Shown here piece by piece: positions 1 through 64,000 of a DNA stretch of 64,000 nt. The notes under the pieces are model-generated. The model did no database searches. It was not told where the DNA came from and saw only the letters and a list, made by a program, of their open reading frames with translations. The DNA comes from Acidimicrobiaceae bacterium (GTDB taxonomy: Bacteria > Actinomycetota > Acidimicrobiia > Acidimicrobiales > RAAP-2): the NCBI GenBank assembly GCA_027306605.1, contig DAHUZK010000074.1, forward strand, positions 1 through 64,000, in the 5' to 3' direction. The position numbers and the translations under genes are program-made. Within the stretch, counting starts at the first letter, position 1; every line of letters begins with the position of its first letter.

Positions 1-1002
1 GCGGCCTGCCGCGGCGAGGATCCGGTGCAGCCGCTCGTCGCGCAGGACGCGGCCGACGGCGGCAGCGAAGGGCACGGGTGCCTTGTCGTCGAGCACCAGG
101 CCGGCGCCACCCACGGTCTCGGGGACCGCGGTGACCCCGTAGGCGACGATGGGGACGCCGTGGCCCATGGCCTCGGCCAACGGGACGCAGAAGCCCTCGT
201 GGTCCGAGGCCATGACGAACACGTCGGCGGCTTGGAAGTACGCCTCGAGCTCGGCACCCGTCACCGAGCCCGGCAGCTCGACGGCCTCGCGCAGCCCCAG
301 TTCCTCGATGAAGCTGCGCAGCGCCGGCTCGTAGGTCTCCCCGAGTGGCGATCCCACGAGATGCAGCCGGGCCCGTGCGTCGTCGGTGCGCCGCAGCACG
401 TCGAGCATCTTCACCAGGTCGTGCGGTGCCTTGTGCGGCGAGATCTTCCCGACGTAGAGGAGGTCGGCACCGCCCTCGCGGGCCTTGCGCCGCGCCAGCC
501 TCTCGGCCAACGCGGCATCGGGCTCGTCGCTCTTGGCCTGCATGTCGATGAGCAACGGGACGACGGCCGTGCCGTGGTACCCGAGCGCCAGCAGTTCGGA
601 CTCGTTGAAGGCGGAGTCCGCCACGGCGAAGCGGCTCTGAGCGGCCAGGCGGGCCAGCTGCGTCCGGCCCAGCGCCACCTCGTAGGCCACCGCCGGCTCC
701 CAGTCGCGCAGCAGCGGCGCCGGCGTGATGTTGTGGTAGTTGACGAGCTTGCGCTCGGTGCGCGCGGCGAGGATGTCGTAGACGGGGCTGCCGATGGAAG
801 CCTGGTAGAGCAGCCAGCGCTCGCGTGAGGCGCGCCCGAGCTCGGTCACGGGGCGCCCCTCGGCGGCCACGTCGGGCGTGTGGCTCCCGTAGTAGATGTC
901 CGAGTCGATCCCCGCCGCCCGCAGCCCGTCGCGCAGGTTCACCGTGTGGACCCCGATGGCGTCCCGGCTGGCGAGCGACGGGATGACCTGGTCCACCCGC
1001 AC
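1..1002 (-). CDS. Glycosyltransferase family 4 (C-terminus cut by window edge)
   Basis: This is the first 334 codons of a GT-B fold glycosyltransferase that transfers a sugar from a nucleotide-sugar donor. The reverse strand reads MRVDQVIPSLASRDAIGVH at the N-terminus, a middle 'LLYVGKISPHKAPHDLV' stretch, and the donor-binding signature 'ADVFVMASDHEGFCVPLAEAMGHGVPIVAY'. The EGFCVPLAEA segment is the EX7E-type motif of GT4. The track lists only opposite-strand shadows here because this frame runs off the window. I chose GTG at 1002 because a TACACT box lies 8 nt upstream, which suggests a leaderless start. An in-frame ATG at 1053 is the alternative. The acceptor and pathway are unknown. It is divergent from the SpoIID-like gene. 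Confidence 0.85.
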   Translation of the reverse strand, partial: MRVDQVIPSLASRDAIGVHTVNLRDGLRAAGIDSDIYYGSHTPDVAAEGRPVTELGRASRERWLLYQASIGSPVYDILAARTERKLVNYHNITPAPLLRDWEPAVAYEVALGRTQLARLAAQSRFAVADSAFNESELLALGYHGTAVVPLLIDMQAKSDEPDAALAERLARRKAREGGADLLYVGKISPHKAPHDLVKMLDVLRRTDDARARLHLVGSPLGETYEPALRSFIEELGLREAVELPGSVTGAELEAYFQAADVFVMASDHEGFCVPLAEAMGHGVPIVAYGVTAVPETVGGAGLVLDDKAPVPFAAAVGRVLRDERLHRILAAAGR

Positions 1003-1010
1003 GGCGCTGC

Positions 1011-1016
1011 AGTGTA
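1011..1016 (-). promoter_or_regulatory. -10 box for leaderless glycosyltransferase start
   Basis: On the minus strand TACACT is followed by 8 nt and then the GTG start. The spacing fits transcription starting at or very near the start codon. No Shine-Dalgarno sequence is visible. Confidence 0.4.
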
Positions 1017-1136
1017 CAACCGGGGCCTCGCAGGCCCGGGTGCCGCCGACCATGCACGACGCACCGGGAAGGCGCCGATACCCTGGTGCACCGTGTCGGA
1101 AGCCCTCCCCGCGGCGCGCCCGCGCGCCGTTGCCGC

Positions 1137-3284
1137 ATGAGGTCCGCGTCGGCGCGCTCCGCGCGGTCCGTGCTCCTCACCCTGTTCCTGTCCGTCCTCA
1201 CCGGGGTGTCCACCGCCCTGGTCGCGCCGGCATCGGCGGGGGCGGCCGGCATCGGCGCACCGGACCGGGCGTCGGTGCCGTTGCTGCCGGCGTCGCGCTC
1301 GCACGCCCTGCCCGGCGACGGCACGAACGTGCGGATCGACATGAGCGAGAACGACGGGCTCGACGTCATCGTGGAGGCCCTGGGCGGCGTGTCGGCGCCC
1401 GGTGTGCCCGATTCGCCCGCCGTCCGCTTCCGCCAGACGGGCGGGACGTGGGCGGTCGACGTCGGCCAGACGTGCGCCGGGCCGTGGACCCAGGTGCTGG
1501 CCGACCAGACGACGCCGACGGCAACGCCGGTCAGTGGCGACCTGCTGCAGCTGTGCGTGGTCTCGTACAGCCCGATCGTGCACGGCACCCTGACGGCGGT
1601 CTACAACTCGAACGGTCAGGCCAGGACGGTGAACACCCTGCCGCTCGAGCAGTACGTGGCCGACACCGTGCCCGGAGAGTCGCCGTCGAGCTGGGCCGGC
1701 CTGGGCGGTCCCGGACCCCAGGGCATGGCCTGGGGGTTCCAGGAGCTCGAGGCCCAGGCCGTGGCCGTCCGCTCGTACGTTCTCGCCGACCTCGGCGGAT
1801 ACGGCGGCTACGCCGACACCTGCGACCTCGGCTGTCAGACCTATCGAGGTGTCGAGTACGAGACGCCGGCCAGCATCGCCGCCGCCGACGACACGGCCGG
1901 GCAGGTCATGATCATGCCCGACGGCGCCGTCGCCACCACCGAGTACTCGGCGTCGACCGGCGGGTACACCTCGAGCGCCGCCCAGCAGTCGCCCTTCACG
2001 CCCGTGCCCGACGACGGCGACGCCGTCTGCGTCCCGGGCGCCTGCAATCCGAACCATCAGTGGTCGACATCGGTCGGCTACGCGGCGATCGACAGCGCGT
2101 GGCCCCAGATCGGCACCTTCACCGGGTTCGGCGGGGCCACGGTCGATCCGGGCCATCCCTACGACGCCGGCTACGGGCGCGTGGACACCATCACCCTCGA
2201 CGGCACGCTCAACGGCTCGGCCAGCACGGTGACCGTCCCCGGCACCGAGTTCGCCATCGACCTCGGCCTCAAGTCGGACCTCTTCTCGGCCACCGGGACC
2301 AACGGCTCCACCGTCTCGATCATCGGCCAGGGCTGGGGCCACGGCATCGGCATGGGGCAGTGGGGCGCGCTGGGTTACGCCATCGGGCAGGACCGCGGCG
2401 AGGGCAACTGGACCTACCAGCAGATCCTCGGTCACTACTACGCACCGGCCACGCTGGGGAACCTGCCCGGGGGCGTGTACCTGCTCAACGGCCAGCCGAG
2501 CGGCGGTGTCGGCGGGTACTGGATCAACGCGGCCGACGGCGGCGTCTTCAGCTTCGGCAACGCGCAGTTCCACGGCAGCACCGGCGGCATGCGGCTCAAC
2601 GCGCCGGTGGTGGGAATGGCGTCGACACACGACGCCGGCGGCTATTGGGAGGTGGCCACCGACGGCGGGGTCTTCAGCTTCGGCGACGCCGCGTTCTACG
2701 GCAGCACGGGCGGCATGCGGCTCAACCGGCCCATGGTGGGTATGGCGGTGACGCCCGACGGCGGCGGCTACTGGCTCGTGGCGTCCGACGGTGGCATCTT
2801 CGCCTACGGCGACGCCGGGTTCTACGGCAGCACCGGCAGCATCCGGCTGAACAAGCCCGTCATCGGCATGGTGCCGACGCACGACGGCCGCGGCTACTGG
2901 CTCATCGCGTCCGACGGCGGTGTCTTCGCCTTCGGCGACGCCGGCTTCTTCGGGTCCCTCGGCGGCGCGCCTCCCGGCACGGCGCTGGTCGGCGTGGCTC
3001 CCACACCCGACGGCGGCGGCTACTGGGTCCTGGGCGCCGACGGCACCGTGTACGCCTTCGGTGACGCGCCCCAGGTCGGCGTGTCGGGGGTCTCGCCCCC
3101 GCTGAGCAGCATGCACAGCCCGATGACCGGCCTCATCCCCGACTTCAGCGGCGGCGGGTTCGTGGCCGTCAACGGCAGCGGGCAGGCCTTCGCCTACGGC
3201 GACGCGCCCTACTTCGGCGACGTCACGACCGCGGTGCCCGGGTACTCAGGCCACGTGGTCGGGATCGCCGCCACGCCGGCCTGA
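1137..3284 (+). CDS. SpoIID/LytB-domain cell-wall protein with six C-terminal GYW repeats
   Basis: This is a secreted 715-residue protein. The N-terminus is a signal peptide (MRSASARSARSVLLTLFLSVL...ASAGA). Residues about 155-440 form a SpoIID/LytB domain, with 'LPLEQYVADTVPGE', 'ELEAQAVAVRSYVLA', 'EYSASTGGYTS' and the hallmark 'GWGHGIGMGQWGALGYA'. Relatives of SpoIID are lytic transglycosylases acting on glycan strands, and the Glu in PGE is the likely catalytic acid. Residues 458-715 are six consecutive 42-residue units of the type GGYWLVASDGGIFAYGDAGFYGSTG. I preferred ATG 1137 over in-frame GTG 1086 because the hydrophobic segment then sits at a normal signal-peptide position. TACCCT at 1079-1084 may be its -10. 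The likely job is peptidoglycan remodelling at the cell surface. Confidence 0.85.
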   Translation: MRSASARSARSVLLTLFLSVLTGVSTALVAPASAGAAGIGAPDRASVPLLPASRSHALPGDGTNVRIDMSENDGLDVIVEALGGVSAPGVPDSPAVRFRQTGGTWAVDVGQTCAGPWTQVLADQTTPTATPVSGDLLQLCVVSYSPIVHGTLTAVYNSNGQARTVNTLPLEQYVADTVPGESPSSWAGLGGPGPQGMAWGFQELEAQAVAVRSYVLADLGGYGGYADTCDLGCQTYRGVEYETPASIAAADDTAGQVMIMPDGAVATTEYSASTGGYTSSAAQQSPFTPVPDDGDAVCVPGACNPNHQWSTSVGYAAIDSAWPQIGTFTGFGGATVDPGHPYDAGYGRVDTITLDGTLNGSASTVTVPGTEFAIDLGLKSDLFSATGTNGSTVSIIGQGWGHGIGMGQWGALGYAIGQDRGEGNWTYQQILGHYYAPATLGNLPGGVYLLNGQPSGGVGGYWINAADGGVFSFGNAQFHGSTGGMRLNAPVVGMASTHDAGGYWEVATDGGVFSFGDAAFYGSTGGMRLNRPMVGMAVTPDGGGYWLVASDGGIFAYGDAGFYGSTGSIRLNKPVIGMVPTHDGRGYWLIASDGGVFAFGDAGFFGSLGGAPPGTALVGVAPTPDGGGYWVLGADGTVYAFGDAPQVGVSGVSPPLSSMHSPMTGLIPDFSGGGFVAVNGSGQAFAYGDAPYFGDVTTAVPGYSGHVVGIAATPA

Positions 3285-4055
3285 GCCACGCCCGCCTGAA
3301 CCTCCCGGCGTGCCCGCCACCTGGGACAGGCGGGGGAACCGGCGCAGCCGGCCGAGCGGTCCGAGCCTTCCGGCGTCCACGCCGTGGTCGGCCGCGTTGA
3401 GCAGGCGCAGGTCGCCGCGGCTGTTGCCGTAGGCCCACAGCACCGGCTGCTCGCCGGCGGACCCCGACAGCAGGCCGGCGGAGCGCAGGTGCACGATCAA
3501 GCGGGCGTACTTCTCGGCGCCCCGGCAGTTCTTGCCTTCGTAACCACCGGTCAGCAGGCCACCGCCCCCGACGGCCAGGCGGGTGGCCACGACGCCGTCG
3601 ACGCCCAACTGGGCCCCGGCGGGACTGACGTAGCACTCGGGGGAGGCCGAGACGATCACGATGTAGTGGCCCTGGCGGCGGTGCCACTCGAGGCGCCGCC
3701 GCGTGTCGTCGCGCAGGTGGCGCGCCAGGTGGCGCCGGGCGAAGGTGACCGAGCGGCGGTCCACCTCCTCGACCGGCATCCCGCCGAGGAGGCGATGGAA
3801 GACCTTCTCCTTGACCTCGTCGGCCGCGGTGCCGCCGACGAGGGCGGCGCGCAGCAGCGCGGGGGAGAGGCGCACGACGGTGCCCACCACGGGCAGGAGG
3901 CCGCGCAAGCTGATCAGAAAGGGGAACGTGCTCCCGATGTCGGTCAGGGTGCCGTCGAAGTCGAAGGCCGCGACGGTCTGGCGCCCGCGCCCGGACCCTC
4001 CCGCCGCCGTGGTGTCAGCCGAGCGCAGCGCCACCGCGACCCGCACCCCCGGCAA
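3246..4055 (-). CDS. HAD-IB family phosphatase
   Basis: This 269-residue haloacid-dehalogenase-type phosphatase shows motif I DFDGTLT near residue 32, with the Asp nucleophile and acid/base pair. Motif II is 'VIVSASPE' and motif IV is 'YGNSRGD'. The pattern resembles phosphoserine phosphatase-like HAD-IB hydrolases; the substrate is not predictable. The start is taken at TTG 4055, with GGAGG about 12 nt upstream, but in-frame GTGs at 4046 and 4034 are possible. The start overlaps the end of the upstream crotonase gene, so the two are probably co-translated. The last 39 nt overlap convergently with the SpoIID-like gene, and the C-terminal tail there is low-complexity. Confidence 0.8.
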   Translation of the reverse strand: MPGVRVAVALRSADTTAAGGSGRGRQTVAAFDFDGTLTDIGSTFPFLISLRGLLPVVGTVVRLSPALLRAALVGGTAADEVKEKVFHRLLGGMPVEEVDRRSVTFARRHLARHLRDDTRRRLEWHRRQGHYIVIVSASPECYVSPAGAQLGVDGVVATRLAVGGGGLLTGGYEGKNCRGAEKYARLIVHLRSAGLLSGSAGEQPVLWAYGNSRGDLRLLNAADHGVDAGRLGPLGRLRRFPRLSQVAGTPGGSGGRGSGRRGGDPDHVA

Positions 4056-4842
4056 ACCGCGCCGCGCCCTCCAGGGCCTCCCCGCTGCTCACCACGTCGC
4101 GCCCGCGCCGGGCCTCGTTCACCGCCGCCTCCTCCTCGGTCAGGCCCCACTGCTCGAGCGCGCTCATGCGGTCCGAGCGCAGGCAGGTCTGGGGCAGCGC
4201 CGCCAGCTGGTGGGCCAAGGCCAGGGACGCCGCCAGGGCCTGGCCCGGCGGGACAACGCGGCTGACCAGACCCATCTCGAGCGCCTCGGGTGCCCGCACG
4301 GCCCGCCCGGTCAAGATGAGGTCCATGGCCCGGCCGTGGCCGACGAGGCGCGGCAGGCGCACCGTGCCCAGGTCGCACAGCGGCACGCCGAAACGCCGGC
4401 AGAAGACGCCGAACACCGCGTCCTCGGCGGCCACCCGCAGGTCGCACCACAGGGCCAGCTCGATCCCGCCGGCCACGGCGTAGCCCTCGACGGCGGCGAT
4501 GACCGGCTTGGACAGCGTGAGCCGGGTCGGGCCCATGGGCCCGGGGCCGACGTCGGGGATGGGGCGGCGGTCGCCCGCGGCCACCGCCTTGAGGTCGGCG
4601 CCGGCGCAGAACGTGCCCTCGGCGCCCGTGAGCACGGCCACGGAGCGGGCGTCGTCGTGGTCGAAGGCGACGAAGGCCTCCCGGAGGCGGTCGGCGCACG
4701 GGCCGTCGACGGCGTTGCGCCGTTCGGGCCGGGTGATCGTGACGACGCTGACGGGACCGTCGTGCTCCACGGCGACCGGGTCGGTCCGGGAGGGCACGTC
4801 ACCGCCCGAATCGGCCGGTCGCCGTTCGGGCGCGCGAGGCAT
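4015..4842 (-). CDS. Crotonase/enoyl-CoA hydratase family protein
   Basis: This 275-residue crotonase-fold protein acts on acyl-CoA thioesters. The N-terminal strand 'VSVVTITRPERRNAVDG', the oxyanion-hole segment 'GTFCAGADLKAV' and 'VIAAVEGYAVAGGIELALWCDLRVA' are all present. The region that normally supplies catalytic glutamates reads 'FGVFCRRFGVPLCDLGTVRLP', so I see no hydratase-type Glu there. The reaction may be something other than enoyl-CoA hydration. The track merges this gene into a 619-codon ORF; I start at ATG 4842, with GAGAAT 6 nt upstream as a possible leaderless promoter. The 3' end overlaps the HAD gene. Confidence 0.82.
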   Translation of the reverse strand: MPRAPERRPADSGGDVPSRTDPVAVEHDGPVSVVTITRPERRNAVDGPCADRLREAFVAFDHDDARSVAVLTGAEGTFCAGADLKAVAAGDRRPIPDVGPGPMGPTRLTLSKPVIAAVEGYAVAGGIELALWCDLRVAAEDAVFGVFCRRFGVPLCDLGTVRLPRLVGHGRAMDLILTGRAVRAPEALEMGLVSRVVPPGQALAASLALAHQLAALPQTCLRSDRMSALEQWGLTEEEAAVNEARRGRDVVSSGEALEGAARFAGGAGRGGAALG

Positions 4843-4971
4843 GGTGGCATTCTCGCATGGCGCGGCGGGCTGCCCGCACATCGAGCCTCCACCGCTTCCC
4901 AGGTCGGAGCGGGATTCGGCACGACCGCCGGGCGTCAGGGTCGGGGAGCCCGGGAAATATGACCAATCGTG

Positions 4972-5000
4972 TCGACAATTGGCGTCGCGCCCGGTAAGGT
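4972..5000 (+). promoter_or_regulatory. Vegetative-type promoter for the peroxiredoxin gene
   Basis: TCGACA at 4972-4977 and TAAGGT at 4995-5000 are separated by exactly 17 nt. They lie about 44 nt upstream of the ATG, which has a strong GAGGAGG ribosome binding site. This is the clearest -35/-10 pair in the first part of the window. Confidence 0.55.
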
Positions 5001-5043
5001 CTCCGGGCACCCACCGACGACCCGATCCGACTGAGGAGGAACC

Positions 5044-5679
5044 ATGGCCGTACGCCTCGGGGACACCGCTCCCGACTTCACCGCCGACACGACCGACGGC
5101 AAGATCAACTTCCACGAATGGCTCGGCGACAGCTGGGGCATCCTCTTCTCGCACCCCAAGGACTACACCCCGGTCTGCACGACCGAGCTGGGCGCGTTCT
5201 CCAAGGCCAAGCCCGAGTTCGACAAGCGCAACACCAAGCTCATCGGCCTCTCGGTCGATTCGGTCGAGTCCCACAAGGGCTGGGCGGGCGACATCAAGGA
5301 GACCCAGGGCTCGGCCCTCAGCTTCCCCCTCATCGGCGACGAGGACCGCAAGGTCGCGGACCTCTACGACATGATCCACCCCAACGCCGACAACACCTTG
5401 ACGGTGCGCTCGGTCTTCATCATCGGCCCCGACAAGAAGATCAAGCTGACCCTGACCTACCCCGCCTCGACCGGGCGCAACGTGGACGAGATCATCCGGG
5501 TCCTCGACTCGCTGCAGCTGACGGCCGACTACTCCGTCGCCACGCCGGTGAACTGGAAGGAGGGCGAGGACGTCATCATCGCTCCGGCCGTGAGCGACGA
5601 GGACGCCAAGGGCCGATTCCCCAAGGGCTGGAAGGCCCTCAAGCCGTACCTGCGGGTGACGCCCCAGCCCAACCGCTGA
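5044..5679 (+). CDS. 1-Cys peroxiredoxin (Prx6-type AhpC/TSA)
   Basis: This cytosolic thiol peroxidase of 211 residues reduces peroxides. The peroxidatic Cys is residue 45 in 'DYTPVCTTELG'. The Prx6 subfamily is indicated by PVCTTE, the long C-terminal arm ('NWKEGEDVIIAPAVSDEDAKGRFPKGWKALKPYLR') and the absence of a conserved resolving Cys. Length is normal for the family. The start is supported by GAGGAGG about 6 nt before ATG 5044. A TCGACA-N17-TAAGGT promoter lies just upstream, so it is probably its own transcription unit. The physiological reductant is unknown; mycothiol is a candidate in this lineage. Confidence 0.93.
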   Translation: MAVRLGDTAPDFTADTTDGKINFHEWLGDSWGILFSHPKDYTPVCTTELGAFSKAKPEFDKRNTKLIGLSVDSVESHKGWAGDIKETQGSALSFPLIGDEDRKVADLYDMIHPNADNTLTVRSVFIIGPDKKIKLTLTYPASTGRNVDEIIRVLDSLQLTADYSVATPVNWKEGEDVIIAPAVSDEDAKGRFPKGWKALKPYLRVTPQPNR

Positions 5680-5725
5680 GGAGGCGCCTCCGCCTGCCGT
5701 CACAGCGCGGCGAGAGGATGGCGGC

Positions 5726-6319
5726 ATGCGCGAACCCGAAGTCTTCGAGCTGGCCGACCGGGCGATGGCCCGCGTCGTCGCCCGCATCGCCCCCGACCAG
5801 TGGGACATGGTCCTGCCGGCGTCGTTCGCCACCACGGCGCGGCCCGCGCCGCCCGTCCTGCGCGAGCTGATCAACTACCACGCCTACGACGACGCCTGGG
5901 TTCCCGACATGCTGGCGGGGCGCACCATGGCCGAGGTCGGGGAGAACAGGTACGACGGCGACCTGTTGGGTAACGACCCGGCGGGGAGCTTCGAGGCCAT
6001 CGTGCAGCGGGCCTGTGCGGCCGCGGCGGCCGTCACCGACCTCGACGCGGTGGCCCACCTCTCCTTCGGTGACTACACGGTGCGCGAGTACTTCTGGCAG
6101 ATCAACTCGTTCCGGGCTCTGCGCGCCCACGACATCGCACGGGCCATCGGCGCCGAGCCCGACCTACCCGAGGCGCTCGTGCAGGGCGTCTGGGACGAGG
6201 TCAGTCCCCACGCCGAGGAGTGGCGACAGATCGGCGTGTTCGGAGCGGCGGTCTCCGTGCCGCCCGACGCCCCACTGCTCGACCGCCTCCTGGGCCTGAC
6301 GGGTCGCGCGCCACGCTGA
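5726..6319 (+). CDS. DinB-like/mycothiol-dependent maleylpyruvate isomerase N-terminal family protein
   Basis: This 197-residue four-helix-bundle protein resembles the TIGR03086/DinB superfamily. It opens with 'ELADRAMARVVARIAPDQWDMVLP' and has 'LRELINYHAYDDAWVPDML' with a candidate metal-ligand His, then 'FWQINSFRALRAHDIARAIG'. These are typical of actinobacterial metal-binding proteins that use mycothiol or act on small electrophiles. The specific reaction is unknown. A GAGGAT box 6 nt before the ATG could be a leaderless -10. It lies 46 bp after the peroxiredoxin and could also be read from that promoter. Confidence 0.75.
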   Translation: MREPEVFELADRAMARVVARIAPDQWDMVLPASFATTARPAPPVLRELINYHAYDDAWVPDMLAGRTMAEVGENRYDGDLLGNDPAGSFEAIVQRACAAAAAVTDLDAVAHLSFGDYTVREYFWQINSFRALRAHDIARAIGAEPDLPEALVQGVWDEVSPHAEEWRQIGVFGAAVSVPPDAPLLDRLLGLTGRAPR

Positions 6320-6341
6320 GTGTGGCCCTCCGACCAGCTGG

Positions 6342-6430
6342 GTCAGGTCCGGTGGCGGGTCAGGCCCAGTGGCGGGTCAGGCCCAGTGGCAGGTCAGGCC
6401 CAGTGGCGGGTCAGGCCCGGTGGCGGGTCA
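6342..6430. repeat. 17-bp tandem repeat, five copies, at a convergent 3' junction
   Basis: The unit GTCAGGCCCAGTGGCGG is repeated five times at exact 17-bp spacing (6342-6426), with one to three differences per copy and the start of a sixth. The minus-strand acyl-CoA ligase stop (TCA at 6428-6430) lies in the sixth, partial copy. On that strand every unit carries a TGA, so the repeats look like duplications of the ligase 3' end. Confidence 0.85.
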
Positions 6431-8227
6431 GGTGGGAGGGACCAGATCGTCGCGCAGCTCGCGCTTGAGCACCTTGCCCTGGGGGTTGCGCGGCAACGGC
6501 TCGCCGCGGAACCAGATATGGGTCGGCACCATGAAGCCGGCCAGGCGGGCCTTGACGTGCTGGCCCAGCTCCTCGGCGGTCACCTTCGCTCCGGGGCGCA
6601 GGACTACGGCCGCCCCGACCTCCTCGCCGAGAGTCGGATGAGGCACGCCGATGACGGCGCAGTCGGCGACCGCCGGGTGTTCGAACAACGCGGCCTCGAC
6701 CTGGACCGAGTACACGTTCTCGCCGCCTCGGATGATCATGTCCTTGGCGCGGTCGACGATGTAGATGAATCCCTCGTCGTCGAGTTGGGCCACATCGCCC
6801 GTGTGGAGCCAGCCCTTCGAGAAGGTCTTGGCGGTCTCCTCCGGGCGGTTCCAGTAGCCCCGCACCACGTTGGGTCCCTTGATCCACAGCTCGCCCCTCA
6901 CGTCGGGGCCGTGCGGGGCCGCGGGGTCGGGCTCGTCGCCGTCGTACCCCTCCTCCACGACGGCGACGTCGCAGACCGGCACCGGCGGACCGACGCTGTC
7001 GGGCTTGCGCACGTAGTCGCCGCCCGAATTCATGGACGTCACCGAGGAGGTCTCCGTCAGCCCGTAGCCGTTGGAGGGTTGGCCCACCGGCCAGGCCTCC
7101 CGAATACGGCGCACCAGGTCCGGCGGCGCCGGTGCACCACCGTAGGACACACCGCGGATGGAGGACGTGTCGTACTTGGCGAAGTTCGGGGAGTCGAGGA
7201 CCTGCATGACCATGGCGGGCACGCCCCCGAAGGTGCCGATCCGCTCCCGCTCGATCAGCTCGAGCGCACGCTCCGGGTCGAAGTGGTGCATCATCACGAT
7301 CTTCCCTCCGGCCGCGGTGTTGGTGACCATGACGGAGTGGCAGCCCGTGGCGTGGAACAGGGGCACCGAGAGCAAGAAGGCGGGCTGGTGCCGTTCGGTC
7401 TCGGCCTCCTCGGTCGGTACGACAGAGCTGCCGAAGCGCAGTCCGCCCCGGGTGTTGAGGAAGAACAGGCTCATCAGGTTCGTGACCATGTTGCGGTGGG
7501 TGCCGACGGCGCCCTTGGGGCGGCCGGTGGTGCCCGACGTGTAGAAGATGGTGGCGTCGTCCTCTGGGTCGATGGCGACGTCGGGTGGGGTGGCCGACTC
7601 CGAGACGTTGCCCAGCGCCAAGGGGAACGGCCACTCGGGCACCGGCGGGGCTCCTCCAGGCGGCGTGTAGACGGCGAGCGGCGCCCTGGGTGCGCTGCGA
7701 TGTTCGTCGGCCACCACGAGTGCGCCGAGCGACGCCAAGCCCCCGAGGAAGGGCCGGATGCGCTCGGCCCGCTCGGTGTCGACGAAGGCGACCTTCGAGC
7801 CGGAGTCCTCGAGTCCGTAGCGCAACTCCTCGCCGCTCCACCAGGCGTTGAGGGGCACGACGATGGCGCCGGCCAGGATGGCGCCCCAGAACGCCATGAC
7901 CCATTCGGGGATGTTGCGCATGACGATGGCGACACGGTCGCCCTTCACGACGCCGAACTCCTCGCGGAGGCGGTGCGCCAGCGTGCCGGCGATGCGGTAG
8001 TGCTCGGCGAAGCTCGTCCGCTCGTCCTCGTAGACGAGGAAGGCGGCGTCACCGTGGGCGAGCGACATGTCGATGACCGTCCGCAGGGACGGTGGGGCGT
8101 TCTTCCAGGTCCGGGTGAGCACGCCGCGGATGTCGCGCTCTTCCATCTCGAACATCTCGCCCGGCGCGGTCAGCGCGGCGTTGGCCTCTGCCAGCGTCAT
8201 CGTAGGGGTGTCCTTGCCTGCGCTCAC
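6428..8227 (-). CDS. Class I adenylate-forming acyl-CoA ligase
   Basis: This 599-residue AMP-dependent synthetase activates a carboxylic acid, probably a fatty acid, to its CoA ester. The P-loop motif YTSGTTGRPKGA is at about residue 229. 'NGYGLTETSS' (A5), 'GWLHTGDVAQ' (A7) and 'DRAKDMIIRGGENVYS' (A8 hinge) follow. 'NPQGKVLKR' supplies the C-terminal catalytic Lys. All core motifs are intact and length is normal. The GTG start overlaps the oligoribonuclease stop (GTGA) and follows GGAGG by a few nt, so it is translationally coupled to orn. Chain-length specificity cannot be read from sequence. Confidence 0.92.
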   Translation of the reverse strand: MSAGKDTPTMTLAEANAALTAPGEMFEMEERDIRGVLTRTWKNAPPSLRTVIDMSLAHGDAAFLVYEDERTSFAEHYRIAGTLAHRLREEFGVVKGDRVAIVMRNIPEWVMAFWGAILAGAIVVPLNAWWSGEELRYGLEDSGSKVAFVDTERAERIRPFLGGLASLGALVVADEHRSAPRAPLAVYTPPGGAPPVPEWPFPLALGNVSESATPPDVAIDPEDDATIFYTSGTTGRPKGAVGTHRNMVTNLMSLFFLNTRGGLRFGSSVVPTEEAETERHQPAFLLSVPLFHATGCHSVMVTNTAAGGKIVMMHHFDPERALELIERERIGTFGGVPAMVMQVLDSPNFAKYDTSSIRGVSYGGAPAPPDLVRRIREAWPVGQPSNGYGLTETSSVTSMNSGGDYVRKPDSVGPPVPVCDVAVVEEGYDGDEPDPAAPHGPDVRGELWIKGPNVVRGYWNRPEETAKTFSKGWLHTGDVAQLDDEGFIYIVDRAKDMIIRGGENVYSVQVEAALFEHPAVADCAVIGVPHPTLGEEVGAAVVLRPGAKVTAEELGQHVKARLAGFMVPTHIWFRGEPLPRNPQGKVLKRELRDDLVPPT

Positions 8228-8838
8228 GGCGCCTCCTTCCGGGCGGTCTGGGGGTGCTGCTCGGTTTCGGCCGCGGCGTCTCCGGGAGCGGCCGGGCGCT
8301 CCAAGGGGGCGTCGAAGACGGCGGTGCGGTAGTAGGCCAGCTCGGCGACACTCTCGCGGATGTCCTGCAGAGCCCGGTGGCCGCCCTTCTTGACCGGTGC
8401 CGCCTTGATGACGTCGGGCCGCCAGCGCCGGCAGAGCTCCTTGATGGTCGACACGTCGACCGACCGGTAGTGGAGGAACTCCTCGATCTCGGGGAGTTGG
8501 GCCGCCAGGAAGCGACGGTCGGTGCCTATGGAGTTCCCGGCCAGGGGGACCGACCGCGCCTCGCTGATGTGCTTCTGGAGGAAGGCCAGGGTCTGGGCCC
8601 CGGCGTCGGCGAGGGCCAGCGTGGACGCCTCCATATCGGCGAGCAGGCCCGAGCGGGTGTGCATGGCACGGACGAATTCGTCCATGTCCTCGATCTGCGT
8701 GGCCGTAGCGTGGACGACGAGGTCCGGACCTTCCTCGAGGATGTTCAGGTTGTCGTCGGTGATGAGTGCAGCGATCTCCACGATCGCATGGCGGCCCGGG
8801 TCGAGCCCTGTCATCTCGAGATCGATCCAGGCCAGCAT
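8224..8838 (-). CDS. orn: Oligoribonuclease
   Basis: This 3'-to-5' exoribonuclease degrades very short RNAs, including pGpG from c-di-GMP breakdown. DEDDh residues are visible: 'WIDLEMTGLD' near the N-terminus, 'AGNSIGTDRRFL', and 'HRALQDIRES' near the end. The 204-residue length includes a short acidic and Ala-rich C-terminal tail beyond the usual ~180. The start ATG 8838 has a minus-strand TAGCAT box 8 nt upstream, suggesting a leaderless transcript. It is the first gene of a coupled pair with the acyl-CoA ligase. Its presence is relevant because two GGDEF-EAL proteins lie later in the window. Confidence 0.93.
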   Translation of the reverse strand: MLAWIDLEMTGLDPGRHAIVEIAALITDDNLNILEEGPDLVVHATATQIEDMDEFVRAMHTRSGLLADMEASTLALADAGAQTLAFLQKHISEARSVPLAGNSIGTDRRFLAAQLPEIEEFLHYRSVDVSTIKELCRRWRPDVIKAAPVKKGGHRALQDIRESVAELAYYRTAVFDAPLERPAAPGDAAAETEQHPQTARKEAP

Positions 8839-8846
8839 GCGGGGCG

Positions 8847-8852
8847 ATGCTA
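8847..8852 (-). promoter_or_regulatory. -10 box for orn (leaderless arrangement)
   Basis: The minus strand reads TAGCAT, then 8 nt, then ATG. It faces the divergent dut promoter across about 40 bp. Confidence 0.45.
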
Positions 8853-8891
8853 CCGGCCGCCCTCCCCCCGGTCGCCTTGCACCCGGGGCGA

Positions 8892-8897
8892 TATCCT
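8892..8897 (+). promoter_or_regulatory. -10 box for dut (leaderless arrangement)
   Basis: TATCCT is followed by 6 nt and the GTG start of dut, with no Shine-Dalgarno sequence. This box decides the start over the longer upstream ORF listed from 8766. Confidence 0.5.
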
Positions 8898-8903
8898 CCG
8901 GCG

Positions 8904-9347
8904 GTGCTGCGTGTTCCCCTGCACCAGCTGGACCCCGACCTGGCTCTGCCCGGTTATGCGCGGGACGGCGACGCCGGTGCCGATCTCATCGCCCGCTGCG
9001 ACGTCGTCCTGGCCCATGGCGGGGGACGGGCCGTGGTCCCGACCGGCGTGGCGGTGGCCATCCCCACCGGGTACGCCGGCCTGGTGCTGCCTCGCAGCGG
9101 GCTGGCCGCCCGGCACGGCATCACCTGCCTGAACGCCCCGGGCCTGGTCGACTCGGGATACCGGGGGGAGATCCAGGTCGTGCTGGTCAACCACGATCCC
9201 GTCCACGACTACCACGTGAGCCGGGGGGACCGCATCGCCCAGCTGGTGCTGATCTGGGCCGAGCGGGCGACCTTCGAGGCCGCGACCGCGGCGGGACTGG
9301 GCGAGACGCAGCGAGGCCAGGGCGGCTTCGGGCACACCGGGACCTGA
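8904..9347 (+). CDS. dut: dUTP diphosphatase
   Basis: This trimeric-type dUTPase of 147 residues hydrolyses dUTP to dUMP and pyrophosphate. Motif I 'RDGDAGADL', motif II/III 'PRSGLAARHGITCLNAPGLVDSGYRGEI', 'RGDRIAQLVL' and the C-terminal P-loop-like motif V 'RGQGGFGHTG' are all present. The track ORF begins at 8766. GTG 8904 gives the normal family N-terminus (VLRVPLHQLDPDLALPGYA) and sits 6 nt after a TATCCT box. The WS/DGAT gene starts 16 nt downstream, so the two are probably co-transcribed. Confidence 0.93.
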   Translation: MLRVPLHQLDPDLALPGYARDGDAGADLIARCDVVLAHGGGRAVVPTGVAVAIPTGYAGLVLPRSGLAARHGITCLNAPGLVDSGYRGEIQVVLVNHDPVHDYHVSRGDRIAQLVLIWAERATFEAATAAGLGETQRGQGGFGHTGT

Positions 9348-9363
9348 GGAGCCAAAGAGATCG

Positions 9364-10803
9364 ATGCAGCCACTCGTCGGCCTGGACGCCGCCTTCCTGT
9401 CGCTCGAGACGCCGACGACGCCCATGCACGTGGGCGTGGCGTTGCTGCTGGACCCGCCCGAAGGCACTCGGTCCCTCTTCTCGTCCTCGACCCGGTACGC
9501 GCAGATCCGCCGCATCATCGAGCAGCGGCTCCATCTCATCGCGCCCCTCCGCCAACGGGCGCTGCGGGTGCCTCTGGGTCTGCACCACCCGGTCTGGGTG
9601 GACGACCCGGACTTCGATCTCGACGACCATCTCACCCGGGCCAGCCTGCCGTCACCCGGCCGGCGGCCCGAGCTCGACGCCTACGTGGCCTCCATCATGA
9701 GCCGGCCGCTCGATCCGGACCGGCCCTTGTGGGAGATGCACGTGGTGGAGGGACTCGAGGACGACCGTATCGCCCTGGTCGCCAAGGTGCACCACGCCGT
9801 CCTCGACGGGGTGGGTGGCGCTTCGGTGCTGGCGGCCTTCCTCGACGTCACACCGCGCAGCCGCGTCGTCGGTCTGCCGCCCGAGTGGGATCCCGCACCG
9901 CTACCGTCGCAGGCGCAGCTGCTGCGCCACGCAGCCACGTCGCTGGCGCGCCAACCGGGTGAGACCCTCAGCACGCTCCAGGCGGGCGTCGAGACAGTGG
10001 CCGACCTCGGCCTGCACAACCGCGAGTTGAGCGGGAGGGGAGAGCGGCCGCCACCCGCGTTCTTCGCGGCACCGCGCACCTCGTTCAACGGCGCCGTATC
10101 GAACCGCAAGCGCTACGCGACGGTCTCGGTGCCACTCGAGGACGTCAAGCTGGTCAGGCGCGTGTTCGAGGCCACCGTCAACGACGTGATCCTCGCCATC
10201 GTCTCGGGCGGTCTGCGCCGCTTGCTCGAGGACCGTGGCGAGGAGGTCGAGCGCTCACTCGTCGCCATGGTGCCGGTCTCCACCCGCAGCGAGGAGCAGG
10301 CGGACGGATTGGGGAACCAGATCTCGGGGATGCTGGTCTCCCTGGCGAGCGACATCGACGATCCGGTCCAGCGGCTCGATGCGATCTCGGAGTCGGCTGG
10401 GGTGGCCAAGGAACAGGAGAAGCTCCATCGCGGGCGCCTGCTCGGTGACCTGGCCCAGATCGCCGTGCCCGCCGTGGTCTCACGCATGGCGCGCGCCGTG
10501 GCCGGTGCCCGGTTGTTCGACAAGGTGCGGCCACCATTCAACGTGACGGTGTCGAGCGTGCGCGTACCCGATGTGGCGCTCTTCTGCGCCGGCAGCCGCG
10601 TGGTTGCCATGTACCCGGTGGGTCCGATGGCCGAGGGCATCGGCGTGAACGTGACGTCGTTCTCGTATCTCGATCGCGTGCACTTCGGACTCCTGGCCTG
10701 CCGGCGGCTCATCCCAGAACTCGACGAGCTGGCGACGCACTTCGACGACGCGCTGGGCGAGCTGGTGGCGTGCGCACTCGACGCGGAGGGCGCCATCGCC
10801 TGA
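9364..10803 (+). CDS. Wax ester synthase/diacylglycerol acyltransferase (WS/DGAT)
   Basis: This 479-residue bifunctional acyltransferase makes wax esters or triacylglycerol from acyl-CoA. The active-site motif HHAVLDG is at about residue 142. The N-terminal 'LDAAFLSLETPTTPMHVG' and the C-terminal 'PFNVTVSSVRVP' and 'GVNVTSFSYLDRVHFGLLACR' segments are typical of the family. Length is normal. It follows dut by 16 nt. It may use acyl-CoA made by ligases such as the one at 6428-8227, but no direct link is shown. A large bipartite hairpin lies just after its stop. Confidence 0.92.
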   Translation: MQPLVGLDAAFLSLETPTTPMHVGVALLLDPPEGTRSLFSSSTRYAQIRRIIEQRLHLIAPLRQRALRVPLGLHHPVWVDDPDFDLDDHLTRASLPSPGRRPELDAYVASIMSRPLDPDRPLWEMHVVEGLEDDRIALVAKVHHAVLDGVGGASVLAAFLDVTPRSRVVGLPPEWDPAPLPSQAQLLRHAATSLARQPGETLSTLQAGVETVADLGLHNRELSGRGERPPPAFFAAPRTSFNGAVSNRKRYATVSVPLEDVKLVRRVFEATVNDVILAIVSGGLRRLLEDRGEEVERSLVAMVPVSTRSEEQADGLGNQISGMLVSLASDIDDPVQRLDAISESAGVAKEQEKLHRGRLLGDLAQIAVPAVVSRMARAVAGARLFDKVRPPFNVTVSSVRVPDVALFCAGSRVVAMYPVGPMAEGIGVNVTSFSYLDRVHFGLLACRRLIPELDELATHFDDALGELVACALDAEGAIA

Positions 10804-10810
10804 CCGAGAG

Positions 10811-10855
10811 GCGGGCGGCGGGGCCGAGTGGCGGAGCTCGGCCCTCACCGCCCGC
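10811..10855. terminator. Bipartite hairpin between convergent genes
   Basis: GCGGGCGG pairs with CCGCCCGC as an outer 8-bp stem, and GGGCCGAG pairs with CTCGGCCC as an inner 8-bp stem. There is no U-tract, as is common for actinobacterial terminators. It could serve both the WS/DGAT gene and the convergent small secreted-protein gene. Confidence 0.55.
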
Positions 10856-10912
10856 GCTGCTTCGGGTGGCCGTTGGGATCGGCGGCGGCCGGCTAGCGAC
10901 CGAGATGTCCAA

Positions 10913-11278
10913 CTAGAAGACGCTGCTGGCGGTGGCGGCGCTGCTCGACGGGGCCCCAGCTCCCGATGGCGGCACGTGGGCTCCGGGCCCGGCGTTGGAG
11001 CCGCTCCCCATGTTCGGGCAGTTGTGCGTCCCTCCCGAGGGCGCGTTGGTGTTGCCGCTCGAGCCCGAGGACGGGGACGTCGTGGACGAGCCGGACGAGC
11101 CGTTCGGGCTGGAGCTGGAGCTGGCGTTCGAGCTCGAGGCCGCATTGCTCGAGGTGGCGGCTGTGCCGGACGCCGTGGCGTTGCTGGAGGTGGCCGCATC
11201 GGCGACGAGCGCGCCGCCGGCCACGAGGCCGGAGGTGAGCGCGCCGGCGGCGAGCACAGTGCGGAGGCGGATCTTCAT
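10913..11278 (-). CDS. Small secreted Ser/Asn/Ala/Gly-rich protein
   Basis: This 121-residue protein has a clear signal peptide (MKIRLRTVLAAGALTSGLVAGGALVADA). The mature part is a low-complexity Ser-Asn-Ala-Gly-Thr region ('SSNAASSSNASSSSSPNGSSGSST') with 'GGTHNCPNMGSG' in the middle. No enzymatic domain is visible. It is probably an exported, intrinsically disordered surface or matrix protein. ATG 11278 is preferred over upstream starts in the 203-codon ORF because it begins the signal peptide directly. I do not recognise the family. Confidence 0.6.
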   Translation of the reverse strand: MKIRLRTVLAAGALTSGLVAGGALVADAATSSNATASGTAATSSNAASSSNASSSSSPNGSSGSSTTSPSSGSSGNTNAPSGGTHNCPNMGSGSNAGPGAHVPPSGAGAPSSSAATASSVF

Positions 11279-11462
11279 CAGGATTCCCTTTCGTCGTCTT
11301 GGTCGTCTGTCCCCGGTCCATTCGGACCAGCATGCGCAGGATGCGCCCCCGACCTTGAGGCCAGCGCAGAACGGCGTGAGGCAGTCGTCCGAGTTTCCTG
11401 ACGATCGCGTGACGTCTCTCAGGAACGACGGGACCCGGAGGGACAGGGTGCGCGTCCGTGGC

Positions 11463-12251
11463 TCAGCGCTTGCGGGCTCGCCAGCAGTAAGAGCGCATGG
11501 GTACATCGACCACCTCGCTGCCACTGAAGCGCGTCTCGGTCTCGAGGTACCGGGTCATGGTGTCGAGATGCCGGCGACGGGCGGCGTCGTCCATGGTGAT
11601 GACCGCACTGTAGGTGGTGGCGAGAGCAACGAGGTCCTCTTTGGACATGGGCCGGGTCCAGCGGAAGAGCTCAGTTTCCGGCTCGTCGAAGGGACTCGGG
11701 CCCGCGGCCTCGACATCGACGACATGCCGGTGCCGCCGGCGCGCGTCGAGGCTCACCCGTTGCTCGGGACGGAGCTCGGTCCCACCCGCCCACAACGTGC
11801 GCATCCAGTCGACGGTACGGTCCGGGCCGCTCCAGGCCAGGGCGAAGCGGCCGCCGGGTCGCAAGACCCGGGCCACCTCGGGGACGGCCCGCCGCTCGTC
11901 CACCCAGTGCCAGGCCGACTGGGCGACGACCAGATCGAAAGAGGAGTCCTCCGCGGGGAGTGCCTCAGCGGTGCCGGCCGTGATCGCGAGACGCGCCCCG
12001 CCGGCGTCAGCTCCGGCGAGGAGGGCGCGCATTCTCTCGTCGGGTTCCACTGCGGTCACGTGCGCCACGCGCTCGACCAGTAACCGGGTGAGGATCCCCG
12101 TTCCGGCCCCGAACTCGAGCGCGCGCGCGGCGTCGTCGGGAACCAGGAAGTCGACTGCCTCCGCGGAGGGGCGGGGGCGAAGCCGGTCGTACTCCGCGGC
12201 AACGGCGCCGAAGGATCGGCTCAGGACGGCGGTGGTCGCGTCTTGGCGCAC
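11463..12251 (-). CDS. Class I SAM-dependent methyltransferase
   Basis: This 262-residue methyltransferase has the SAM-binding motif I 'ALEFGAGTGILTRLL', acidic motif II 'VTAVEPDERM', and 'FDLVVAQSAWHWVD' followed by 'VPEVARVLRPGGRFALAWSG'. The HW segment is frequent in the ubiE/Coq5-like and methyltransferase-11 groups. The substrate is unknown. GTG 12251 is supported by TAGATT 7 nt upstream on the minus strand, a leaderless layout. No operon partner is evident. Confidence 0.85.
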   Translation of the reverse strand: MRQDATTAVLSRSFGAVAAEYDRLRPRPSAEAVDFLVPDDAARALEFGAGTGILTRLLVERVAHVTAVEPDERMRALLAGADAGGARLAITAGTAEALPAEDSSFDLVVAQSAWHWVDERRAVPEVARVLRPGGRFALAWSGPDRTVDWMRTLWAGGTELRPEQRVSLDARRRHRHVVDVEAAGPSPFDEPETELFRWTRPMSKEDLVALATTYSAVITMDDAARRRHLDTMTRYLETETRFSGSEVVDVPMRSYCWRARKR

Positions 12252-12258
12252 CAGGGCA

Positions 12259-12264
12259 AATCTA
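12259..12264 (-). promoter_or_regulatory. -10 box for methyltransferase (leaderless arrangement)
   Basis: The minus strand reads TAGATT, 7 nt, then the GTG start. No Shine-Dalgarno sequence is present. Confidence 0.45.
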
Positions 12265-12368
12265 CCGACGAGGGGCCGCCGGGCGCGGCCGCCCGGCGTG
12301 GCCCTCGACTCGACGCCATCGCTGGCCAGCGAGCACGGTGGCCAGCGGTCCGCTGATCCTCGGCGCGC

Positions 12369-12374
12369 TAAAGT
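12369..12374 (+). promoter_or_regulatory. -10 box for tRNA-Gly
   Basis: TAAAGT lies 11 nt before the first base of the tRNA, which is suitable for a short 5' leader. The -35 region is weak. Confidence 0.35.
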
Positions 12375-12385
12375 GGTGGTTCAAC

Positions 12386-12460
12386 GCGGAAGTGGCGCAG
12401 CGGTAGCGCATCACCTTGCCAAGGTGAGGGTCGCGGGTTCGAATCCCGTCTTCCGCTCCA
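12386..12460 (+). tRNA. tRNA-Gly (GCC anticodon), CCA encoded
   Basis: The acceptor arm GCGGAAG pairs with CTTCCGC, followed by discriminator T and an encoded CCA. The D arm GCGC/GCGC, anticodon stem TCACC/GGTGA with loop TTGCCAA (anticodon GCC), and T arm GCGGG-TTCGAAT-CCCGT are all present. The frameshifted integrase ends 112 bp downstream, so its 3' end is the probable attachment site of an element. Confidence 0.95.
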
Positions 12461-12463
12461 GGT

Positions 12464-12487
12464 CAGCGGCTCCTTTTGGGGCCGCTG
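12464..12487 (+). terminator. Hairpin terminator after tRNA-Gly
   Basis: CAGCGGCTCC and GGGGCCGCTG form a 10-bp stem with one G-T pair and a TTTT loop. A TTTT run follows a few bases later. Confidence 0.5.
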
Positions 12488-12572
12488 CGTCGCGTTTTGG
12501 GGGCTCCATGTCGCGTCCATCGCGCGGGCGCGCGCGATGGAGCGCCGATTTCGGGGCCGAAATGCGTGCTCG

Positions 12573-13455
12573 TCAGCGGTCGTCAGCGGGTCCGCCCGAG
12601 CGGCGAAAGGGGCGCACATCAGCCAGCCGGGCGAGCTCCGAGAGCGCCTCGGCGATGGCCCGATCGCGATCCGCCGTGGCGTGTTGGTACAGCAGCGTCG
12701 CCCTCGGGTTGGCGTGCCCCATGCGTGCCATGAGCTCCTTGGTCGACGCCCCGGTGGCCGCGGCCAAGGTGTTGCCGGTGTGGCGCAGGTCGTGGAAGTG
12801 GAGGTGCTCGACTCCCACCGCTGTGCGCGCCGTGCGCCAGTGGCGGGAGAACGTCTTGCGGTACAGCACGACCCCGCCCGGTCCGCTGAACAGCGGAGCG
12901 TCGGCTTTTGCTCCGACGTGGTCGCGCAAGTGACCCTCGAGCTCGGGCACCACGTGGGGAGGGATCGTCACCTTCCGTCTTCCGGCGGCGCTCTTCGGGG
13001 GACCGACGACGACGGTCCCGTCGGTGCGTTCGTAGGTCGAGCCCACCACCTCGACGGTGCCGTGGAGCACGTCGATCCGTCGGCGGGTGAGAGCGAGCAG
13101 CTCGCCCAGGCGCAAGCCGCACCAGGCCCCGAGGACCACCATGGCCCGATTAGGAAGGATGCATCGCTTCGACCAGTGCGTCGACCTCGGCGATGGTGGC
13201 GACCGGGCGCTCCGTAGATTCGCCGCTCGCCGCACCGCGCACGACACAAGGATTCCGCCACACGATCTCGTCCTCGACCGCCGTGGCGAAGATGGCATGG
13301 AGCACTCGGTAGATCCTGGCCGTGGTGGCCGGTGCCAACCGGGTCCCGAGCTCGGCGTTCCACGCGCGCGCCTCGGACGGCGTCACCTTGCCCATGGCTC
13401 GCCGCCTCTGATCGGACCACGTGAGCGTCGAGAACTCGATCGTGAATCCACGGCT
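12573..13455 (-). pseudogene. Frameshifted tyrosine recombinase (integrase)
   Basis: Two frames together encode a phage-type integrase. The upstream frame gives the core-binding domain 'TPSEARAWNAELGTRLAPATTARIYRVLHAIFATAVEDEIVWRNPC' and stops at 'EAMHPS'. The downstream frame continues with 'NRAMVVLGAWCGLRLGELLALTRRRID' and the catalytic domain: Arg in GLRLGE, HxxR in 'HDLRHTGNT', His in MGHA, Tyr in 'LLYQHAT'. One extra base near 13152 explains the shift. The first ~60 residues normally expected before the core-binding domain are not visible. Its 3' end lies next to tRNA-Gly, the usual integration site type. Probably the relic of an integrative element. Confidence 0.8.
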
Positions 13456-13638
13456 TCGACCGACTCGGGAGCGAGGACGAGGCGGGGTCCGGCAGCGTCA
13501 CCGAACGGCTGGACCGTCTCGGGAAGGCGGTCTTCGACCAGTCTGCATGAGAGGTTTACAGGGGTGCCGGGGTGTCCCGTAACGCCGGCCCGAGGTGCCA
13601 CCGTTCGGCCCTGGGGGCACCCCCTGATCTCACTGAGT

Positions 13639-13668
13639 ATACAATGAAATTACTATCTCATACAATGA
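13639..13668 (+). promoter_or_regulatory. Direct-repeat operator/promoter of the VapBC pair
   Basis: ATACAATGA occurs twice (13639-13647 and 13660-13668), exactly 21 bp apart, which is two helical turns. It sits in an AT-rich island. The second copy contains TACAAT, a good -10 box about 17 nt before the antitoxin start. This fits autoregulation by the AbrB-type antitoxin. Confidence 0.5.
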
Positions 13669-13683
13669 TCAGAGGGTGCCCAG

Positions 13684-13929
13684 ATGACGACCAACTACGT
13701 GATGAAGGTTTCCTCCAACGGTCAGGTATCGATCCCGGCCGAGGCGCGGGCACGGTGGAACGTCGAGAAGGTGGTCATGGTCGACCTCGGGGACCGTGTG
13801 GTCGTGCGGCCGCTGCCGGATAAGCCCGTTGGGGCTCTCAAGGGCAAATACCGCCGCCGCGGGGCGAACAGCGATCGCATGCGCCGCCAGTCGAGGATCG
13901 AGGAAGCTGCTCGCGAACGCCGTCGATGA
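13684..13929 (+). CDS. vapB: AbrB/MazE-fold antitoxin (VapB-type)
   Basis: This 81-residue protein has an N-terminal SpoVT-AbrB DNA-binding hairpin ('YVMKVSSNGQVSIPAEARARWNVEKVVMVDLGDRVVVRPLP') and a basic C-terminal tail that would wrap the toxin. It represses its own operon in known systems and neutralises the PIN toxin encoded next. Its TGA overlaps the toxin ATG by 4 nt (ATGA). The ATACAATGA direct repeats upstream are a candidate operator. The pair sits beside the integrase relic, consistent with element cargo. Confidence 0.85.
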   Translation: MTTNYVMKVSSNGQVSIPAEARARWNVEKVVMVDLGDRVVVRPLPDKPVGALKGKYRRRGANSDRMRRQSRIEEAARERRR

Positions 13930-14360
13930 TCGTTCTCGACTCCTTCGCCGTTCTCGCTCTGCTCCGCGATGAGCCTGCAGCCGCCCAGGTCCAGCGGCTC
14001 ATCGAGGACGATGAGGAGGCGGCGCTCACGGTTCTCGGTGTCGCCGAAGTCGTCGATTGTCTGGTGCGATTGATCGGAGCCGATGAAGACTCCGCCGTCC
14101 TCGACTTGGCGCAGCTCGGCCTGGCCTCGCCTTCCCCAGTCAAGGTTGGGTTGGCGCTACAGGCCGGACTTCTTCGAGCCCGGTACTACCACCGCAGAAC
14201 CCGAGCCGTGAGTCTCGCCGACTGTGTTGCAGCCGAAACGGCACGGCCATCCGGCGATCGGCTCGCTACTGCCGACCCACATCTGCTCGATATGTGCCAC
14301 GAGGAAGGCATCTCGTTCATTGCGTTACCGGATAGCACCGGATGCACGTGGTCGTCCTGA
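13926..14360 (+). CDS. vapC: PIN-domain toxin (VapC-type ribonuclease)
   Basis: This 144-residue PIN-domain endoribonuclease is the toxin partner of the preceding antitoxin. The acidic metal-binding residues are visible: 'MIVLDSFAVLALL' (Asp5), 'GVAEVVDCL' (Glu), 'SLADCVAAETA' (Asp) and 'LATADPHLLDM' (Asp). Length is normal. The target RNA is unknown; VapC proteins usually cleave tRNA or rRNA. Start is by 4-nt overlap with the antitoxin. Confidence 0.85.
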   Translation: MIVLDSFAVLALLRDEPAAAQVQRLIEDDEEAALTVLGVAEVVDCLVRLIGADEDSAVLDLAQLGLASPSPVKVGLALQAGLLRARYYHRRTRAVSLADCVAAETARPSGDRLATADPHLLDMCHEEGISFIALPDSTGCTWSS

Positions 14361-14383
14361 ACACCGGGTAGAGGGCCAGCCCT

Positions 14384-14389
14384 TACCCT
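14384..14389 (+). promoter_or_regulatory. -10 box for serine hydrolase gene (leaderless arrangement)
   Basis: TACCCT is followed by 7 nt and GTG 14397. This supports the GTG start over the internal ATG 14430. Confidence 0.45.
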
Positions 14390-14396
14390 CTATGAC

Positions 14397-15335
14397 GTGG
14401 GTTCAGCGTCTCGGTCTGACGGCGAGCTGATGACGGCAGTTCAGGCCCTCGGTGACAAGGGCTTGGCAGTTGAGGGTGTCCACGTATGCGCACACAACCG
14501 GCCGCCAATCGAATACCACTGGGTAGCCGACGTGCGCCGCGACATCTTCTCGGCCTCAAAGACGTTCACCGCCGTGGCCATCGGTATCGCTGAGGGTGAG
14601 GGGCTACTTCATGTTGACGATGCGATCCTGTCTCACCTTGGTCACCTGACGTCTGCCCCGGCGAACGGTGTTGAGGCGATCACCATCCGGCACCTGCTCA
14701 CCATGACCTCCGGGATCGCCTACCGCTGGGAAGATCCGGACGCTGACCAGCCGGGGGATGCCGCAGTCGACATCCTGACGACACCGCTCGGTGCGGCGCC
14801 CGGGTCCGCCTTTGCCTATCGGGGCGCGAATACGTACCTGCTCAGCCGCATCATCCACACTTGCTCAGGCGAGGACTTGCGAGACTTCCTGTCTCCCCGC
14901 TTGTTCGCGCCGCTGGCCATCGGAAACCCGCAGTGGCTGCGATGCCCACTCGGGTACTCACTCGGTGCGGTTGGACTGCATTTGCGCACGGCCGAGGTCG
15001 CCAGACTCGGCCGCACCTTGCTCGATGGCGGCCGTTTCCTCGACAAGCAGTTGCTTCCGGCCAGCTTCGTGACGAGCATGACAGTCGACTGCGTGGCCAC
15101 CAACGGGCACGTCGCCACCGGCGCGACCGCACCCCACAAGGAGAATGCGCTCTACGGCCGCGGCGTCTGGTTGTGCCAACGGGACGACGCGTGGCGAATG
15201 GACGGCCTTTACGGGCAGTTCAGCGTGATCCTGCCCCGACATCGGGCGTGCGTGACCACGACTGCTCACTACAGAGGTCCCACCACTGACATTCTGGACG
15301 CCATCTGGTCGGATATCGTGCCAGCGCTGGACTGA
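14397..15335 (+). CDS. Serine hydrolase, beta-lactamase class C/PBP-like
   Basis: This 312-residue protein of the beta-lactamase/transpeptidase-like superfamily has the SxxK nucleophile motif 'SASKTF' at residues 52-55. 'YRGANTYLLSRII' is in the YxN position, and 'RMDGLYGQFSVILP' is near the C-terminal KTG-equivalent strand. No signal peptide is seen, so it is probably cytoplasmic. Related proteins are esterases, D-amino peptidases or inactive homologues; the substrate is not known. Codon use is less GC-biased than the first 12 kb. Start GTG 14397 is supported by a TACCCT box. Confidence 0.75.
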   Translation: MGSASRSDGELMTAVQALGDKGLAVEGVHVCAHNRPPIEYHWVADVRRDIFSASKTFTAVAIGIAEGEGLLHVDDAILSHLGHLTSAPANGVEAITIRHLLTMTSGIAYRWEDPDADQPGDAAVDILTTPLGAAPGSAFAYRGANTYLLSRIIHTCSGEDLRDFLSPRLFAPLAIGNPQWLRCPLGYSLGAVGLHLRTAEVARLGRTLLDGGRFLDKQLLPASFVTSMTVDCVATNGHVATGATAPHKENALYGRGVWLCQRDDAWRMDGLYGQFSVILPRHRACVTTTAHYRGPTTDILDAIWSDIVPALD

Positions 15336-15586
15336 GCGGCAGGGTGTCTTCGACCACGGAGCACACCGTCCCAGAACGCCTAATACGGGGTATGGGAGCT
15401 ACCGCCGCAGGTCGTACTCCGCATAGCGCCCATCACGGACGGATGGTCAGCTCATTCCCGGCCCGTCACGGGCTCGTACGTCGCAACGATCACACCTCGT
15501 CGATTAGATCGGCCACCATCAGCGACTGGAAGCTGACCACTGCCCATGATTGCCAGAACACCAGTGGTCTGCTCCTTGAGAGGCAC

Positions 15587-17263
15587 TCAAAGAGAGTCAC
15601 CGGCGCCGGCCATGCCCACGATGGGCTTGTTGAGGCGCAGGGCCCCGGTCGAGCCATAGAAGTGGGCGTCACCGTAGGAGAAGATCCCTCCGTCGGAGGC
15701 CACCAGCCGATAGCCCTGTCCCGTCATGCTCGAGGTCATCCCCACCACCGGGGCGTTGAGCGCCTTGCCCCCCATCGAGCCGTAGAAGCGGGCGTCGCCG
15801 AAGCTGAAGACCCCGCCGTCGGAGGCAACCAGCCAGTAACCCTGCCCGTCAGAAGTGGTGGCCATGCCCACGACGGGTCGGTTGAGCGTCAGGGCGCCGG
15901 TCGAGCCGTAGAAGCCGGCGTCGCCGAAGCTGAAGACCCCTCCGTCGGAGGCCACCAGCCAGTAGCCGTGCCCGTCGGGGGTGGCGGCCATGCCCACGAT
16001 CGGGGCATTGAGCACCGTCCCGCTCATCGAGCCGTAGAAGCCGGCATCGCCGAAGGCATAGACCGCACCATCAGCACCGACCTCCCAGTAGCCCTTGGCG
16101 TCAGGAGTAGCGGCGATGGCGACGATGCCACCGCCTCCGTGGCTCGCGGCATCCCCGTAGTTGGGGGCGTTGCCGAAGCCGTAGACGTTCCCGTCGCGCC
16201 CGGCCAGCCAATAGCCGCACGCGCTCGAGGCGATGCCCACGATGTCGTTGACGCTGACATGCTCGCCGGGCAGTGACCCGTGGTAGGACGCGCCCCCGAA
16301 GGCGAAGGCCCCGCCGTCTGAGGCCACCATCTGGTAGCCGCTGTGGGCACAGCCTGGCCCGGGCTGCTGGGGAGCCGCTTGGGTGGTCACGACAGGTGAA
16401 GCCCCAAGCGGCGCCACCGACCCAGCTCCTTGGCTCTGCGAGACGGCGAACGTGTCGCTGCTGGCGCTCGAGGGAGCTGTCGCGTCGGCGTAGGTGATGG
16501 TGCAGATCGCGTTCGCCGCCAGCGTGACGGCGCTCACCGCGACGGTGCGCCCGCTGACCCCAGCCCCCCCACATGTCGAGGTCACAGTGCCCGGCTGGCC
16601 CGTCGTCGTGGTCGGATTGGTCCATCCACCCGGGATGCTCAGGTCGAGCTGCCCGCTGCTCATGCCGAGGGCATCAGCGGTGTAGGCGAAGACCAGTGTG
16701 TTGGTGCTCGAGGCTGTCACGGTCGAGGGGCTGACGGCCATGGTGCCCGCACCGGACTCAGCATTTACGGACACGCTCGGGGACGTGCTCAGGGCCTGAG
16801 CGGTGTCAGACGAGGTCTGGCCCTGATAGGCAGCGAAGGTGTCAGTCCCGGCCGCCGCCGGTGCGGTTGCGTCGGCGTAGGTGATGGTGCAGGTCGCGTT
16901 CGCCGCCAACGTCACACCGGAGAGTTCTATGAGATTGCCGTTGGTAGAGATGCTCGTCCCACACGTGCGGGACACGTGACCCTGAGTCGCCGTGGTAGAC
17001 GGTGTGGTCCACCCAACAGGGACGTTGAGGACGAGCGGACCTGCACTCATCCCTGCCGAGGTGGCCGTGTAGGTGAAGACCAGCGTGTTGGCATTTGAGC
17101 CCTCGACCACCGAGGTCGGGGAGACGGTCATGGTGCCCAGCCCTGCAGTTGCGGCTGCCGCAAGAGGCGCGCCCGCCACAAGGGCCATACCGACGAGCGC
17201 GAGCCCGCCCACGGCAGCCCCGGCGTACCGCAGCCATTTCATACCCGCCCTAGAACGCAGCAT
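15587..17263 (-). CDS. Secreted protein: two Ig-like domains plus six GYW repeats
   Basis: This is a 558-residue exported protein. A signal peptide (residues about 8-38) precedes two homologous beta-rich domains, residues about 40-135 and 150-260. Both contain 'MxVSPS/TxVxxxSNTLVFxYTA' and end in 'LAANAxCTITYADATAP'. Residues about 308-558 are six 42-residue GYW units, the last four nearly regular ('GYWLVASDGGVFSFGDAGFYGSTG'). The stop codon lies in a 14-bp motif (TCTCTTTGAGTGCC) that recurs at 17452-17508. ATG 17263 or ATG 17242 could start it. Probably a surface or adhesive protein; no enzymatic domain. Confidence 0.75.
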   Translation of the reverse strand: MLRSRAGMKWLRYAGAAVGGLALVGMALVAGAPLAAAATAGLGTMTVSPTSVVEGSNANTLVFTYTATSAGMSAGPLVLNVPVGWTTPSTTATQGHVSRTCGTSISTNGNLIELSGVTLAANATCTITYADATAPAAAGTDTFAAYQGQTSSDTAQALSTSPSVSVNAESGAGTMAVSPSTVTASSTNTLVFAYTADALGMSSGQLDLSIPGGWTNPTTTTGQPGTVTSTCGGAGVSGRTVAVSAVTLAANAICTITYADATAPSSASSDTFAVSQSQGAGSVAPLGASPVVTTQAAPQQPGPGCAHSGYQMVASDGGAFAFGGASYHGSLPGEHVSVNDIVGIASSACGYWLAGRDGNVYGFGNAPNYGDAASHGGGGIVAIAATPDAKGYWEVGADGAVYAFGDAGFYGSMSGTVLNAPIVGMAATPDGHGYWLVASDGGVFSFGDAGFYGSTGALTLNRPVVGMATTSDGQGYWLVASDGGVFSFGDARFYGSMGGKALNAPVVGMTSSMTGQGYRLVASDGGIFSYGDAHFYGSTGALRLNKPIVGMAGAGDSL

Positions 17264-17707
17264 GTGTGTACTCCCGTCTCCGACCTAACTCTGAGCCCCG
17301 AAGGATCCGGACCGCACGTCCGGCATGGCGCACCGTGCCGAGATGCCCGGGCGCATCTTGGAGGTCGGCTCGTCGTACTGCTTGCTTTACGGCAATTCGG
17401 TGTCACAACCCCGGTTCCTGGGGAACCGTCGGCTGCACCAGACGCACATGGAGGCACTCAAAGAAACCCGCTCAAAGAGAGGCACTCAAAGAGAGGCACT
17501 CAAAGAGAGGGACTGCGGACGTTTCTGCGAGATCGCCGTGCAGCAACACGTCGAGTTGGGCCATCGAAGAGGCTCTGTCAGTGACCTGGAGGCGACGTAC
17601 TTGGGTGTGTCGTTGAGTGCAGAAGTGAACGGACTGTCGGGCTGCGAATTCCAGTGCGACAACAGCTGCTCGTACGTCCACCTCGTTCGCTCGGACACGA
17701 CCATTTG
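17264..17707. other. Gene-poor 444-bp gap with 14-bp repeats
   Basis: No convincing ORF is present. The 133-codon plus-strand ORF here lacks domain features. The only structure is the 14-bp repeat cluster at 17452-17508. The right part lies just downstream of the next repeat-protein gene. Confidence 0.6.
17452..17508. repeat. 14-bp repeat cluster GGCACTCAAAGAGA
   Basis: Two perfect tandem copies (17481-17508) follow two degenerate copies (17452-17464 and 17471-17480). One further copy at 15582-15595 contains the stop codon of the upstream repeat-protein gene. Confidence 0.75.
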
Positions 17708-19120
17708 TCAGGGATTGGGCGGGTAGCTCACCGCGTTGCCAGCAGTTGTGATGCCGGCGTTGAGGTCGACCATCCAGTAACCGAAGCCACTGGGGGTGCT
17801 GGCAATGCCATCGGCGATGTCGCCACCCAGGTCGTGAACGTCGGGATGATTCCCTGGGGCATCGCCGAAGTTGTACACGGTTCCGTGCTGGGTGGCCAGC
17901 CAATAGCCATGGCCATCCGAGGTGGCGGCTATGCCAGTTATGGGCGAATCGAGATTCGTACCTCCCGTCGAGCCGTAGAACACGGCATCGCCGAAGCTGA
18001 AGATCCCGCCGTCGGAGGCCACCAGCCAGTAACCATTGCCGTCTGGCATGGCTGCCATCCCCACGATGGGTTTGTTCAGGTCGACGCCGGCCAAGGATCC
18101 AAAGCTCCGTGCGGCCCCGAACGGGTAGACGTTCCCGTCTGCCCCCACCAGCCAATACCCGTTGGCAACCGGATCACTGGCGATGCCGACGACGGGGCCG
18201 CTCGGGTTTGACACCGATCCTCCGGTGCCGACCGCGTCACCAAAAGCAGAGACGTGGCCGAGGTCATCGACCAGCCAGTAGCCGCCCCCATCGTGTGTGG
18301 CGGCGATACCCACGACCGGTTCGGCCAGGACTTCCGTCGAGAGGTCCCCGAAGTAGCCAGCGTCACCGAAGGTCAGCACCTCGCCGCCGTCGCCAGCCAC
18401 CCAGTATCCGTGGCCACTGGGGGAGGGGGCGATCGCCGTCGCGAACGGTGGAACATCAGGAGCGATGGCCATTCCCACGATGGGACTGTTGAGCGGGGTT
18501 CCCCCCGCTGAGCCCGCGAAGCCGGCGTCGCCGTAGCTGAAGATGCCGCCGTCGGAGGCCACGAGCCAGTAACCACCACCATCGTTGCTCGCCCCCATAC
18601 CCACGATGGGCTTGTTCAGATGGATGCTGCCGGTCGATCCGAAGAAGCCGGCGTCGCCGTAGCTGAAGATCCCACCGTCGGAGGCCACGAGCCAGTAGCC
18701 GCCACCGTCGGGTGTGGCCGCCATGCCGACGATGGGTTCGTTCAGATGGATGCTGCCGGTCGATCCGAAGAAGCCGGCGTCGCCGTAGCTGAAGATCCCA
18801 CCGTCGGAGGCCACGAGCCAGTAGCCGCCACCGTCGGGTGAGGCAGCCATACCGACGATCGGTTTGTTCAACGGAGTCCCGCCAGCGGATCCATAGAAGC
18901 CGGCATCGCTTCCGTAGGTGAAGACCCCACCGTCGGCTGCCACGAGTGTGTAGCTGTCCGGCCCGTTGTAGACATGAGCGCGAACGTGGCCAGTCGTCCG
19001 TAGCTCGGTATGAGAGATGGAAGAACCGACTGCAGCTGCGGCCATGGCGGGCGCCGAGGTCACGAGGATCGCCGCCGCAACGCTCGCTAGTACGGTCCGG
19101 CTTCCGAGACGGGTGCGCAT
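17708..19120 (-). CDS. Secreted protein built almost entirely of GYW repeats
   Basis: This 470-residue exported protein starts with a signal peptide (MRTRLGSRTVLASVAAAILVTSAPAMA). About nine and a half 42-residue units of the form GGYWLVASDGGIFSYGDAGFFGSTGSIHLNxPIVGMAATPDG then run to the C-terminus. Units two to four are almost identical at DNA level (126-bp period around 18610-18860), showing recent internal duplication. Each unit resembles a four-strand beta blade in length and Gly/aromatic spacing, so a propeller or solenoid is likely. The function is unknown; a carbohydrate- or cell-wall-binding surface role is an inference. ATG 19120 begins the signal peptide. Confidence 0.75.
   Translation of the reverse strand: MRTRLGSRTVLASVAAAILVTSAPAMAAAAVGSSISHTELRTTGHVRAHVYNGPDSYTLVAADGGVFTYGSDAGFYGSAGGTPLNKPIVGMAASPDGGGYWLVASDGGIFSYGDAGFFGSTGSIHLNEPIVGMAATPDGGGYWLVASDGGIFSYGDAGFFGSTGSIHLNKPIVGMGASNDGGGYWLVASDGGIFSYGDAGFAGSAGGTPLNSPIVGMAIAPDVPPFATAIAPSPSGHGYWVAGDGGEVLTFGDAGYFGDLSTEVLAEPVVGIAATHDGGGYWLVDDLGHVSAFGDAVGTGGSVSNPSGPVVGIASDPVANGYWLVGADGNVYPFGAARSFGSLAGVDLNKPIVGMAAMPDGNGYWLVASDGGIFSFGDAVFYGSTGGTNLDSPITGIAATSDGHGYWLATQHGTVYNFGDAPGNHPDVHDLGGDIADGIASTPSGFGYWMVDLNAGITTAGNAVSYPPNP
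18600..18860. repeat. 126-bp near-identical coding tandem repeat
   Basis: The block beginning TTCAGATGGATGCTGCCGG occurs at 18615 and 18741, exactly 126 bp apart, with only a few mismatches over the unit. It encodes two 42-residue repeats of the secreted protein. Confidence 0.8.
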
Positions 19121-19516
19121 GTGTGATCCCCCAAAGTCCTGGGTCCGAAGAGGCCGGCTCCGCAGCGTAGCCCGAGCCCTCCAAGAACGACATCCGCTCC
19201 CGACGAATCCCCACTTGTGTGCGGCTCGATTTCCGTCGTTCACCCCACCGCCCCGGCCCGGTGGGCACCGGGTCACGTATGCGCCAGGAGAACGCTGTCA
19301 GTCGTACTGGCTCCGTGGCACTTCGGGAGAGGCCATCAGCGTACGGTGCGTGAATCGGTCCTACCCGTTGGCCGAGCCCCCATCGGGCGCACGGATCTCA
19401 ACGGTGATCATGAGCCTTCATGGCGCCCCAACGAGTCCAGGTGTCACCTGACCATCGCGAACTGAGCTCTTCGAACCACGCTCGATGCGAATCGCGTATG
19501 CGCGTGCGTGGCTATG
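19121..19516. other. 396-bp gap without a recognisable gene
   Basis: This is the promoter side of the secreted repeat protein and the 3' side of the DMT transporter. I see no convincing ORF, hairpin or repeat. Confidence 0.5.
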
Positions 19517-20443
19517 TCAGGGCAGCGCCTCAATCGGCGGAATCGTCATCGCCCGCTGCCGAGCGCCTCGGAGGGTCTCATCATCGACGTTGCCGTCAGG
19601 GGAACCCGCCACCAGGGGGGATCGGGTGAGGACGACCACACCTACGATGAGTACCGCGAGCGCCAGGATCTCGAGACCGATCCACAGCACGCCGCCACGC
19701 AAAATGTCGCCAAAGAGAGTGATGCCGAGCAGGATGCTGATGAGCGGATTGGTGGTGACCAGGGTTGTACGGGACGCCGTGATCGGACCGGCGTGGAGCG
19801 CGCTCTGAAGCAAAAAGACAGTCCCTATGCCGACGATCGCAAGCATGTAGGGCTCGAAATGGCTGAAGACGGCGCTCCAGCCGTGGCCCAGGTAGGTCGT
19901 GATCGACTTGGTCAGGGCCGAAGTGTAGGAGGCGGCCATCGCCGTGGCCGCGCCGAGCGCGGCGGCCCGCCACCACCGCGGACCCCGGAGCGCGCCGATG
20001 ATGGCAATGGCGATCGCTGCGGCCAAGATGCTTGTCGCAACCACCCACTGGTCGGTGGAAGGGAGTAGTTGTCCGCCGTGCGGGCGGGCGGCCAAGAAGA
20101 ACCCACTCAGTCCGAGCACGACCGTCACCGCTCCGACCCACTCCCGCACCCCGAGGCGGTAGCGGAACCAGGTGGCCAGGATCAGGAGAAGGAAGAGCAG
20201 CTCCGTCGTGAGCACGGGCTGTACCGTGCTCAACTGTCCGTGTTTGAGCGCCATCGCTACGAAGCCGAACTGCACCAGGCTGAGCACGAATCCGATGAGC
20301 CAGATCTTCTGGCGGACGGCATGGCCCATGAGGCTCGCCTTGAGGGCGGATGATGCAGGAGCCGTCTCCACACCCATGCGCTGGAGTACAGACGTCAGGG
20401 CGTTGGTGAAGGCGGCCAGAGCGGCGAACGAGACTGCGAACAC
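19517..20443 (-). CDS. DMT-superfamily (EamA-like) membrane transporter
   Basis: This 308-residue membrane protein has about nine to ten hydrophobic helices ('FAVSFAALAAFTNALTSVLQRMG', 'IWLIGFVLSLVQFGFVAMALKHG', 'TELLFLLLILATWF'). It has the drug/metabolite-transporter pattern 'QLSTVQPVLTTELL' and a second-half repeat 'TTLVTTNPLISILLGITLFGD'. A role as metabolite exporter or uncharacterised permease is likely; the substrate is unknown. The track ORF begins at 20653. GTG 20443 is preferred because upstream sequence is basic and unstructured, and a GAAAG sits at ribosome-binding distance. The start is uncertain. Confidence 0.7.
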   Translation of the reverse strand: MFAVSFAALAAFTNALTSVLQRMGVETAPASSALKASLMGHAVRQKIWLIGFVLSLVQFGFVAMALKHGQLSTVQPVLTTELLFLLLILATWFRYRLGVREWVGAVTVVLGLSGFFLAARPHGGQLLPSTDQWVVATSILAAAIAIAIIGALRGPRWWRAAALGAATAMAASYTSALTKSITTYLGHGWSAVFSHFEPYMLAIVGIGTVFLLQSALHAGPITASRTTLVTTNPLISILLGITLFGDILRGGVLWIGLEILALAVLIVGVVVLTRSPLVAGSPDGNVDDETLRGARQRAMTIPPIEALP

Positions 20444-20689
20444 GGCTGCGCTTTCTGAACGGGAGAGATGGCACGGTATCGCGAATTTTCGAATCGGTCT
20501 TGGCCAGGTTCTCATCCGCCTGGCATCCCTACGGTCCACGCCAATCGAAAGGCACGAGGTGGAAGTCGGGCGATGCTGGCCCACCTCGATCGGATTACCG
20601 GGTGACGCTGGGTCGGCTCGAGGGGCCGATGACGTCGATCGTAGGGACGCCACGCGCCCGTCGCGTCCATGTGAGATCCCGTCGGGCCT

Positions 20690-21025
20690 TCACGACGCTG
20701 TGCCGGACTCCTCGCCGGGTTCGGGTTGGTCGTGCCACTGACGGCCGACCTTGGTCGCCCATTCCCGGACGATCGAAAGTCGCCACAGTCGAGGCTGCGC
20801 CGGCAGGCTCAAGGCGCGCTCCTGAAAGAGCGCGAACGTTTCCTCTGCAGTGGCGATGCGGGCGTGATCCTCGAAGAACTCGCGCAAGGCCTGGCCGGTC
20901 AATTCGTCTACCACCAGCACCTTCCCAACGGGATCCGGGAAACCTCGGCTGCGGGTCAGCTGGTCGGCACGTTGCTTGGACACGTTCAGTCCCGAGGCGA
21001 TTTCTGCGACTCCCACCAAGCGCAT
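20690..21025 (-). CDS. AlpA/MerR-like small DNA-binding protein
   Basis: This 111-residue protein has an N-terminal winged-helix segment 'LVGVAEIASGLNVSKQRADQLTRSRGFPDPVGK', typical of AlpA/excisionase-like regulators. A C-terminal half with 'RLWRLSIVREWATKVGRQW' follows, which resembles the RVWR..DI..WA end of the same fold. About 45 residues ('VVDELTGQALREFFEDHARIATAEETFALFQERALSLP') are inserted between these. It may regulate genes of the neighbouring element. ATG 21025 has TACCCT 6 nt upstream, a leaderless layout. Confidence 0.65.
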   Translation of the reverse strand: MRLVGVAEIASGLNVSKQRADQLTRSRGFPDPVGKVLVVDELTGQALREFFEDHARIATAEETFALFQERALSLPAQPRLWRLSIVREWATKVGRQWHDQPEPGEESGTAS

Positions 21026-21031
21026 CCTGCA

Positions 21032-21037
21032 AGGGTA
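21032..21037 (-). promoter_or_regulatory. -10 box for the AlpA-like gene (leaderless arrangement)
   Basis: The minus strand reads TACCCT, 6 nt, then ATG. Confidence 0.45.
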
Positions 21038-21201
21038 GGTGGAGACCCATGTCGTCGGCCCTCGAGTCGAGCTCTCCGAGGGCTACCTGATGAGTGAAAC
21101 CCTTGGTCGCGGGCCTTGTGCGCTCCCTTGATCTGCTACCCCTATTTGTGAAAACCTGAGCGAAGTCCATTGCTGGTGAATCCTTCAAGGAGGCCCATGT
21201 C

Positions 21202-21543
21202 ATGAGTACATGGAACCTTGTGCATGCGCTCGAGACCGGCCCGGCGCGGTGGGCGACCCTCGCCACATTCAACCCCGTCTCTCGAATGCGCAGGGGATCG
21301 GGCCGGAAGATCGCCTTCAGCCGTTCCGCCCCCGCCACGTTGGATCAGGTCCGAAGCACGAGCGACGTGAACCCGGAGCATCTTCTGGCGCTGGCAGCAC
21401 GCTGGCGAGGGAGTGCTGCGTCCGCTAAGCGGCAAGGTGAGGAATTCGACGCCACCGGTGCGATCGGAACAGGCGCGTACTGGCTTGGACGCGCAGATGC
21501 TCTCCGCGACGCTGCCCGGGAGCTGACGAAGCTGACGAGTTGA
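21202..21543 (+). CDS. Hypothetical protein with helical C-terminus
   Basis: I do not recognise this 113-residue protein. The N-terminal half is basic ('RMRRGSGRKIAFSR'). The C-terminal half is an Ala-rich amphipathic helical segment, 'HLLALAARWRGSAASAKRQGEEF...AYWLGRADALRDAARELTKL'. A strong AAGGAGG lies 8 nt before ATG 21202, which supports translation. It is isolated between the AlpA-like gene and the convergent acyl-CoA dehydrogenase. Confidence 0.5.
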   Translation: MSTWNLVHALETGPARWATLATFNPVSRMRRGSGRKIAFSRSAPATLDQVRSTSDVNPEHLLALAARWRGSAASAKRQGEEFDATGAIGTGAYWLGRADALRDAARELTKLTS

Positions 21544-21614
21544 CAGACCGACGCTGGCATGGCCTCGAAGGCCGTGCCAGGGGCCGACAGCGCTCGTCGG
21601 CCGTCCTTCGAATC

Positions 21615-23300
21615 TCAGTCCCTCGTCTCGAGGTGCACCAGCTGCTTCCAGATGGTGTCGACCCGACCGGGAAGAGCGGCGTCGACGCCGTCGCTCGCCG
21701 AGGGCGCGAGCTCTCGGCGCACGAGATGCGCTGCGAGATCCGTTTCGCCCGCCGAGGCCAGGAGCACCGCCTCGTAGACGAGGCCGAGGTGGTCGACGAT
21801 CCCGCGGAAGTGCCACTGTCCGAACTCCAGGTCCTCCACGGCCCGTTGAGCGGCAGCCTGCAAGGCGGCTGCGATGCCGGCGATTTCCGAGCCGAGCTGG
21901 CCCGCTTCCGACGCAAGCAGCTCGAGCCGCTCGCCGACGACGTTCAGGAGAGGCAATCGACGGCAATCGTTGAGCACCTGAGCCACGAGCACGTTGTGGG
22001 CGCCCTCCCAGGACTCGTAGACGATGGCATCCCGATAGAGGCGGGGGAGCACGGAGAAGTCCTCGATCGCTCCGTTGCCCCCGAGGACCTCGATCGCAGA
22101 GCGGACGACTTCAGTTGCCTGGAGGCTGACGAGATACTTCACGACGTTCACGCAGAAGCGGTGGAGCAGGACGTCGGATCCGTTCGCTTGTCCTCCGTCG
22201 ATGAGATCCTCGAGCCGAGTGAGCTCGAAGCACAGCTGGAGCGCGGCTGTCTGGCTCGTCGTCATGTCGACGAGGCGTTGTCGGACCGCCGGAAAGTTCT
22301 CGATCGGCTGGCCGAAAGCGACGCGGTGGCGGGCGTAGGCGCTGGCTTCGAGGACGGCGCGGCGCATCATGCCGGCCGCGCCGAGAGACGTCATCCATCG
22401 GCTGGTATTGAGGACAATGCCGACGGCAGTCTTGAAACCGTCGGCCACGGGTCCGACAGGCCAGGCGAGAGCTTCGTCGAAATCGATCTCGCCGGAGGCC
22501 ATCCCTCGCGTGCCCAATTTGTCCTTGAGGCGACGGAGAGAGAAGCCGTTGGGCTCACCGTCGACAAGCCGCGGCACGACAAAGCTGCCGAGCCCCCGCG
22601 TCCCGGTCTGGCCACCAGGGACGCGGGCTGTCATGAAGAACTGGTCGGCGTCGGCTACCGAGCAGAACCACTTCTCGCCGGTCACTCGCCACGTACGGCC
22701 ATCGCCAGTCGGCACCGCTTCGCACACGTTCGCTCCGACGTCACTTCCCCCCTGGACCTCGGTGAGGAATTGCGATCCCCGTTGGGCGGTGTCGTAGTCG
22801 CGGTCGACAAGTGCCGGCAGGAAGCGGTCGCGCACGTCGTCGTCGGCGACGCGCCGAAGGGCCCGAGCGAGACCGATAGAGCAGGTCGCCGGGCAAGCGT
22901 GGCCGGCCTCGCCCTCGAGCGAAAGAAGGTAGAGGAGGACCGCCTGCTCGTAAGCGCGACCTGGCTCACGCGAGAGCGCCACCAGGCCCGACTGCCAGAC
23001 CACCCGTCCTGCTAGGTGGTAACTGGGGTCGAACGAGATATCCTCGGTGCGGCGACCTCGCCCGTCCCAGCGGGCGAGTTCGGGCAGATGGGATCGTTGC
23101 TCGTATCGAGTGGCGGCCGGACCGACGACGGTGACCATCTCCTGAGCGAATGCACTGGCTGACGCGCGCAGAGTCTCGAGCCGACGGTTCTCGAGATGGC
23201 GGTCCAGGATCGCTTGCAGGTTGGTGTCGTCCGAGAAGGGGTCGGATGGGAAGGCTCGGCGCCAGGAGTCGAGCGCGGCACGCGCCGTGGCATAGGTCAC
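21615..23300 (-). CDS. Acyl-CoA dehydrogenase, AidB-like
   Basis: This 561-residue flavoprotein of the acyl-CoA dehydrogenase family oxidises acyl-CoA at the alpha-beta bond. It is longer than the usual ~380 residues and has the AidB-type organisation. 'LTEVQGGSDVGANVCEAVP' and 'TGEKWFCSVADADQFFMTARV' form the FAD/substrate region. 'RVAFGQPIENFPAVRQRLVDM' and 'EVLGGNGAIEDFSVLPRLYRDAIVYESWEGAHNVL' come near the catalytic and FAD sites. The last ~110 residues are helical. AidB of E. coli also binds DNA; whether this one does is unknown. Start GTG 23300. It stands alone on this strand. Confidence 0.88.
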   Translation of the reverse strand: MTYATARAALDSWRRAFPSDPFSDDTNLQAILDRHLENRRLETLRASASAFAQEMVTVVGPAATRYEQRSHLPELARWDGRGRRTEDISFDPSYHLAGRVVWQSGLVALSREPGRAYEQAVLLYLLSLEGEAGHACPATCSIGLARALRRVADDDVRDRFLPALVDRDYDTAQRGSQFLTEVQGGSDVGANVCEAVPTGDGRTWRVTGEKWFCSVADADQFFMTARVPGGQTGTRGLGSFVVPRLVDGEPNGFSLRRLKDKLGTRGMASGEIDFDEALAWPVGPVADGFKTAVGIVLNTSRWMTSLGAAGMMRRAVLEASAYARHRVAFGQPIENFPAVRQRLVDMTTSQTAALQLCFELTRLEDLIDGGQANGSDVLLHRFCVNVVKYLVSLQATEVVRSAIEVLGGNGAIEDFSVLPRLYRDAIVYESWEGAHNVLVAQVLNDCRRLPLLNVVGERLELLASEAGQLGSEIAGIAAALQAAAQRAVEDLEFGQWHFRGIVDHLGLVYEAVLLASAGETDLAAHLVRRELAPSASDGVDAALPGRVDTIWKQLVHLETRD

Positions 23301-23518
23301 GGGACGAGTCTCGCGCTGATCAGCATTGGGGAAGAAAGCGAGCGGAACTCCAGCACGCGGCAGGCTGCCCGCCGACGCGGAAGGTGGCCGGAACGTGCTT
23401 GCCGTCTCCGACCGACATCATGCCTGGAGGTCCTGATCCCGGCTTCAGTGAGAAGTGCCCGGGACGAGGGCCCGGTCGTCGCGACGCAAGACCATGTGTT
23501 GCGTCGAGGAGCGTCGCC

Positions 23519-24409
23519 CTAGACGCGTCGGAACCTGGCCTCGACGGTCGAATGGAGGGCGAAGATGATGAATCCGAGGCCCACTGCGCTCAGGAGCAGG
23601 GCTCCGGCGAGAGTATTGGCCACTCCTTGGAGTGCGGAATCCAGAGCTTTTGCACGGGACGGATCGTGGGAGACGGCAGACGCGAAGAATGACGATGCAA
23701 CCATCAAGACTGCGACACCACGGGCTGTGTTGCCCAGAATGCCGCTCCATCGAGCAATGTTGCGGACCAATGGTCTCATTCGCGCCGTTTGCAATGAATC
23801 TCCATAGTCGTGCACAGCTCCCCAGACGATGAGGGAGGATCCACCGGCCAGTGTCGCGGTGGCGATCAGGCCGAGCCAGGCCGGTCCGAAGGGCAGCCGC
23901 AGGACAGTCGCGGCGAGCGACGAGGGATGCTGCTCGGGGCCCTGGTTCGGACGTGAACCCGTGAGGATCCTCACGACGCTCACACTGAGCGCGACGTACA
24001 GCGTTCCTACCGTCAGCCAGCCGGCCCGAGTCCAACCCGACACCTTCTGCCCTTGCGGCCGGCGCGAGATGGTTTCGACGAAACGCCACGTCGCATAGGC
24101 GAGCAGCCCGAGCGCCAGCAGGCTGAGGACCTCTGGGCCACCTGGTTGGCGACCGAGTTCGGCAAACGCGCCCTGACTGTCGGCCTGCGAGGATGCATGT
24201 CCCTTCACGGCGATTTCGACGATCAGGGCACCGAGCACCAGGTACACCACGGCCCGCGAAATCAGACCCATCCTGGCGAGCCATCGGAAAGCTCCATGGG
24301 AACGGACGCGTTGTGCGCCCTGCCCCACCCTGGCGGTGCCAGATTCGTCTCTGCTGGCTCCGCCATCAACTGGGACGAACCGCCGGAGTCGGCCGCTGGG
24401 CGTGCTCAT
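23519..24409 (-). CDS. DUF1206 membrane protein
   Basis: This 296-residue integral membrane protein has three homologous two-helix units: 'GLISRAVVYLVLGALIVEIA', 'GWLTVGTLYVALSVSVVRIL' and 'LGNTARGVAVLMVASSFFASAV...GVANTLAGALLLSAVGLGFIIFALHS'. This repeat pattern is that of DUF1206, a family without assigned function. An N-terminal ~45-residue basic cytosolic segment precedes the first helix. The track ORF starts at 24544; ATG 24409 has GAGGAAC just upstream and is preferred. Confidence 0.75.
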   Translation of the reverse strand: MSTPSGRLRRFVPVDGGASRDESGTARVGQGAQRVRSHGAFRWLARMGLISRAVVYLVLGALIVEIAVKGHASSQADSQGAFAELGRQPGGPEVLSLLALGLLAYATWRFVETISRRPQGQKVSGWTRAGWLTVGTLYVALSVSVVRILTGSRPNQGPEQHPSSLAATVLRLPFGPAWLGLIATATLAGGSSLIVWGAVHDYGDSLQTARMRPLVRNIARWSGILGNTARGVAVLMVASSFFASAVSHDPSRAKALDSALQGVANTLAGALLLSAVGLGFIIFALHSTVEARFRRV

Positions 24410-24576
24410 CTGTTCCTCATACCCAGGAAACCGGCGGAGACAGAGAGACGGCGATCTCGAGGGCCCCCGAGACGGGCGGCACACCGGTTTTGCCGGTGCA
24501 AACGAGGAATCCGGTACGTCGCGGAGATGGGCGATGCACGTCACGTGCTCTGCGGATTTCTGGGTAAGGGTCAGAG

Positions 24577-25254
24577 ATGCGTCTCGTTTTGGTGCGTCAC
24601 GGCGACGCCCATGCCGGATTCGGTGGGCTTATCAGCGGTCCGCGTGGCTGCAGGGGTCTCACGGATCTGGGCCGACGCCAGGCGGAGGCCCTTGGGTCGT
24701 ATTTGAAGATCAGCGGACGGATCCACGCCGACGTCCTGCTCACCAGCATGCTGCCGCGGGCTATCGAGACGGCGGAGATCATCGCTCAGTCGCTCGGCCT
24801 GTGCTCTATCCGTCAGGAGTGTGATCTGTGCGAGATCCACACCGGCGAGGCCGATGGCCTGGAGTGGGCCGAATACGCCACGCGCTACGGAACCTTCGAC
24901 ATGGAAGCAGAACCAGAGCGCGTCTTCGCGCCAGGAGGCGAAAGCTGGCTGTCGTTCCACGAGAGAGTGATCAAGATGTGTGATCGGCTTGCGTCTGACT
25001 ACCCGGGGCGAACGGTGATGGCCGTGTGTCATGCGGGTGTCATCATGGCGTCGATACGTGGGCTCTTTGGCATCCCTCATCCCGGGACTGGGACCCGCCT
25101 GCAGCCGATCAATACGGGGCTGACCGAATGGGAGCACGAGGCGAGCCGCGACCGATGGACGCTCCGGTCCTTCAACGAACAGACGCATCTGCTCGGTGTC
25201 GCACACCACGAGTCCGACTCGGAAGCGGTGCAGACGATCAGAGAGGAGAGATGA
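24577..25254 (+). CDS. Histidine phosphatase family protein
   Basis: This 225-residue phosphoglycerate-mutase-like phosphatase has the catalytic RHG motif at residues 7-9 ('LVLVRHGDAH'). The conserved Arg region is 'SMLPRAIETAEII', the acid is in 'CEIHTGEADG', and the second catalytic His is in 'VMAVCHAGVI'. The substrate is unknown. The ParB-like gene begins 11 nt downstream, so the two are co-transcribed, an arrangement I associate with these families in actinobacteria. Confidence 0.85.
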   Translation: MRLVLVRHGDAHAGFGGLISGPRGCRGLTDLGRRQAEALGSYLKISGRIHADVLLTSMLPRAIETAEIIAQSLGLCSIRQECDLCEIHTGEADGLEWAEYATRYGTFDMEAEPERVFAPGGESWLSFHERVIKMCDRLASDYPGRTVMAVCHAGVIMASIRGLFGIPHPGTGTRLQPINTGLTEWEHEASRDRWTLRSFNEQTHLLGVAHHESDSEAVQTIREER

Positions 25255-25264
25255 GGGCACGAGC

Positions 25265-25741
25265 ATGGACGACGAATCCGACTTCACGATCGAGAGTGCC
25301 CGGAAGGCCGCAGTTCGGAACGAACTCGGCGACTGGGTGGCTCGGTTCCTCGCCAGCCCCGGTAGCGACAACGCGGTCTTGGCCGACCAGCTGTCCGAGG
25401 GGCTGCACTGGTGGGCTGGTCCTGTCCGGCTGCAGATCGACGAGCTGCATCGTCTCGCCGGGCCGCCGGGCGACCCGGTGCTGTGCCCGGTTGAGGAGGA
25501 GTACTGGGACAGCCGTGTGGACTCGATGGACGAGCGTGTCGAGAAGGGTTGGGTTCCGCCTCCGGTCATCGTCTCCCACCGCGAGGGCCGGTTCCAACTC
25601 GAGGACGGGAATCATCGAGTTGAGAGCGTTCGCCAAGCCGGCAGGCGTGACACCTGGGCTGTCGTGGGCTTCGCTCAACGCCGGGAGCGGGACCGCTTCG
25701 TGGCCGAGCGCGATGATCTCGCTCCGGGTCCTTCGTCCTGA
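25265..25741 (+). CDS. ParB-like nuclease-fold protein
   Basis: This 158-residue protein contains a degenerate ParB/Srx-like motif. 'VDSMDERVEKGWVPPPVIVSHREGRFQLEDGNHRVESVRQAGRRDTWAVVGF' has the 'DGNHR' loop characteristic of ParB N-terminal-domain proteins that bind CTP or nucleotides. It is much shorter than chromosomal ParB, with no helix-turn-helix, so a partition role is unlikely. ATG 25265 is preferred to GTG 25196, which would overlap the phosphatase gene. The likely partner is the adjacent phosphatase. Confidence 0.65.
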   Translation: MDDESDFTIESARKAAVRNELGDWVARFLASPGSDNAVLADQLSEGLHWWAGPVRLQIDELHRLAGPPGDPVLCPVEEEYWDSRVDSMDERVEKGWVPPPVIVSHREGRFQLEDGNHRVESVRQAGRRDTWAVVGFAQRRERDRFVAERDDLAPGPSS

Positions 25742-25789
25742 GCGGTCAGAGTTGCTCGATAGTCCGGTGGATCGGGTAGGGATGCACAT

Positions 25790-26887
25790 GTGGCGGCACC
25801 CCCGAGTGGACCTGGATCCGACGAAGGCGTCGAGCCGGCCGAGGCAGCCGCCGCTCGGGGCATCGCCGATGCCGGAGCAGAGCAGGACCTGGAGCCGCCC
25901 GCCGATCTCGTCCTCGGCGACCTTCCCGTTCCCAGGCGACGGGTGTCGATGGTGGTGCTCACCGCGATCGTCGTGTTGTTGTCGTCCGGTGCAGCCCTGG
26001 GCGTCGCATCCATCGCCGGGTTCAGCCGGGTCCTGCACAGGCTGAGCCAGTTCGACCCGTTGTGGATCGCCGCGCTGGTCGGCGGCATCACATGCGCGTT
26101 CATCGGCTACAGAGCCGCGTTCGACCGAGTGGTGTGGGGTGGCGAGCCCCGAGACCTCGACGTGCGCCAGCGCTTGGGAGTCGTCGCCGCGGGCTTTGGC
26201 GCGTTCGTTCACCGTGGGGGCACGGCCATCGACCGGTACGTCATGCGTTTCTCCGGTCATGCCCGGCGCGAGGTCGACGTCCGGATTTCGGCATTGCAGT
26301 CGCTCGAGATGACCCCGATTGCCGTCGGCGCCTGTACCGCCGCGTTCGTGACACTCATCATCGGCGGGCCGAATCGACCCCCCTTCGGGTATGCCCTGCC
26401 CTGGGCCATCGGTCCCTTGGTCGGAGCTCCATTGGCGCTGTGGCTCGTCCACCGCTACCGCCGGCGTTTCGGGCAGGTGGGTGGGAAGTGGTACTGGCCG
26501 GGTGTCTTCCTCGAGGGCCTCTGGCGGCTGGAGACGGGTCTGCTCCACGACCGGCGGCGCAGGGCGGCCCTCCTCGGAATGACGATGTTCACAGCGGCGG
26601 AACTCTTCACAGTCTGGGCGGCGATGGCTGCGTTCGGCTATCACATGTCGGGATCCGGCCTGGTGCTCGGTTACGGCGTCGGGTATGTGGTGTCGCGGCG
26701 GTCGGCGCCCCTAGGAGGGGCGGGGGTGATCGACGTGCTCCTGATGCTTGCCTTGATGCAGGCGGGGGCGCCGATCGCCGCTGCCGTGGTCGGAACTTTC
26801 ACCTACCGGTTCTTCAGCTTGTGGTGTTGGGTCCCTGTTTCGATCGCCGCCCTGTCGTCGGTTCGCCGCCTCACCTCGGTCGCCTGA
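25790..26887 (+). CDS. AglD2/YbhN-type (lysylphosphatidylglycerol synthase TM-like) membrane protein
   Basis: This 365-residue membrane protein has an N-terminal acidic cytosolic segment (~50 residues) and about eight helices. The family-like motif 'RRSAPLGGAGVIDVLLMLALMQAGAPIAAAVVGTFTYRFFSLW' resembles the P-GG-G-E segment of UPF0104 proteins, but Glu is replaced by Asp. Relatives are lipid flippase or synthase domains; the function here is unknown. GTG 25790 is the first usable start. Its last 177 nt overlap, antisense, the end of the YihY ORF. Confidence 0.7.
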   Translation: MAAPPSGPGSDEGVEPAEAAAARGIADAGAEQDLEPPADLVLGDLPVPRRRVSMVVLTAIVVLLSSGAALGVASIAGFSRVLHRLSQFDPLWIAALVGGITCAFIGYRAAFDRVVWGGEPRDLDVRQRLGVVAAGFGAFVHRGGTAIDRYVMRFSGHARREVDVRISALQSLEMTPIAVGACTAAFVTLIIGGPNRPPFGYALPWAIGPLVGAPLALWLVHRYRRRFGQVGGKWYWPGVFLEGLWRLETGLLHDRRRRAALLGMTMFTAAELFTVWAAMAAFGYHMSGSGLVLGYGVGYVVSRRSAPLGGAGVIDVLLMLALMQAGAPIAAAVVGTFTYRFFSLWCWVPVSIAALSSVRRLTSVA

Positions 26888-27904
26888 GCAGGCCGTGGAG
26901 GCAGATGGAGCCGTGCTGCTGTCGGGGCCATTGCGAAGAGGGTCGGTATTGGCATCTGGCTTGAAGTCGACGTGGACCACGTACTCGGGTCGCCTGACCT
27001 CGAAGCGGGCCAGGCGACCAAACATCTTTCGGTCACCCTCGGTGAGGGGAGGCTGCGTGATCGACCTAGGCCAGAGCCGATATTTGAGGACCACGTTGAC
27101 CTCGACCGCGAGCAGGGTAACCTGCGCCGCCAGGAACATCCACGACAAGATGACGATCACGGCAGCGAGGACTCCGTAGGTCTCGGTTGCACCTCGAAGC
27201 TCTCTGGCCACGTACCAGCCACCGGCTGCCTGGAGGACCTCCCAGAAGGCGGTGGCGAGGACCGCGCCCAGCCAGACGTCGCGCCAACCGAGTGGCTCTG
27301 CGGTCAGGACCGTGAACGCGATCGTGAACACTGCGAGCGATATGAGAACCGAACCCAGGTAGGATACGGGCCTGCTCGTCCCCTCAGCGTAGGCCGTGGC
27401 GAACGTGCTCAGCGAGGCGGAGGCGATTGTGGCGATACCGAGCGCGATCAGCACCGCGGCCGATCGGAGCTTGCGGAAGACGAAGCTCGGCCAATTCACG
27501 TAGGGAATGTTCCAGACCGTGTTCATCGCCGATTCCGCGGCGTTGGTCACGCCGAGGGTACCCCAGACGGTCCCCACCACCCCGACGACCAATGCCGGCC
27601 CGCTTCCGTGGAGCAGGTGCCCATTCGGTTTGAGTTGCGCGCCGATGAGCGGGAACTGGCTCAGGGCCGAATGCATGACTTGACGTTTGAAGGCCGGATT
27701 CGACGAGAGCACGAACCCGAGGATCGTTGTCAGCAAGAGCATGAGCGGAAAGACCGAGAACAGACCCCGGTAGGCGATACGGGTCGCGAAGGCACCTGCC
27801 TGGTCGTTGCCGAATTTCTGCACCACAGCCCACGGAACCGCCAGCACGGCATGCTTCTGCTGAAAGCGGTCGAACCTCCGGATCAGTCTCTCCGCTTTGT
27901 TCAT
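26711..27904 (-). CDS. YihY/BrkB-family membrane protein with antisense-overlap tail
   Basis: This 397-residue member of the YihY/BrkB family has about six helices, e.g. 'IAYRGLFSVFPLMLLLTTILGFVL', 'ALVVGVVGTVWGTLGVTNAAESAMNTVW', 'VLISLAVFTIAFTVLT' and 'TYGVLAAVIVILSWMFLAAQVTLLAVEVNVVL'. The family domain ends near residue 290. The last ~90 residues are hydrophilic and low-complexity, and the final ~59 codons are antisense to the AglD2-type gene. The tail may be read-through after loss of an earlier stop. Start ATG 27904. Confidence 0.8.
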   Translation of the reverse strand: MNKAERLIRRFDRFQQKHAVLAVPWAVVQKFGNDQAGAFATRIAYRGLFSVFPLMLLLTTILGFVLSSNPAFKRQVMHSALSQFPLIGAQLKPNGHLLHGSGPALVVGVVGTVWGTLGVTNAAESAMNTVWNIPYVNWPSFVFRKLRSAAVLIALGIATIASASLSTFATAYAEGTSRPVSYLGSVLISLAVFTIAFTVLTAEPLGWRDVWLGAVLATAFWEVLQAAGGWYVARELRGATETYGVLAAVIVILSWMFLAAQVTLLAVEVNVVLKYRLWPRSITQPPLTEGDRKMFGRLARFEVRRPEYVVHVDFKPDANTDPLRNGPDSSTAPSASTACSGDRGEAANRRQGGDRNRDPTPQAEEPVGESSDHGSGDRRPRLHQGKHQEHVDHPRPS

Positions 27905-27988
27905 GGCCCTGACATACCCCGGCTGCCCACCCCTCCCCCCGGCGCACGGAAGCGGGCCGGCACTCGCTCGTGCGTGCTCCCGGTGCGA

Positions 27989-28219
27989 TCAGCGGGGATC
28001 GAGGCCGCCGGCGGTGGTCGCCACCTCTGTGCTCGGCGCGTACCAGCGGCATCCGTCGCGGTTGCACGCAATGGCCGTGATGATCCTGATGGACGTCGGC
28101 GGTGCCTCGGCATCGATCGCCGCATATGTCAGGAGGGCAGTGCCGACGCATCCCCGTTCAGGGCAGTTCGCCACGCCGTGCTCCGTCTCCTGGCCGGAGG
28201 AACCGTCGGTCGCCTCCAT
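27989..28219 (-). CDS. Putative small zinc-ribbon protein
   Basis: This 76-residue ORF has two Cys pairs in zinc-ribbon spacing, 'NCPERGCVGTALLTYAA' and 'IACNRDGCRWYAP'. I start it at ATG 28219, but the open frame continues upstream to 28603. It passes through 'ACQALRGEIDRSATPAFRTVLAHAD', which resembles the core of a STAS (anti-anti-sigma) domain, so this may be the end of a longer or decayed gene. The function is unknown. Confidence 0.35.
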   Translation of the reverse strand: MEATDGSSGQETEHGVANCPERGCVGTALLTYAAIDAEAPPTSIRIITAIACNRDGCRWYAPSTEVATTAGGLDPR

Positions 28220-28662
28220 CCGTCCGGAGCTCCCTGCGGAGCCGTCTGGTGAGCTGTCGGCATGCGCCAGAACCGTTCTGAACGCTGGCGTAGCGGACCG
28301 GTCGATCTCGCCTCGAAGTGCCTGGCAGGCTTGCCACCCGTCTCGCTCCTCGAGCTCTGCCACAAACCCAACGAGGCTGTCGTTCAACGGGTTCTCTTGG
28401 AGCGCCACTGCAACACCATCCTGTGGCTCGGGACAGCGACCCGGCACTCTGTTTGACCGTGGTCGATATCGGCGAACAGGGCGACCCTCGGCGGCGGGGG
28501 ACCGGAGGGGGATGAGGGTCGCCTGCGGGATCATCGTGACTGACGTCCCGTTATGGCGTCTACCCCAGCCGCGGTCGAGAAAAACCTGTGTGCACCCCGA
28601 CATCCATGGCGGTATCCCGGGCTATGACCGCATGGCGATCCGACGAGTCCTGGGCTCCCTGA
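28220..28662. other. 443-bp region with only a STAS-like fragment
   Basis: The minus strand has an open frame containing a short STAS-like stretch ('LRGEIDRSATPAF') but no clear start or full domain. No RNA gene or repeat is seen. Confidence 0.4.
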
Positions 28663-29733
28663 TCACGGATGGGGGCGAGCCCCCGCCAGAAGCGCAAAGA
28701 TCTGGACCATCGCCGCCGTGTTGTTGAGCGGTGATCCCTTTCCGCCGAACAGTCCGTGGGGACGACGCTCTCTGGTCCACATGGTGTCGGCGTAATCGGT
28801 CATCAGAGTCCGGTAGCGGGGATCTGGTCTGTGTTCGTCGAGCATGAGGAGGTTGCGGAAGAAGACGGCGTTGAAGGCGGGATCTTGTTCCATGAGCTCG
28901 AGCCCGCCGTCGGTGGCGAGAGAGGCGTCCGCAGTCTCGACGGCCTGTTCGAGGAGTTGGGTGTCACCGCTGGATCGGGCGATGAGGACGCCGGATCCGA
29001 CCATCGTCCCCTGGTTGTAGGACCAGAAGGTCGGCGTGAGCACGCCATCCGGGGTGATCCGGTCTGCGTACAGGCCACCCGGGGTCAATAGGGCCCGACG
29101 TGTCCAGCCGTAGATCCGAGAGGCCCATTCGAGGAAGTCCTCGTCGCGCGTCTTCTCGTAGAGTCTGACCGCCAGTGCGGCGGCGGGACCGTTGGCGCAG
29201 GTGTTGCGGGAGCCGGTGGTGACGGGCTCCTTCCAGCGGATTCCTCCAGGTATGGCCCAGGCAGGATCGGTCGACCAACCCGACACCACGAAGCCGAAGA
29301 TGCGCTGGGCCAGCCGAAGCAGCGAAGGATCCCCCGTCATCTCGTGATGTCGCACGAGGGCAAGCCCCAGCCACGCATTGTCGTCGTAGTAGCGGTCGCC
29401 CCCGTCCCCCAGCGGCGGTGTCACGACCGATTCGAAGCCGAGGTCGGACTCCCCTTCATCCACGTCTGCCTCTGTGCCGTAGTGGCGAAGTCCCTTGGGC
29501 ATCTCGGCGAGCAGCCGGAGCGCCTCGTGCTGACCGGGCAGAGATCCCAGCGTGCACAAGGCGGACCAGGTATCGGCGAAGGGCCAGAGGTACTCGTAGC
29601 GGCGATCGGAGCGCCACCAGCGCCGGGCGCCGAACAGGTGGCTCTTGCGGGCGAACATGGAGGGAGCACGGAGGGCAGCGACGGTGGCCACGGCCCGCTC
29701 CAAGTCGCTGCCCCGCAGACCGGAGGATCTCAT
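28663..29733 (-). CDS. Glycoside hydrolase family 76-like protein
   Basis: This 356-residue (alpha/alpha)-barrel glycosidase-like protein resembles GH76 alpha-1,6-mannanases. 'DRYYDDNAWLGLALVRHHEMTGD' holds the paired acidic catalytic residues of GH76 (DD). It is followed by 'GGIRWKEPVTTGSRNTCANGPAAALAVRLYEKT' and 'TPTFWSYNQGTMVGSGVLIARSSGD'. No signal peptide is visible, so it may be cytosolic or the start may be wrong. ATG 29733 was chosen because the long 773-codon frame upstream is a shadow of the MFS gene. It follows the MFS gene by 20 bp. Confidence 0.78.
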   Translation of the reverse strand: MRSSGLRGSDLERAVATVAALRAPSMFARKSHLFGARRWWRSDRRYEYLWPFADTWSALCTLGSLPGQHEALRLLAEMPKGLRHYGTEADVDEGESDLGFESVVTPPLGDGGDRYYDDNAWLGLALVRHHEMTGDPSLLRLAQRIFGFVVSGWSTDPAWAIPGGIRWKEPVTTGSRNTCANGPAAALAVRLYEKTRDEDFLEWASRIYGWTRRALLTPGGLYADRITPDGVLTPTFWSYNQGTMVGSGVLIARSSGDTQLLEQAVETADASLATDGGLELMEQDPAFNAVFFRNLLMLDEHRPDPRYRTLMTDYADTMWTRERRPHGLFGGKGSPLNNTAAMVQIFALLAGARPHP

Positions 29734-29753
29734 GGCCGAGACAACATACGCCG

Positions 29754-31514
29754 CTATTCGATGTAGCCGGCACCCACCTCGGCGGCCGCGATCTCGCCGA
29801 CTTCGAGCATCCCGATACCGGCCTCCTCGGCGAGCGAGTGCTCGGCGTGGATGTACTTCTTTCCCCGCGACCAGGACACGATGGCGGCCAGCACGGTGAT
29901 GCCGGCGGCGAAGTCGAACGCGAGCTGAAGACCGTGCTGGAACGAAGACGAGATGAGCTTCGGAAAGAAACTTCGCCCGGTGAGGTACTGCGCATGTGCG
30001 GGTCCGAGCGATGCGAGGACGTGGTGAGGGATCTCGGTTTGGATCGGATTGAATCCCAAGAACGCGGCGAACAAGGTTCCGATGGGTGGCAGGTTCGCGA
30101 GCTTGTGCGCCTGGTCGACCGGAACTCCTTGTGCCACGAGCCCCTGGGCCAGATGCCCCGGAAGGGTCGAGACGAGACCGAGCGTGATGATCGAGAAGAA
30201 GACCCCGATCGAGAGCACCTGGGCAGAGTTCATGAACGTGGCGTTCATACCTGCTCCTGCACCTCGTTGATTGGGGGGAAGGCTGTTCATCACCGCGGTC
30301 TGGTTGGGCGTCATGAACATGCCCGCGAAGATGGAGAAGAATAAGAGGATCGCCGCAAACTGTACGTACTGAAAGTCCATGGGGAGCGTTTCGAGAAGGA
30401 GATAACAGAGTGCCGAGCCGGCCAGGCCGGTCGTGGCAATGCCACGTGCCCCCAGTCGATCGGCCAGGATTCCCGAGATCGGTCCGGAGATCATGAACCC
30501 GACGGTCAGCGGGATCATGGCGATGCCGGCCCAGAGCGGGGTACGGGAGAAGTCGTAGCCGTGCTGCGGCAACCAGATCCCCTGGAGCCAGATGATCAGC
30601 ATGAACTGGAGTCCGCCCCGGCCCATGGCTGCGAAGAAGGATGAGATGACGCCGGCGGCATAGGGCCGCACCCGGAAGAGGTGCAGCTGGAACATTGGGT
30701 TGTCCACCCGGAGCTCGATCACCACGAACGCCACCAGGACGGCAAGGCCTCCGAACACCATCGTCAGCACGAACGGGCTCGTCCAACCCATCGAATGGCC
30801 ACCGTAGGGAAGCAACCCGTAGACGATGCCCACCAGGACCGCGATGAGGCCGATGGCGAACGTGGCGTTGCCCCACCAGTCGATGCTCGAGGCTTGGCGT
30901 ACGCCATTGTCTTCCAGCTTGAGATAGGCCCACAGCGTCCCGACGACGCCGAAGGGAACGGACACCAGGAACACCAGGTGCCATTCGATGGGGGCGAGTA
31001 CGCCGCCGAGGATCAGCCCGAGGAAGGAGCCCGTGACCAGGGCGATGCCGTTGATGCCCATCGCCTTGCCCCTCTCGTGCTCAGGGAAGGCATCGGTGAG
31101 GATGGCGCTCGAGTTCGCGAAGAGCATGGCACCGCCGACACCTTGGCCGAGCCGCATCACGATGATCCATAGGGCTGCGTCCGCCCCCGTCATCCACGTC
31201 ACCGACAGCAGGATCGAAAAGACCGTGAAGATGGCGAAGCCGAGGTTGTACATCCTGACCCGGCCGTACATGTCGCCCACCCGACCCAGGCTGACGACGA
31301 GCACCGCAGTCACGAGCAGGAACCCCATGAAGATCCACAAGAAGTAGGACGTGTTGCCGGGCGCGAGGGGCTGCAGTTCGATGCCGCGGAAGATGTCGGG
31401 CAGCGCGATCAGCAGGATCGACTGGTTGATCGTGACCATCAGGATCCCGACGGTCGTGTTGATCAGGACGATCCACTTGTATCGGTCCTGGTGGACGGAT
31501 CTTTCGGACTGCAT
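29754..31514 (-). CDS. MFS exporter, DHA2 (EmrB/QacA-like)
   Basis: This 586-residue transporter probably has 14 helices, and a proton-coupled drug efflux role is likely. Motif A is 'SLGRVGDMYGRVRMYNLG', motif C-like is 'GSFLGLILGGVLAP', and the N-terminal helix is 'VGILMVTINQSILLIALPDIF'. A large extracytosolic loop precedes the last helix, as in other long DHA2 proteins. Start ATG 31514. It is divergent from the MarR regulator 86 bp away, a classic efflux-pump/repressor layout. The substrate is unknown. Confidence 0.88.
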   Translation of the reverse strand: MQSERSVHQDRYKWIVLINTTVGILMVTINQSILLIALPDIFRGIELQPLAPGNTSYFLWIFMGFLLVTAVLVVSLGRVGDMYGRVRMYNLGFAIFTVFSILLSVTWMTGADAALWIIVMRLGQGVGGAMLFANSSAILTDAFPEHERGKAMGINGIALVTGSFLGLILGGVLAPIEWHLVFLVSVPFGVVGTLWAYLKLEDNGVRQASSIDWWGNATFAIGLIAVLVGIVYGLLPYGGHSMGWTSPFVLTMVFGGLAVLVAFVVIELRVDNPMFQLHLFRVRPYAAGVISSFFAAMGRGGLQFMLIIWLQGIWLPQHGYDFSRTPLWAGIAMIPLTVGFMISGPISGILADRLGARGIATTGLAGSALCYLLLETLPMDFQYVQFAAILLFFSIFAGMFMTPNQTAVMNSLPPNQRGAGAGMNATFMNSAQVLSIGVFFSIITLGLVSTLPGHLAQGLVAQGVPVDQAHKLANLPPIGTLFAAFLGFNPIQTEIPHHVLASLGPAHAQYLTGRSFFPKLISSSFQHGLQLAFDFAAGITVLAAIVSWSRGKKYIHAEHSLAEEAGIGMLEVGEIAAAEVGAGYIE

Positions 31515-31588
31515 GGAGGTGACGGGGGACAGGTCGAGTTCACTCCTTCGGCGCGGCAGGCCATCAGCGGATTTCCATGATTATCCTA

Positions 31589-31602
31589 TATAGTTCGACT
31601 AT
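31589..31602 (+). promoter_or_regulatory. MarR promoter with overlapping palindromic operator
   Basis: TATAGT (31589-31594) lies 6 nt before ATG 31601, a leaderless layout. ATAGT-TCG-ACTAT (31590-31602) is a perfect 5-bp inverted repeat covering the -10 and the start codon. This is a good candidate site for MarR autorepression and for control of the divergent exporter. Confidence 0.5.
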
Positions 31603-32155
31603 GCAAATCGCACCGGACAAGCGTCGGCCGGACAAGGGTCGAGCGGAACAGCATCGAGCGGAACAGCGAGGGCTCGCCGAGGACCTCGGATCGGTTCTGG
31701 CCCGGCTCTACGGGTTCCTGCGCCGCTCCATCCTGCCCGAGCAGATGAGCCTGACCCAGGCCCTGGCCCTGGGCACGCTGCGCGACCTCGGCCCGCAGCG
31801 CGTGACGGACCTCGCCGGGATCGAGGGGGTCCGACAGCCCACCTGCACTGCCCTCGTCAATGCCATGGAGGCGCAGGGCTGGGTGGTGCGCACGGTGGAC
31901 GAATCCGACCGCAGGGCCGTCGTCGTGGAGCTGACGTCCGACGGTCTGGCCGTCCTCGAGGCCATGACCGAGACGCGGGCAGCCGTCTTGGAGCGCTATC
32001 TCCAGGTGCTCTCCGAGGGCGAGCGAGAAGGACTCGCAGCCGCCATTCCGAGCCTGAAGAAACTGATCGAGCTCGGCGCCGAAGGTGAAGGTCTCGAGAC
32101 ATGGATGCGCGCGACGACTGCCGGCCACGCCCGCCCGGTTCGGACCCAGGACTGA
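31601..32155 (+). CDS. MarR-family transcriptional regulator
   Basis: This 184-residue winged-helix regulator has an N-terminal helix 'GLAEDLGSVLARLYGFLRRS', the wHTH 'LTQALALGTLRDLGPQRVTDLAGIEGVRQPTCTALVNAMEAQGWVVRTVDESDRRAVVVELTSDG' with the D-x-R-D/R wing, and a C-terminal dimerisation helix. It probably represses the divergent MFS exporter. ATG 31601 is favoured over upstream ATG 31577 because it sits 6 nt after TATAGT. The stop codon lies in the first unit of a 17-bp tandem repeat. Confidence 0.88.
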   Translation: MQIAPDKRRPDKGRAEQHRAEQRGLAEDLGSVLARLYGFLRRSILPEQMSLTQALALGTLRDLGPQRVTDLAGIEGVRQPTCTALVNAMEAQGWVVRTVDESDRRAVVVELTSDGLAVLEAMTETRAAVLERYLQVLSEGEREGLAAAIPSLKKLIELGAEGEGLETWMRATTAGHARPVRTQD

Positions 32156-32190
32156 CTCGGACCCAGGACTAACTCGGACCCAGGACTAAA
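32140..32190. repeat. 17-bp tandem repeat, three copies, spanning the marR stop
   Basis: TCGGACCCAGGACTGAC is followed by two copies of TCGGACCCAGGACTAA(C/A). The marR TGA lies in unit one, and units two and three change it to TAA. It is a duplication of the last codons and stop. Confidence 0.85.
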
Positions 32191-32220
32191 CCCGAGCGCC
32201 GGTTCATCCGTAGTTAGACA

Positions 32221-32258
32221 CAGCGACCCCGGCCCGATGGAGCGGACCGGGGTCGCTG
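32221..32258 (+). terminator. Perfect 12-bp-stem hairpin after marR
   Basis: CAGCGACCCCGG and CCGGGGTCGCTG form a perfect 12-bp stem around a 14-nt loop. There is no long U-tract. Confidence 0.6.
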
Positions 32259-32399
32259 CCCTGGTGTGGACACCGCAGGCGTCGACGGGCCTGGCGGAAC
32301 CCTCGGCCTGCGGATGAGCAAATTCTGTCAGAGCCCACGCGGACCGACAAGGGCAATTCCGTGCCTGAACCGAAGAAAAATCGTCGTGCCGTGCCCGCG

Positions 32400-33020
32400 A
32401 TCACACCGGGTACGGGGCAGCCCGAAGGAGGTCATGAGCGACGGTTCGAAGCGGACGATGCTCCTGACCCTGTCCATCGAGATCTCGATCGCAAGAAGAC
32501 CCATGGCATGAGCCGTTCCGGTCACCCCGTCGATGACGTAGAGACCCAATGCCGGCTGGCGGTTGGCCCCGGTGGGGAGCACGCGGTAGCGGCGTCCCTC
32601 GCGAAAGGCAACCTTCGAGAAGAACTCGGCGGATTCTCAGCCTGTCGCTCGACTGAGAGATCACGTGAGAGCGTCAGACGTGCTCGCTTGAGCATGCTGT
32701 GGACGGATTGCTCGGTGGTGTCCAGCATCCTCGCCACTTCGCGAGCGCTGTAGTCGAGCACGTCAGAGAGAATGACCGCGACACGCTGTCTGGGGGGCAG
32801 GAGTTGGAGCGCTGTCGTGAAGGCCAACGAGATCGTCGAGCAGAACGTCGGGATACGGCTCGAGCCACAGGACCTCGCCAAGTCGGGTCGGGGAAGGCAC
32901 GTCGAGATCTGGAGGTAGGGGAATCGTGGCCACGCCAGGCGCTGAGCAAGGTCTCTTGGACAGCATCGTCGGCGTCGGCGAAAGATCCGAGAAATCCGGC
33001 AGACCTTCGGGCATAGAGTC
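32400..33020 (-). pseudogene. Decayed ECF-type sigma factor (SigJ/SigG-like with SnoaL end)
   Basis: Pieces of one sigma factor appear in order in different frames. Region 2 is 'GSFADADDAVQETLLSAWRG', the linker is 'VLWLEPYPDVLLDDL', and region 4 is 'LQLLPPRQRVAVILSDVLDYSAREVARMLDTTEQSVHSMLKRAR'. The C-terminal SnoaL-like end is 'ANRQPALGLYVIDGVTG...VRFEPSLMTSFGLPRT'. At least two frameshifts separate them, and the start and middle of the SnoaL domain are missing. The normal protein would be about 320 residues. It is clearly non-functional as read, unless the assembly has several indels. Confidence 0.75.
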
Positions 33021-33214
33021 CGTGCTCCTCGCGTTTGTCCTCGAGCCTGTCCTCGCCCGGTCTCTCCGGGTGGCGTGCAGATATCGACACCGCCGAGAAC
33101 CCGAATTGGGCGCCGTCAGAGCGCCGAATTCGAGAGGCCACCGGTGCCTGCATCTCTGTCGCTCGATACGAGTGGCATCCGCCTTTCACAGCTCAGCATC
33201 CAAAGGAGAGCAAG

Positions 33215-33421
33215 TTGCCTCAGTTCCTGATGACGTACCGTGGCCCGAAGGGCTACGAGCGCACCCCCGAATCCACCGCCGAGTGGCGGGCATGGTTCGA
33301 TGCCATGGCGGAGCGCCTCGTCGAATTGGGCCAGCCGGTGGGTGGCGCAGTGCGGGTTGGCAACTGTGCCCGAGAGAGCACCGAGCTCGGGATGCTCGTC
33401 CCCGTACCTTCGGCTGATTGA
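33215..33421 (+). CDS. Truncated YCII-domain protein
   Basis: This 68-residue ORF starts at TTG 33215 after AGGAG at 6 nt. 'LPQFLMTYRGPKGYERTPESTAEWRAWFDAMAERLVELGQPV' is the N-terminal half of a YCII (DGPF-like) domain. The family usually has ~95-110 residues. The C-terminal part ('GNCARESTELGMLVPVPSAD') ends early, probably after a frameshift. YCII proteins often accompany ECF sigma factors, and a sigma-factor relic lies next to it, so both parts of this pair seem decayed. Confidence 0.45.
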   Translation: MPQFLMTYRGPKGYERTPESTAEWRAWFDAMAERLVELGQPVGGAVRVGNCARESTELGMLVPVPSAD

Positions 33422-33435
33422 CGGCGTGAACTGGG

Positions 33436-34998
33436 TCAGCTCGTTCCGGGATCCTGTCGATTGGGGAGGACAGCCAGAACGACCACTCCGGCGATGCCGA
33501 CGATCACCGATGCGATGACCAGTGCCAGATCCATTCCCGTCACGAAGCCCTGCTTGGCTGACCCCGCCAGGACGTCGCCGAGTCGCCCGGGGACGTGCTG
33601 CGCGACGGCCAAGGCGCCACCGAGCGAGCCCAGGATCAGGTCCGCCACCGGGGGCGGCACCGAATGGCGACCGAGAAGGGGGCGCATGACGTCCTGGTAG
33701 CGGACGGTCAGTGCCGTGCCGAGCACCGCCACCCCCAATGCGCCGCCCATCTGCATGGAGGTGTCGCTCGTGGCGGACCCGACTCCGGCCTCCTCCTTGG
33801 GGAGCGAGCCCATGACGGATTCGGTCGACGGCGCCATGGCGAGGGCGAATCCCACGCCGAGCAAGACGAACCATGGGAGCAGATCGCCGTAGCGGTCGTG
33901 CACCGTCGTTCCCGAGAGCAGGCCGAGCGCGATCGCCACCAGGAACAATCCACCCGTGACGACGACCTTGGTACCCCACCGACGAGCGGCAACGATCGAG
34001 AGCGGCGCCACCACGAGGAGCACCGCCGCCAGCGGACCGATCGCCAGTCCGGTCTGCAGCGGGCTGTAGCCGAGGCAGAACTGCAGATATTGGGTCATCA
34101 GGAAGAACATCCCGAGCAGGGCGAAGAGCAGGAGCGCCAGCGACGCGATGGCGACGCTGTACCGCCGATTGCCGAAGAACCTCAGTGGAAGCATCGGATG
34201 GTCGCTGTGTCGTTCCCAGAGGACGAAAGCAGCGACGATGACCACGGAGCCGAAGAGGGCACCGAGCACGGCCGGGGAGGTCCAGGAGCGGCCCGGCGCC
34301 TCGATGATGGCCCAGAGCAGCAGACCGAATCCGAAGATCGAGAGCACCGCACCGACAGGGTCTGCACGTTCGAGCGCGGGATTCTTCGAATTCGGAACCA
34401 AGAGGGCGGTGGCCAGCAACCCGAGCGCGGCGATGGGGACGTTGATCAAGAAGACGGATCCCCACCAGTAGTGCACCAGCAAGAAGCCACCGAGGATGGG
34501 GCCGATGGCGACGCCGATGCCGGCCGTGCCCGACCAGAAGCCGATGGCCCGGGCACGATCACGGTCCCCGACGAAGACGTTGGTCAGTATCGACAGCGTG
34601 CACGGCATGAGAGCGGCCGCACCGACACCCATGACGGCTCGCGCCACCGTCAGCTGATCGGTCGAGCCGGAGAAGGCCGCGAACGCAGAGCCGGCTCCGA
34701 AGATCACCAGCCCGCTCATGAACACCCACTTGCGCCCGATGCGGTCTCCGAGGGAGCCGAGGCTGAAGAGGAGTCCGGCGAAGACCACGGCGTAGGCGTC
34801 GATGACCCACTGCAGCTGTGTCGTCGTCGCGTGGAGGCTCCGCACGATCGACGGCAGCGCCACGTTGAGGATGGTGTTGTCGAGGCTTATGAGCAGGAGC
34901 GTCACGCACAGGACGGCAAGCGTCGCCCACCGCCACCCGCCGCCGCTTCGGTTGGCCACCGACAATGCAGAGGGTCTCGATCGAGTCGTCGAACTCAC
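33436..34998 (-). CDS. MFS exporter, DHA2 family (paralogue 1)
   Basis: This 520-residue 14-helix transporter shows 'LLLISLDNTILNVALPSIVRSL' in helix 1, motif A 'SLGDRIGRKWVFMSG', and motif C 'SGTAGIGVAIGPILGGFLL'. 'GVGSATSDTSMQMGGALGVAVLGTAL' occurs in the C-terminal half. It is closely similar throughout to the exporter at 39204-40838, which points to gene duplication within the genome. Its substrate is unknown. Start ATG 34998. Confidence 0.9.
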   Translation of the reverse strand: MSSTTRSRPSALSVANRSGGGWRWATLAVLCVTLLLISLDNTILNVALPSIVRSLHATTTQLQWVIDAYAVVFAGLLFSLGSLGDRIGRKWVFMSGLVIFGAGSAFAAFSGSTDQLTVARAVMGVGAAALMPCTLSILTNVFVGDRDRARAIGFWSGTAGIGVAIGPILGGFLLVHYWWGSVFLINVPIAALGLLATALLVPNSKNPALERADPVGAVLSIFGFGLLLWAIIEAPGRSWTSPAVLGALFGSVVIVAAFVLWERHSDHPMLPLRFFGNRRYSVAIASLALLLFALLGMFFLMTQYLQFCLGYSPLQTGLAIGPLAAVLLVVAPLSIVAARRWGTKVVVTGGLFLVAIALGLLSGTTVHDRYGDLLPWFVLLGVGFALAMAPSTESVMGSLPKEEAGVGSATSDTSMQMGGALGVAVLGTALTVRYQDVMRPLLGRHSVPPPVADLILGSLGGALAVAQHVPGRLGDVLAGSAKQGFVTGMDLALVIASVIVGIAGVVVLAVLPNRQDPGTS

Positions 34999-35050
34999 GA
35001 ACGCTGCTCTGGTCCGGAGGCGGTTCGCCGTCGGCCAGGGGAGATGCCGT

Positions 35051-35548
35051 CTACGGCTGCGCCGCGTCGGCGCCCGTCTTCTGTGGGAGATCTCGCTCGA
35101 GGGCTGCGGCGAGACGGTCGAGGGTTCCTGCCATCGTCTGGCGGTTGCGGGCAGCGCGGTCGTCGATCCCGGACAGCTGCTTGCTGTACTCGAGAGCAGA
35201 TTCCGGTCGCAGGTCCTCGCTCCACTCGGTGATCCGGCAACCGCGCCGGATCGGTTCGATTCGGTAGCCCCAGGTGGAGAAGTGATAACCGTGCATGGAG
35301 CATTCGAAGGCGAAGCTGCGACCGGGCTCGGCTTCGATGATCCTGCCCTGTGTCGTCCATTCGTGGTCGTCGTGGCGATTGTGGCCGTCGAAGGTGGCGC
35401 CGAGCTCTGGCCCGTCGAATCCTTCGTGCCATTCGCACGCGTAACACTCCTCGGACCATTCCCCCATACGAGTCACATCGGAGATGACGGCATAGGCCTC
35501 TTCGGGGGAGGCGGCGATGTCGCGGGATATCCTGAGCTCGTCGGTCAT
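35051..35548 (-). CDS. SRPBCC-family protein
   Basis: This 165-residue START/SRPBCC-fold protein is typical of polyketide cyclase/dehydrase-like lipid-binding proteins. 'RISRDIAASPEEAYAVISDVTRMGEWSEECYACEW' opens the fold and 'GRSFAFECSMHGYHFSTWGYRIEPIRRGCRITEWSED' follows. The ligand and activity are unknown. ATG 35548 was chosen within a much longer open frame; the upstream part is antisense to the crotonase gene. It lies between the exporter and the divergent crotonase. Confidence 0.75.
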   Translation of the reverse strand: MTDELRISRDIAASPEEAYAVISDVTRMGEWSEECYACEWHEGFDGPELGATFDGHNRHDDHEWTTQGRIIEAEPGRSFAFECSMHGYHFSTWGYRIEPIRRGCRITEWSEDLRPESALEYSKQLSGIDDRAARNRQTMAGTLDRLAAALERDLPQKTGADAAQP

Positions 35549-35660
35549 GACCGGCAGTTGAGCAGGTCGGCCGTCAAAAGTCCAGGTTCCAGTGCGTCGC
35601 GCTCCGAGGCACGCCGCGCTCGCTTGCGGGACCATCACCGGAAGACTTCGATAGACGAGC

Positions 35661-36452
35661 ATGGAATTCTCCACGATCGAGGTGACGCACAGCGGGACGC
35701 GCGGCGCGATCACCCTCAACCGACCGGACAAGCTGAACCCGCTCGGTACCGTCATGCTGACGGAGCTGGTGAGGGCCGCCCGGCTCCTGGACGCACAGGC
35801 CGACGTCAAGGTCGTCGTCGTGAGCGGACGCGGTCGATCCTTCTCCGCGGGCGCCGACCTGGCGACCTTCTCGGGCGACGGCGGCCCGGCGACGTCCGCC
35901 GGCGCGGCGCGGGAGGCGGCCGATGCCGGACGCCTGATGGCGGAGGCCATCGAAGGACTGCGAGCCGTGACGGTGGTGCGACTCCAGGGCCACTGCGTCG
36001 GCGGGGCACTCGTCTTGGCCGCAGCGTGCGACTTGCGCGTCGCGTCCACGGATGCCCGTTTCTCGATCCCCGAAGTCGATCTCGGGATCCCCCTCGCCTG
36101 GGGCGGGATCCCCCGCTTGCTCCGCGAATTCGGACCGGCCGTGACCAAGGAGCTGGTGATGACGTGCAGGCCGTTCGGGGCTCACGAGGCACAGGCCGCT
36201 GGTTTTCTCAATCGGGTCGTCCCGGCAGGCGAGCTGGACGAGAGCGTGGAGACCCTCGTGCGCGAGCTCGAAGGCAAGTCACCGCTCACGCTGGCTGCGA
36301 CGAAGCGACACGTCAATGCGGTCACGGAGGGCATGGTCGGTACGTCTCGAGCTTGGAACGATGCCGACTCGCTCGTCACGGCCCTGCGCGATCCGGAATC
36401 TCGCGACGTGGCAAGGGCCTATCTGGCCCGATTCAGGGGAAACGACGCCTGA
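35661..36452 (+). CDS. Enoyl-CoA hydratase/isomerase family protein
   Basis: This 263-residue crotonase-fold enzyme shows 'RGAITLNRPDKLNPLG', the oxyanion-hole strand 'GRSFSAGADLATFSG', 'VVRLQGHCVGGALVLAAACDLRVAS' and 'FSIPEVDLGIPLAWGGIPRL'. The reaction on the CoA thioester cannot be fixed from sequence. It is divergent from the SRPBCC gene and upstream of the palindromic promoter of the next operon. Confidence 0.85.
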   Translation: MEFSTIEVTHSGTRGAITLNRPDKLNPLGTVMLTELVRAARLLDAQADVKVVVVSGRGRSFSAGADLATFSGDGGPATSAGAAREAADAGRLMAEAIEGLRAVTVVRLQGHCVGGALVLAAACDLRVASTDARFSIPEVDLGIPLAWGGIPRLLREFGPAVTKELVMTCRPFGAHEAQAAGFLNRVVPAGELDESVETLVRELEGKSPLTLAATKRHVNAVTEGMVGTSRAWNDADSLVTALRDPESRDVARAYLARFRGNDA

Positions 36453-36552
36453 TCGGCGTTCTGAGCCGCCGCCTGGGCCGGGCGACGGCTGCAGGGGCGT
36501 TGCGTGAACGGGTGCGTCCTGGTTCGGTCGGCGTCCGCCTGTCACGGATCGC

Positions 36553-36605
36553 TTGACAGGTAGCCGTATGGCTGCGTATTGTTATGCAGCCATACGGCTA
36601 CCTGT
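36553..36605 (+). promoter_or_regulatory. Promoter inside a 20-bp-arm perfect palindrome (probable ArsR operator)
   Basis: TTGACA (36553-36558) and TATTGT (36577-36582) are 18 bp apart. The arms ACAGGTAGCCGTATGGCTGC and its exact reverse complement flank a 10-nt centre that contains the -10 box. Each arm holds a near-palindromic 12-mer (AGCCGTATGGCT and AGCCATACGGCT). The downstream operon encodes an ArsR-type regulator. Confidence 0.65.
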
Positions 36606-36617
36606 TGAGGAGGACAC

Positions 36618-37055
36618 ATGCCCGACATCAGACACCGCGTGGAGATCGCCGCGCTCCCCGAAGAGGTCTACGAGGCCGTGGCCACGAAGGAGGGGCTGTC
36701 CGCCTGGTGGACCCGCGGCGGCGTCCAGGGCGACTCGGCGGAGGGGGCGAAGCTCGAGTTCTCGTTCGGCCGACCCGAACCGGCCGCCGTGATGGAGGTC
36801 ACGCGCTTGAGGCCACCCGAGCGGGTCTCGTGGAGATGCGTGGCAGGCGAGCCGGAGTGGGTCGGCACCGATCTCACCTTCGAGGTGACCCCTGGGGGAG
36901 CCGGCACGGCCGTGCTGTTCAGCCACACGGATTGGCGGAGCCCGAGCGAGTTCATGGCGCACTGCAGCGCGAGGTGGGCCTACTTCCTCCTGAGTCTGAA
37001 GAGCCACGTCGAGACCGGCCGGGGTACTCCGTTCCCTGAGGATCTGAAGTTCTGA
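36618..37055 (+). CDS. SRPBCC (AHSA1-like) domain protein
   Basis: This 145-residue AHSA1-type SRPBCC protein shows 'VEIAALPEEVYEAVATKEGLSAWWT', 'KLEFSFGRPEPAAVMEVTRLRPPERVSWRC' and 'FMAHCSARWAYFLLSLKSHVETGRGTPFP'. The C-terminal helix closely resembles the end of the fused protein encoded next. GAGGAGG lies 4 nt before ATG 36618. It is the first gene of a two-gene operon, only 8 nt from the ArsR-SRPBCC gene. The function is unknown, possibly small-ligand binding that signals to the regulator. Confidence 0.82.
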   Translation: MPDIRHRVEIAALPEEVYEAVATKEGLSAWWTRGGVQGDSAEGAKLEFSFGRPEPAAVMEVTRLRPPERVSWRCVAGEPEWVGTDLTFEVTPGGAGTAVLFSHTDWRSPSEFMAHCSARWAYFLLSLKSHVETGRGTPFPEDLKF

Positions 37056-37063
37056 CACCGTCG

Positions 37064-37873
37064 GTGGCGCCCTCCGGGGTGGACGTGTTCAAAGCTCTGG
37101 CCGACCCGAGCCGGCGCGTTCTGCTCGATCGCCTGAACGAGCGAAACGGTCAGAACCTGCGGCAGCTCTCCGAAGGTCTGAGCATGGCGAGGCAGTCCGT
37201 CAGCAAACACCTGGCCATCCTGGAGGCCGCCAACTTGGTGACGATCGTCCGAGTAGGCCGTCAAAAGCTCCATTACCTGAACGCCGTACCGATCAACGAG
37301 ATCGCCGAGCGCTGGATCAACCGCTACGACCGAGAACGAGTCCGAGCACTGTCGGACCTGAAACGAGCACTGGAGACACCGTCGATGGATGGCCCGCGAT
37401 TCGTCTACACCACCTACATCCGCACCACGCCCGAGCGCTTGTGGCAGGCCTTGACCGAACCGACGTTCACCGATCGCTGGTGGAAGATCACGTTCGAGAC
37501 CGACTGGAACGTGGGGTCGGCCATGACCTGGGACAACAACGGAATCGTGATCGCCGACCCCGAGCAGATCGTCCTCGAGTCCGACCCGTACCGGCGATTG
37601 GCCTACACCTGGCACACCTTCACGCCCGAGCTCAACGAGCGTCATCACTTCGGAGACGAGACGTTTGGCCGGCTCTCGACCGAGCGACGTTCTCGAGTCG
37701 CCTTCGACCTCGAGGCTGTGGGTGACATGGTCAAGCTGACCGTCGTGCACGACGACTTCGAGCCCGGGAGCATAGCGGCGACGATGGTGCAGAACGGCTG
37801 GCCCATCTTCTTGTCCAGTCTCAAGACGTTCCTCGAGACCGGTGAACCACTCCGAGCTCCTGGCTCAGCGTGA
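37064..37873 (+). CDS. ArsR-type HTH fused to SRPBCC domain
   Basis: This 269-residue two-domain regulator has an ArsR-family winged helix at residues 6-85 ('VFKALADPSRRVLLDRLNERNGQNLRQLSEGLSMARQSVSKHLAILEAANLVTIVRVGRQKLHYLNAVPI'). An AHSA1/SRPBCC ligand-binding fold occupies about 110-265 ('RFVYTTYIRTTPERLWQALTEPTFTDRWW'). There are no metal-binding Cys clusters, so a hydrophobic or organic ligand is likelier than a metal. It probably binds the palindrome upstream of the operon. Start GTG 37064; GTG 37079 is an alternative. Confidence 0.85.
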   Translation: MAPSGVDVFKALADPSRRVLLDRLNERNGQNLRQLSEGLSMARQSVSKHLAILEAANLVTIVRVGRQKLHYLNAVPINEIAERWINRYDRERVRALSDLKRALETPSMDGPRFVYTTYIRTTPERLWQALTEPTFTDRWWKITFETDWNVGSAMTWDNNGIVIADPEQIVLESDPYRRLAYTWHTFTPELNERHHFGDETFGRLSTERRSRVAFDLEAVGDMVKLTVVHDDFEPGSIAATMVQNGWPIFLSSLKTFLETGEPLRAPGSA

Positions 37874-37918
37874 CGATCTGCCCGTTGATGGAATCGGTCT
37901 CCGGCGGAGAGAGTGCCC

Positions 37919-39106
37919 TCAGCCGCGCGTTGCGGCGCAGACGCCCAACGTGAATATCTCTCGGAGCTGTGAGAACAGGACTGGACTCGTCTTCGGGGTG
38001 ATCTGACTGTTGACGGTGATGCTGACCGAGTTCCGCCCGTTGGCCGACGCCGCGATGAACTGGGTGTACCCCAACGTGTTGCCGGTGTGCCCGTAGACCG
38101 TCCCGCAGACGGTGCGATAGCGGAAGATCGCCAGCCCGGCCGCATTCGCCCCGGGACCCGGTGGTTCGGAGGAGCCATTCACGAAGTGGAACTGCTTGGC
38201 CCGGGTTGCGGCGTTGGTGGTGGCTCCCGTGGCGTAGCCCCGCACGAAGCGGTTGGCGTCGGCTGGCGTGGAGACCACTCCGCCCGAGGCCCAGGCCCAC
38301 CCGGCTGCGAGCTCCTGGCTCACGTCCTCTGGGCCCCCCGGGGCCGACGTCACGTAGCCGTGCAGGTAGGGCTCGGGCATGAGGGCGGAGGAGGGGAGGC
38401 TGGTCTCCGAGAGCCCGAGGGGTTGAGCCACGCTGCGCGAGAGGACGGTGCTGTAGCTCTCGTGGGATGCCGCCTCGATCATCAGGGCGATGACCACGTT
38501 GTCCGAATTGGAGTAGCGGTACTCGGTGCCTGGCTTGAATTCGAGGGGCTTGGCCGCGTTGAAGCACGGGGGCGTGGTGACGTAGCTCAAGAGCTGCCGG
38601 GGTGGCGGCGGGGTCTGGGGCGAAGCGGCGACGGCAGCGTGAAAGGAGGGGCAGGCGGAGAAGTCGGGGATGCCGCTCGTGTGGTTCAGCAGCTCGCTCA
38701 GGGTGACGACGTGCCAGGCCTCCGGCAGGCTGGGAAGCCACTTGCCGATGGAGTCGTCCAGCGCGAGGGTGTGCCTGGCGACGAGGGAGAGGGCCGCGGC
38801 GCCGCTGAATGCCTTGGCCACGCTGGCCACACGGATGTGATCGCCGGCGACCGGCTGTTGCTTGGAGGCCCCGACGACGGCGGTACCGGCGGTGATCGAT
38901 ATCGGGGTGTCGCCGTGCTGCACGACGGCGATCGCGCCGGGCGGTCCGTGGGGGCTCGAGACCAACCGCTCGAGTGCCGTCCGGAGCGCTGAGCTCGTGT
39001 TCGACCCGCGGGCGCCGGCAACTCCCGAGACGACCAGCGAGCACAGGGCGGCCACGGCGGCCGCACAGCTCAAGACGGCGAGTCTCCGCCGTTTCAGGAC
39101 GTCCAT
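37919..39106 (-). CDS. Exported serine hydrolase/D-alanyl-D-alanine carboxypeptidase-like
   Basis: This 395-residue member of the beta-lactamase class C/PBP-like superfamily has an N-terminal signal segment (LAVLSCAAAVAALCSLVVSGVAGA). 'VASVAKAFSGAAAL' contains the SxxK nucleophile, 'YRYSNSDNVVIALMIE' the YxN motif, and 'YGHTGNTLGYT' the HTG third motif. All three are intact. It is likely periplasmic or cell-surface, acting on peptidoglycan peptides or esters; the substrate is unproven. Start ATG 39106. It is convergent with the ArsR-SRPBCC gene. Confidence 0.85.
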   Translation of the reverse strand: MDVLKRRRLAVLSCAAAVAALCSLVVSGVAGARGSNTSSALRTALERLVSSPHGPPGAIAVVQHGDTPISITAGTAVVGASKQQPVAGDHIRVASVAKAFSGAAALSLVARHTLALDDSIGKWLPSLPEAWHVVTLSELLNHTSGIPDFSACPSFHAAVAASPQTPPPPRQLLSYVTTPPCFNAAKPLEFKPGTEYRYSNSDNVVIALMIEAASHESYSTVLSRSVAQPLGLSETSLPSSALMPEPYLHGYVTSAPGGPEDVSQELAAGWAWASGGVVSTPADANRFVRGYATGATTNAATRAKQFHFVNGSSEPPGPGANAAGLAIFRYRTVCGTVYGHTGNTLGYTQFIAASANGRNSVSITVNSQITPKTSPVLFSQLREIFTLGVCAATRG

Positions 39107-39203
39107 GAGCCCCCGAAGTGTTCTGCCCGCAATCGGGGCTGGTGCACGAAGTGGTTGCTCACCATAGACGCGGTCGTGGCCCCGTGGCGGCCGCGTCGGC
39201 TTT

Positions 39204-40838
39204 CTACCCCTCGCTCTCTCCGGGCCCGTCGCTGTGGCCCGACCTGCCGGAACCGGAGACGGGGCGGTTGGGCAGCCAGAGCAGCGCCACGACGGCGCCG
39301 GCGACGGCGACGCCCGCGGCTATCAGTGCCGCCAGATCCATCCCGGAGACGAAGGCGCTCCGGGCCGCCGTCTCGAGGGCACGCTCTTGGTGCGGCGGCA
39401 GATGGCGCGCCACGGCCAGCGCTCCGCCCAACGAACCGAGGACGAGCCGTTCGATGCCGGCGGGTACCTGGGTTCCGGCGTGCGCGAGCACGGGGAGCAG
39501 GTGCCCCTGGTAGCGGAAATTCAACGCTGTGCCGAGGACGCCGACGCCCAGTGCCCCTCCGATCTGCATGGAGGTGTCGTTCGTGGCCGAGCCGACCCCG
39601 GCCTCCTCGGTGGGCAGTGTGCTCATCACCGAGGCCGTGCACGGCGACAGGGTCAGGGCGATCCCGACGCCGAGGAGGAGGAAGGAGGGGAGGGCGTCAC
39701 CGTAGGTGGACGCCACCCCGGTGGTGGCGAACCAGCCGAGTCCGGCAGCCACCAATCCGAGGCCAGCGACGACGACGACCTTGGTCCCGATCCGGCGAGC
39801 CGCCAGGACGGCCGCGGGGGCGACGAGCAGCACGGCGGCGGCGATCGGCGCCACGCGCAGACCGGCCGCGAGCGGCGTGAGGCCCAGCGAGAACTGCAGG
39901 TACTGGGTGAGGAGGAAGAACATGCCCATCATGGCGAACATGGCCAGGCAGACGACGCCGACGGCCACGCTGTACCTGCGGCGCCGGAAGAAGTGCATCG
40001 GGAGCATGGGATGATCGGTGTGCTGTTCCCACGACACGAAGGCCACGGCGCCGGCCACGCCGATCACCAAGGGTGCGAGCACGGTCGGTGACGACCAGCC
40101 ACTTTGCGGTGCCTCCACGACGGACCACACCACCGTGGCCAGGGACACCATCGACAAGAGCGCGCCCACGGGGTCCGGCCGGCGGGCGTCGGGCGTCCGT
40201 GAATTCGGCACCAGCCATGCCGCGGCGACGAGACCGGCCACGACGATGGGGACGTTGACGAGGAAGACCGAGCCCCACCAGTAGCGTGCCAGGAGCAGCC
40301 CGCCGAGAATCGGACCGAGAGCGACGCCGAGTCCGGCGGTGCCGGACCAGACGCCGATCGCCCGTGCCCGTTCGTTCTGGCCGGGGAACACGTTGGTCAG
40401 GATGGAGAGGGTGCCGGGCATGAGCGCGGCCGCGCCGATACCCATCACGCCGCGAGCGGCTATCAAGAGGGAAGGGCTGCCGGACCAGGCAGCGAACGCG
40501 GAGCCGGCTCCGAAGACGAAGAGGCCGGCCATGAACACCCACTTGCGCCCGAGCCGGTCGCCGAGCGCGCCCATCGTCAGTAGGAGCCCGGCGAACGTGA
40601 GGGCATAGACGTCGACCGCCCACTGCAGCTGCGCAGATGTGGCACCCAGGCTGCGAACGATGGAGGGGAGCGCGACGTTCAAGATCGTGTTGTCGAGGCT
40701 GATCACGAGTAGCGTGACGCACAGGACCGCCAGGACGGCGGGACGGTGCACCCTGGCCCTGCGGCCACCGGGACCGCCGTCCTCGCGTCCCTGTTCCCGG
40801 GCACGCGTGGTCGTGCTGGCCGTCGCTGTATTCGTCAC
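39204..40838 (-). CDS. MFS exporter, DHA2 family (paralogue 2)
   Basis: This 544-residue 14-helix transporter is strongly similar to 33436-34998: 'TLLVISLDNTILNVALPSIVRSLGATSAQLQWAVDVYAL', 'GALGDRLGRKWVFMAG', 'SGTAGLGVALGPILGGLLL', 'GVGSATNDTSMQIGGALGVGVLGTAL'. The track start at 41021 is too early; GTG 40838 has GGAGG at good distance. The protein is probably a drug or metabolite exporter. The C-terminal 'NRPVSGSGRSGHSDGPGESEG' tail is hydrophilic. Confidence 0.9.
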   Translation of the reverse strand: MTNTATASTTTRAREQGREDGGPGGRRARVHRPAVLAVLCVTLLVISLDNTILNVALPSIVRSLGATSAQLQWAVDVYALTFAGLLLTMGALGDRLGRKWVFMAGLFVFGAGSAFAAWSGSPSLLIAARGVMGIGAAALMPGTLSILTNVFPGQNERARAIGVWSGTAGLGVALGPILGGLLLARYWWGSVFLVNVPIVVAGLVAAAWLVPNSRTPDARRPDPVGALLSMVSLATVVWSVVEAPQSGWSSPTVLAPLVIGVAGAVAFVSWEQHTDHPMLPMHFFRRRRYSVAVGVVCLAMFAMMGMFFLLTQYLQFSLGLTPLAAGLRVAPIAAAVLLVAPAAVLAARRIGTKVVVVAGLGLVAAGLGWFATTGVASTYGDALPSFLLLGVGIALTLSPCTASVMSTLPTEEAGVGSATNDTSMQIGGALGVGVLGTALNFRYQGHLLPVLAHAGTQVPAGIERLVLGSLGGALAVARHLPPHQERALETAARSAFVSGMDLAALIAAGVAVAGAVVALLWLPNRPVSGSGRSGHSDGPGESEG

Positions 40839-41032
40839 GTCTTGGCCCTCCCGTGCATGTGGGCCGCCCGAAGCGAATCGGGGTCTTGCGGTGTCCGGCG
40901 GCCCGAGCTCACGCAGTCGATACCCCGCCGACCGGCACTCCAAGGCCGAGCCCCAAGGGAGGATCCAAGGGAGGAAGGGACGCGAAGCTGCTGCTCTCGA
41001 CGCCGTACCGTCACGAAGCACGCAATTTCGTC

Positions 41033-41383
41033 ATGGAAAGACAACGAGATTCTGAGGTTTCCCTTATCTTGCTTGGCAAGAGTCATGGAGTGCTTCCATT
41101 GGTCTTTGAGTCATGTAACGCAACGTGGATCTTCGACACCGATGCCATGCGGTTTCGCCGCGTGCTGAAGGGCATCGAGGTGGAGGGGCACGCGGTGGTC
41201 ACCGAATGGCGTCCCTTCTACGGTTTGGAGTTCGACGAGACCTCCGAGACGTTCCGGGTCCTGCTCAACGCGGAGGGGACGAAGCTCATACAGTCCTGGC
41301 GCCATACGCACGACTGCACGCAGTGCGGAGGTCATGTGACGGCCGAGCTGTCCCTCGAGGAGCTCCAGGCCGCCATCGTCTGA
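41033..41383 (+). CDS. Conserved hypothetical protein with CxxC
   Basis: This is a 116-residue protein. 'ESCNATWIFDTDAMRFRRVLKGIEVEGHAVVTEWRPFYGLEFDETSETFRVLLNAEGTKLIQSWRHTHDCTQCGGHVTAELSLEELQAAI' reads like a compact beta domain with a C-terminal 'HDCTQCGGH' possible metal site. I do not recognise the function. The start is uncertain; ATG 41033 is used and GTG 41089 is possible. Confidence 0.55.
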   Translation: MERQRDSEVSLILLGKSHGVLPLVFESCNATWIFDTDAMRFRRVLKGIEVEGHAVVTEWRPFYGLEFDETSETFRVLLNAEGTKLIQSWRHTHDCTQCGGHVTAELSLEELQAAIV

Positions 41384-41451
41384 CTCCACTCGAGCCGAGA
41401 AGTCCGAACGGCCACGCCGAACCGAGGGGCCGGCGCAGCGGGAGCAGGTGT

Positions 41452-42159
41452 CTAGAGTTGCTCGCGAACCCCCGGCTGGGTCTCCAACGTGGTCGCACGG
41501 GGAGGACCGGGGACGAGCGCCTTCTTGCCGGAGCCGTGACGCCCGAGCGGGAGGACCGTTCTGTGGCGAGCCGATTCCAGGTCGACGGCGAGCGCCGTGT
41601 AGAGCGCCAGGCAGGCCAGCGCCAGGCCCTCCCAGCCGGCGCTGTGCTCCCAGGCCCCGCCGCCGAAGCGCTCGTACAGGCCGGTGAGCGTGAAGCGCAC
41701 CGTCGTCGCCACCATGACCAGGGCGGGCACGATCTTGCCGAGCGCGGTGGTCGTCGCAGCGGGAACCAGGCTGGCCGCCGCGGCGAACAGGAAGATGGAG
41801 ACAGTGTCGCTGCGGGTCCCCGGGGCACCGGTCAACAACAGGAGCCCCAAGGTGAGCCAGGCCGCAGTCTGCACACCGATGCCGGCGCCGCTCGGGGCGT
41901 CGCGCGCGAGGAAGCAGAAGATCGTCGCCAACCCCTGCAGGGGGACGGCGAAGGCGATCAGGACGAGGGCGACCTGATGTTGCTCGGTGGCCGGTATCCA
42001 TCCGAGGTCCAGACAGGCCAGTGTCGCCGTGGCGACGGCCAGGCCCACGAAGGCCAGTGGCAGTGGCGTGCCCACCGGTCGCAGCACGATCCGCTGCGGG
42101 TCGGGCACCTGCGGGTCCCGTACGGACCGGGCGCGGGGGTCGACGAGCTCTGTTGTCAC
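41452..42159 (-). CDS. GPR1/FUN34/YaaH-like membrane protein
   Basis: This 235-residue membrane protein has six predicted helices: 'GTPLPLAFVGLAVATATLACLDLGWI', 'QVALVLIAFAVPLQGLATIFCFLARD', 'GVQTAAWLTLGLLLLTG' and others. The opening 'PLPLAFVGLAVA' resembles the NPAPLGLxGFA signature of acetate/succinate uptake proteins, though the Asn is not conserved. The role is unproven. GTG 42159 has AGGAAG upstream and gives a normal N-terminus. Confidence 0.6.
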   Translation of the reverse strand: MTTELVDPRARSVRDPQVPDPQRIVLRPVGTPLPLAFVGLAVATATLACLDLGWIPATEQHQVALVLIAFAVPLQGLATIFCFLARDAPSGAGIGVQTAAWLTLGLLLLTGAPGTRSDTVSIFLFAAAASLVPAATTTALGKIVPALVMVATTVRFTLTGLYERFGGGAWEHSAGWEGLALACLALYTALAVDLESARHRTVLPLGRHGSGKKALVPGPPRATTLETQPGVREQL

Positions 42160-42299
42160 GCCTCGCTTCCTGCAATACCGATGTGTCGCCGGGTCACGGT
42201 TCGTCTCCACCTCCCGAGGTCCTTCTGCTTGTACCCGTTGATGGAAATGAGATGCATGGAGCCGATCAGCCGTCTTCGACCGGGCTGCAGCCTTCTTGC

Positions 42300-42542
42300 T
42301 CAGAGTTCGTCGGCGTAGGCGAGCGGATGATCTCCGCCGATGTCGACGAAGCGATCGTTGGCGGCCTGGACCAGGACGTCGTAGTCGAGCTCCGCGATGC
42401 CTTTGTTCCCCGTCAGGAAATCCCGCACGTCGGCGACTTCGAGGTTGCCGCCGAGCCCGAGGGAGTCGAGCCACAGTTGCTCGACGGTGAGACCGAGCAC
42501 GGTCAGCGCAGCTGCGAGCGGTCCGGGATCAGTGACCGGCAC
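42300..42542 (-). CDS. Small hypothetical protein coupled to the ANTAR regulator
   Basis: This 80-residue protein, 'LAAALTVLGLTVEQLWLDSLGLGGNLEVADVRDFLTG...ALDYDVLVQAANDRFVDIGGDHPLAYADEL'-like in pattern, is helical and acidic with no known domain. Its GTG start directly follows the TAG stop of the GAF-ANTAR gene with no gap, so re-initiation is likely and the two probably work together. Confidence 0.6.
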   Translation of the reverse strand: MPVTDPGPLAAALTVLGLTVEQLWLDSLGLGGNLEVADVRDFLTGNKGIAELDYDVLVQAANDRFVDIGGDHPLAYADEL

Positions 42543-43340
42543 CTACGTCTCCGTCGGATCCGGCGCAGCCGAGGCGACGACGTCGGCGGCGATGTCGTGG
42601 AGCTTGCGGTTCGTCCGCTGCGAGGCCCGGCGAAGGACGTCGAATGCGGTCGGAGCATCGATCCCCTGTCGGGTCATGAGGACCCCCTGCGCCTGGCCGA
42701 TGACGGTTCGGGTCTCGAGTGCATGGCGGAGCTGAGCGTTGTGGAACTTCGCATCGGCCAACTCGTGGGCGTTCGCGACGACGACTGCGGTCTGCGCGGC
42801 CAGGACGCGGGCGGCCTCGATGCTGAAGCGGGCCGCGGCGGCTTCGTCGGCCCAGAAGAGATTGAGAGCCCCGCCCGTCTCTCCTCGTACCCGCAGTGGA
42901 GAGGACCAGACACGGAGTATGCCGATGCCGGACGCCAGGGAGCTGAACTCGGGCCAACGATCGCTCGGCAGCTCGGAACCGACCTCCCTGGCCGTGGTGA
43001 ATGCCTCCACGCAGGGGCCGCGGCCCGATCGGTACTGCAGGTCGTCGAGTGCCCGCAGGGGGGCAGAGCTCGCCACGGGCGGGCGGAACCCGCTCTCCTG
43101 GGCCGGGAGGGTCAGGCTCGCCCCGTCGACGCCCGGCAGCGTGCCGGCCACGATGTCGACCACGGCCTCCAAGGCACTCTCCAAGGTTTGTTGGGCGAAA
43201 AGGAGTCCGGCAAGGCCGAGGGAGAGCTCGTCTTCCTCGGCCTCGTCGGGTACGGCGCCTGGCATGGCGGCCCTCGCGTTCGGATTGGCATCTCGAGCAG
43301 TTCCAGGCTGACTGCTCAACCCACACGCGGATGAAGCCAT
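42543..43340 (-). CDS. GAF-ANTAR RNA-binding antiterminator
   Basis: This 265-residue two-domain regulator has a GAF sensor at about residues 45-185 ('LESALEAVVDIVAGTLPGVDGASLTLP...GPCVEAFTTAREVGSELPSDRWPEFSSLA...RVRGETGGALNLFW'). A C-terminal ANTAR domain follows ('QLRHALETRTVIGQAQGVLMTRQGIDAPTAFDVLRRASQRTNRKLHDIAADVV'). ANTAR domains bind paired RNA hairpins and prevent termination; the target RNA here is unknown. The start is uncertain: ATG 43340 is used, but ATG 43265 is possible, and a TAGGGT box lies 1 nt before 43340. Confidence 0.85.
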   Translation of the reverse strand: MASSACGLSSQPGTARDANPNARAAMPGAVPDEAEEDELSLGLAGLLFAQQTLESALEAVVDIVAGTLPGVDGASLTLPAQESGFRPPVASSAPLRALDDLQYRSGRGPCVEAFTTAREVGSELPSDRWPEFSSLASGIGILRVWSSPLRVRGETGGALNLFWADEAAAARFSIEAARVLAAQTAVVVANAHELADAKFHNAQLRHALETRTVIGQAQGVLMTRQGIDAPTAFDVLRRASQRTNRKLHDIAADVVASAAPDPTET

Positions 43341-43814
43341 AACCCTATCTTTCAGGGCCCGGGCCCAACGTCCGGGACGCCGCTGCCGGCTGTGACGTCG
43401 ACGACAGCTCCCGCAAGTGCTGGCAACTCGTTTGCCGGTGCCGGCCGCTGGGCACAGCGTGACGTGACGACGTGATCGAGTCCAAGGTTCAAGACCCGGG
43501 CCGGGCTCAGCGCAATGCTCGAGAGGTCGACGACGATGTCGGCAGCCGGCTCGTACTGTGGCAAGCACGGACACCGTGCCGTCACGACGCTGGCGTCGTC
43601 GGCTCGCGGATTCAGGGGCGACATGCGAGGTCGCGCTCGTCCCGGCCAGGTGAGGCGACCGCGTCCCTCCTTCCTGCTCCGCCGGCTCACCCGTGCCACC
43701 CACATCCCCTGGCCCCGGATCGCCCGCACGATGCCGGAGAATTCGTGGGTCCGGGTGACGTGCGGCTCGCGGTGTGGTCGTGGGTGTGGGGACGATGACG
43801 GCTGAGCCATCTCG
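43341..43814. other. 474-bp region without a confident gene
   Basis: A minus-strand ORF (43352-43810) includes 'ADIVVDLSSIALSPARVLNLGL', faintly STAS-like, but codon bias is weak and no clear start is seen. No RNA gene or repeat is recognised. Confidence 0.45.
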
Positions 43815-44123
43815 TCAGGATCCCCCGGTCGAGGAGGCGGACCGCTCGGACGCTTCTCTCTGCGCCACGGCAGAGCGGATCGCCTCGAGAGCGGGTGGGC
43901 TCACGTGGCCCTCGCCCCGCCCGTCCGCAGGACACACACACGCGCGCACCGATCGGCCCGCTTGGAGCGCGAGGTCGCCCACGTCCTTGGCCAGCTCCAG
44001 CGCTTCGTGTTCGAAGAGGCTCAGAAGGCGAGGGGCGGTGCGAAGGCCGGATGGGTGGGAACCGGAGGATGGCCCGGATCCGAGATGGGATGGCAGTCGA
44101 TTCTCGGACATGGTGGACATCAC
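43815..44123 (-). CDS. Hypothetical protein
   Basis: This 102-residue ORF has GC-rich third positions consistent with coding. A helical centre, 'PRLLSLFEHEALELAKDVGDLALQAGRSVRACVCPADG', lies between polar termini. No domain is recognised. The start is uncertain between ATGs at 44123 and 44120. Confidence 0.4.
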   Translation of the reverse strand: MMSTMSENRLPSHLGSGPSSGSHPSGLRTAPRLLSLFEHEALELAKDVGDLALQAGRSVRACVCPADGRGEGHVSPPALEAIRSAVAQREASERSASSTGGS

Positions 44124-44162
44124 GAGCCTTGCCCAGGCAGGCGATCCGACAAACGGCCGGGA

Positions 44163-44846
44163 TCACCACCCGGGGCTCTCGGTGACTTCGCACACGTCGC
44201 AGAAGGCGAACCCCTCGCGCTCGACCAGCTCTCCCGTCGCCACCGCAATGGGACGGGAGAATCCCGGTCCGTCCCACACGAACGTGTGGAACTCACCTCT
44301 CTCCCCGCACGGATCGACTTCGGGAGGGAGATCGGCGAGGAGCTGGGCGTCGAAGCTGCGTCCGGCGAACGCGGCGGGGAGCTTGGCCAGGTCGATGCAC
44401 GTCAGCACGGCGCGGATGCCGCCCGCCACCATGTCGGAAGCAAGTTCGTGCGTCGGCCGTTCCCAGAGCGGGAAGTGGGCGCGCACGGGGAGGCCGGCGA
44501 GAGAGCGCTCTCGGTATGCCCGTACGTCGGCCAGGAACAGGTCGCCGAACACGATGGCTTCGACACCCTCGCCCACGGCCGATGCAATGGCATCGGCCAT
44601 CCTCTCCTCGTAGACCTCGTTCGGACACGGCGAGGGAATGTCGACGGTGTGGAGCGGGAGGCCGAGGCGTTCGGCCTGCGCCGCGAGAAGCGTCCGCCGC
44701 ACCGCGTGCATGGCGATCCGGTCAGTCTCTGCGTTGATCGTCGACAGCAGGCCCACGACCTCCAGGTCCGGATCGGCCCGCGCCGCGGCGAGTGCCGCTG
44801 CACTGTCCTTGCCGCTGCTCCAGCTCATCCAGGCGCGTTCCACCAT
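44163..44846 (-). CDS. ATP-pyrophosphatase family enzyme (diphthine-ammonia-ligase-like)
   Basis: This 227-residue N-type ATP pyrophosphatase has the PP-loop SGKDS near residue 11 ('MSWSSGKDSAAAL'), 'VVGLLSTINAETDRIAMH', 'EAIVFGDLFLADVRAYRE' and 'DPCGERGEFHTFVWDGP'. The GE-GEFHT motif is typical of the MJ0570/Dph6-like family. Bacteria lack diphthamide, so it must amidate or adenylate another substrate. ATG 44846 is used. It lies 19 bp downstream of the phosphodiesterase-like gene and is probably co-transcribed with it. Confidence 0.8.
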   Translation of the reverse strand: MVERAWMSWSSGKDSAAALAAARADPDLEVVGLLSTINAETDRIAMHAVRRTLLAAQAERLGLPLHTVDIPSPCPNEVYEERMADAIASAVGEGVEAIVFGDLFLADVRAYRERSLAGLPVRAHFPLWERPTHELASDMVAGGIRAVLTCIDLAKLPAAFAGRSFDAQLLADLPPEVDPCGERGEFHTFVWDGPGFSRPIAVATGELVEREGFAFCDVCEVTESPGW

Positions 44847-44865
44847 GTCGGGTCCGAGCCGGCGC

Positions 44866-46347
44866 CTAGGAGGAGCCGAGGTACAAGAAGCCGTATCCCT
44901 CGTCACGCGCGTCGACGCCCGCCTCGGTCAGCGCCACGTCCCAGTCGCCCTGGACCGTCGGGTCGGACTCTTCCATGCCGTGGTCGGCGACCAGGAAGAA
45001 CGCGCAGTCGTCCCAGACCCCGGCGCTTTCGACCGCCCCGAGGATCCGGCCCAGCCGGGCATCGCTGTCGTGGACCGCACTCGCCGCCATGTCCGAGTAC
45101 GGGCCACCTTCGTGGAAGGCGGAATCGGTCAGGGTGAAGTTGACCCACGTGAACACCGGAGGATGCCCGTCGGCTTCGGCCCAGATGCTCTGGAACTGCT
45201 CGACCGCGGTGTGATCGGCACGCGAGGCCCAGCGGTAGTCCTTGCTCGGGCGGACGAACCGCTCCGTCGCGTCCGGCAGGTCGTCGACGGGCGGGGGTGC
45301 CGGCCGCCGGCCGTCGCGGACGAGCCCGAAGGTCGAGTAGTCCGCTCCCGCGTCGCAGGGCTCGTTGATCGACGCCGTCATCCCACGACGGCGACGTCTG
45401 GCCGCATGGTGCATCGTCTGGACACCCGGGTGGAGCCACTGCATCGACGTCGCCCACGTCGCAGGTGAGTTGGTCACGACCTGCGCGCCGGTGTGCCGGT
45501 CGACCCAGGCATTGTGGAGGATTCCGTGGTGCCCCGGATGGCTGCCCGTCAGGATCGTGGTGTGGTTGGCCAGAGTGACCGTCGGCAGCGACGCCAACGC
45601 TCCGTAGCGACAGGCCGTCCCCTCGTCGATCAGACGGGCCACGTTGGGCGCCTCACCGCGCGCGGCGAGGTCGTAGAGGACGTTCGCGTTGGTCCCGTCC
45701 CACAGCACGCCGACCAGGTACCGGGCCCGGCCCGGCGACTCCACGAGGCGGTCGACCACGTGCCCGTCCTGACGGGGGAGCGGGGAAGGGCCGTCCGTGG
45801 CCCCACCGAGCAGCTGGAGGGCCGTGGGTGCGACGTCGACGAGACGGCAACCGATGTCGGCCATCTTGAGCCTGGGCACGCCCGCGCCGGAGAGGATGAA
45901 CGGCGCCCGGGCCTGGACGACGTCGAGGGACCCGTGCTCTCCGAGATGCCCGCCCTGGTCCGCCCAGTTGTGGGCTGCACTGTGGACCACACAGAGGTCC
46001 GGGGCGGAGGGGTGATCGAAGAGCTGGGCGAACTGCTCGAACGCGCTCGGGTAACTGTTCTCGCTTCGGCGGGGGTGCGGTGTCTTGCGCTCGGCCGCGA
46101 GGCCGGCGAACTGCGTCTGGTCCTGCACGGCGAGCGGGTTGCGCCCTGTCACCGATTCGATCTCGTAGCGGTGGGCGACACGGGTGTCGCGGCGGAACCG
46201 CACTGCACCTTCGGCCGAGGCCACTTCGTAGGAGTCCTCGGCCGCTCTCCAACCCACCATGTCGACGATCGGCTCGAGCTCGCGGCCCAGCAGCACCTCG
46301 AGAGCCTGCTCGCGCTGTCGATGTGTGGCCGGCACGAGGGTGGTCAT
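44866..46347 (-). CDS. Alkaline-phosphatase-superfamily protein with permuted order
   Basis: This 493-residue member of the type I phosphodiesterase/nucleotide pyrophosphatase group carries the nucleophile segment 'LPTVTLANHTTILTGSHPGHHGILHNAW' in the middle (about residue 255). 'FTLTDSAFHEGG' and 'FFLVADHGMEE' follow near the end. The segment that normally follows ADHG, 'GEHGSLDVVQARAPFILSGAGV...GCRLVDVAPTALQLLGG', is instead at about residues 130-185. The fold order is therefore apparently circularly permuted. It should hydrolyse phosphodiester or phosphomonoester bonds with two metals. No signal peptide. Start ATG 46347. Confidence 0.8.
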   Translation of the reverse strand: MTTLVPATHRQREQALEVLLGRELEPIVDMVGWRAAEDSYEVASAEGAVRFRRDTRVAHRYEIESVTGRNPLAVQDQTQFAGLAAERKTPHPRRSENSYPSAFEQFAQLFDHPSAPDLCVVHSAAHNWADQGGHLGEHGSLDVVQARAPFILSGAGVPRLKMADIGCRLVDVAPTALQLLGGATDGPSPLPRQDGHVVDRLVESPGRARYLVGVLWDGTNANVLYDLAARGEAPNVARLIDEGTACRYGALASLPTVTLANHTTILTGSHPGHHGILHNAWVDRHTGAQVVTNSPATWATSMQWLHPGVQTMHHAARRRRRGMTASINEPCDAGADYSTFGLVRDGRRPAPPPVDDLPDATERFVRPSKDYRWASRADHTAVEQFQSIWAEADGHPPVFTWVNFTLTDSAFHEGGPYSDMAASAVHDSDARLGRILGAVESAGVWDDCAFFLVADHGMEESDPTVQGDWDVALTEAGVDARDEGYGFLYLGSS

Positions 46348-46365
46348 GCGTGCGATGGTAGAGCC

Positions 46366-46740
46366 TCAGTCCTCGAGTCGCCGCGCCTCCGGCTCGTCGG
46401 TGGAGGCTGCCCCACCGGCGGAACGCGAGCGATCCGCGGCAAGGCCGCGTCGGAGCTGCACCATGCGGGCGATCCCGACCACGACCACGACCGCCGCTCC
46501 CGCCAGGGCGGCGGCGAGGAGTGCGACGCTCACCGGGACCCGACCGGAGAGCGAGAAGAACTCGATGCGCGCCGATTGCGTGTTCTGCACCAGGAAGTCC
46601 ACGAGCGCGATGCCGAGCACGAGCCCCACGACGATTGTCATCCACGTCCAGCTCACCCTGGTCGGCCGGCGCGCGGCGCGCCTCGTTCTCTGCTGGCCCG
46701 CCCTCTCCGGGCGGCCCCCGTCGGGCTCGGACGCTCCCAT
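46366..46740 (-). CDS. LapA-domain (DUF1049) membrane protein
   Basis: This 124-residue protein has two helices, 'MTIVVGLVLGIALVDFLVQNTQSARIEFF' and 'VPVSVALLAAALAGAAVVVVVGIARM'. 'NTQSARIEFFSLSGRVPVSVALLAAALAG' is the LapA/DUF1049 signature. The N-terminus is basic. LapA-like proteins take part in envelope assembly in E. coli; the actinobacterial role is unknown. ATG 46740 was chosen over an earlier start at 46980. Confidence 0.75.
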   Translation of the reverse strand: MGASEPDGGRPERAGQQRTRRAARRPTRVSWTWMTIVVGLVLGIALVDFLVQNTQSARIEFFSLSGRVPVSVALLAAALAGAAVVVVVGIARMVQLRRGLAADRSRSAGGAASTDEPEARRLED

Positions 46741-46852
46741 CGTGCTCACGGCCAGCGGAATACCCCTTTCGAGGCTCAGGCACACGGGCAGGGGCGGAGC
46801 GTGTTCGGCCTGCGTGAGCCTCGGGAGCGGTACCGGGCCGCTCCCGGTGGCT

Positions 46853-47059
46853 TCAGCGGCGGCGAGGTCCGAGTCCGACGGCGCGGACGAAGTGATTGAT
46901 CTGCCGGTTTCCCTCCCGGTAGATGACGCGTCGGGCCTCGCGCTCGGCGGTCGAGCTCGCGGCGCCGGACAATCCGCCACGCCGGTACCCGTGCTCGACC
47001 GCCTCGACGTTCCCGAGGTCGCGCGCCAGTCGGTACAGCTGCGAGCGCGTGGTGCTCAC
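46853..47059 (-). CDS. Small conserved actinobacterial protein
   Basis: This 68-residue basic protein begins 'STTRSQLYRLARDLGNVEAVEHGYRRGG', a pattern I associate with a small conserved actinobacterial family of unknown function. It ends with a basic helix 'AEREARRVIYREGNRQINHFVRAVGLGPRRR'. Its GTG start overlaps the previous gene's stop (GTGA), so it is translationally coupled. Confidence 0.65.
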   Translation of the reverse strand: MSTTRSQLYRLARDLGNVEAVEHGYRRGGLSGAASSTAEREARRVIYREGNRQINHFVRAVGLGPRRR

Positions 47060-47376
47060 GGAGCGGCCTGCTCCTTGGCCCTCCGGTCCGCCAGCACGAT
47101 CCGCTCCACGATGGCGCGGACCTGCTCGGCGTCCCGTGTCGACTCGAGGAGCGTCAGGTCGTCCGCCGGGACGGCGGCACACCCCATGCCCCGGTCGTCG
47201 AACGTGCTGCGGCGCCAGGCCATCCAGTCTTCGCCGTCGGGATCGCTCCCCTCCGCCTCGACCGCGTTGACCAATGCCACGAGCTCGATCTCGCCTTCTC
47301 TGGTCACGTCGTATTCGATGAAGAGCAAGGGGGCTCGCTTTGGCGGGTGCCGGGATCCCGTGCTGGGATCCCGCAT
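47056..47376 (-). CDS. Hypothetical protein coupled to the next small gene
   Basis: This is a 106-residue protein. 'APLLFIEYDVTREGEIELVALVNAVEAEGSDPDGEDWMAWRRSTFDDRGMGCAAVPADDLTLLESTRDAEQVRAIVERIVLADRR' suggests a compact alpha/beta domain, but I do not recognise it. ATG 47376 is used; the open frame extends to 47577. Its stop overlaps the next start by four nt. Confidence 0.5.
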   Translation of the reverse strand: MRDPSTGSRHPPKRAPLLFIEYDVTREGEIELVALVNAVEAEGSDPDGEDWMAWRRSTFDDRGMGCAAVPADDLTLLESTRDAEQVRAIVERIVLADRRAKEQAAP

Positions 47377-47560
47377 TTCATACCAGAGGCGGACGACCTG
47401 GGCCCACGACGTCCCGTCCGTCGACCCGGCCCGGGTCCGACTGCATCCCCGGGGTCCGTCGCAGCCGGCGCAGCGGACCCGGCGACTCGCGGGGGAGTTG
47501 CGCCCGACCGTCCGCTCGCCGAAGATGACCGCCGTACTGGCGCTGGGAGCGAGGTAGGCC

Positions 47561-48202
47561 GTGGAAGAGTTTCTCAAGTCAGCCGGCTATGGCGCGGTGT
47601 TCCTCCTGAGCTTCGTGTCGATCATGGGCGTTCCGGTGGGGGCGGAGGCGGCGCTGATCTACGGCGGCGTCCTGGCCAGCGGGCAGGTGCCGGGGGAGGG
47701 TCAACCGCTCAGCCTGGCCGTCGTCATCGTGGTCGGCACCCTGGCCGAGGTCCTCGGCTCCGCCGCCGGCTACGGCATCGGCCGCTACGGCGGGCGTCCG
47801 CTGGTGGACCGGGTCGGCAAGTACGTCCTGTTGACCCACAAGGACCTCGACCGCGCCGAGGCCTGGTTCGCCCGCCGCGGCGAGCCCTTCGTCCTCTTCG
47901 GGCGCTTCATCCCCTTGATCCGCTCCTTCGTCTCGTTCGCGGCCGGGCTGGGCGAGATGACCATCGGCAAATTCACGGTGTTCACCGTCATCGGCAGTGC
48001 CGTGTGGTGTACCGCTCTGTGCTCGCTCGGATACAGCCTCGGCGCCAGCTACAACCACGTGCTCAAGGCGTTCAGCTACGCCGGCTACGTGCTGGGGGCC
48101 CTGGCGGTCCTGACCGTGGCCGCCCTCTTCCTGCACCGCCTGCGCGAGTACCGCAGCCAGCGCCGGATCGAGGTCGAGGGCACCGACACCGGGAGCCTCT
48201 GA
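47561..48202 (+). CDS. DedA-family membrane protein
   Basis: This 213-residue DedA (SNARE-associated/VTT domain) protein shows 'GVPVGAEAALIYGGVLASG' with the acidic residue in the first re-entrant region. 'EVLGSAAGYGIGRYGGRPLVDRVGKYVLL' and 'FGRFIPLIRSFVSFAAGLGEM' contain the conserved G-R-F-x-P-x-x-R. Family members flip undecaprenyl phosphate or phosphatidylethanolamine. GTG 47561 start. Confidence 0.88.
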   Translation: MEEFLKSAGYGAVFLLSFVSIMGVPVGAEAALIYGGVLASGQVPGEGQPLSLAVVIVVGTLAEVLGSAAGYGIGRYGGRPLVDRVGKYVLLTHKDLDRAEAWFARRGEPFVLFGRFIPLIRSFVSFAAGLGEMTIGKFTVFTVIGSAVWCTALCSLGYSLGASYNHVLKAFSYAGYVLGALAVLTVAALFLHRLREYRSQRRIEVEGTDTGSL

Positions 48203-48384
48203 GCGCCGGCGGATCAACGCCGCCGCTACGGACGCTCAACGGACGGACTATCTGGCGCCCGGGCCGCCCCGCGCCCGCGGCCCGGGTTCAACCGGGGCTT
48301 CTCTTCGACCGATGCTTGATCCGGGGAGCGGCGCGCCACGGACGCGTGCGGCTCGATGTGACCGAGCTGATCGAAAGAGGCGAG

Positions 48385-51222
48385 GTGGTCGAGGGGGGAG
48401 ACGCCGAGGTCGCGAGACCGGTCCCGGACGGGACCGCTGAGCCTTCGCCGCGCGCCGAGCCGGCAGGGCACGGCCGCCTCGCGTTCGCGCACAGGGGCCT
48501 GCTCTCCACCACGGGCTGGCTGGTGGTCGCGCTGTGGGTGCTGGCGGGAGCGGGGGTGCTGGCTGTCGCCGGGCAACGGCTTTGGGCCGGCGGCTGGCCC
48601 AGCGCGGCGGCGACGATGTTCGCCGTCGTCTTCGGCGGCCTCATGGCGGCCAGTTGGATCTGGCCCATCAGGTTGTTCGTCCACGACCAGTCCGGCGTGT
48701 TCGACATCGACGAGGGCCTCTTCGTCCTGCTGATCCTCCTGGTCCCGCCGGACCTGACCGTCTTCGTGCTGGCCCTCGCCACCGTCGTGGCCCAGGTCGT
48801 GCGGCGCCGGGCCGTGCTCCGGATCGTCTTCAACACGGGACGGGTCGTGACGTCGGCCGGTGCTGCCGCGCTCGTGTTCGTGCTGCTCGGCGGGGCCCAG
48901 GACCCCACCGGCTACTTGAAAGTGGGCGCCGCGCTGGCCGGCGGAGCCGCCTACTTCCTCGTCAACACGGCTGCGATCGTCACCATCTTGATGGCGATGG
49001 GTTCGACCTGGCGCGAGGCGCTGTTCGGTGGCATCCGCATCAGGCTGCTCGTGGTGGTGGGCACCATCGACATGGCGATACCGACGGCACTGCTCCTCTC
49101 CTACGAGCCCGCCTTCCTGCCCCTGGCCATCCTGCCCCTGATCGTGCTGCGCTATGTCGGCGAGGGCCACTTCTACGCCCGTGACGACCGCGTCCGTCTT
49201 CGCGGCCTCTTCGGGGCCACCCTGGACGTGAACCGGTCCATCGGCGAGGAGGAGACGCGGGCCGCCGTGCTGGCCTCGGCCGGTTCCCTCCTGCGCTCAC
49301 CCGACGTGTCCCTCGGACCCGACCGGCCGGTCCGGGAGGACCCGTCCCTGACGGCTCCGGTCGAGGTCGGCGACCGGCATCTCTGGCTCACGGTGTCGGG
49401 CCGGCGACGCAGCCAGCCCTACGACGACGGCGACCGAGCCCTGCTCGACGCCCTGGCTTCCGTGGGTGGCATCGCGCTCTCCAACGCCGACCTCTACGCC
49501 GAGGTGGAACGACAGAAGGACCATCTCGCCGTGATCACGCGCAGCCTGGGCGAAGGCGTCTGCGCCGTGACGATGTCCGGTGACATCATCTTGATGAACC
49601 CCGCCGGCGCCGACATGCTGGGGTGGACCGACGTCGGCGTCGACGGAGATCCCCGGTCCGTGCGGAGGGCGCCGCGTTTCCTGCTCGACCCGGCGCGGCG
49701 TGCCATGTCCCAGGGACAGAACGTGATCAGCGACGACGCCCGCTTCGAGCGGGCCGACGGCACCTACTTCCCGGTCACCATGACCGCCTCGCCGATCGTC
49801 GGCCGCGACCAGCCCTCTGCCGCCGTGATCGTCTTCCGGGACACCTCCGAACGCAAGGCCTTCGAGGAGCAGCTGGCACGCCATGCCTTCCAGGACCCGT
49901 TGACCGGGCTGGCCAACCGCCGCCTGCTCCTGGACCACCTCGACCACGCGCTGCTCCAGGCCCAGCGCAGCGGCAGCCGGGTCGCCGTGCTCTTCGGCGA
50001 CATCGACCGCTTCAAGGTGGTCAACGACAACCTGGGCCACCAGGTCGGCGACGAGCTGCTCCGGGTGATCGCCGAGCGCCTGCGCCGGGCCGTGCGTCCC
50101 GGGGACACGCTGTCGCGGCTGGGCGGTGACGAGTTCGTGGCCATCCTCGAGGGCGTCCAGTCACCCGAGGACGCCGGACAGGTGGCCGAGCGCATCCTCG
50201 ACGTCCTGCGCGAGCCGATCGTCCTGGCGGACGGGCACGAGGTCGTGGCGACCATGAGCATGGGCATGGCGCTGAGCGAGGAAGGCATGTCGCGGGACGA
50301 CCTGCTGCACGACGCCGACGTCGCCATGTACCGGGCCAAGCAACGCGGGCGCGGTGGCCAGGTCACCCTGTTCGACGTCGATCGCATGGAGGCGCGATCG
50401 CTCGGCCGGCTCGACCTCGACACCGCGCTGCACCACGCGGTGGAGCGCGACGAGCTCCAGGTGTACTTCCAGCCCCTCGTCTCGCTGGGAGACGAGCGCA
50501 TCGTGTCCGCCGAGGCGCTGGTGCGCTGGGACCACCCCGAACACGGGATCCTGTCGCCGATGCACTTCATGGACCTGGCCGAGGACAACGGGACCATCCT
50601 TGCCATCGGGACCTTCGTCCTCGAGCAGGCCTGCCGGAGGGCCGCTTTCTGGTCGGAGGAGCTGGGAACGCCCGTCGAGGTGGCGGTCAACCTGTCGGCC
50701 CGCCAGTTCCAACAGCCCGACCTCGAGGCCCGGATCGCCGGCCTCTTGGAGACGACGGGCATCGAGCCGTCACAGCTGTGCCTCGAGATCACCGAGAGCC
50801 TGGCCATGGACGACGTGGACCTCACGGCGACGATCCTGACCACGCTGCACAACCTCGGCGTCCGCCTGGCCATCGACGATTTCGGCACCGGGCACTCGTC
50901 GCTGGGCTACCTCGCCCGGTTCCCGATCGACGTGATCAAGATCGACCAGAGTTTCGCCCAGGGCATCGACCAGGATCCGGTGAAGTCGGCCATCGTCTCG
51001 GCCGTCGTGGCGTTGTCCCGGGCCATCGGCTCGACGACCGTCGTCGAAGGGGTGCAGACGCGGGCCGAGCTCGAGCAGATCGAGAGCCTCGGCTGCGACA
51101 TCGCGCAGGGCTTCTACTTCTCGCGGCCGCTGCCGGACGGCGCGTTCGAGGATCTGCTGCGCTCCGGATTGAAGGGGGCGCCCGTTGCCGAGCTGCTGCC
51201 GCGCCGCGTGCTCGCCGGCTGA
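48385..51222 (+). CDS. Membrane-anchored GAF/PAS-GGDEF-EAL c-di-GMP enzyme
   Basis: This is a ~945-residue protein. About seven helices occupy residues 35-255, a GAF-like segment ~265-380, a PAS domain ~385-500, GGDEF ~505-670 ('SRLGGDEFVAI', intact) and EAL ~680-930 ('SAEALVRW', 'LEITES', 'AIDDFGTGHSS', 'DVIKIDQSF'). Both diguanylate cyclase and phosphodiesterase signatures are intact. The late 'EGVQT' differs from the usual EGVET. The start is uncertain: GTG 48385 follows AGAGG, while GTGs at 48346 and 48358 are possible, and the track ORF starts far too early. Four 18-bp repeats follow the stop. Confidence 0.88.
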   Translation: MVEGGDAEVARPVPDGTAEPSPRAEPAGHGRLAFAHRGLLSTTGWLVVALWVLAGAGVLAVAGQRLWAGGWPSAAATMFAVVFGGLMAASWIWPIRLFVHDQSGVFDIDEGLFVLLILLVPPDLTVFVLALATVVAQVVRRRAVLRIVFNTGRVVTSAGAAALVFVLLGGAQDPTGYLKVGAALAGGAAYFLVNTAAIVTILMAMGSTWREALFGGIRIRLLVVVGTIDMAIPTALLLSYEPAFLPLAILPLIVLRYVGEGHFYARDDRVRLRGLFGATLDVNRSIGEEETRAAVLASAGSLLRSPDVSLGPDRPVREDPSLTAPVEVGDRHLWLTVSGRRRSQPYDDGDRALLDALASVGGIALSNADLYAEVERQKDHLAVITRSLGEGVCAVTMSGDIILMNPAGADMLGWTDVGVDGDPRSVRRAPRFLLDPARRAMSQGQNVISDDARFERADGTYFPVTMTASPIVGRDQPSAAVIVFRDTSERKAFEEQLARHAFQDPLTGLANRRLLLDHLDHALLQAQRSGSRVAVLFGDIDRFKVVNDNLGHQVGDELLRVIAERLRRAVRPGDTLSRLGGDEFVAILEGVQSPEDAGQVAERILDVLREPIVLADGHEVVATMSMGMALSEEGMSRDDLLHDADVAMYRAKQRGRGGQVTLFDVDRMEARSLGRLDLDTALHHAVERDELQVYFQPLVSLGDERIVSAEALVRWDHPEHGILSPMHFMDLAEDNGTILAIGTFVLEQACRRAAFWSEELGTPVEVAVNLSARQFQQPDLEARIAGLLETTGIEPSQLCLEITESLAMDDVDLTATILTTLHNLGVRLAIDDFGTGHSSLGYLARFPIDVIKIDQSFAQGIDQDPVKSAIVSAVVALSRAIGSTTVVEGVQTRAELEQIESLGCDIAQGFYFSRPLPDGAFEDLLRSGLKGAPVAELLPRRVLAG

Positions 51223-51227
51223 CACGC

Positions 51228-51299
51228 GACGAGCACAGCAACCGGGACGAGCACAGCAACCGGGACGAGCACTGCAACCGGGACGAGCACTGCAACCGG
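51228..51299. repeat. 18-bp tandem repeat, four copies, right after a stop codon
   Basis: GACGAGCAC(A/T)GCAACCGG is repeated four times at exactly 18 bp, starting 6 nt after the GGDEF-EAL stop. A shorter degenerate CCGCCCGAC(A/G) run follows to about 51340. Confidence 0.85.
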
Positions 51300-51492
51300 A
51301 TTGCCACCGCCGCCCGACGCCGCCCGACAACGCCCGACAACGCCTGGTCACGAAGCTTGCGGGGCTATGACAGCGCCGTGAAATTGAGCTGAATTGCCTA
51401 TGGATAGGTAGAAAGTCATTGAAGCCGTTCCCGAGTGGGTGTACCTTCCGGCAGGGGAAGGAGTCCCGGAGTTGTCCGGAGGAGGGGCGTTC

Positions 51493-53409
51493 TTGGCGGT
51501 CTTTTGGCGTCGCAGAGGTCACGGCTCGGCTCGCCGCGCCGGCAAGGACCGGTCACGCCTGCGGGCGCGGCTCGAGACTCTCGTCTCCGTCGCCCCGGAC
51601 GCCGATCGCTACGCCGAGCTCGAACGACAGAAGGACGAGCTCGAGCGCCAGAAGGACGAGCTCTCGGTCATCACGAGCAGCCTGGGCGAGGGGGTGTGCG
51701 CCGTCAGCGAGCGGGGCGAGATCACCTTCATGAACCCTTCCGGGGCCGACATGCTCGGCTGGGACTCGCTGAGCGGCGAGAGCGGCGCGCTCGCCGTGCA
51801 CGCAGCCCACGCAGCCCACGCAGCGCCCGCAGCCCACGCAGCCCACGCAGCCCACGCAGCGCCTGCCTTCCTCATGGAGCCGGCCAAGCGGGCCATGGCG
51901 CTGCGGCGCAGCGTCACCATCCACGACACCCGCTTCACTCGTGTCGACGGGTCGCACTTCCCGACCACCTTGACGGCGTCGCCCGTCACGGGCGGCGGCG
52001 TTCCCTCGGGTGCGGTGATCGTCTTCCGTGACATCTCGGAGCGCAAGGCCTTCGAGGAGCAGCTGGCCCGGCATGCCTTCCAGGACCCGCTCACCGGCTT
52101 GGCCAACCGCCGGCTGTTGCTCGACCATCTCGACCACGCACTGTCGCAGGCGGAGCGCACGGGCAATCACGTCGCGGTCCTCTTCTGCGACATCGATCGC
52201 TTCAAGGCGGTCAACGACGAGCTGGGGCACCAGGTCGGCGACGAGTTGCTGCGCGTGATCGCCGAGCGCCTGCGCGGCGCCATCCGTGCCGGCGATACCG
52301 CGTCGCGCTTCGGGGGGGACGAATTCGTGATCCTTCTCGAGGGCGTCACCTCGGCCGAGGACGCCGACCGTGTCGCAGAGGAGGTGTTGGCGGTCCTACA
52401 GGATCCCATCACCCTGAGCACCGGACGCGAGGTGGTCGCCACGCTCAGCGTCGGCGTCGCTGTGAGCGAGCGCGGGCAGTCGCGCCAAGACCTGCTGCAC
52501 GACGCCGACCAGGCCATGTACCGCGCCAAGGAACAGGGCCGTGGTGCCCTGGCCTCCCGATCGGGCACCGACTCGGCCGTGGTGGCGGCGCGCTCGCTCA
52601 ACCGGCCCAACAGGGACACTGCGTTCCAACACGTTGTCGACCGGGGCGAGATGGAGATCCACTACCAGCCGCTCGTGTCGCTCTCGGACCGCCGCATCGT
52701 CGGAGCCGAGGCACTGGTGCGCTGGAACGATCCCGATCACGGGATCCTGCTCCCGGGCCAGTTCATCCGTCTGGCCGAGCGCAACGGGTCGATCGTCGGG
52801 CTCGAGCAGATGGTGCTCGAGCAGGCGTGCCGCCAGGCCAAGACGTGGCAGCGTGAGTTCGGAGCCACGCTCGGGATCTGTGTGAACCTGTCCGCCCTGC
52901 ACGTCCAGCAGCGGAACGTGACCGACCACGTCGCCGGCGTGCTCGAGTCGACGGGGCTGGCGCCGTCGCAACTGTGCCTCGAGCTCTCCGAGACCGTGGC
53001 CCTGCACGACGTCGTCGTCACCTCGAGCGTCCTGCGGGAGCTGCACGCCCTGGGCGTCCGCTTGGCGATCGACGACTTCGGGACCGGTCATTCGTCGTTC
53101 GGGTATCTGGCCCGCCTGCCCTTCGACGTGGTGAAGATCGACCAGAGCTTCGTGCACGGGGTGCACGACGATCCGGTCAAGTCGGCCATCGTCTCCGCCG
53201 TCATCGCACTGGCCCGGACGATGGGCGCCTGCACCGTGGGCGAGGGCGTGGAGTCGCAGACCCAGCTCGAGGAGCTGACCGGCCTCGGCTGCGACGTGGC
53301 ACAGGGGTTCTACTTCGCCCGGCCTCTCCCGACGGCCGCCTTCGGCAAGATGCTCACGGCCAGCGCGGAGGTCGATCTCCGGCTGCTCGGGTCGACCAAG
53401 ACCGCGTAG
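51493..53409 (+). CDS. Soluble PAS-GGDEF-EAL c-di-GMP enzyme
   Basis: This 638-residue cytosolic paralogue of the preceding protein's C-terminal part has a coiled-coil-like 'AELERQKDELERQKDEL', PAS, GGDEF ('SRFGGDEFVILLEG', intact) and EAL ('GAEALVRW', 'LELSETVAL', 'AIDDFGTGHSS', 'VVKIDQSF', 'EGVESQTQ'). Both domains look active. An AHA-rich run, encoded by 9-bp repeats, is inserted in the PAS region. TTG 51493 is preferred to GTG 51439 because GGAGGAGG lies exactly 7 nt before it. Tandem duplication from its neighbour is likely. Confidence 0.88.
   Translation: MAVFWRRRGHGSARRAGKDRSRLRARLETLVSVAPDADRYAELERQKDELERQKDELSVITSSLGEGVCAVSERGEITFMNPSGADMLGWDSLSGESGALAVHAAHAAHAAPAAHAAHAAHAAPAFLMEPAKRAMALRRSVTIHDTRFTRVDGSHFPTTLTASPVTGGGVPSGAVIVFRDISERKAFEEQLARHAFQDPLTGLANRRLLLDHLDHALSQAERTGNHVAVLFCDIDRFKAVNDELGHQVGDELLRVIAERLRGAIRAGDTASRFGGDEFVILLEGVTSAEDADRVAEEVLAVLQDPITLSTGREVVATLSVGVAVSERGQSRQDLLHDADQAMYRAKEQGRGALASRSGTDSAVVAARSLNRPNRDTAFQHVVDRGEMEIHYQPLVSLSDRRIVGAEALVRWNDPDHGILLPGQFIRLAERNGSIVGLEQMVLEQACRQAKTWQREFGATLGICVNLSALHVQQRNVTDHVAGVLESTGLAPSQLCLELSETVALHDVVVTSSVLRELHALGVRLAIDDFGTGHSSFGYLARLPFDVVKIDQSFVHGVHDDPVKSAIVSAVIALARTMGACTVGEGVESQTQLEELTGLGCDVAQGFYFARPLPTAAFGKMLTASAEVDLRLLGSTKTA
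51799..51861 (+). repeat. 9-bp coding repeat (CACGCAGCC), seven units
   Basis: Seven units of CACGCAGCC/CACGCAGCG/CCCGCAGCC encode the run AHAAHAAPAAHAAHAAHAAP inside the PAS region. A four-unit higher-order period is visible. The neighbouring paralogue lacks it. Confidence 0.85.
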
Positions 53410-53458
53410 GCAGGTCGGAGTCCGCCCCCGTCGCCGGCGCCGGCGGTCGTGTGGGCGC

Positions 53459-55462
53459 TCACCCCGTGGCTGCGGCGTCGCGGCGCACGTTGGCGCCGCG
53501 CAGGGCGGCGGTGAGCAACGGCAGCACCTCGTGCCAGTCGCCGACGATCCCGACGTCGCAGTGCGAGAACACCGGAGCCTGCCGGTCCGCGTTGACGGCC
53601 AGCACCGTGCCGGCGCCGCGCACGCCCGCCATGTGGTTGAACTTGCCGCTGAGCCCGAGCGCGACGTAGAGGCGGGGGGAGATGGAGCGACCGGTGATGC
53701 CGACCTGGCGCGCGCGTGGTGCCCAACCCCTGTCGGTCACCTTGCGGGTCGCCGCCAGCTCCGCGCCGAGAACCGCGGCCAGCGGGCTCACGAGCTCGTA
53801 CTCGTCGGGCGTCACGCCGGTGCCGACCCCGATCACCGCGGCGGCCCTGGCGAGTGTCTCCACGTCGTCGTTGCGCTGCTCGGCCAGGACGCGCACGCGG
53901 CCCCGCCGGCCGAGGACGCGGACCTCGGAGGCTCCGGGCCGGGCCGACCCGGGCAGCGGCACCGGTGCCGGGTCCGGGAGCACGCCGGGACGGATCGTGG
54001 CCATCTGCGTGCCGCTGCGGCAGGTGACGTCGGCCACCAGCGCCCCGGCGAAGGCGGGCTTGGCCGCGACGAGCACGCCTTCGCGCTGGGAGAGCGCGAT
54101 GGCGTCGCCGACCAGCCCGGAGCCCGTGGCCGCCGCGGCCCGTCCCGCCACCTCGCGCCCGAAGGCCGTGCTGGGGGCGAGGAAGGCCCAGGGCCGGCGC
54201 TGGCGGAGGTACGCCACCACGGCGTCGCCGACGTCCTCGGGCACCGCCGGCCCCTCCGTTGCCGGAACGAGGGAGACGACGAGATCGGCGCCCAGGCCGA
54301 ACAGGACGTCGGGCTCGGGCTCGGGCGCGGGCTCCGGCCCGGCGCCCGAGGGTGTGGCCGGTGCCGTGGCCGGTGCCGTGGCCGGCGTCGTGGCCGGCGC
54401 CAGCACGTGCACGACCGCATCGAGCTCCCGGGCCAGCCGGCGCGCCGCGCCGACGATCTCACCGACCACGTGCGGGCGGCCCGGCTCGGCCAGGACCGCG
54501 ACGATCGGTGCGTCGGCCGCAGGACGCTCTGACTGCCCGGCCGTGTGTGGCCCGTCCGCCGGGATCGGTCCCGGCGGCACGGTGGGCGGCGGCACCGATG
54601 CCGACAGCGCGCCGCGCTGGGCCAGGACGTCCACGGCGTCTTGCACCTGCGCGTCGATCGGCCCGTCGAGGACCACGAGTGCCCGCTCGTGCTCCATGGC
54701 CCGGGTGGCACCCACCACGGTCGGACTTCCGGCCTCGCCCCACGGTCCGGCGCCGAGATCGGCGGCTCCGATCCGGCGCAGCCGTCCCGGGTCGACCGCG
54801 GCCCGGCCCTCGGGGTCGACCTTGCACGGGTCGCACAGGCGCTCGGCCACCGTCACGACGGCGGGCAGGGCGATCTCCACCTCCTGGGTCCCGTCGTCGT
54901 GCTCGAGCTCGAGCCGGAGCGACGCGCCGGCGTCCTCGAGCCGCCGGACGCCGCTGGCGAAGGCGAGGTCCAGCAGCTCGGCCAGCTCCGGGCCCACCTG
55001 GCCCGTCTCGCCGTCGACTGAGTTGCGGCCGAGCAGGACGAGGTCGAAGGGGCCCGCCGCGGCGAGGGCCGCTGCCAGGGCTCGGGCCGTGGCGAGCGTG
55101 TCCGAGCCCGCGAAGCGCTCGTCACAGAGGTGGATCCCCTCGTCGGCCCCCCACGCCACCGCTTCGCGCAGGACATCCTCGGCGCTCGGGGGGCCGAGGG
55201 TGAGCACGGTGCACGAGCCGCCGGTCTGGCGCGCCAGGGCCACCCCCTGCGCCACGGCGCGGCGGCAGTAGGGGTTCATCTCGAAAGGGACGTCGCGGCG
55301 GACCAGGCGCCCCTCCGCGAGGCGGAGCGACTCGGTCAGCGGCACCTGCTTGGCCAGCGACGCCAGGCGCAGCGGCCCACCGGCGGCGCGGGCGCCGGCG
55401 TGGCCGCGGACGTGGTCGCGGGCGTGACGGGGCGGCGCGGGGGAGGGTTCGATGCCGTGCAC
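53459..55462 (-). CDS. Fused electron transfer flavoprotein (beta-alpha)
   Basis: This 667-residue single polypeptide combines ETF beta and alpha. Residues ~30-270 are the beta/FixA part ('LASLAKQVPLTESLRLAEGRLVRRDVPFEMNPYCRRAVAQGVALA', 'LLGRNSVDGETGQVGPELAELL'). A Pro/Ala/Thr-rich linker 'PATTPATAPATAPAT' precedes the alpha/FixB part, which ends in the FAD site 'ITGRSISPRLYVALGLSGKFNHMAGVRGAGTVLAVNAD'. It passes electrons from dehydrogenases to the quinone pool. GTG 55462 follows the GGT stop by 12 nt, so expression is probably coupled. Confidence 0.88.
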   Translation of the reverse strand: MHGIEPSPAPPRHARDHVRGHAGARAAGGPLRLASLAKQVPLTESLRLAEGRLVRRDVPFEMNPYCRRAVAQGVALARQTGGSCTVLTLGPPSAEDVLREAVAWGADEGIHLCDERFAGSDTLATARALAAALAAAGPFDLVLLGRNSVDGETGQVGPELAELLDLAFASGVRRLEDAGASLRLELEHDDGTQEVEIALPAVVTVAERLCDPCKVDPEGRAAVDPGRLRRIGAADLGAGPWGEAGSPTVVGATRAMEHERALVVLDGPIDAQVQDAVDVLAQRGALSASVPPPTVPPGPIPADGPHTAGQSERPAADAPIVAVLAEPGRPHVVGEIVGAARRLARELDAVVHVLAPATTPATAPATAPATPSGAGPEPAPEPEPDVLFGLGADLVVSLVPATEGPAVPEDVGDAVVAYLRQRRPWAFLAPSTAFGREVAGRAAAATGSGLVGDAIALSQREGVLVAAKPAFAGALVADVTCRSGTQMATIRPGVLPDPAPVPLPGSARPGASEVRVLGRRGRVRVLAEQRNDDVETLARAAAVIGVGTGVTPDEYELVSPLAAVLGAELAATRKVTDRGWAPRARQVGITGRSISPRLYVALGLSGKFNHMAGVRGAGTVLAVNADRQAPVFSHCDVGIVGDWHEVLPLLTAALRGANVRRDAAATG

Positions 55463-55474
55463 GCTAGTGGCCGC

Positions 55475-57109
55475 TCAGCGCGCGACGGCATCCCCCTCGG
55501 GGCTGCGCGGGTCCGAGGCACCGATCAGCCGGCGGCCGTCGCGAACCGGTTCGGCCACGACGACCTGCGCGCACCCGACGGCCACGGGGTCGAAGGGTCG
55601 GATCACCCGCACGCGGTGACCGGCGCCGGTGAGGCCGTCGTGCCAGCGGCGGGGGGCGTCTGCTTCCATCACGACGGTCAGGTCGTCGCCCCACCAGAGG
55701 CGGAACGGTCCGGCCCTCGGGGCATCGAGCGTCAGGCGCGGCGCGGCGAGCGCCGCCGCCGGGTCCTGACCGCTCCCGAGCATGCGGGCGAGGAGCTGGC
55801 TGAGGATCTGGGGCTGGGCGTCGCCACCCATGGCGCCGACGAGATGGGTGAGGGTGCCGGCCGTCGTCGTCACCACCATGGGGGAGAGCGTGTGCGGTGG
55901 CCGCCGGCCTGGCGCCACCTCGGCGGGGTGCCCGGGCTCGAGCGAGAAGCCGATGCCGCGGTTGTGCAGGAAGACGCCGGTCGACGCCTCGATCAGGTGG
56001 GAGCCGAAGTCCAGGGCGTTCGACTGCGTGAGCGAGACCCCCAGCCCGTCGGCGTCCATGGCGCACAGGTGCGTGGTGTCGCCGTCCCCGAGCCGGGGCG
56101 CCGCGGGCGCACGGGTGCCGGTGCCGGGTGCGACGTCGGGCGGAGCGGCGCGGCGTGCCTCGATGCGCCCGGCCGCCGCCTCGAGGCGGGCACGGTCGAG
56201 CAGGACGTCGCCCGCGGCGCCGTCGTGGAGCACGGCGGGGCGGTCGTGACCGGTGGCCCGCCACGACTCGACCAGGAGGTGGGCCCACGCCGGATCGTCG
56301 GGATCGGTGCCGAGCCCGGCCGCCTCGGCCACGAACGCGCCGGCCAGGGTCAGGTAGCCCTGCGACGGCGGTGGCACCGTCCAGAGCTCATGCCCCCAGG
56401 CCCGCAGGTGCACGGGTGCGCACCACGTGGCGGCACTCGTCGTGAAGTCGTCGGTGTGGAAGTGGCCGCCGCCGAGCGCCTGCAGGCCGTGGCCGAACTC
56501 GCCCTGGTAGAAGCCGGCGCGGCCGTCGCGCCCGATGGCGCGCAGGGTGCGTGCGATGCCCGGGAGGCGGACCGGCTGGCCCACGGCGAGCGGGCCGTCG
56601 GGGCACAGCTCGCCGGCTCCGGGACGGGCATGGACCAGGTTGCTGGCCAGCGCCAGCATGATGGAGGCCGGGAACCCCTCATCGGCCAGCTCGATCGCCG
56701 GCGCCAGCACGTCGGCCAGCGGCAACCGCCCGTGGCGCTCGTGGAGGGCCAGCCAGCCGTCGACGGCGCCGGGCATCGGCACGCTGCGGATGTCGCGGCG
56801 CAGCGGCATGACGCTGAAGCCGTCGGCGCGCAGGCGCCCCGCGTCGGAACCGGTGCCGGCTCGCCCGACGCCGAGCAGCGCCTCGGGCGCCGCGCCCGGT
56901 CCCGACACCATGGCCAGCATGTCGCCGCCCAGCCCGCTCAGGTGCGGGCCCACCACGGCCATGGCCGCGCCCGCCGCCACCGCGGCGTCGGCGGCGGATC
57001 CGCCGCGCGCCAGCATGCGCACGCCGGCCGACGCCGCCAGTTGGTCCGCCGCGCACACCATGCCGCGCAGGCCCGACCGCGAGCCGAGGGGAGCGAGGGG
57101 CAGGGACAT
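55475..57109 (-). CDS. Gamma-glutamyltransferase family protein
   Basis: This 544-residue Ntn-hydrolase of the GGT family shows the N-terminal 'GLRGMVCAADQLAASAGVRMLARGGSAADAAVAAGAAMAVV' and 'GLGGDMLAMV'. The autoprocessing site is Thr in 'LGDGDTTHLCAMDADGLGVSLTQSN'. The C-terminal half includes 'PHTLSPMVV' and 'GAMGGDAQPQILSQL'. No signal peptide is visible. It hydrolyses or transfers gamma-glutamyl groups, or acts as an amidase on another substrate. Mycothiol has no gamma-glutamyl bond, so a link to its neighbour mscR is not direct. Confidence 0.88.
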   Translation of the reverse strand: MSLPLAPLGSRSGLRGMVCAADQLAASAGVRMLARGGSAADAAVAAGAAMAVVGPHLSGLGGDMLAMVSGPGAAPEALLGVGRAGTGSDAGRLRADGFSVMPLRRDIRSVPMPGAVDGWLALHERHGRLPLADVLAPAIELADEGFPASIMLALASNLVHARPGAGELCPDGPLAVGQPVRLPGIARTLRAIGRDGRAGFYQGEFGHGLQALGGGHFHTDDFTTSAATWCAPVHLRAWGHELWTVPPPSQGYLTLAGAFVAEAAGLGTDPDDPAWAHLLVESWRATGHDRPAVLHDGAAGDVLLDRARLEAAAGRIEARRAAPPDVAPGTGTRAPAAPRLGDGDTTHLCAMDADGLGVSLTQSNALDFGSHLIEASTGVFLHNRGIGFSLEPGHPAEVAPGRRPPHTLSPMVVTTTAGTLTHLVGAMGGDAQPQILSQLLARMLGSGQDPAAALAAPRLTLDAPRAGPFRLWWGDDLTVVMEADAPRRWHDGLTGAGHRVRVIRPFDPVAVGCAQVVVAEPVRDGRRLIGASDPRSPEGDAVAR

Positions 57110-57151
57110 CTCAGAGCACGACGCTCAGAGCACGGCGCTCAGAGCACGACC
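57110..57151. repeat. 14-bp tandem repeat, three copies, at the mscR stop
   Basis: CTCAGAGCACGACG is repeated three times at 14 bp. On the minus strand each unit reads CGTGCTCTGAG, so the terminal codons and TGA of mscR are triplicated up to the GGT start codon. Confidence 0.85.
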
Positions 57152-58224
57152 ACCGAGCGCAGCACCTCGCCGCGCTGCATGCGCGCGAAGGCCTCCTCGA
57201 CCTGGTCGATGCCGACGGTCTCGCTGACGAAGCGGTCCAGGTCCAGGCGCCCGGCGAGATAGAGGTCCACCAGCATCGGGAAGTCGCGCGAGGGCAGGCA
57301 GTCGCCGTACCAGCTCGGCTTGAGCCTCCCGCCGCGCCCGAAGAACTCGATCATGGGCAGGTCGATGCGCATGTCGGGCGTCGGCACGCCGACCTGGACC
57401 AGCGTGCCGGCCAGGTCGCGGGCGAAGAAGGCCTGCTCCATCACCGCCGGGCTCCCCACGGCCTCGATGCACACGTCGGCGCCGTTGCCGCCGGTGAGGG
57501 ACCGGATCGCCTGCACCGGGTCGGTGCTGCTGGCGTCGACGGTGTGCGTGGCGCCGAACGCACTGGCTTGGGCGAGCTTTCCGGGGTCGAGATCCACTCC
57601 GATGATGGTCGCCGCCCCGGCGAGCTTGGCCCCGGCGACGGCGGCGCACCCCACGCCACCGCACCCGAAGACGGCGACCGAGTCGCCGAGTCCGACCTCG
57701 CCGGTGAACATGGCGGCGCCCAGCCCGGCCATCACGCCGCAGCCGAGCAGGCCCACCGCCTCGGGACGCGCCGCCGGGTTGACCTTGGTGCACTGGCCGG
57801 CGGCCACGAGGGTCTTGTCGGCGAAGGCGCCGATGCCGAGGGCGGGGGAGAGCTCGGTGCCGTCGGTCAGGGTCATCTTCTGCGTCGCGTTGTGCGTCGA
57901 GAAGCAGTACCAGGGACGGCCACGCCGGCAGGCGCGACACTCGCCGCACACGGCGCGCCAATTGAGCACGACGAAGTCACCCGGGGCCAGGTCGGTCACG
58001 CCGGGGCCGACGGACTCGACGACACCGGCTGCCTCGTGCCCGAGGAGGAAGGGGAAGTCGTCGTTGATGCCGCCTTCGCGGTAGTGCAGATCGGTGTGGC
58101 AGACGCCGCACGCCTTGATCCCGACGACGGCCTCGCCGGGTCCGGGGTCGGGGACCACGATGGTCTCGACGGTGACCGGCGCCCCCTTCTCCCTCGCGAC
58201 GACGCCGCGCCCGTGCTGTCCCAT
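57139..58224 (-). CDS. mscR: S-(hydroxymethyl)mycothiol dehydrogenase
   Basis: This 361-residue zinc-dependent, NAD-linked medium-chain dehydrogenase oxidises the formaldehyde-mycothiol adduct. Strongly family-specific blocks are intact: '[37 protein letters not shown]', '[63 protein letters not shown]', '[15 protein letters not shown]', and the Rossmann '[17 protein letters not shown]'. Structural- and catalytic-zinc Cys residues are present. GGGGAGGAG precedes ATG 58224. Three 19-bp iterons lie upstream. It heads a cluster with GGT and fused ETF. Confidence 0.93.
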
Positions 58225-58237
58225 GGTGCTCCTCCCC

Positions 58238-58294
58238 GTCGGCGGGACGACGTGATGTCGGCGAGACGACGTGATGTCGGCGAGACCACATGAT
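58238..58294. repeat. 19-bp iterons, three copies, upstream of mscR
   Basis: GTCGGCG(G/A)GAC(G/C)AC(G/A)TGAT is repeated three times at exactly 19 bp, ending 13 nt before the mscR start codon. It could be a regulator-binding array or part of the leader. Confidence 0.8.
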
Positions 58295-58344
58295 GCCCGA
58301 TGGTGGGTTCGGGCCGCCTCCCCGGCCCGGCGGCGGGCCGCATC

Positions 58345-58350
58345 TAGGGT
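58345..58350 (+). promoter_or_regulatory. -10 box for YrhK-like gene (leaderless arrangement)
   Basis: TAGGGT is followed by 8 nt and GTG 58359, with no Shine-Dalgarno sequence. Confidence 0.45.
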
Positions 58351-58358
58351 GACCGCCG

Positions 58359-59231
58359 GTGGAGAGCGGGTACCTCGACCTGCCGCGTGGGTGGCGGCGC
58401 CTGCGCGGGCACGGCTTCGGCCCCTTCGTCACGCACGAGGTCTTCCGCCGGCCCGACGGCACAAGGCTCACCTGGGAGTCGCGTTGGCACCGCAAGCACC
58501 CCCGCTGGGTGTCCCTCGAGTCGACTTGGTGGGCGCCGCGGGCCTTGGCCTGGTGGATCGGCGTGCTGTTCGCGCTGGGCTCCGTCTGCTTCGCCCTGGG
58601 CGCCCTGCCGCCCTACGCCACGGCCGTGGGCACCGACGCCGACGACCTGACGTACTTCGTCGGCTCGATCTTCTTCACGACCGCCTCGTTCCTCCAGTAC
58701 GCCGAGGTGGTCACGACGCCGACCGCGCTCGGTGGCGACCGCCGGCGCGGCCCGGGCTCGCTGCTCCGCCTGCAGCCGGCGCGGATCGACTGGTGGGCCA
58801 CCGGCATCCAGTTCCTCGGCACCCTCTGGTTCAACCGGACCACCCTCGCTGCCTACCTGGTGGCGCGGGGCGCTTCGTCGGCGCACCACCCGGTGTGGCG
58901 CCCCGACGCCCTCGGCTCCGTCTGCTTCCTCGTCTCGAGCTGGCTGGCGTGGGCCGAGGAGTGCCACGGGCCCTTCGCCTGGCGTCCCGCGTTGGTCTCG
59001 TGGTGGATCACCGCGCTGAACCTCGCCGGTTCGGTGGCCTTCGGCGTGTCCGCCGTGGCGTCCTACGTGAAGCCCAACGGCCAGCTGGTCAGTCTGGCCG
59101 CCACCAACCTCGGCACGTTCGTCGGCGCCGTCTGCTTCCTCGCCGGCGCCGTCCTCTTGCTGCCCGAGCGAACCCGCGAGGGGCCGCCGGACGCGGCGGA
59201 CGTCGCCGAGACGGTGACGGGACTTTCCTGA
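58359..59231 (+). CDS. YrhK-like membrane protein
   Basis: This 290-residue membrane protein has about six helices. '[52 protein letters not shown]' is followed by '[24 protein letters not shown]', '[21 protein letters not shown]' and '[24 protein letters not shown]'. The GS-x-x-F...FF-x-x-x-S-F-LQ pattern resembles YrhK-domain proteins of unknown function. It has two internally similar halves. GTG 58359 is supported by TAGGGT 8 nt upstream. Confidence 0.7.
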
Positions 59232-59265
59232 CGGGTCGGGCCGCGGCCGCGGCCGCTCGATCCGC

Positions 59266-59490
59266 TCAGGCGCGCGGCGCCCGGCGGCGGCCGCGCAGCG
59301 CGCTCAGCACGAGGAACGCCGCCGCCAGGAGGGGAAGCGCGATCACCCCGACCAGCGTGCTCGAGTCGACCAGGAACGCCACGGCCACGATGACGCCGGT
59401 CGCCACGGCCAGCTCCGGTGTGTCGCCGACCAGGAAGTCCCACCAGAAGTGGCCGAAGGCGCGCAGGGCGCGGCCGAGTGCGTCCGTCAC
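59266..59490 (-). CDS. Small membrane protein coupled to TMEM165-like gene
   Basis: This 74-residue protein has two helices ('TPELAVATGVIVAVAFLVDSSTLVGVIALPLLAAAFLVLSAL') and a basic tail. Its GTG overlaps the upstream stop (GTGA), so it is translated with the COG4280-type gene and may form a complex with it. No domain is recognised. The track shows it only inside a longer shadow ORF. Confidence 0.65.
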   Translation of the reverse strand: MTDALGRALRAFGHFWWDFLVGDTPELAVATGVIVAVAFLVDSSTLVGVIALPLLAAAFLVLSALRGRRRAPRA

Positions 59491-60293
59491 GGCCGCGCTC
59501 CCTCGGGCTCCGTCGTCGTCGTCGTCGGCACGGCGTTGGCCGCCTCCGTGAGCGGTGCGGGGAACCGTGTCCGCAGCAACGTCGTGGACCCGGCGAAGAC
59601 CAGGGCGAAGAAGCCGACGAGCACGGGAAGGGCGAGGTCGGACCCGGGCCAGTTGACCCCGGCACCCTCGCCCACCCAGAAGACGCCGAAGCTCGTGAGC
59701 ATCACGCCGACGACGGTCTTGATGGTGTTCTCGGGTACCTCGCTGAGCTGGCGCGTCACGACGAGACCGACCACCGCGACGAGGACGAGCGCGGCCGCGG
59801 CCGCCAGCGCAGCCAGGCCCAGGCGGTGCTGGGCCGCGCCGAGGCTGATCACGATGAGGACGACCTCGGTCCCTTCGAGGAAGACGCCCTTGAAGGCCAC
59901 GGCGAAGCCCACGCTGTCGCGGCCCTTCGGGCGCCGCCCGCCCTCCGCGTCGAGCTCGGCCACGGTCTCGGCGTAGATCTCGTCCTCGTCGTGCATCGCC
60001 TTGTGGCCGCTGGCGCGCAGGATCGCCTTGCGCAGCCACGAGAGCCCGAGGACGAGCAGGAGCGCCCCGACGACCACCCGCAGGGCGTCGAGAGGGATGT
60101 ACCGGACGAGCGGGACGCCGACGGCGACCACCAGAACGCCGAGGACGAGGGCGGCGACCGCGGCGCCCTCGAGTGCCGAGCGCCAGCCGCGGCTCACCCC
60201 CGAGGCCACCACGATGGTCAGGGCCTCGACCATCTCGACGAGGCTGGCGGCGAAGACGGCCAGGACGAGGACGAGCGTGGACGAGGTGTGCAT
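59487..60293 (-). CDS. COG4280/TMEM165-GDT1-like membrane protein
   Basis: This 268-residue protein has six to seven helices in two related halves. 'FAASLVEMVEALTIVVASGVSRGWRSALEGAA' has the acidic E-x-x-E motif, repeated as 'GVFLEGTEVVLIVISLGAAQHRLGLA'. Paired E-x-x-E or E-G-x-E motifs are characteristic of TMEM165/FTR1-like ion transporters, so a cation transporter role is likely. ATG 60293 is used; the track start at 60458 is too early. Confidence 0.72.
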   Translation of the reverse strand: MHTSSTLVLVLAVFAASLVEMVEALTIVVASGVSRGWRSALEGAAVAALVLGVLVVAVGVPLVRYIPLDALRVVVGALLLVLGLSWLRKAILRASGHKAMHDEDEIYAETVAELDAEGGRRPKGRDSVGFAVAFKGVFLEGTEVVLIVISLGAAQHRLGLAALAAAAALVLVAVVGLVVTRQLSEVPENTIKTVVGVMLTSFGVFWVGEGAGVNWPGSDLALPVLVGFFALVFAGSTTLLRTRFPAPLTEAANAVPTTTTTEPEGARP

Positions 60294-60444
60294 GGCGAAC
60301 GCCCCGAAATTAGTGCGGCAACCGTTGCAGCGGGCCCGTCGGCCCGCCCTGGTGGCCCGGCAGTAGTGTGCGGGGCAGTGTCCGGGGTGCGCGACGTGGC
60401 CCCGACCAGGGCACTGACCAGGGACTCTGGAGGGAGCGGCCGCC

Positions 60445-61851
60445 ATGGACGAGGGCACGACCGGCCTGCACGACCGGAACTACGTGGTGGTGTCGGCCGA
60501 CACCCATGCGTCGCCGGACAGCCTCGAGCACTTCCTCTCCTATGTGGACCCGGCGCACCGCGAGACCGTCGCCGCGTTCGGCGACCTCTCCTCGCTCGCC
60601 ATCTCCATGTTCGGTGGCTTCGACCCGGGCGAGATCGACGAGTCCGACCCGGTCCGGGCCACCGCGGCCCGTCGGCTGGCGGGGATGGGCGTCGACATCG
60701 ATGCCGCTCAGGAGTGGTTGGCGCGCTACGGCGCCGACTGGGTCGTGCCGGGGGACGGCGACGGACGCCGGCTGGCTGTGCTCGAGGAGCAGGGGGTCCA
60801 CGCCGAGGTCACCCTGCCCGGACCGATCCTGGCGGGCGGAATCTCTCCTGCCATGTATCTCGGGGCCCACACGGACAAGGGGCTCGAGGTCGTGTGGCCG
60901 GCGCTGCACGGTTACCTGCGCTGGCTCACGGAGTTCTGTGCCGCTGCGCCGGGCCGGCGTGCCGGCTGCATGCCGATCGACTTCCACGACATGAACCGTG
61001 CCGTGGAGGAGGTGGCGTGGGCCCGGTCCAACGGCATCTTCGGCGGCGTCATGCTCCCGGCCATGTCGGTCACATCACGTCTTCCCGGTTACGCCGACGA
61101 GTACTACGACCCGTTCTGGAGCGCGTGCGAGGACCACGAGATGGTGGTCACGCTGCACACGGGCGCGTCGGGCAGTGCCACCGACACGAAGTTCCTCTAC
61201 GACGAACGCCACGGTGGCATGCTCGGGCTCTACGAGGTCTTCGTGTTCACCCGCCGTCCCCTCTGGTTCATGATCTTCGGCGGCGTGTTCGACCGGCACC
61301 CCGACCTGCGCGTCGTGGTCACCGAGAACGGTGTGCAATGGCTCCCGTCGCTCATCCGGGACATGGAGTCGTTCTTCGACACGCACGGGGGCGCGCCGGT
61401 CCGCAGCTACCTCGAGATGCGCCCCCGCGAGTACTTCGAGAAGCACGTGTGGCTCGGGGGCTCGCTCATGAAGCGCTACGAGGCCGAGATGCGGGACGAG
61501 ATCGGCATCGAGCGGCTCATGTGGGGCGCGGACTATCCCCACGTGGAGGGAGCGGCACCGGTGCACCGCCAGATCCTGCGCCACGTCTTCGGTGGCCTGC
61601 CCCAGGACGACGTGCGCCGGATGCTGGGCACCAACGCCGTCGAGCTCTGGGGCTTCGACGCCGACCGTCTGCAGGCGGTCGCCGACCGTGTGGGGCCCAC
61701 CGTGGCCGATCTGGCCGAGCCCGCCGCATTGGACGAGATCCCCGAGACCTTCAGTTGGAGCCTGGCACGTCCCGTCCCGCTCGCTGCGCACTCCGCCGCG
61801 GCTGCGCACTCCGCCGCGGCTGCGCCGGCGACGTCGCTGATGGACGGCTGA
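60445..61851 (+). CDS. Amidohydrolase family 2 protein
   Basis: This 468-residue metal-dependent TIM-barrel hydrolase or decarboxylase shows N-terminal 'VVVSADTHASPDSLE' (D-x-H), 'MVVTLHTGASG' (HTG), 'LRVVVTENGVQWLPSLIRDM' and 'RLMWGADYPHVEG' (D-x-P-H). These positions form the metal site. The substrate is unknown; relatives act on aromatic acids or cyclic amides. GGAGGGAG precedes ATG 60445. An 18-bp repeat near the 3' end encodes AHSAAAAHSAAAA, a C-terminal tail beyond the barrel. Confidence 0.82.
   Translation: MDEGTTGLHDRNYVVVSADTHASPDSLEHFLSYVDPAHRETVAAFGDLSSLAISMFGGFDPGEIDESDPVRATAARRLAGMGVDIDAAQEWLARYGADWVVPGDGDGRRLAVLEEQGVHAEVTLPGPILAGGISPAMYLGAHTDKGLEVVWPALHGYLRWLTEFCAAAPGRRAGCMPIDFHDMNRAVEEVAWARSNGIFGGVMLPAMSVTSRLPGYADEYYDPFWSACEDHEMVVTLHTGASGSATDTKFLYDERHGGMLGLYEVFVFTRRPLWFMIFGGVFDRHPDLRVVVTENGVQWLPSLIRDMESFFDTHGGAPVRSYLEMRPREYFEKHVWLGGSLMKRYEAEMRDEIGIERLMWGADYPHVEGAAPVHRQILRHVFGGLPQDDVRRMLGTNAVELWGFDADRLQAVADRVGPTVADLAEPAALDEIPETFSWSLARPVPLAAHSAAAAHSAAAAPATSLMDG
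61783..61818 (+). repeat. 18-bp coding tandem repeat near the amidohydrolase C-terminus
   Basis: GCTGCGCACTCCGCCGCG occurs twice in tandem and a third copy begins (GCTGCGCC). It encodes AHSAA twice. Confidence 0.8.
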
Positions 61852-62015
61852 CCGGTCCGGCCACCTCGGAGGGACGCGGTGGCCCCCTGGAGAACGGTCG
61901 TGTCAGGACGGAAGATGTCGGAAGAAATTCTTGGGATTCCCGGCAGACATGTCGGACCGGCGTTCGGACGGACGATCCGCTCGAAGCCGTCACAACTCGG
62001 TGATTCCATGTCACC

Positions 62016-63200
62016 GTGGCATCGCACGACAAGACGGAGCTCCAAGACTTCACCGATTCGCTCGAGGCTCTGATCGCTGCGGGTGCCGAACACCATGGTG
62101 ACGGGGAGTCGATCACGGCGCTCCATCGGGCACTGGCCCGTCTCGACGCCTTCGTGACCGAGGCAACGGCGGCGTTCGAGGCGAGCGAGGAATGGGCGGC
62201 CGACGGGGCAAAGACGGCTGCCGCCTGGGTCGCCACCCGCTGCCGCGTGCCCCGCGCCACGGCACGCCGGAACGTCCGGCTCGGCCGGGCGCTGCGCCAG
62301 CTCCCCAGCTGTGCCGAGGCATGGCGCGAGGGCCGCATCGGGAGGGACCAGGCGAGAGCGATCGCCGGGGCCCGCCGGCACCGGACCGCCTCGTCCATGG
62401 CCCGCGACGAGAGCATGCTCGTCTCCTATGCGGCGGAGATGGGCTTCGAGGACTTCTACCGGGCACTGTCGTACTGGAAGCAGCTGGCGGATCCCGAAGG
62501 CAGCGACGATGCCGAGGAAGCCCGACGTGTAGCGAGAGACGCCTTCCTCGAACCGAGCATCAGCGGCATGTGGCTGGGTCAGATGACCCTCGACCCGATC
62601 TCGGGGTCGATCGTGAGCGCAGAGTTGAAGCGGCTCGAGCAGGAGTTCTTCGAGGCGGATTGTGCAGAGGCCGCGGAGCGCCTGGGGCGACGCCCTCGGA
62701 CGGACGAGTTGGCCCGTACCTCGGCGCAGCGGCGCGCCGACGCGCTCGTCGAGATGGCGACGAGGAGTCGCGCCGCGGCGCCTGATGGAGTGCGTCCGGC
62801 CCCGCTCTTCAGTGTGCTTGTCGGCTACGAGACGGTCCACGGCCGGATCTGCGAGCTCGAGAACGGAACTGTGCTGGCTCCCTCGGCCCTCGACCCCTGG
62901 ATGGATTCCGCGTATTTCGAGCGTGCCATCTTCCGCCTCGGCAATCGGGTGGACGTCAGCGTCAGGGCACGCCTCTTCACGGGTGGCACCCGAAGGGCGA
63001 TCGAGTTGCGTGACCGCATGTGCACGCACCCCTACTGTTACGAACCGGCCGAAGACTGTCAGGGCGATCACATCGATCCTTATGCCGCCGGCGGTCTGAC
63101 GACGCAGGAGAACGGTCGGTTGTTGTGCGGGTTCCACAACCGGCTTCGAAATCAGAGCGAGCGCAAGCGCCCGCCTCCCGCTGGCTCCTCCGCGGCCTGA
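62016..63200 (+). CDS. DUF222-HNH endonuclease family protein (13E12-like)
   Basis: This 394-residue protein has the DUF222 N-terminal helical domain ('TALHRALARLDAFVTEATAAFEASEEWAADGAKTAAAWVATRCRVPRATARRNVRLGRAL...AWREGRIGRDQARAIAGARR'). The C-terminal HNH nuclease motif is 'RDRMCTHPYCYEPAEDCQGDHIDPYAAGGLTTQENGRLLCGFHNRLRN'. This is the 13E12 repeat family of actinobacteria, numerous and of unclear function. The HNH motif is intact. Start GTG 62016. Confidence 0.88.
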   Translation: MASHDKTELQDFTDSLEALIAAGAEHHGDGESITALHRALARLDAFVTEATAAFEASEEWAADGAKTAAAWVATRCRVPRATARRNVRLGRALRQLPSCAEAWREGRIGRDQARAIAGARRHRTASSMARDESMLVSYAAEMGFEDFYRALSYWKQLADPEGSDDAEEARRVARDAFLEPSISGMWLGQMTLDPISGSIVSAELKRLEQEFFEADCAEAAERLGRRPRTDELARTSAQRRADALVEMATRSRAAAPDGVRPAPLFSVLVGYETVHGRICELENGTVLAPSALDPWMDSAYFERAIFRLGNRVDVSVRARLFTGGTRRAIELRDRMCTHPYCYEPAEDCQGDHIDPYAAGGLTTQENGRLLCGFHNRLRNQSERKRPPPAGSSAA

Positions 63201-63260
63201 CGCGGTCCGGCGCACCAGGGTTGCCCGCCAGGGCTCGATGCGCAGCCAGGACGATCAGGC

Positions 63261-63332
63261 AAGGTCGGCGCGAGGTCAGGGCAAGGATGTCGGCGCAAGG
63301 ATGTCGGCGCAAGGTCGGCGCGAGGTCAGGGC
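63261..63332. repeat. Composite 3'-end repeat (22-14-14-22 bp)
   Basis: AAGGTCGGCGCGAGGTCAGGGC (63261-63282 and 63311-63332) flanks two copies of AAGGATGTCGGCGC (63283-63310). It sits between two convergent genes, 60 bp after the HNH gene stop. Confidence 0.85.
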
Positions 63333-63348
63333 TGCGCGGCCCGGTGCG

Positions 63349-64000
63349 TCAGGCGGCGGACTTCTCCAGGATGTGCACGCCGCAGGCGGAACCCAATCCG
63401 ATGACATGGGTCATCCCGACCTTGGCTCCTTCGATCTGGCGATCGCCGGCCTCACCGCGCAGGTGTGTGGCTACCTCCCAGACGTTGGCGATGCCAGTCG
63501 CTGCGATGGGGTGGCCCTTCGACTCGAGCCCGCCGGAGACGTTGACGGGGGTCTTGCCGTCGCGCCAGGTGGCACCCGAATTGAAGAAGTCGGCCGCACC
63601 GCCTTCCTCGCACAGCATCAGGTTGTCGTAGTGCACCAGCTCGGCCGTGGCGAAGCAGTCGTGCAGCTCGACGAGGTTGAGGTCGGCCGGTGACACGCCC
63701 GCCTGCTCGTAGGCCTGCGTGGCGGCCCGCCGGGTCAGGGTGTTCACGTTGGGAAGGATCTGGCAGGCTTCCTCGTAGGGGTCGGTGGTCAGCACCGATG
63801 CCGAGATCTTGACGGCGCGCTTCTGCTGCTCGAGCGAGAGCGTCTTGAGCTTCGAACCCGAGACGACCACGGCCGCCGCGGCTCCGTCGCAGTTGGCCGA
63901 ACACATGGGCCGGGTGTTGGGATAGGCGATCATGACGTCGTTCATGATCTGCTCGAGGCTCATCTTCTTGGTGTAGGCCGCCAGCGGGTTCAGCGTGGAG
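63349..64000 (-). CDS. Thiolase/lipid-transfer (SCP-x-type) protein, 5' end cut by window edge
   Basis: This is the C-terminal ~216 residues of a thiolase-fold enzyme. 'CDGAAAAVVVSG', 'VELHDCFATAELVHYDNLMLCEEGG' (catalytic HDCF) and 'PVNVSGGLESKGHPIAATGIANVWEVATHLRGEAGD' (SKGHP) place it with SCP2-type thiolases and acetyl-CoA acetyltransferases, which cleave or form beta-ketoacyl-CoA. The final 'MTHVIGLGSACGVHILEKSA' holds the region near the second active-site Cys. The reading frame runs past base 64000. Confidence 0.88.
   Translation of the reverse strand, partial: STLNPLAAYTKKMSLEQIMNDVMIAYPNTRPMCSANCDGAAAAVVVSGSKLKTLSLEQQKRAVKISASVLTTDPYEEACQILPNVNTLTRRAATQAYEQAGVSPADLNLVELHDCFATAELVHYDNLMLCEEGGAADFFNSGATWRDGKTPVNVSGGLESKGHPIAATGIANVWEVATHLRGEAGDRQIEGAKVGMTHVIGLGSACGVHILEKSAA

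Follow-up and report, generated by a model that had tools for sequence, protein, structure and literature searches.

Small operons in which an ArsR-type regulator is paired with a protein of the Aha1 family (ArsR-COG3832 gene pairs) were described in a 2009 survey, which raised a toxin–antitoxin role as one option for them (Makarova et al., 2009; PMC2701414); the passages of that survey on these modules contain no operator or recognition code. Such ArsR-AHSA1 modules occur widely, yet the open-licence literature holds no characterisation of them. For the ArsR-type protein NolR (PDB 4OMY, 4OMZ, 4ON0), base contacts are made mostly through helix α4, with Gln56 at the N-terminal end of that helix (PMC8960804).

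The module analysed here lies in a 64,000-nt stretch of DNA (hereafter, the window) and belongs to the ArsR-COG3832 pairs as these are described in the passages of PMC2701414: an ArsR regulator devoid of metal-binding motifs adjoins, and is fused with, an AHSA1 protein. Its operon is preceded by a long palindrome that overlaps the promoter.

The promoter, the palindrome and the operon

The longest exact inverted repeat anywhere in the window (36556–36605) consists of the 20-bp arms ACAGGTAGCCGTATGGCTGC (36556–36575) and GCAGCCATACGGCTACCTGT (36586–36605), which are, as pointed out in the initial annotation, exact inverses around a 10-nt centre, GTATTGTTAT. In 12 first-order Markov simulations of the window, the longest inverted repeat never exceeded 13 bp. 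A promoter scan detected a sigma70-type promoter on the plus strand, TTGACA (36553–36558) and TATTGT (36577–36582) separated by an 18-bp spacer, which matches at 10 of 12 bases and is the sole promoter-like match in 36380–37120; its -35 hexamer, whose register is kept upstream of orthologs, shares 3 nt with the left arm, in line with the overlap described earlier. The predicted transcription start (∼ 36588–36590) lies inside the right arm, and inspection of the sequence revealed a Shine–Dalgarno-like GAGGAGGA at 36607–36614 of the plus strand.

The repeat holds two putative operator sites, neither of which has a strand. Site 1, GTAGCC-GTAT-GGCTGC (36560–36575), fills the -35/-10 spacer and is kept in both position and sequence in orthologs; site 2, GCAGCC-ATAC-GGCTAC (36586–36601), spans the predicted transcription start and corresponds to the second dyad of double-site relatives. 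The dyad operator thus overlaps the promoter of its own operon, as is characteristic of autoregulatory ArsR operons. The near-palindromic 12-mers that had been noted in the two arms are indeed present, AGCCGTATGGCT at 36562–36573 and AGCCATACGGCT at 36588–36599, but the conserved unit, as delineated by ortholog comparison, is wider, namely the 16-mer GCARCC-N4-GGYTGC. Nowhere else does the host genome assembly (3.36 Mb, 81% complete) contain an exact AGCCRTAYGGCT site. Two other matches to GYARCCNNNNGGYTRC in the same genome (C19:10592 and C29:12442) have neither a TTGACA context nor an adjoining relative.

The operon has the content originally proposed, a gene for a free SRPBCC protein and, behind it, one for an ArsR-SRPBCC fusion, both on the plus strand. 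The former (36618–37055) encodes a 145-aa SRPBCC/AHSA1 protein (Pfam PF08327, E 8e-13) whose structural model (pLDDT 83.5) finds its best fold match in 2m89. The latter (37064–37873) encodes a 269-aa predicted autorepressor, in which HTH_20 (36.5 bits), HTH_5 (26.2 bits) and AHSA1 all score above the Pfam cut-offs; its HTH, which is typical of the ArsR/SmtB winged-helix proteins, also matches ArsR proteins in the PDB. In the AF2 model of the fusion (pLDDT 75.7, with a weaker N-terminal part), the HTH and wing are present at moderate confidence and as a monomer, and the recognition helix comprises residues 43–55 (RQSVSKHLAILEA, codons at 37190–37228, plus strand). The fused SRPBCC part has fold matches to Mll2253 (3q63), 2m89, CalU16 and DynU16. 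The fusion contains no cysteine at all, which bears out the reported absence of a metal-binding cysteine cluster; it carries no metal-binding Cys motif such as the α3 site of ArsR/SmtB metal sensors and is therefore no classical metal sensor, its score exceeding the cut-off of the NCBIfam ‘HTH_metalloreg’ model by only 0.6 bits. The suggestion that the free SRPBCC protein is a second ligand-binding copy did not stand up. Because it aligns with the fused domain at 29% identity over 49 residues only, it is no duplicate of the sensor domain; judged by sequence, it is a distant AHSA1 relative of that domain and is closer to the Colwellia protein 2m89.

The regulator and SRPBCC are encoded by separate adjacent coding regions in proteobacteria and are mostly fused in Actinomycetota, with an extra SRPBCC gene between the operator and the fusion in Acidimicrobiia and Nocardia, as in the window. 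The free SRPBCC gene is the sole conserved neighbour of the regulator; the other flanking genes vary. The flanking MFS, β-lactamase-like and enoyl-CoA hydratase genes were considered as parts of the module and rejected, as they are not conserved beside orthologs. The HTH diverges less than the SRPBCC domain in the majority of relatives (e.g. 62–81% vs 35–64% identity outside Acidimicrobiia).

Several variations on this arrangement were seen. In L021, from the same genus, one operon (547–2274) combines a free SRPBCC, a stand-alone sensor-type SRPBCC that is 67% identical to the fused domain of the window, and an ArsR-SRPBCC fusion. In the actinomycete loci L051 and L061, the fusion is followed by another gene that was judged SRPBCC-like by inspection. 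In the window itself, two similar genes that resemble multidrug-efflux MFS transporters (named by eye; 33436–34998 and 39204–41021, minus strand) flank the module, with a β-lactamase-fold serine hydrolase (37919–39106, Pfam) between them; these neighbours, which are not conserved near orthologs, are suggestive of drug handling. Further away, at 32522–33189 of the minus strand, a sigma-factor-like region 4 split over several frames (PRQRVAVILSDVLDYSAREVARMLDTTEQSVHSMLKRAR) was read by eye and is possibly a frameshifted sigma factor gene.

Operator conservation and the recognition helix

Orthologs were drawn from 172 same-family genomes and from GTDB contigs. The motif was looked for upstream of the orthologous operons and proved to be conserved: the recurring element is TTGACA-N-GCARCC-NNNN-GGYTGC-N-TAT, in which a single dyad fills the -35/-10 spacer. 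Almost every ortholog has this dyad within its promoter, at an unchanged distance from the -35; the orthologs concerned come from Acidimicrobiia, Thermoleophilia, Actinomycetes, Rhizobiales, Burkholderiales and one Acidobacteriota MAG, so that the dyad spreads over Actinomycetota, Alpha- and Betaproteobacteria. TTGACA (5–6 of its 6 bases) stands 1 nt before the dyad in nearly all of them, and 93 of 100 relatives have a -10 that begins with TAT or TAA 1 nt past site 1. Across 397 genomes of the phylum, the pattern TTGACANGCARCCNNNNGGYTGC had 5 matches, every one of them adjoining an ArsR relative, and its reversed control had none. There were also three matches in viral contigs, two of them upstream of a relative. 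The same operator accompanies ArsR-SRPBCC modules on two IMG/VR contigs classed as viral, L133, where two SRPBCC regions lie in tandem, and L134, which is truncated by the contig end; according to the passages of the 2009 survey on these modules, none was detected in phage genomes (PMC2701414).

A second dyad is found downstream of the first in many promoters of Actinomycetota, at a spacing of 25–36 bp and with no fixed helical phase; with the window included, the double-site set comprised 24 non-redundant promoters. Only site 1 is present in Mesorhizobium and in most of the other relatives from proteobacteria. The family can do without an intact site 2, given that L017, L019 and Mesorhizobium have a degenerate one or none. 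Close relatives, with proteins ∼ 80% identical, have either two imperfect dyads at different spacing or a single dyad. Thus, the long perfect palindrome is not conserved even at this distance; it is incidental and does not qualify as the functional unit. Two promoter variants are worth recording: in L073, L077 and other Mesorhizobium loci (near 2455–2505) only a few bases separate the -10 and the start codon, so that the single-site version may give rise to a leaderless transcript, and in L130 (around 1500–1540) a two-site operator lies in a promoter that reads out on both strands (TTGACG/TTGACA at the ends), with an ArsR-SRPBCC gene on one side and a divergent gene on the other.

With paralogs added to the collection, we then compared proteins with operators, taking for each protein the best palindrome located 1 nt after a -35 while leaving the half-site unspecified. 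A -35-anchored dyad was found for 100 of 112 distinct proteins; for the other 12, some of which are at contig ends, no operator was found. Among the 100 protein–operator pairs, many of which come from Mesorhizobium, residues Q, F and V at position 44 go with CA, TG and AA, respectively, at bases 2–3; S rather than A/G at position 45 with G rather than A at base 4; and K or Q at position 48 with C or G at base 5. The combinations seen are RQA..K with GCAACC, RQS..K with GCAGCC, RQA..Q with GCAAGT, RQS..Q with GCAGGT and RFG..K with GTGACC. The helix rule gets all five bases right in 187 of 200 half-sites (mean of 51 for shuffled proteins), a measure of fit and not a blind test, as the rule was derived on overlapping loci. 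All 14 clusters at 75% identity follow the code. On a tree built with the code residues masked, where each position underwent only 3–6 independent residue changes, the residue changed on the same branch as the base in 4 of 4 cases for S45 and base 4 (P 6e-7), in 3 of 4 for K/Q48 and base 5 (P 1.3e-5) and in 2 of 3 for Q/F/V44 and bases 2–3 (P 9e-4). Given that the AF2 helix spans residues 43–55, all three positions are at its N-terminal end, and the modelled recognition helix corresponds to the base-contacting helix of NolR, which supports its role.

The window protein (ARQSVSKHL), with Q44, S45 and K48 as its specificity positions, is predicted to recognise GCAGCC. Of its four half-sites, the palindrome has two that are exactly GCAGCC and two that read GTAGCC, one base off; site 1 has one half-site of each kind. 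A paralog from the same genome (L002, G000 contig C3:88093–88824, 45% identical) has the helix RFGVMKHL and the dyad GTGACT-N4-AGTCAC in the same promoter register; by prediction, it and the operon in the window are insulated from each other. Exceptions to the code are L019 (TRQS with GCAACC) and the mixed half-sites of L021 and L023; these carry T or S at position 42 whereas the other proteins with S45 and K48 that were examined carry A42, and a part for residue 42 in setting base 4 is therefore possible. The V44 class is represented by L152 only, as a pattern-first search for RV/GAAACC gave no supporting locus: there was no match in 347 genomes, and the four matches in viral contigs were all inside open coding frames. 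The GTGAC pattern had no match in viral contigs.

Covariation thus indicates that positions 44, 45 and 48 of the protein largely dictate the operator bases, a code that came as an unexpected gain beyond the original observation of a palindrome. It appears quite probable that the ArsR-AHSA1 family as a whole uses a modular 44/45/48 code, to which residue 42 may add, together with a spacer-embedded dyad, so that operators would be readable from the protein and paralogs would be insulated while the SRPBCC domain diverges faster.

Proposed regulation and alternative readings

In our preferred reading, which we hold at a probability of roughly 0.87, the palindrome would be a double operator by which the fusion protein represses its own operon, and the free SRPBCC protein would bind or neutralise the inducing compound. 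Operator geometry together with helix covariation strongly supports such putative autorepression by the ArsR-SRPBCC protein; the sign of the regulation is read from the geometry only, as activators also exist in the ArsR family. The initial proposal of an ArsR operator with space for one dimer on either side of the -10 gains support from the ortholog motif and from the helix covariation.

The comparison itself shows the promoter, the paired dyads, their conservation and their covariation with the helix; we infer repression, dimer occupancy, the ligand and the role of the free SRPBCC protein as follows. One dimer would sit on site 1 in the -35/-10 spacer and another on site 2 over the transcription start, excluding RNA polymerase and keeping the operon self-repressed. 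Of the half-site GCAGCC, Q44 would read bases 2–3 (CA), S45 base 4 (G) and K48 base 5 (C). A hydrophobic organic molecule held in the fused SRPBCC domain would weaken the grip on DNA; an organic ligand for this domain is plausible from its fold and from the lack of metal ligands in the protein. Induction would then yield more repressor and more of the free SRPBCC protein, which may bind or neutralise the compound.

Instead of binding protein as DNA, a long inverted repeat could also work at the RNA level, as a hairpin (an attenuator, insulator or terminator). In a read-through RNA, the arms would pair into a very stable stem (-54.1 kcal/mol, z -7.9) that extends to the Shine–Dalgarno region. 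However, the transcript from the operon's own promoter is predicted to start within the right arm and its fold is unremarkable (z -0.42); no U-tract follows the full stem, and in relatives the two sites need not be complementary, each keeping its own dyad at a spacing of 25–36 bp, while many relatives carry site 1 only. With the left arm outside the operon's own predicted transcript and the long stem not conserved, i.e. with no conserved stem and U-tract in the operon transcript, the hairpin reading was rejected as most improbable. The sites might instead bind some other regulator, such as the paralog or an unlinked ArsR, and ArsR paralogs are common in these genomes; this, too, has very little chance of being correct, given that the paralog differs in its helix and has a GTGACT operator of its own, that the half-site follows the helix of the adjacent gene across the 100 pairs and that the exact 12-mer occurs at no other place in the assembly.

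Autoregulated paired operators are typical of toxin–antitoxin modules, so the fusion operon could be taken for one, with SRPBCC as the toxin and ArsR as the antitoxin and repressor, which would leave the operator reading unchanged. In the 2009 survey, ArsR-COG3832 is listed among the TAS-like operons, with lineage-specific expansions and no metal motif, but its authors, in the passages concerned, thought antibiotic resistance more plausible (PMC2701414). In Actinomycetota the regulator and AHSA1 form one fused protein, which another AHSA1 gene can precede; a sensor fits this better than a separable toxin, and we regard a toxin–antitoxin pair as unlikely, if slightly less so than the two readings above.

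In the double-site promoters, the four central bases of the two sites are exact inverses in 7 of 24 cases, against 1.1 expected when partners are shuffled (6 of 23 without the window, P 0.0002), and exact direct matches number two. In the window, the repeat extends even to the ACA of the -35 hexamer, which recurs at the opposite end without any obvious function. Template switching turns imperfect inverted repeats into perfect ones (quasipalindrome mutations), according to passages of PMC7202029 and PMC3820800. Such a process fits the pattern seen here: the best explanation for the perfect 20-bp arms would be that template switching homogenised two similar inverted dyads, and not that the arms function as a hairpin, and the excess of inverted centres would be a natural case of an operator pair apparently reshaped by a mutational process and not by selection.

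Comparison with known systems

Searches of the open-licence literature with the operator strings and for an ArsR/SRPBCC operator or recognition code returned no match, so that, within this body of papers, the operator and code have provisionally not been described before. For the ArsR-AHSA1 family as a whole, a conserved operator and a readable code supply the DNA side of the problem. A known operator eases the construction of reporter strains and makes ligand screens possible, and the code predicts that K48Q would swap specificity from GCAGCC to GCAGGT.

Like the ArsR-COG3832 modules in the passages of PMC2701414, the operon combines an ArsR protein without metal motifs and an AHSA1/SRPBCC protein in a small, patchily distributed, multicopy unit, but here AHSA1 and the regulator are parts of one fusion protein, whose gene lies behind a second, distantly related AHSA1 gene. 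NolR, a weak sequence match (E 0.011), shares the cysteine-free winged helix (PMC8960804) but is a global symbiosis regulator of 118 residues with no SRPBCC domain and a different motif, (A/T)TTAG-N9-A(T/A). The closest solved relative of the free SRPBCC protein, the Aha1-domain protein of Colwellia psychrerythraea (2m89; E 8e-35, TM 0.81 by query), is not fused to a regulator. CalU16 and DynU16 (PDB 4fpw, 2luz, 6v04), which are SRPBCC proteins from enediyne clusters, match the fold of both SRPBCC domains, which fits a drug-binding reading, but at only ∼ 20% identity and with no ArsR fusion they are not evidence for the same ligand.
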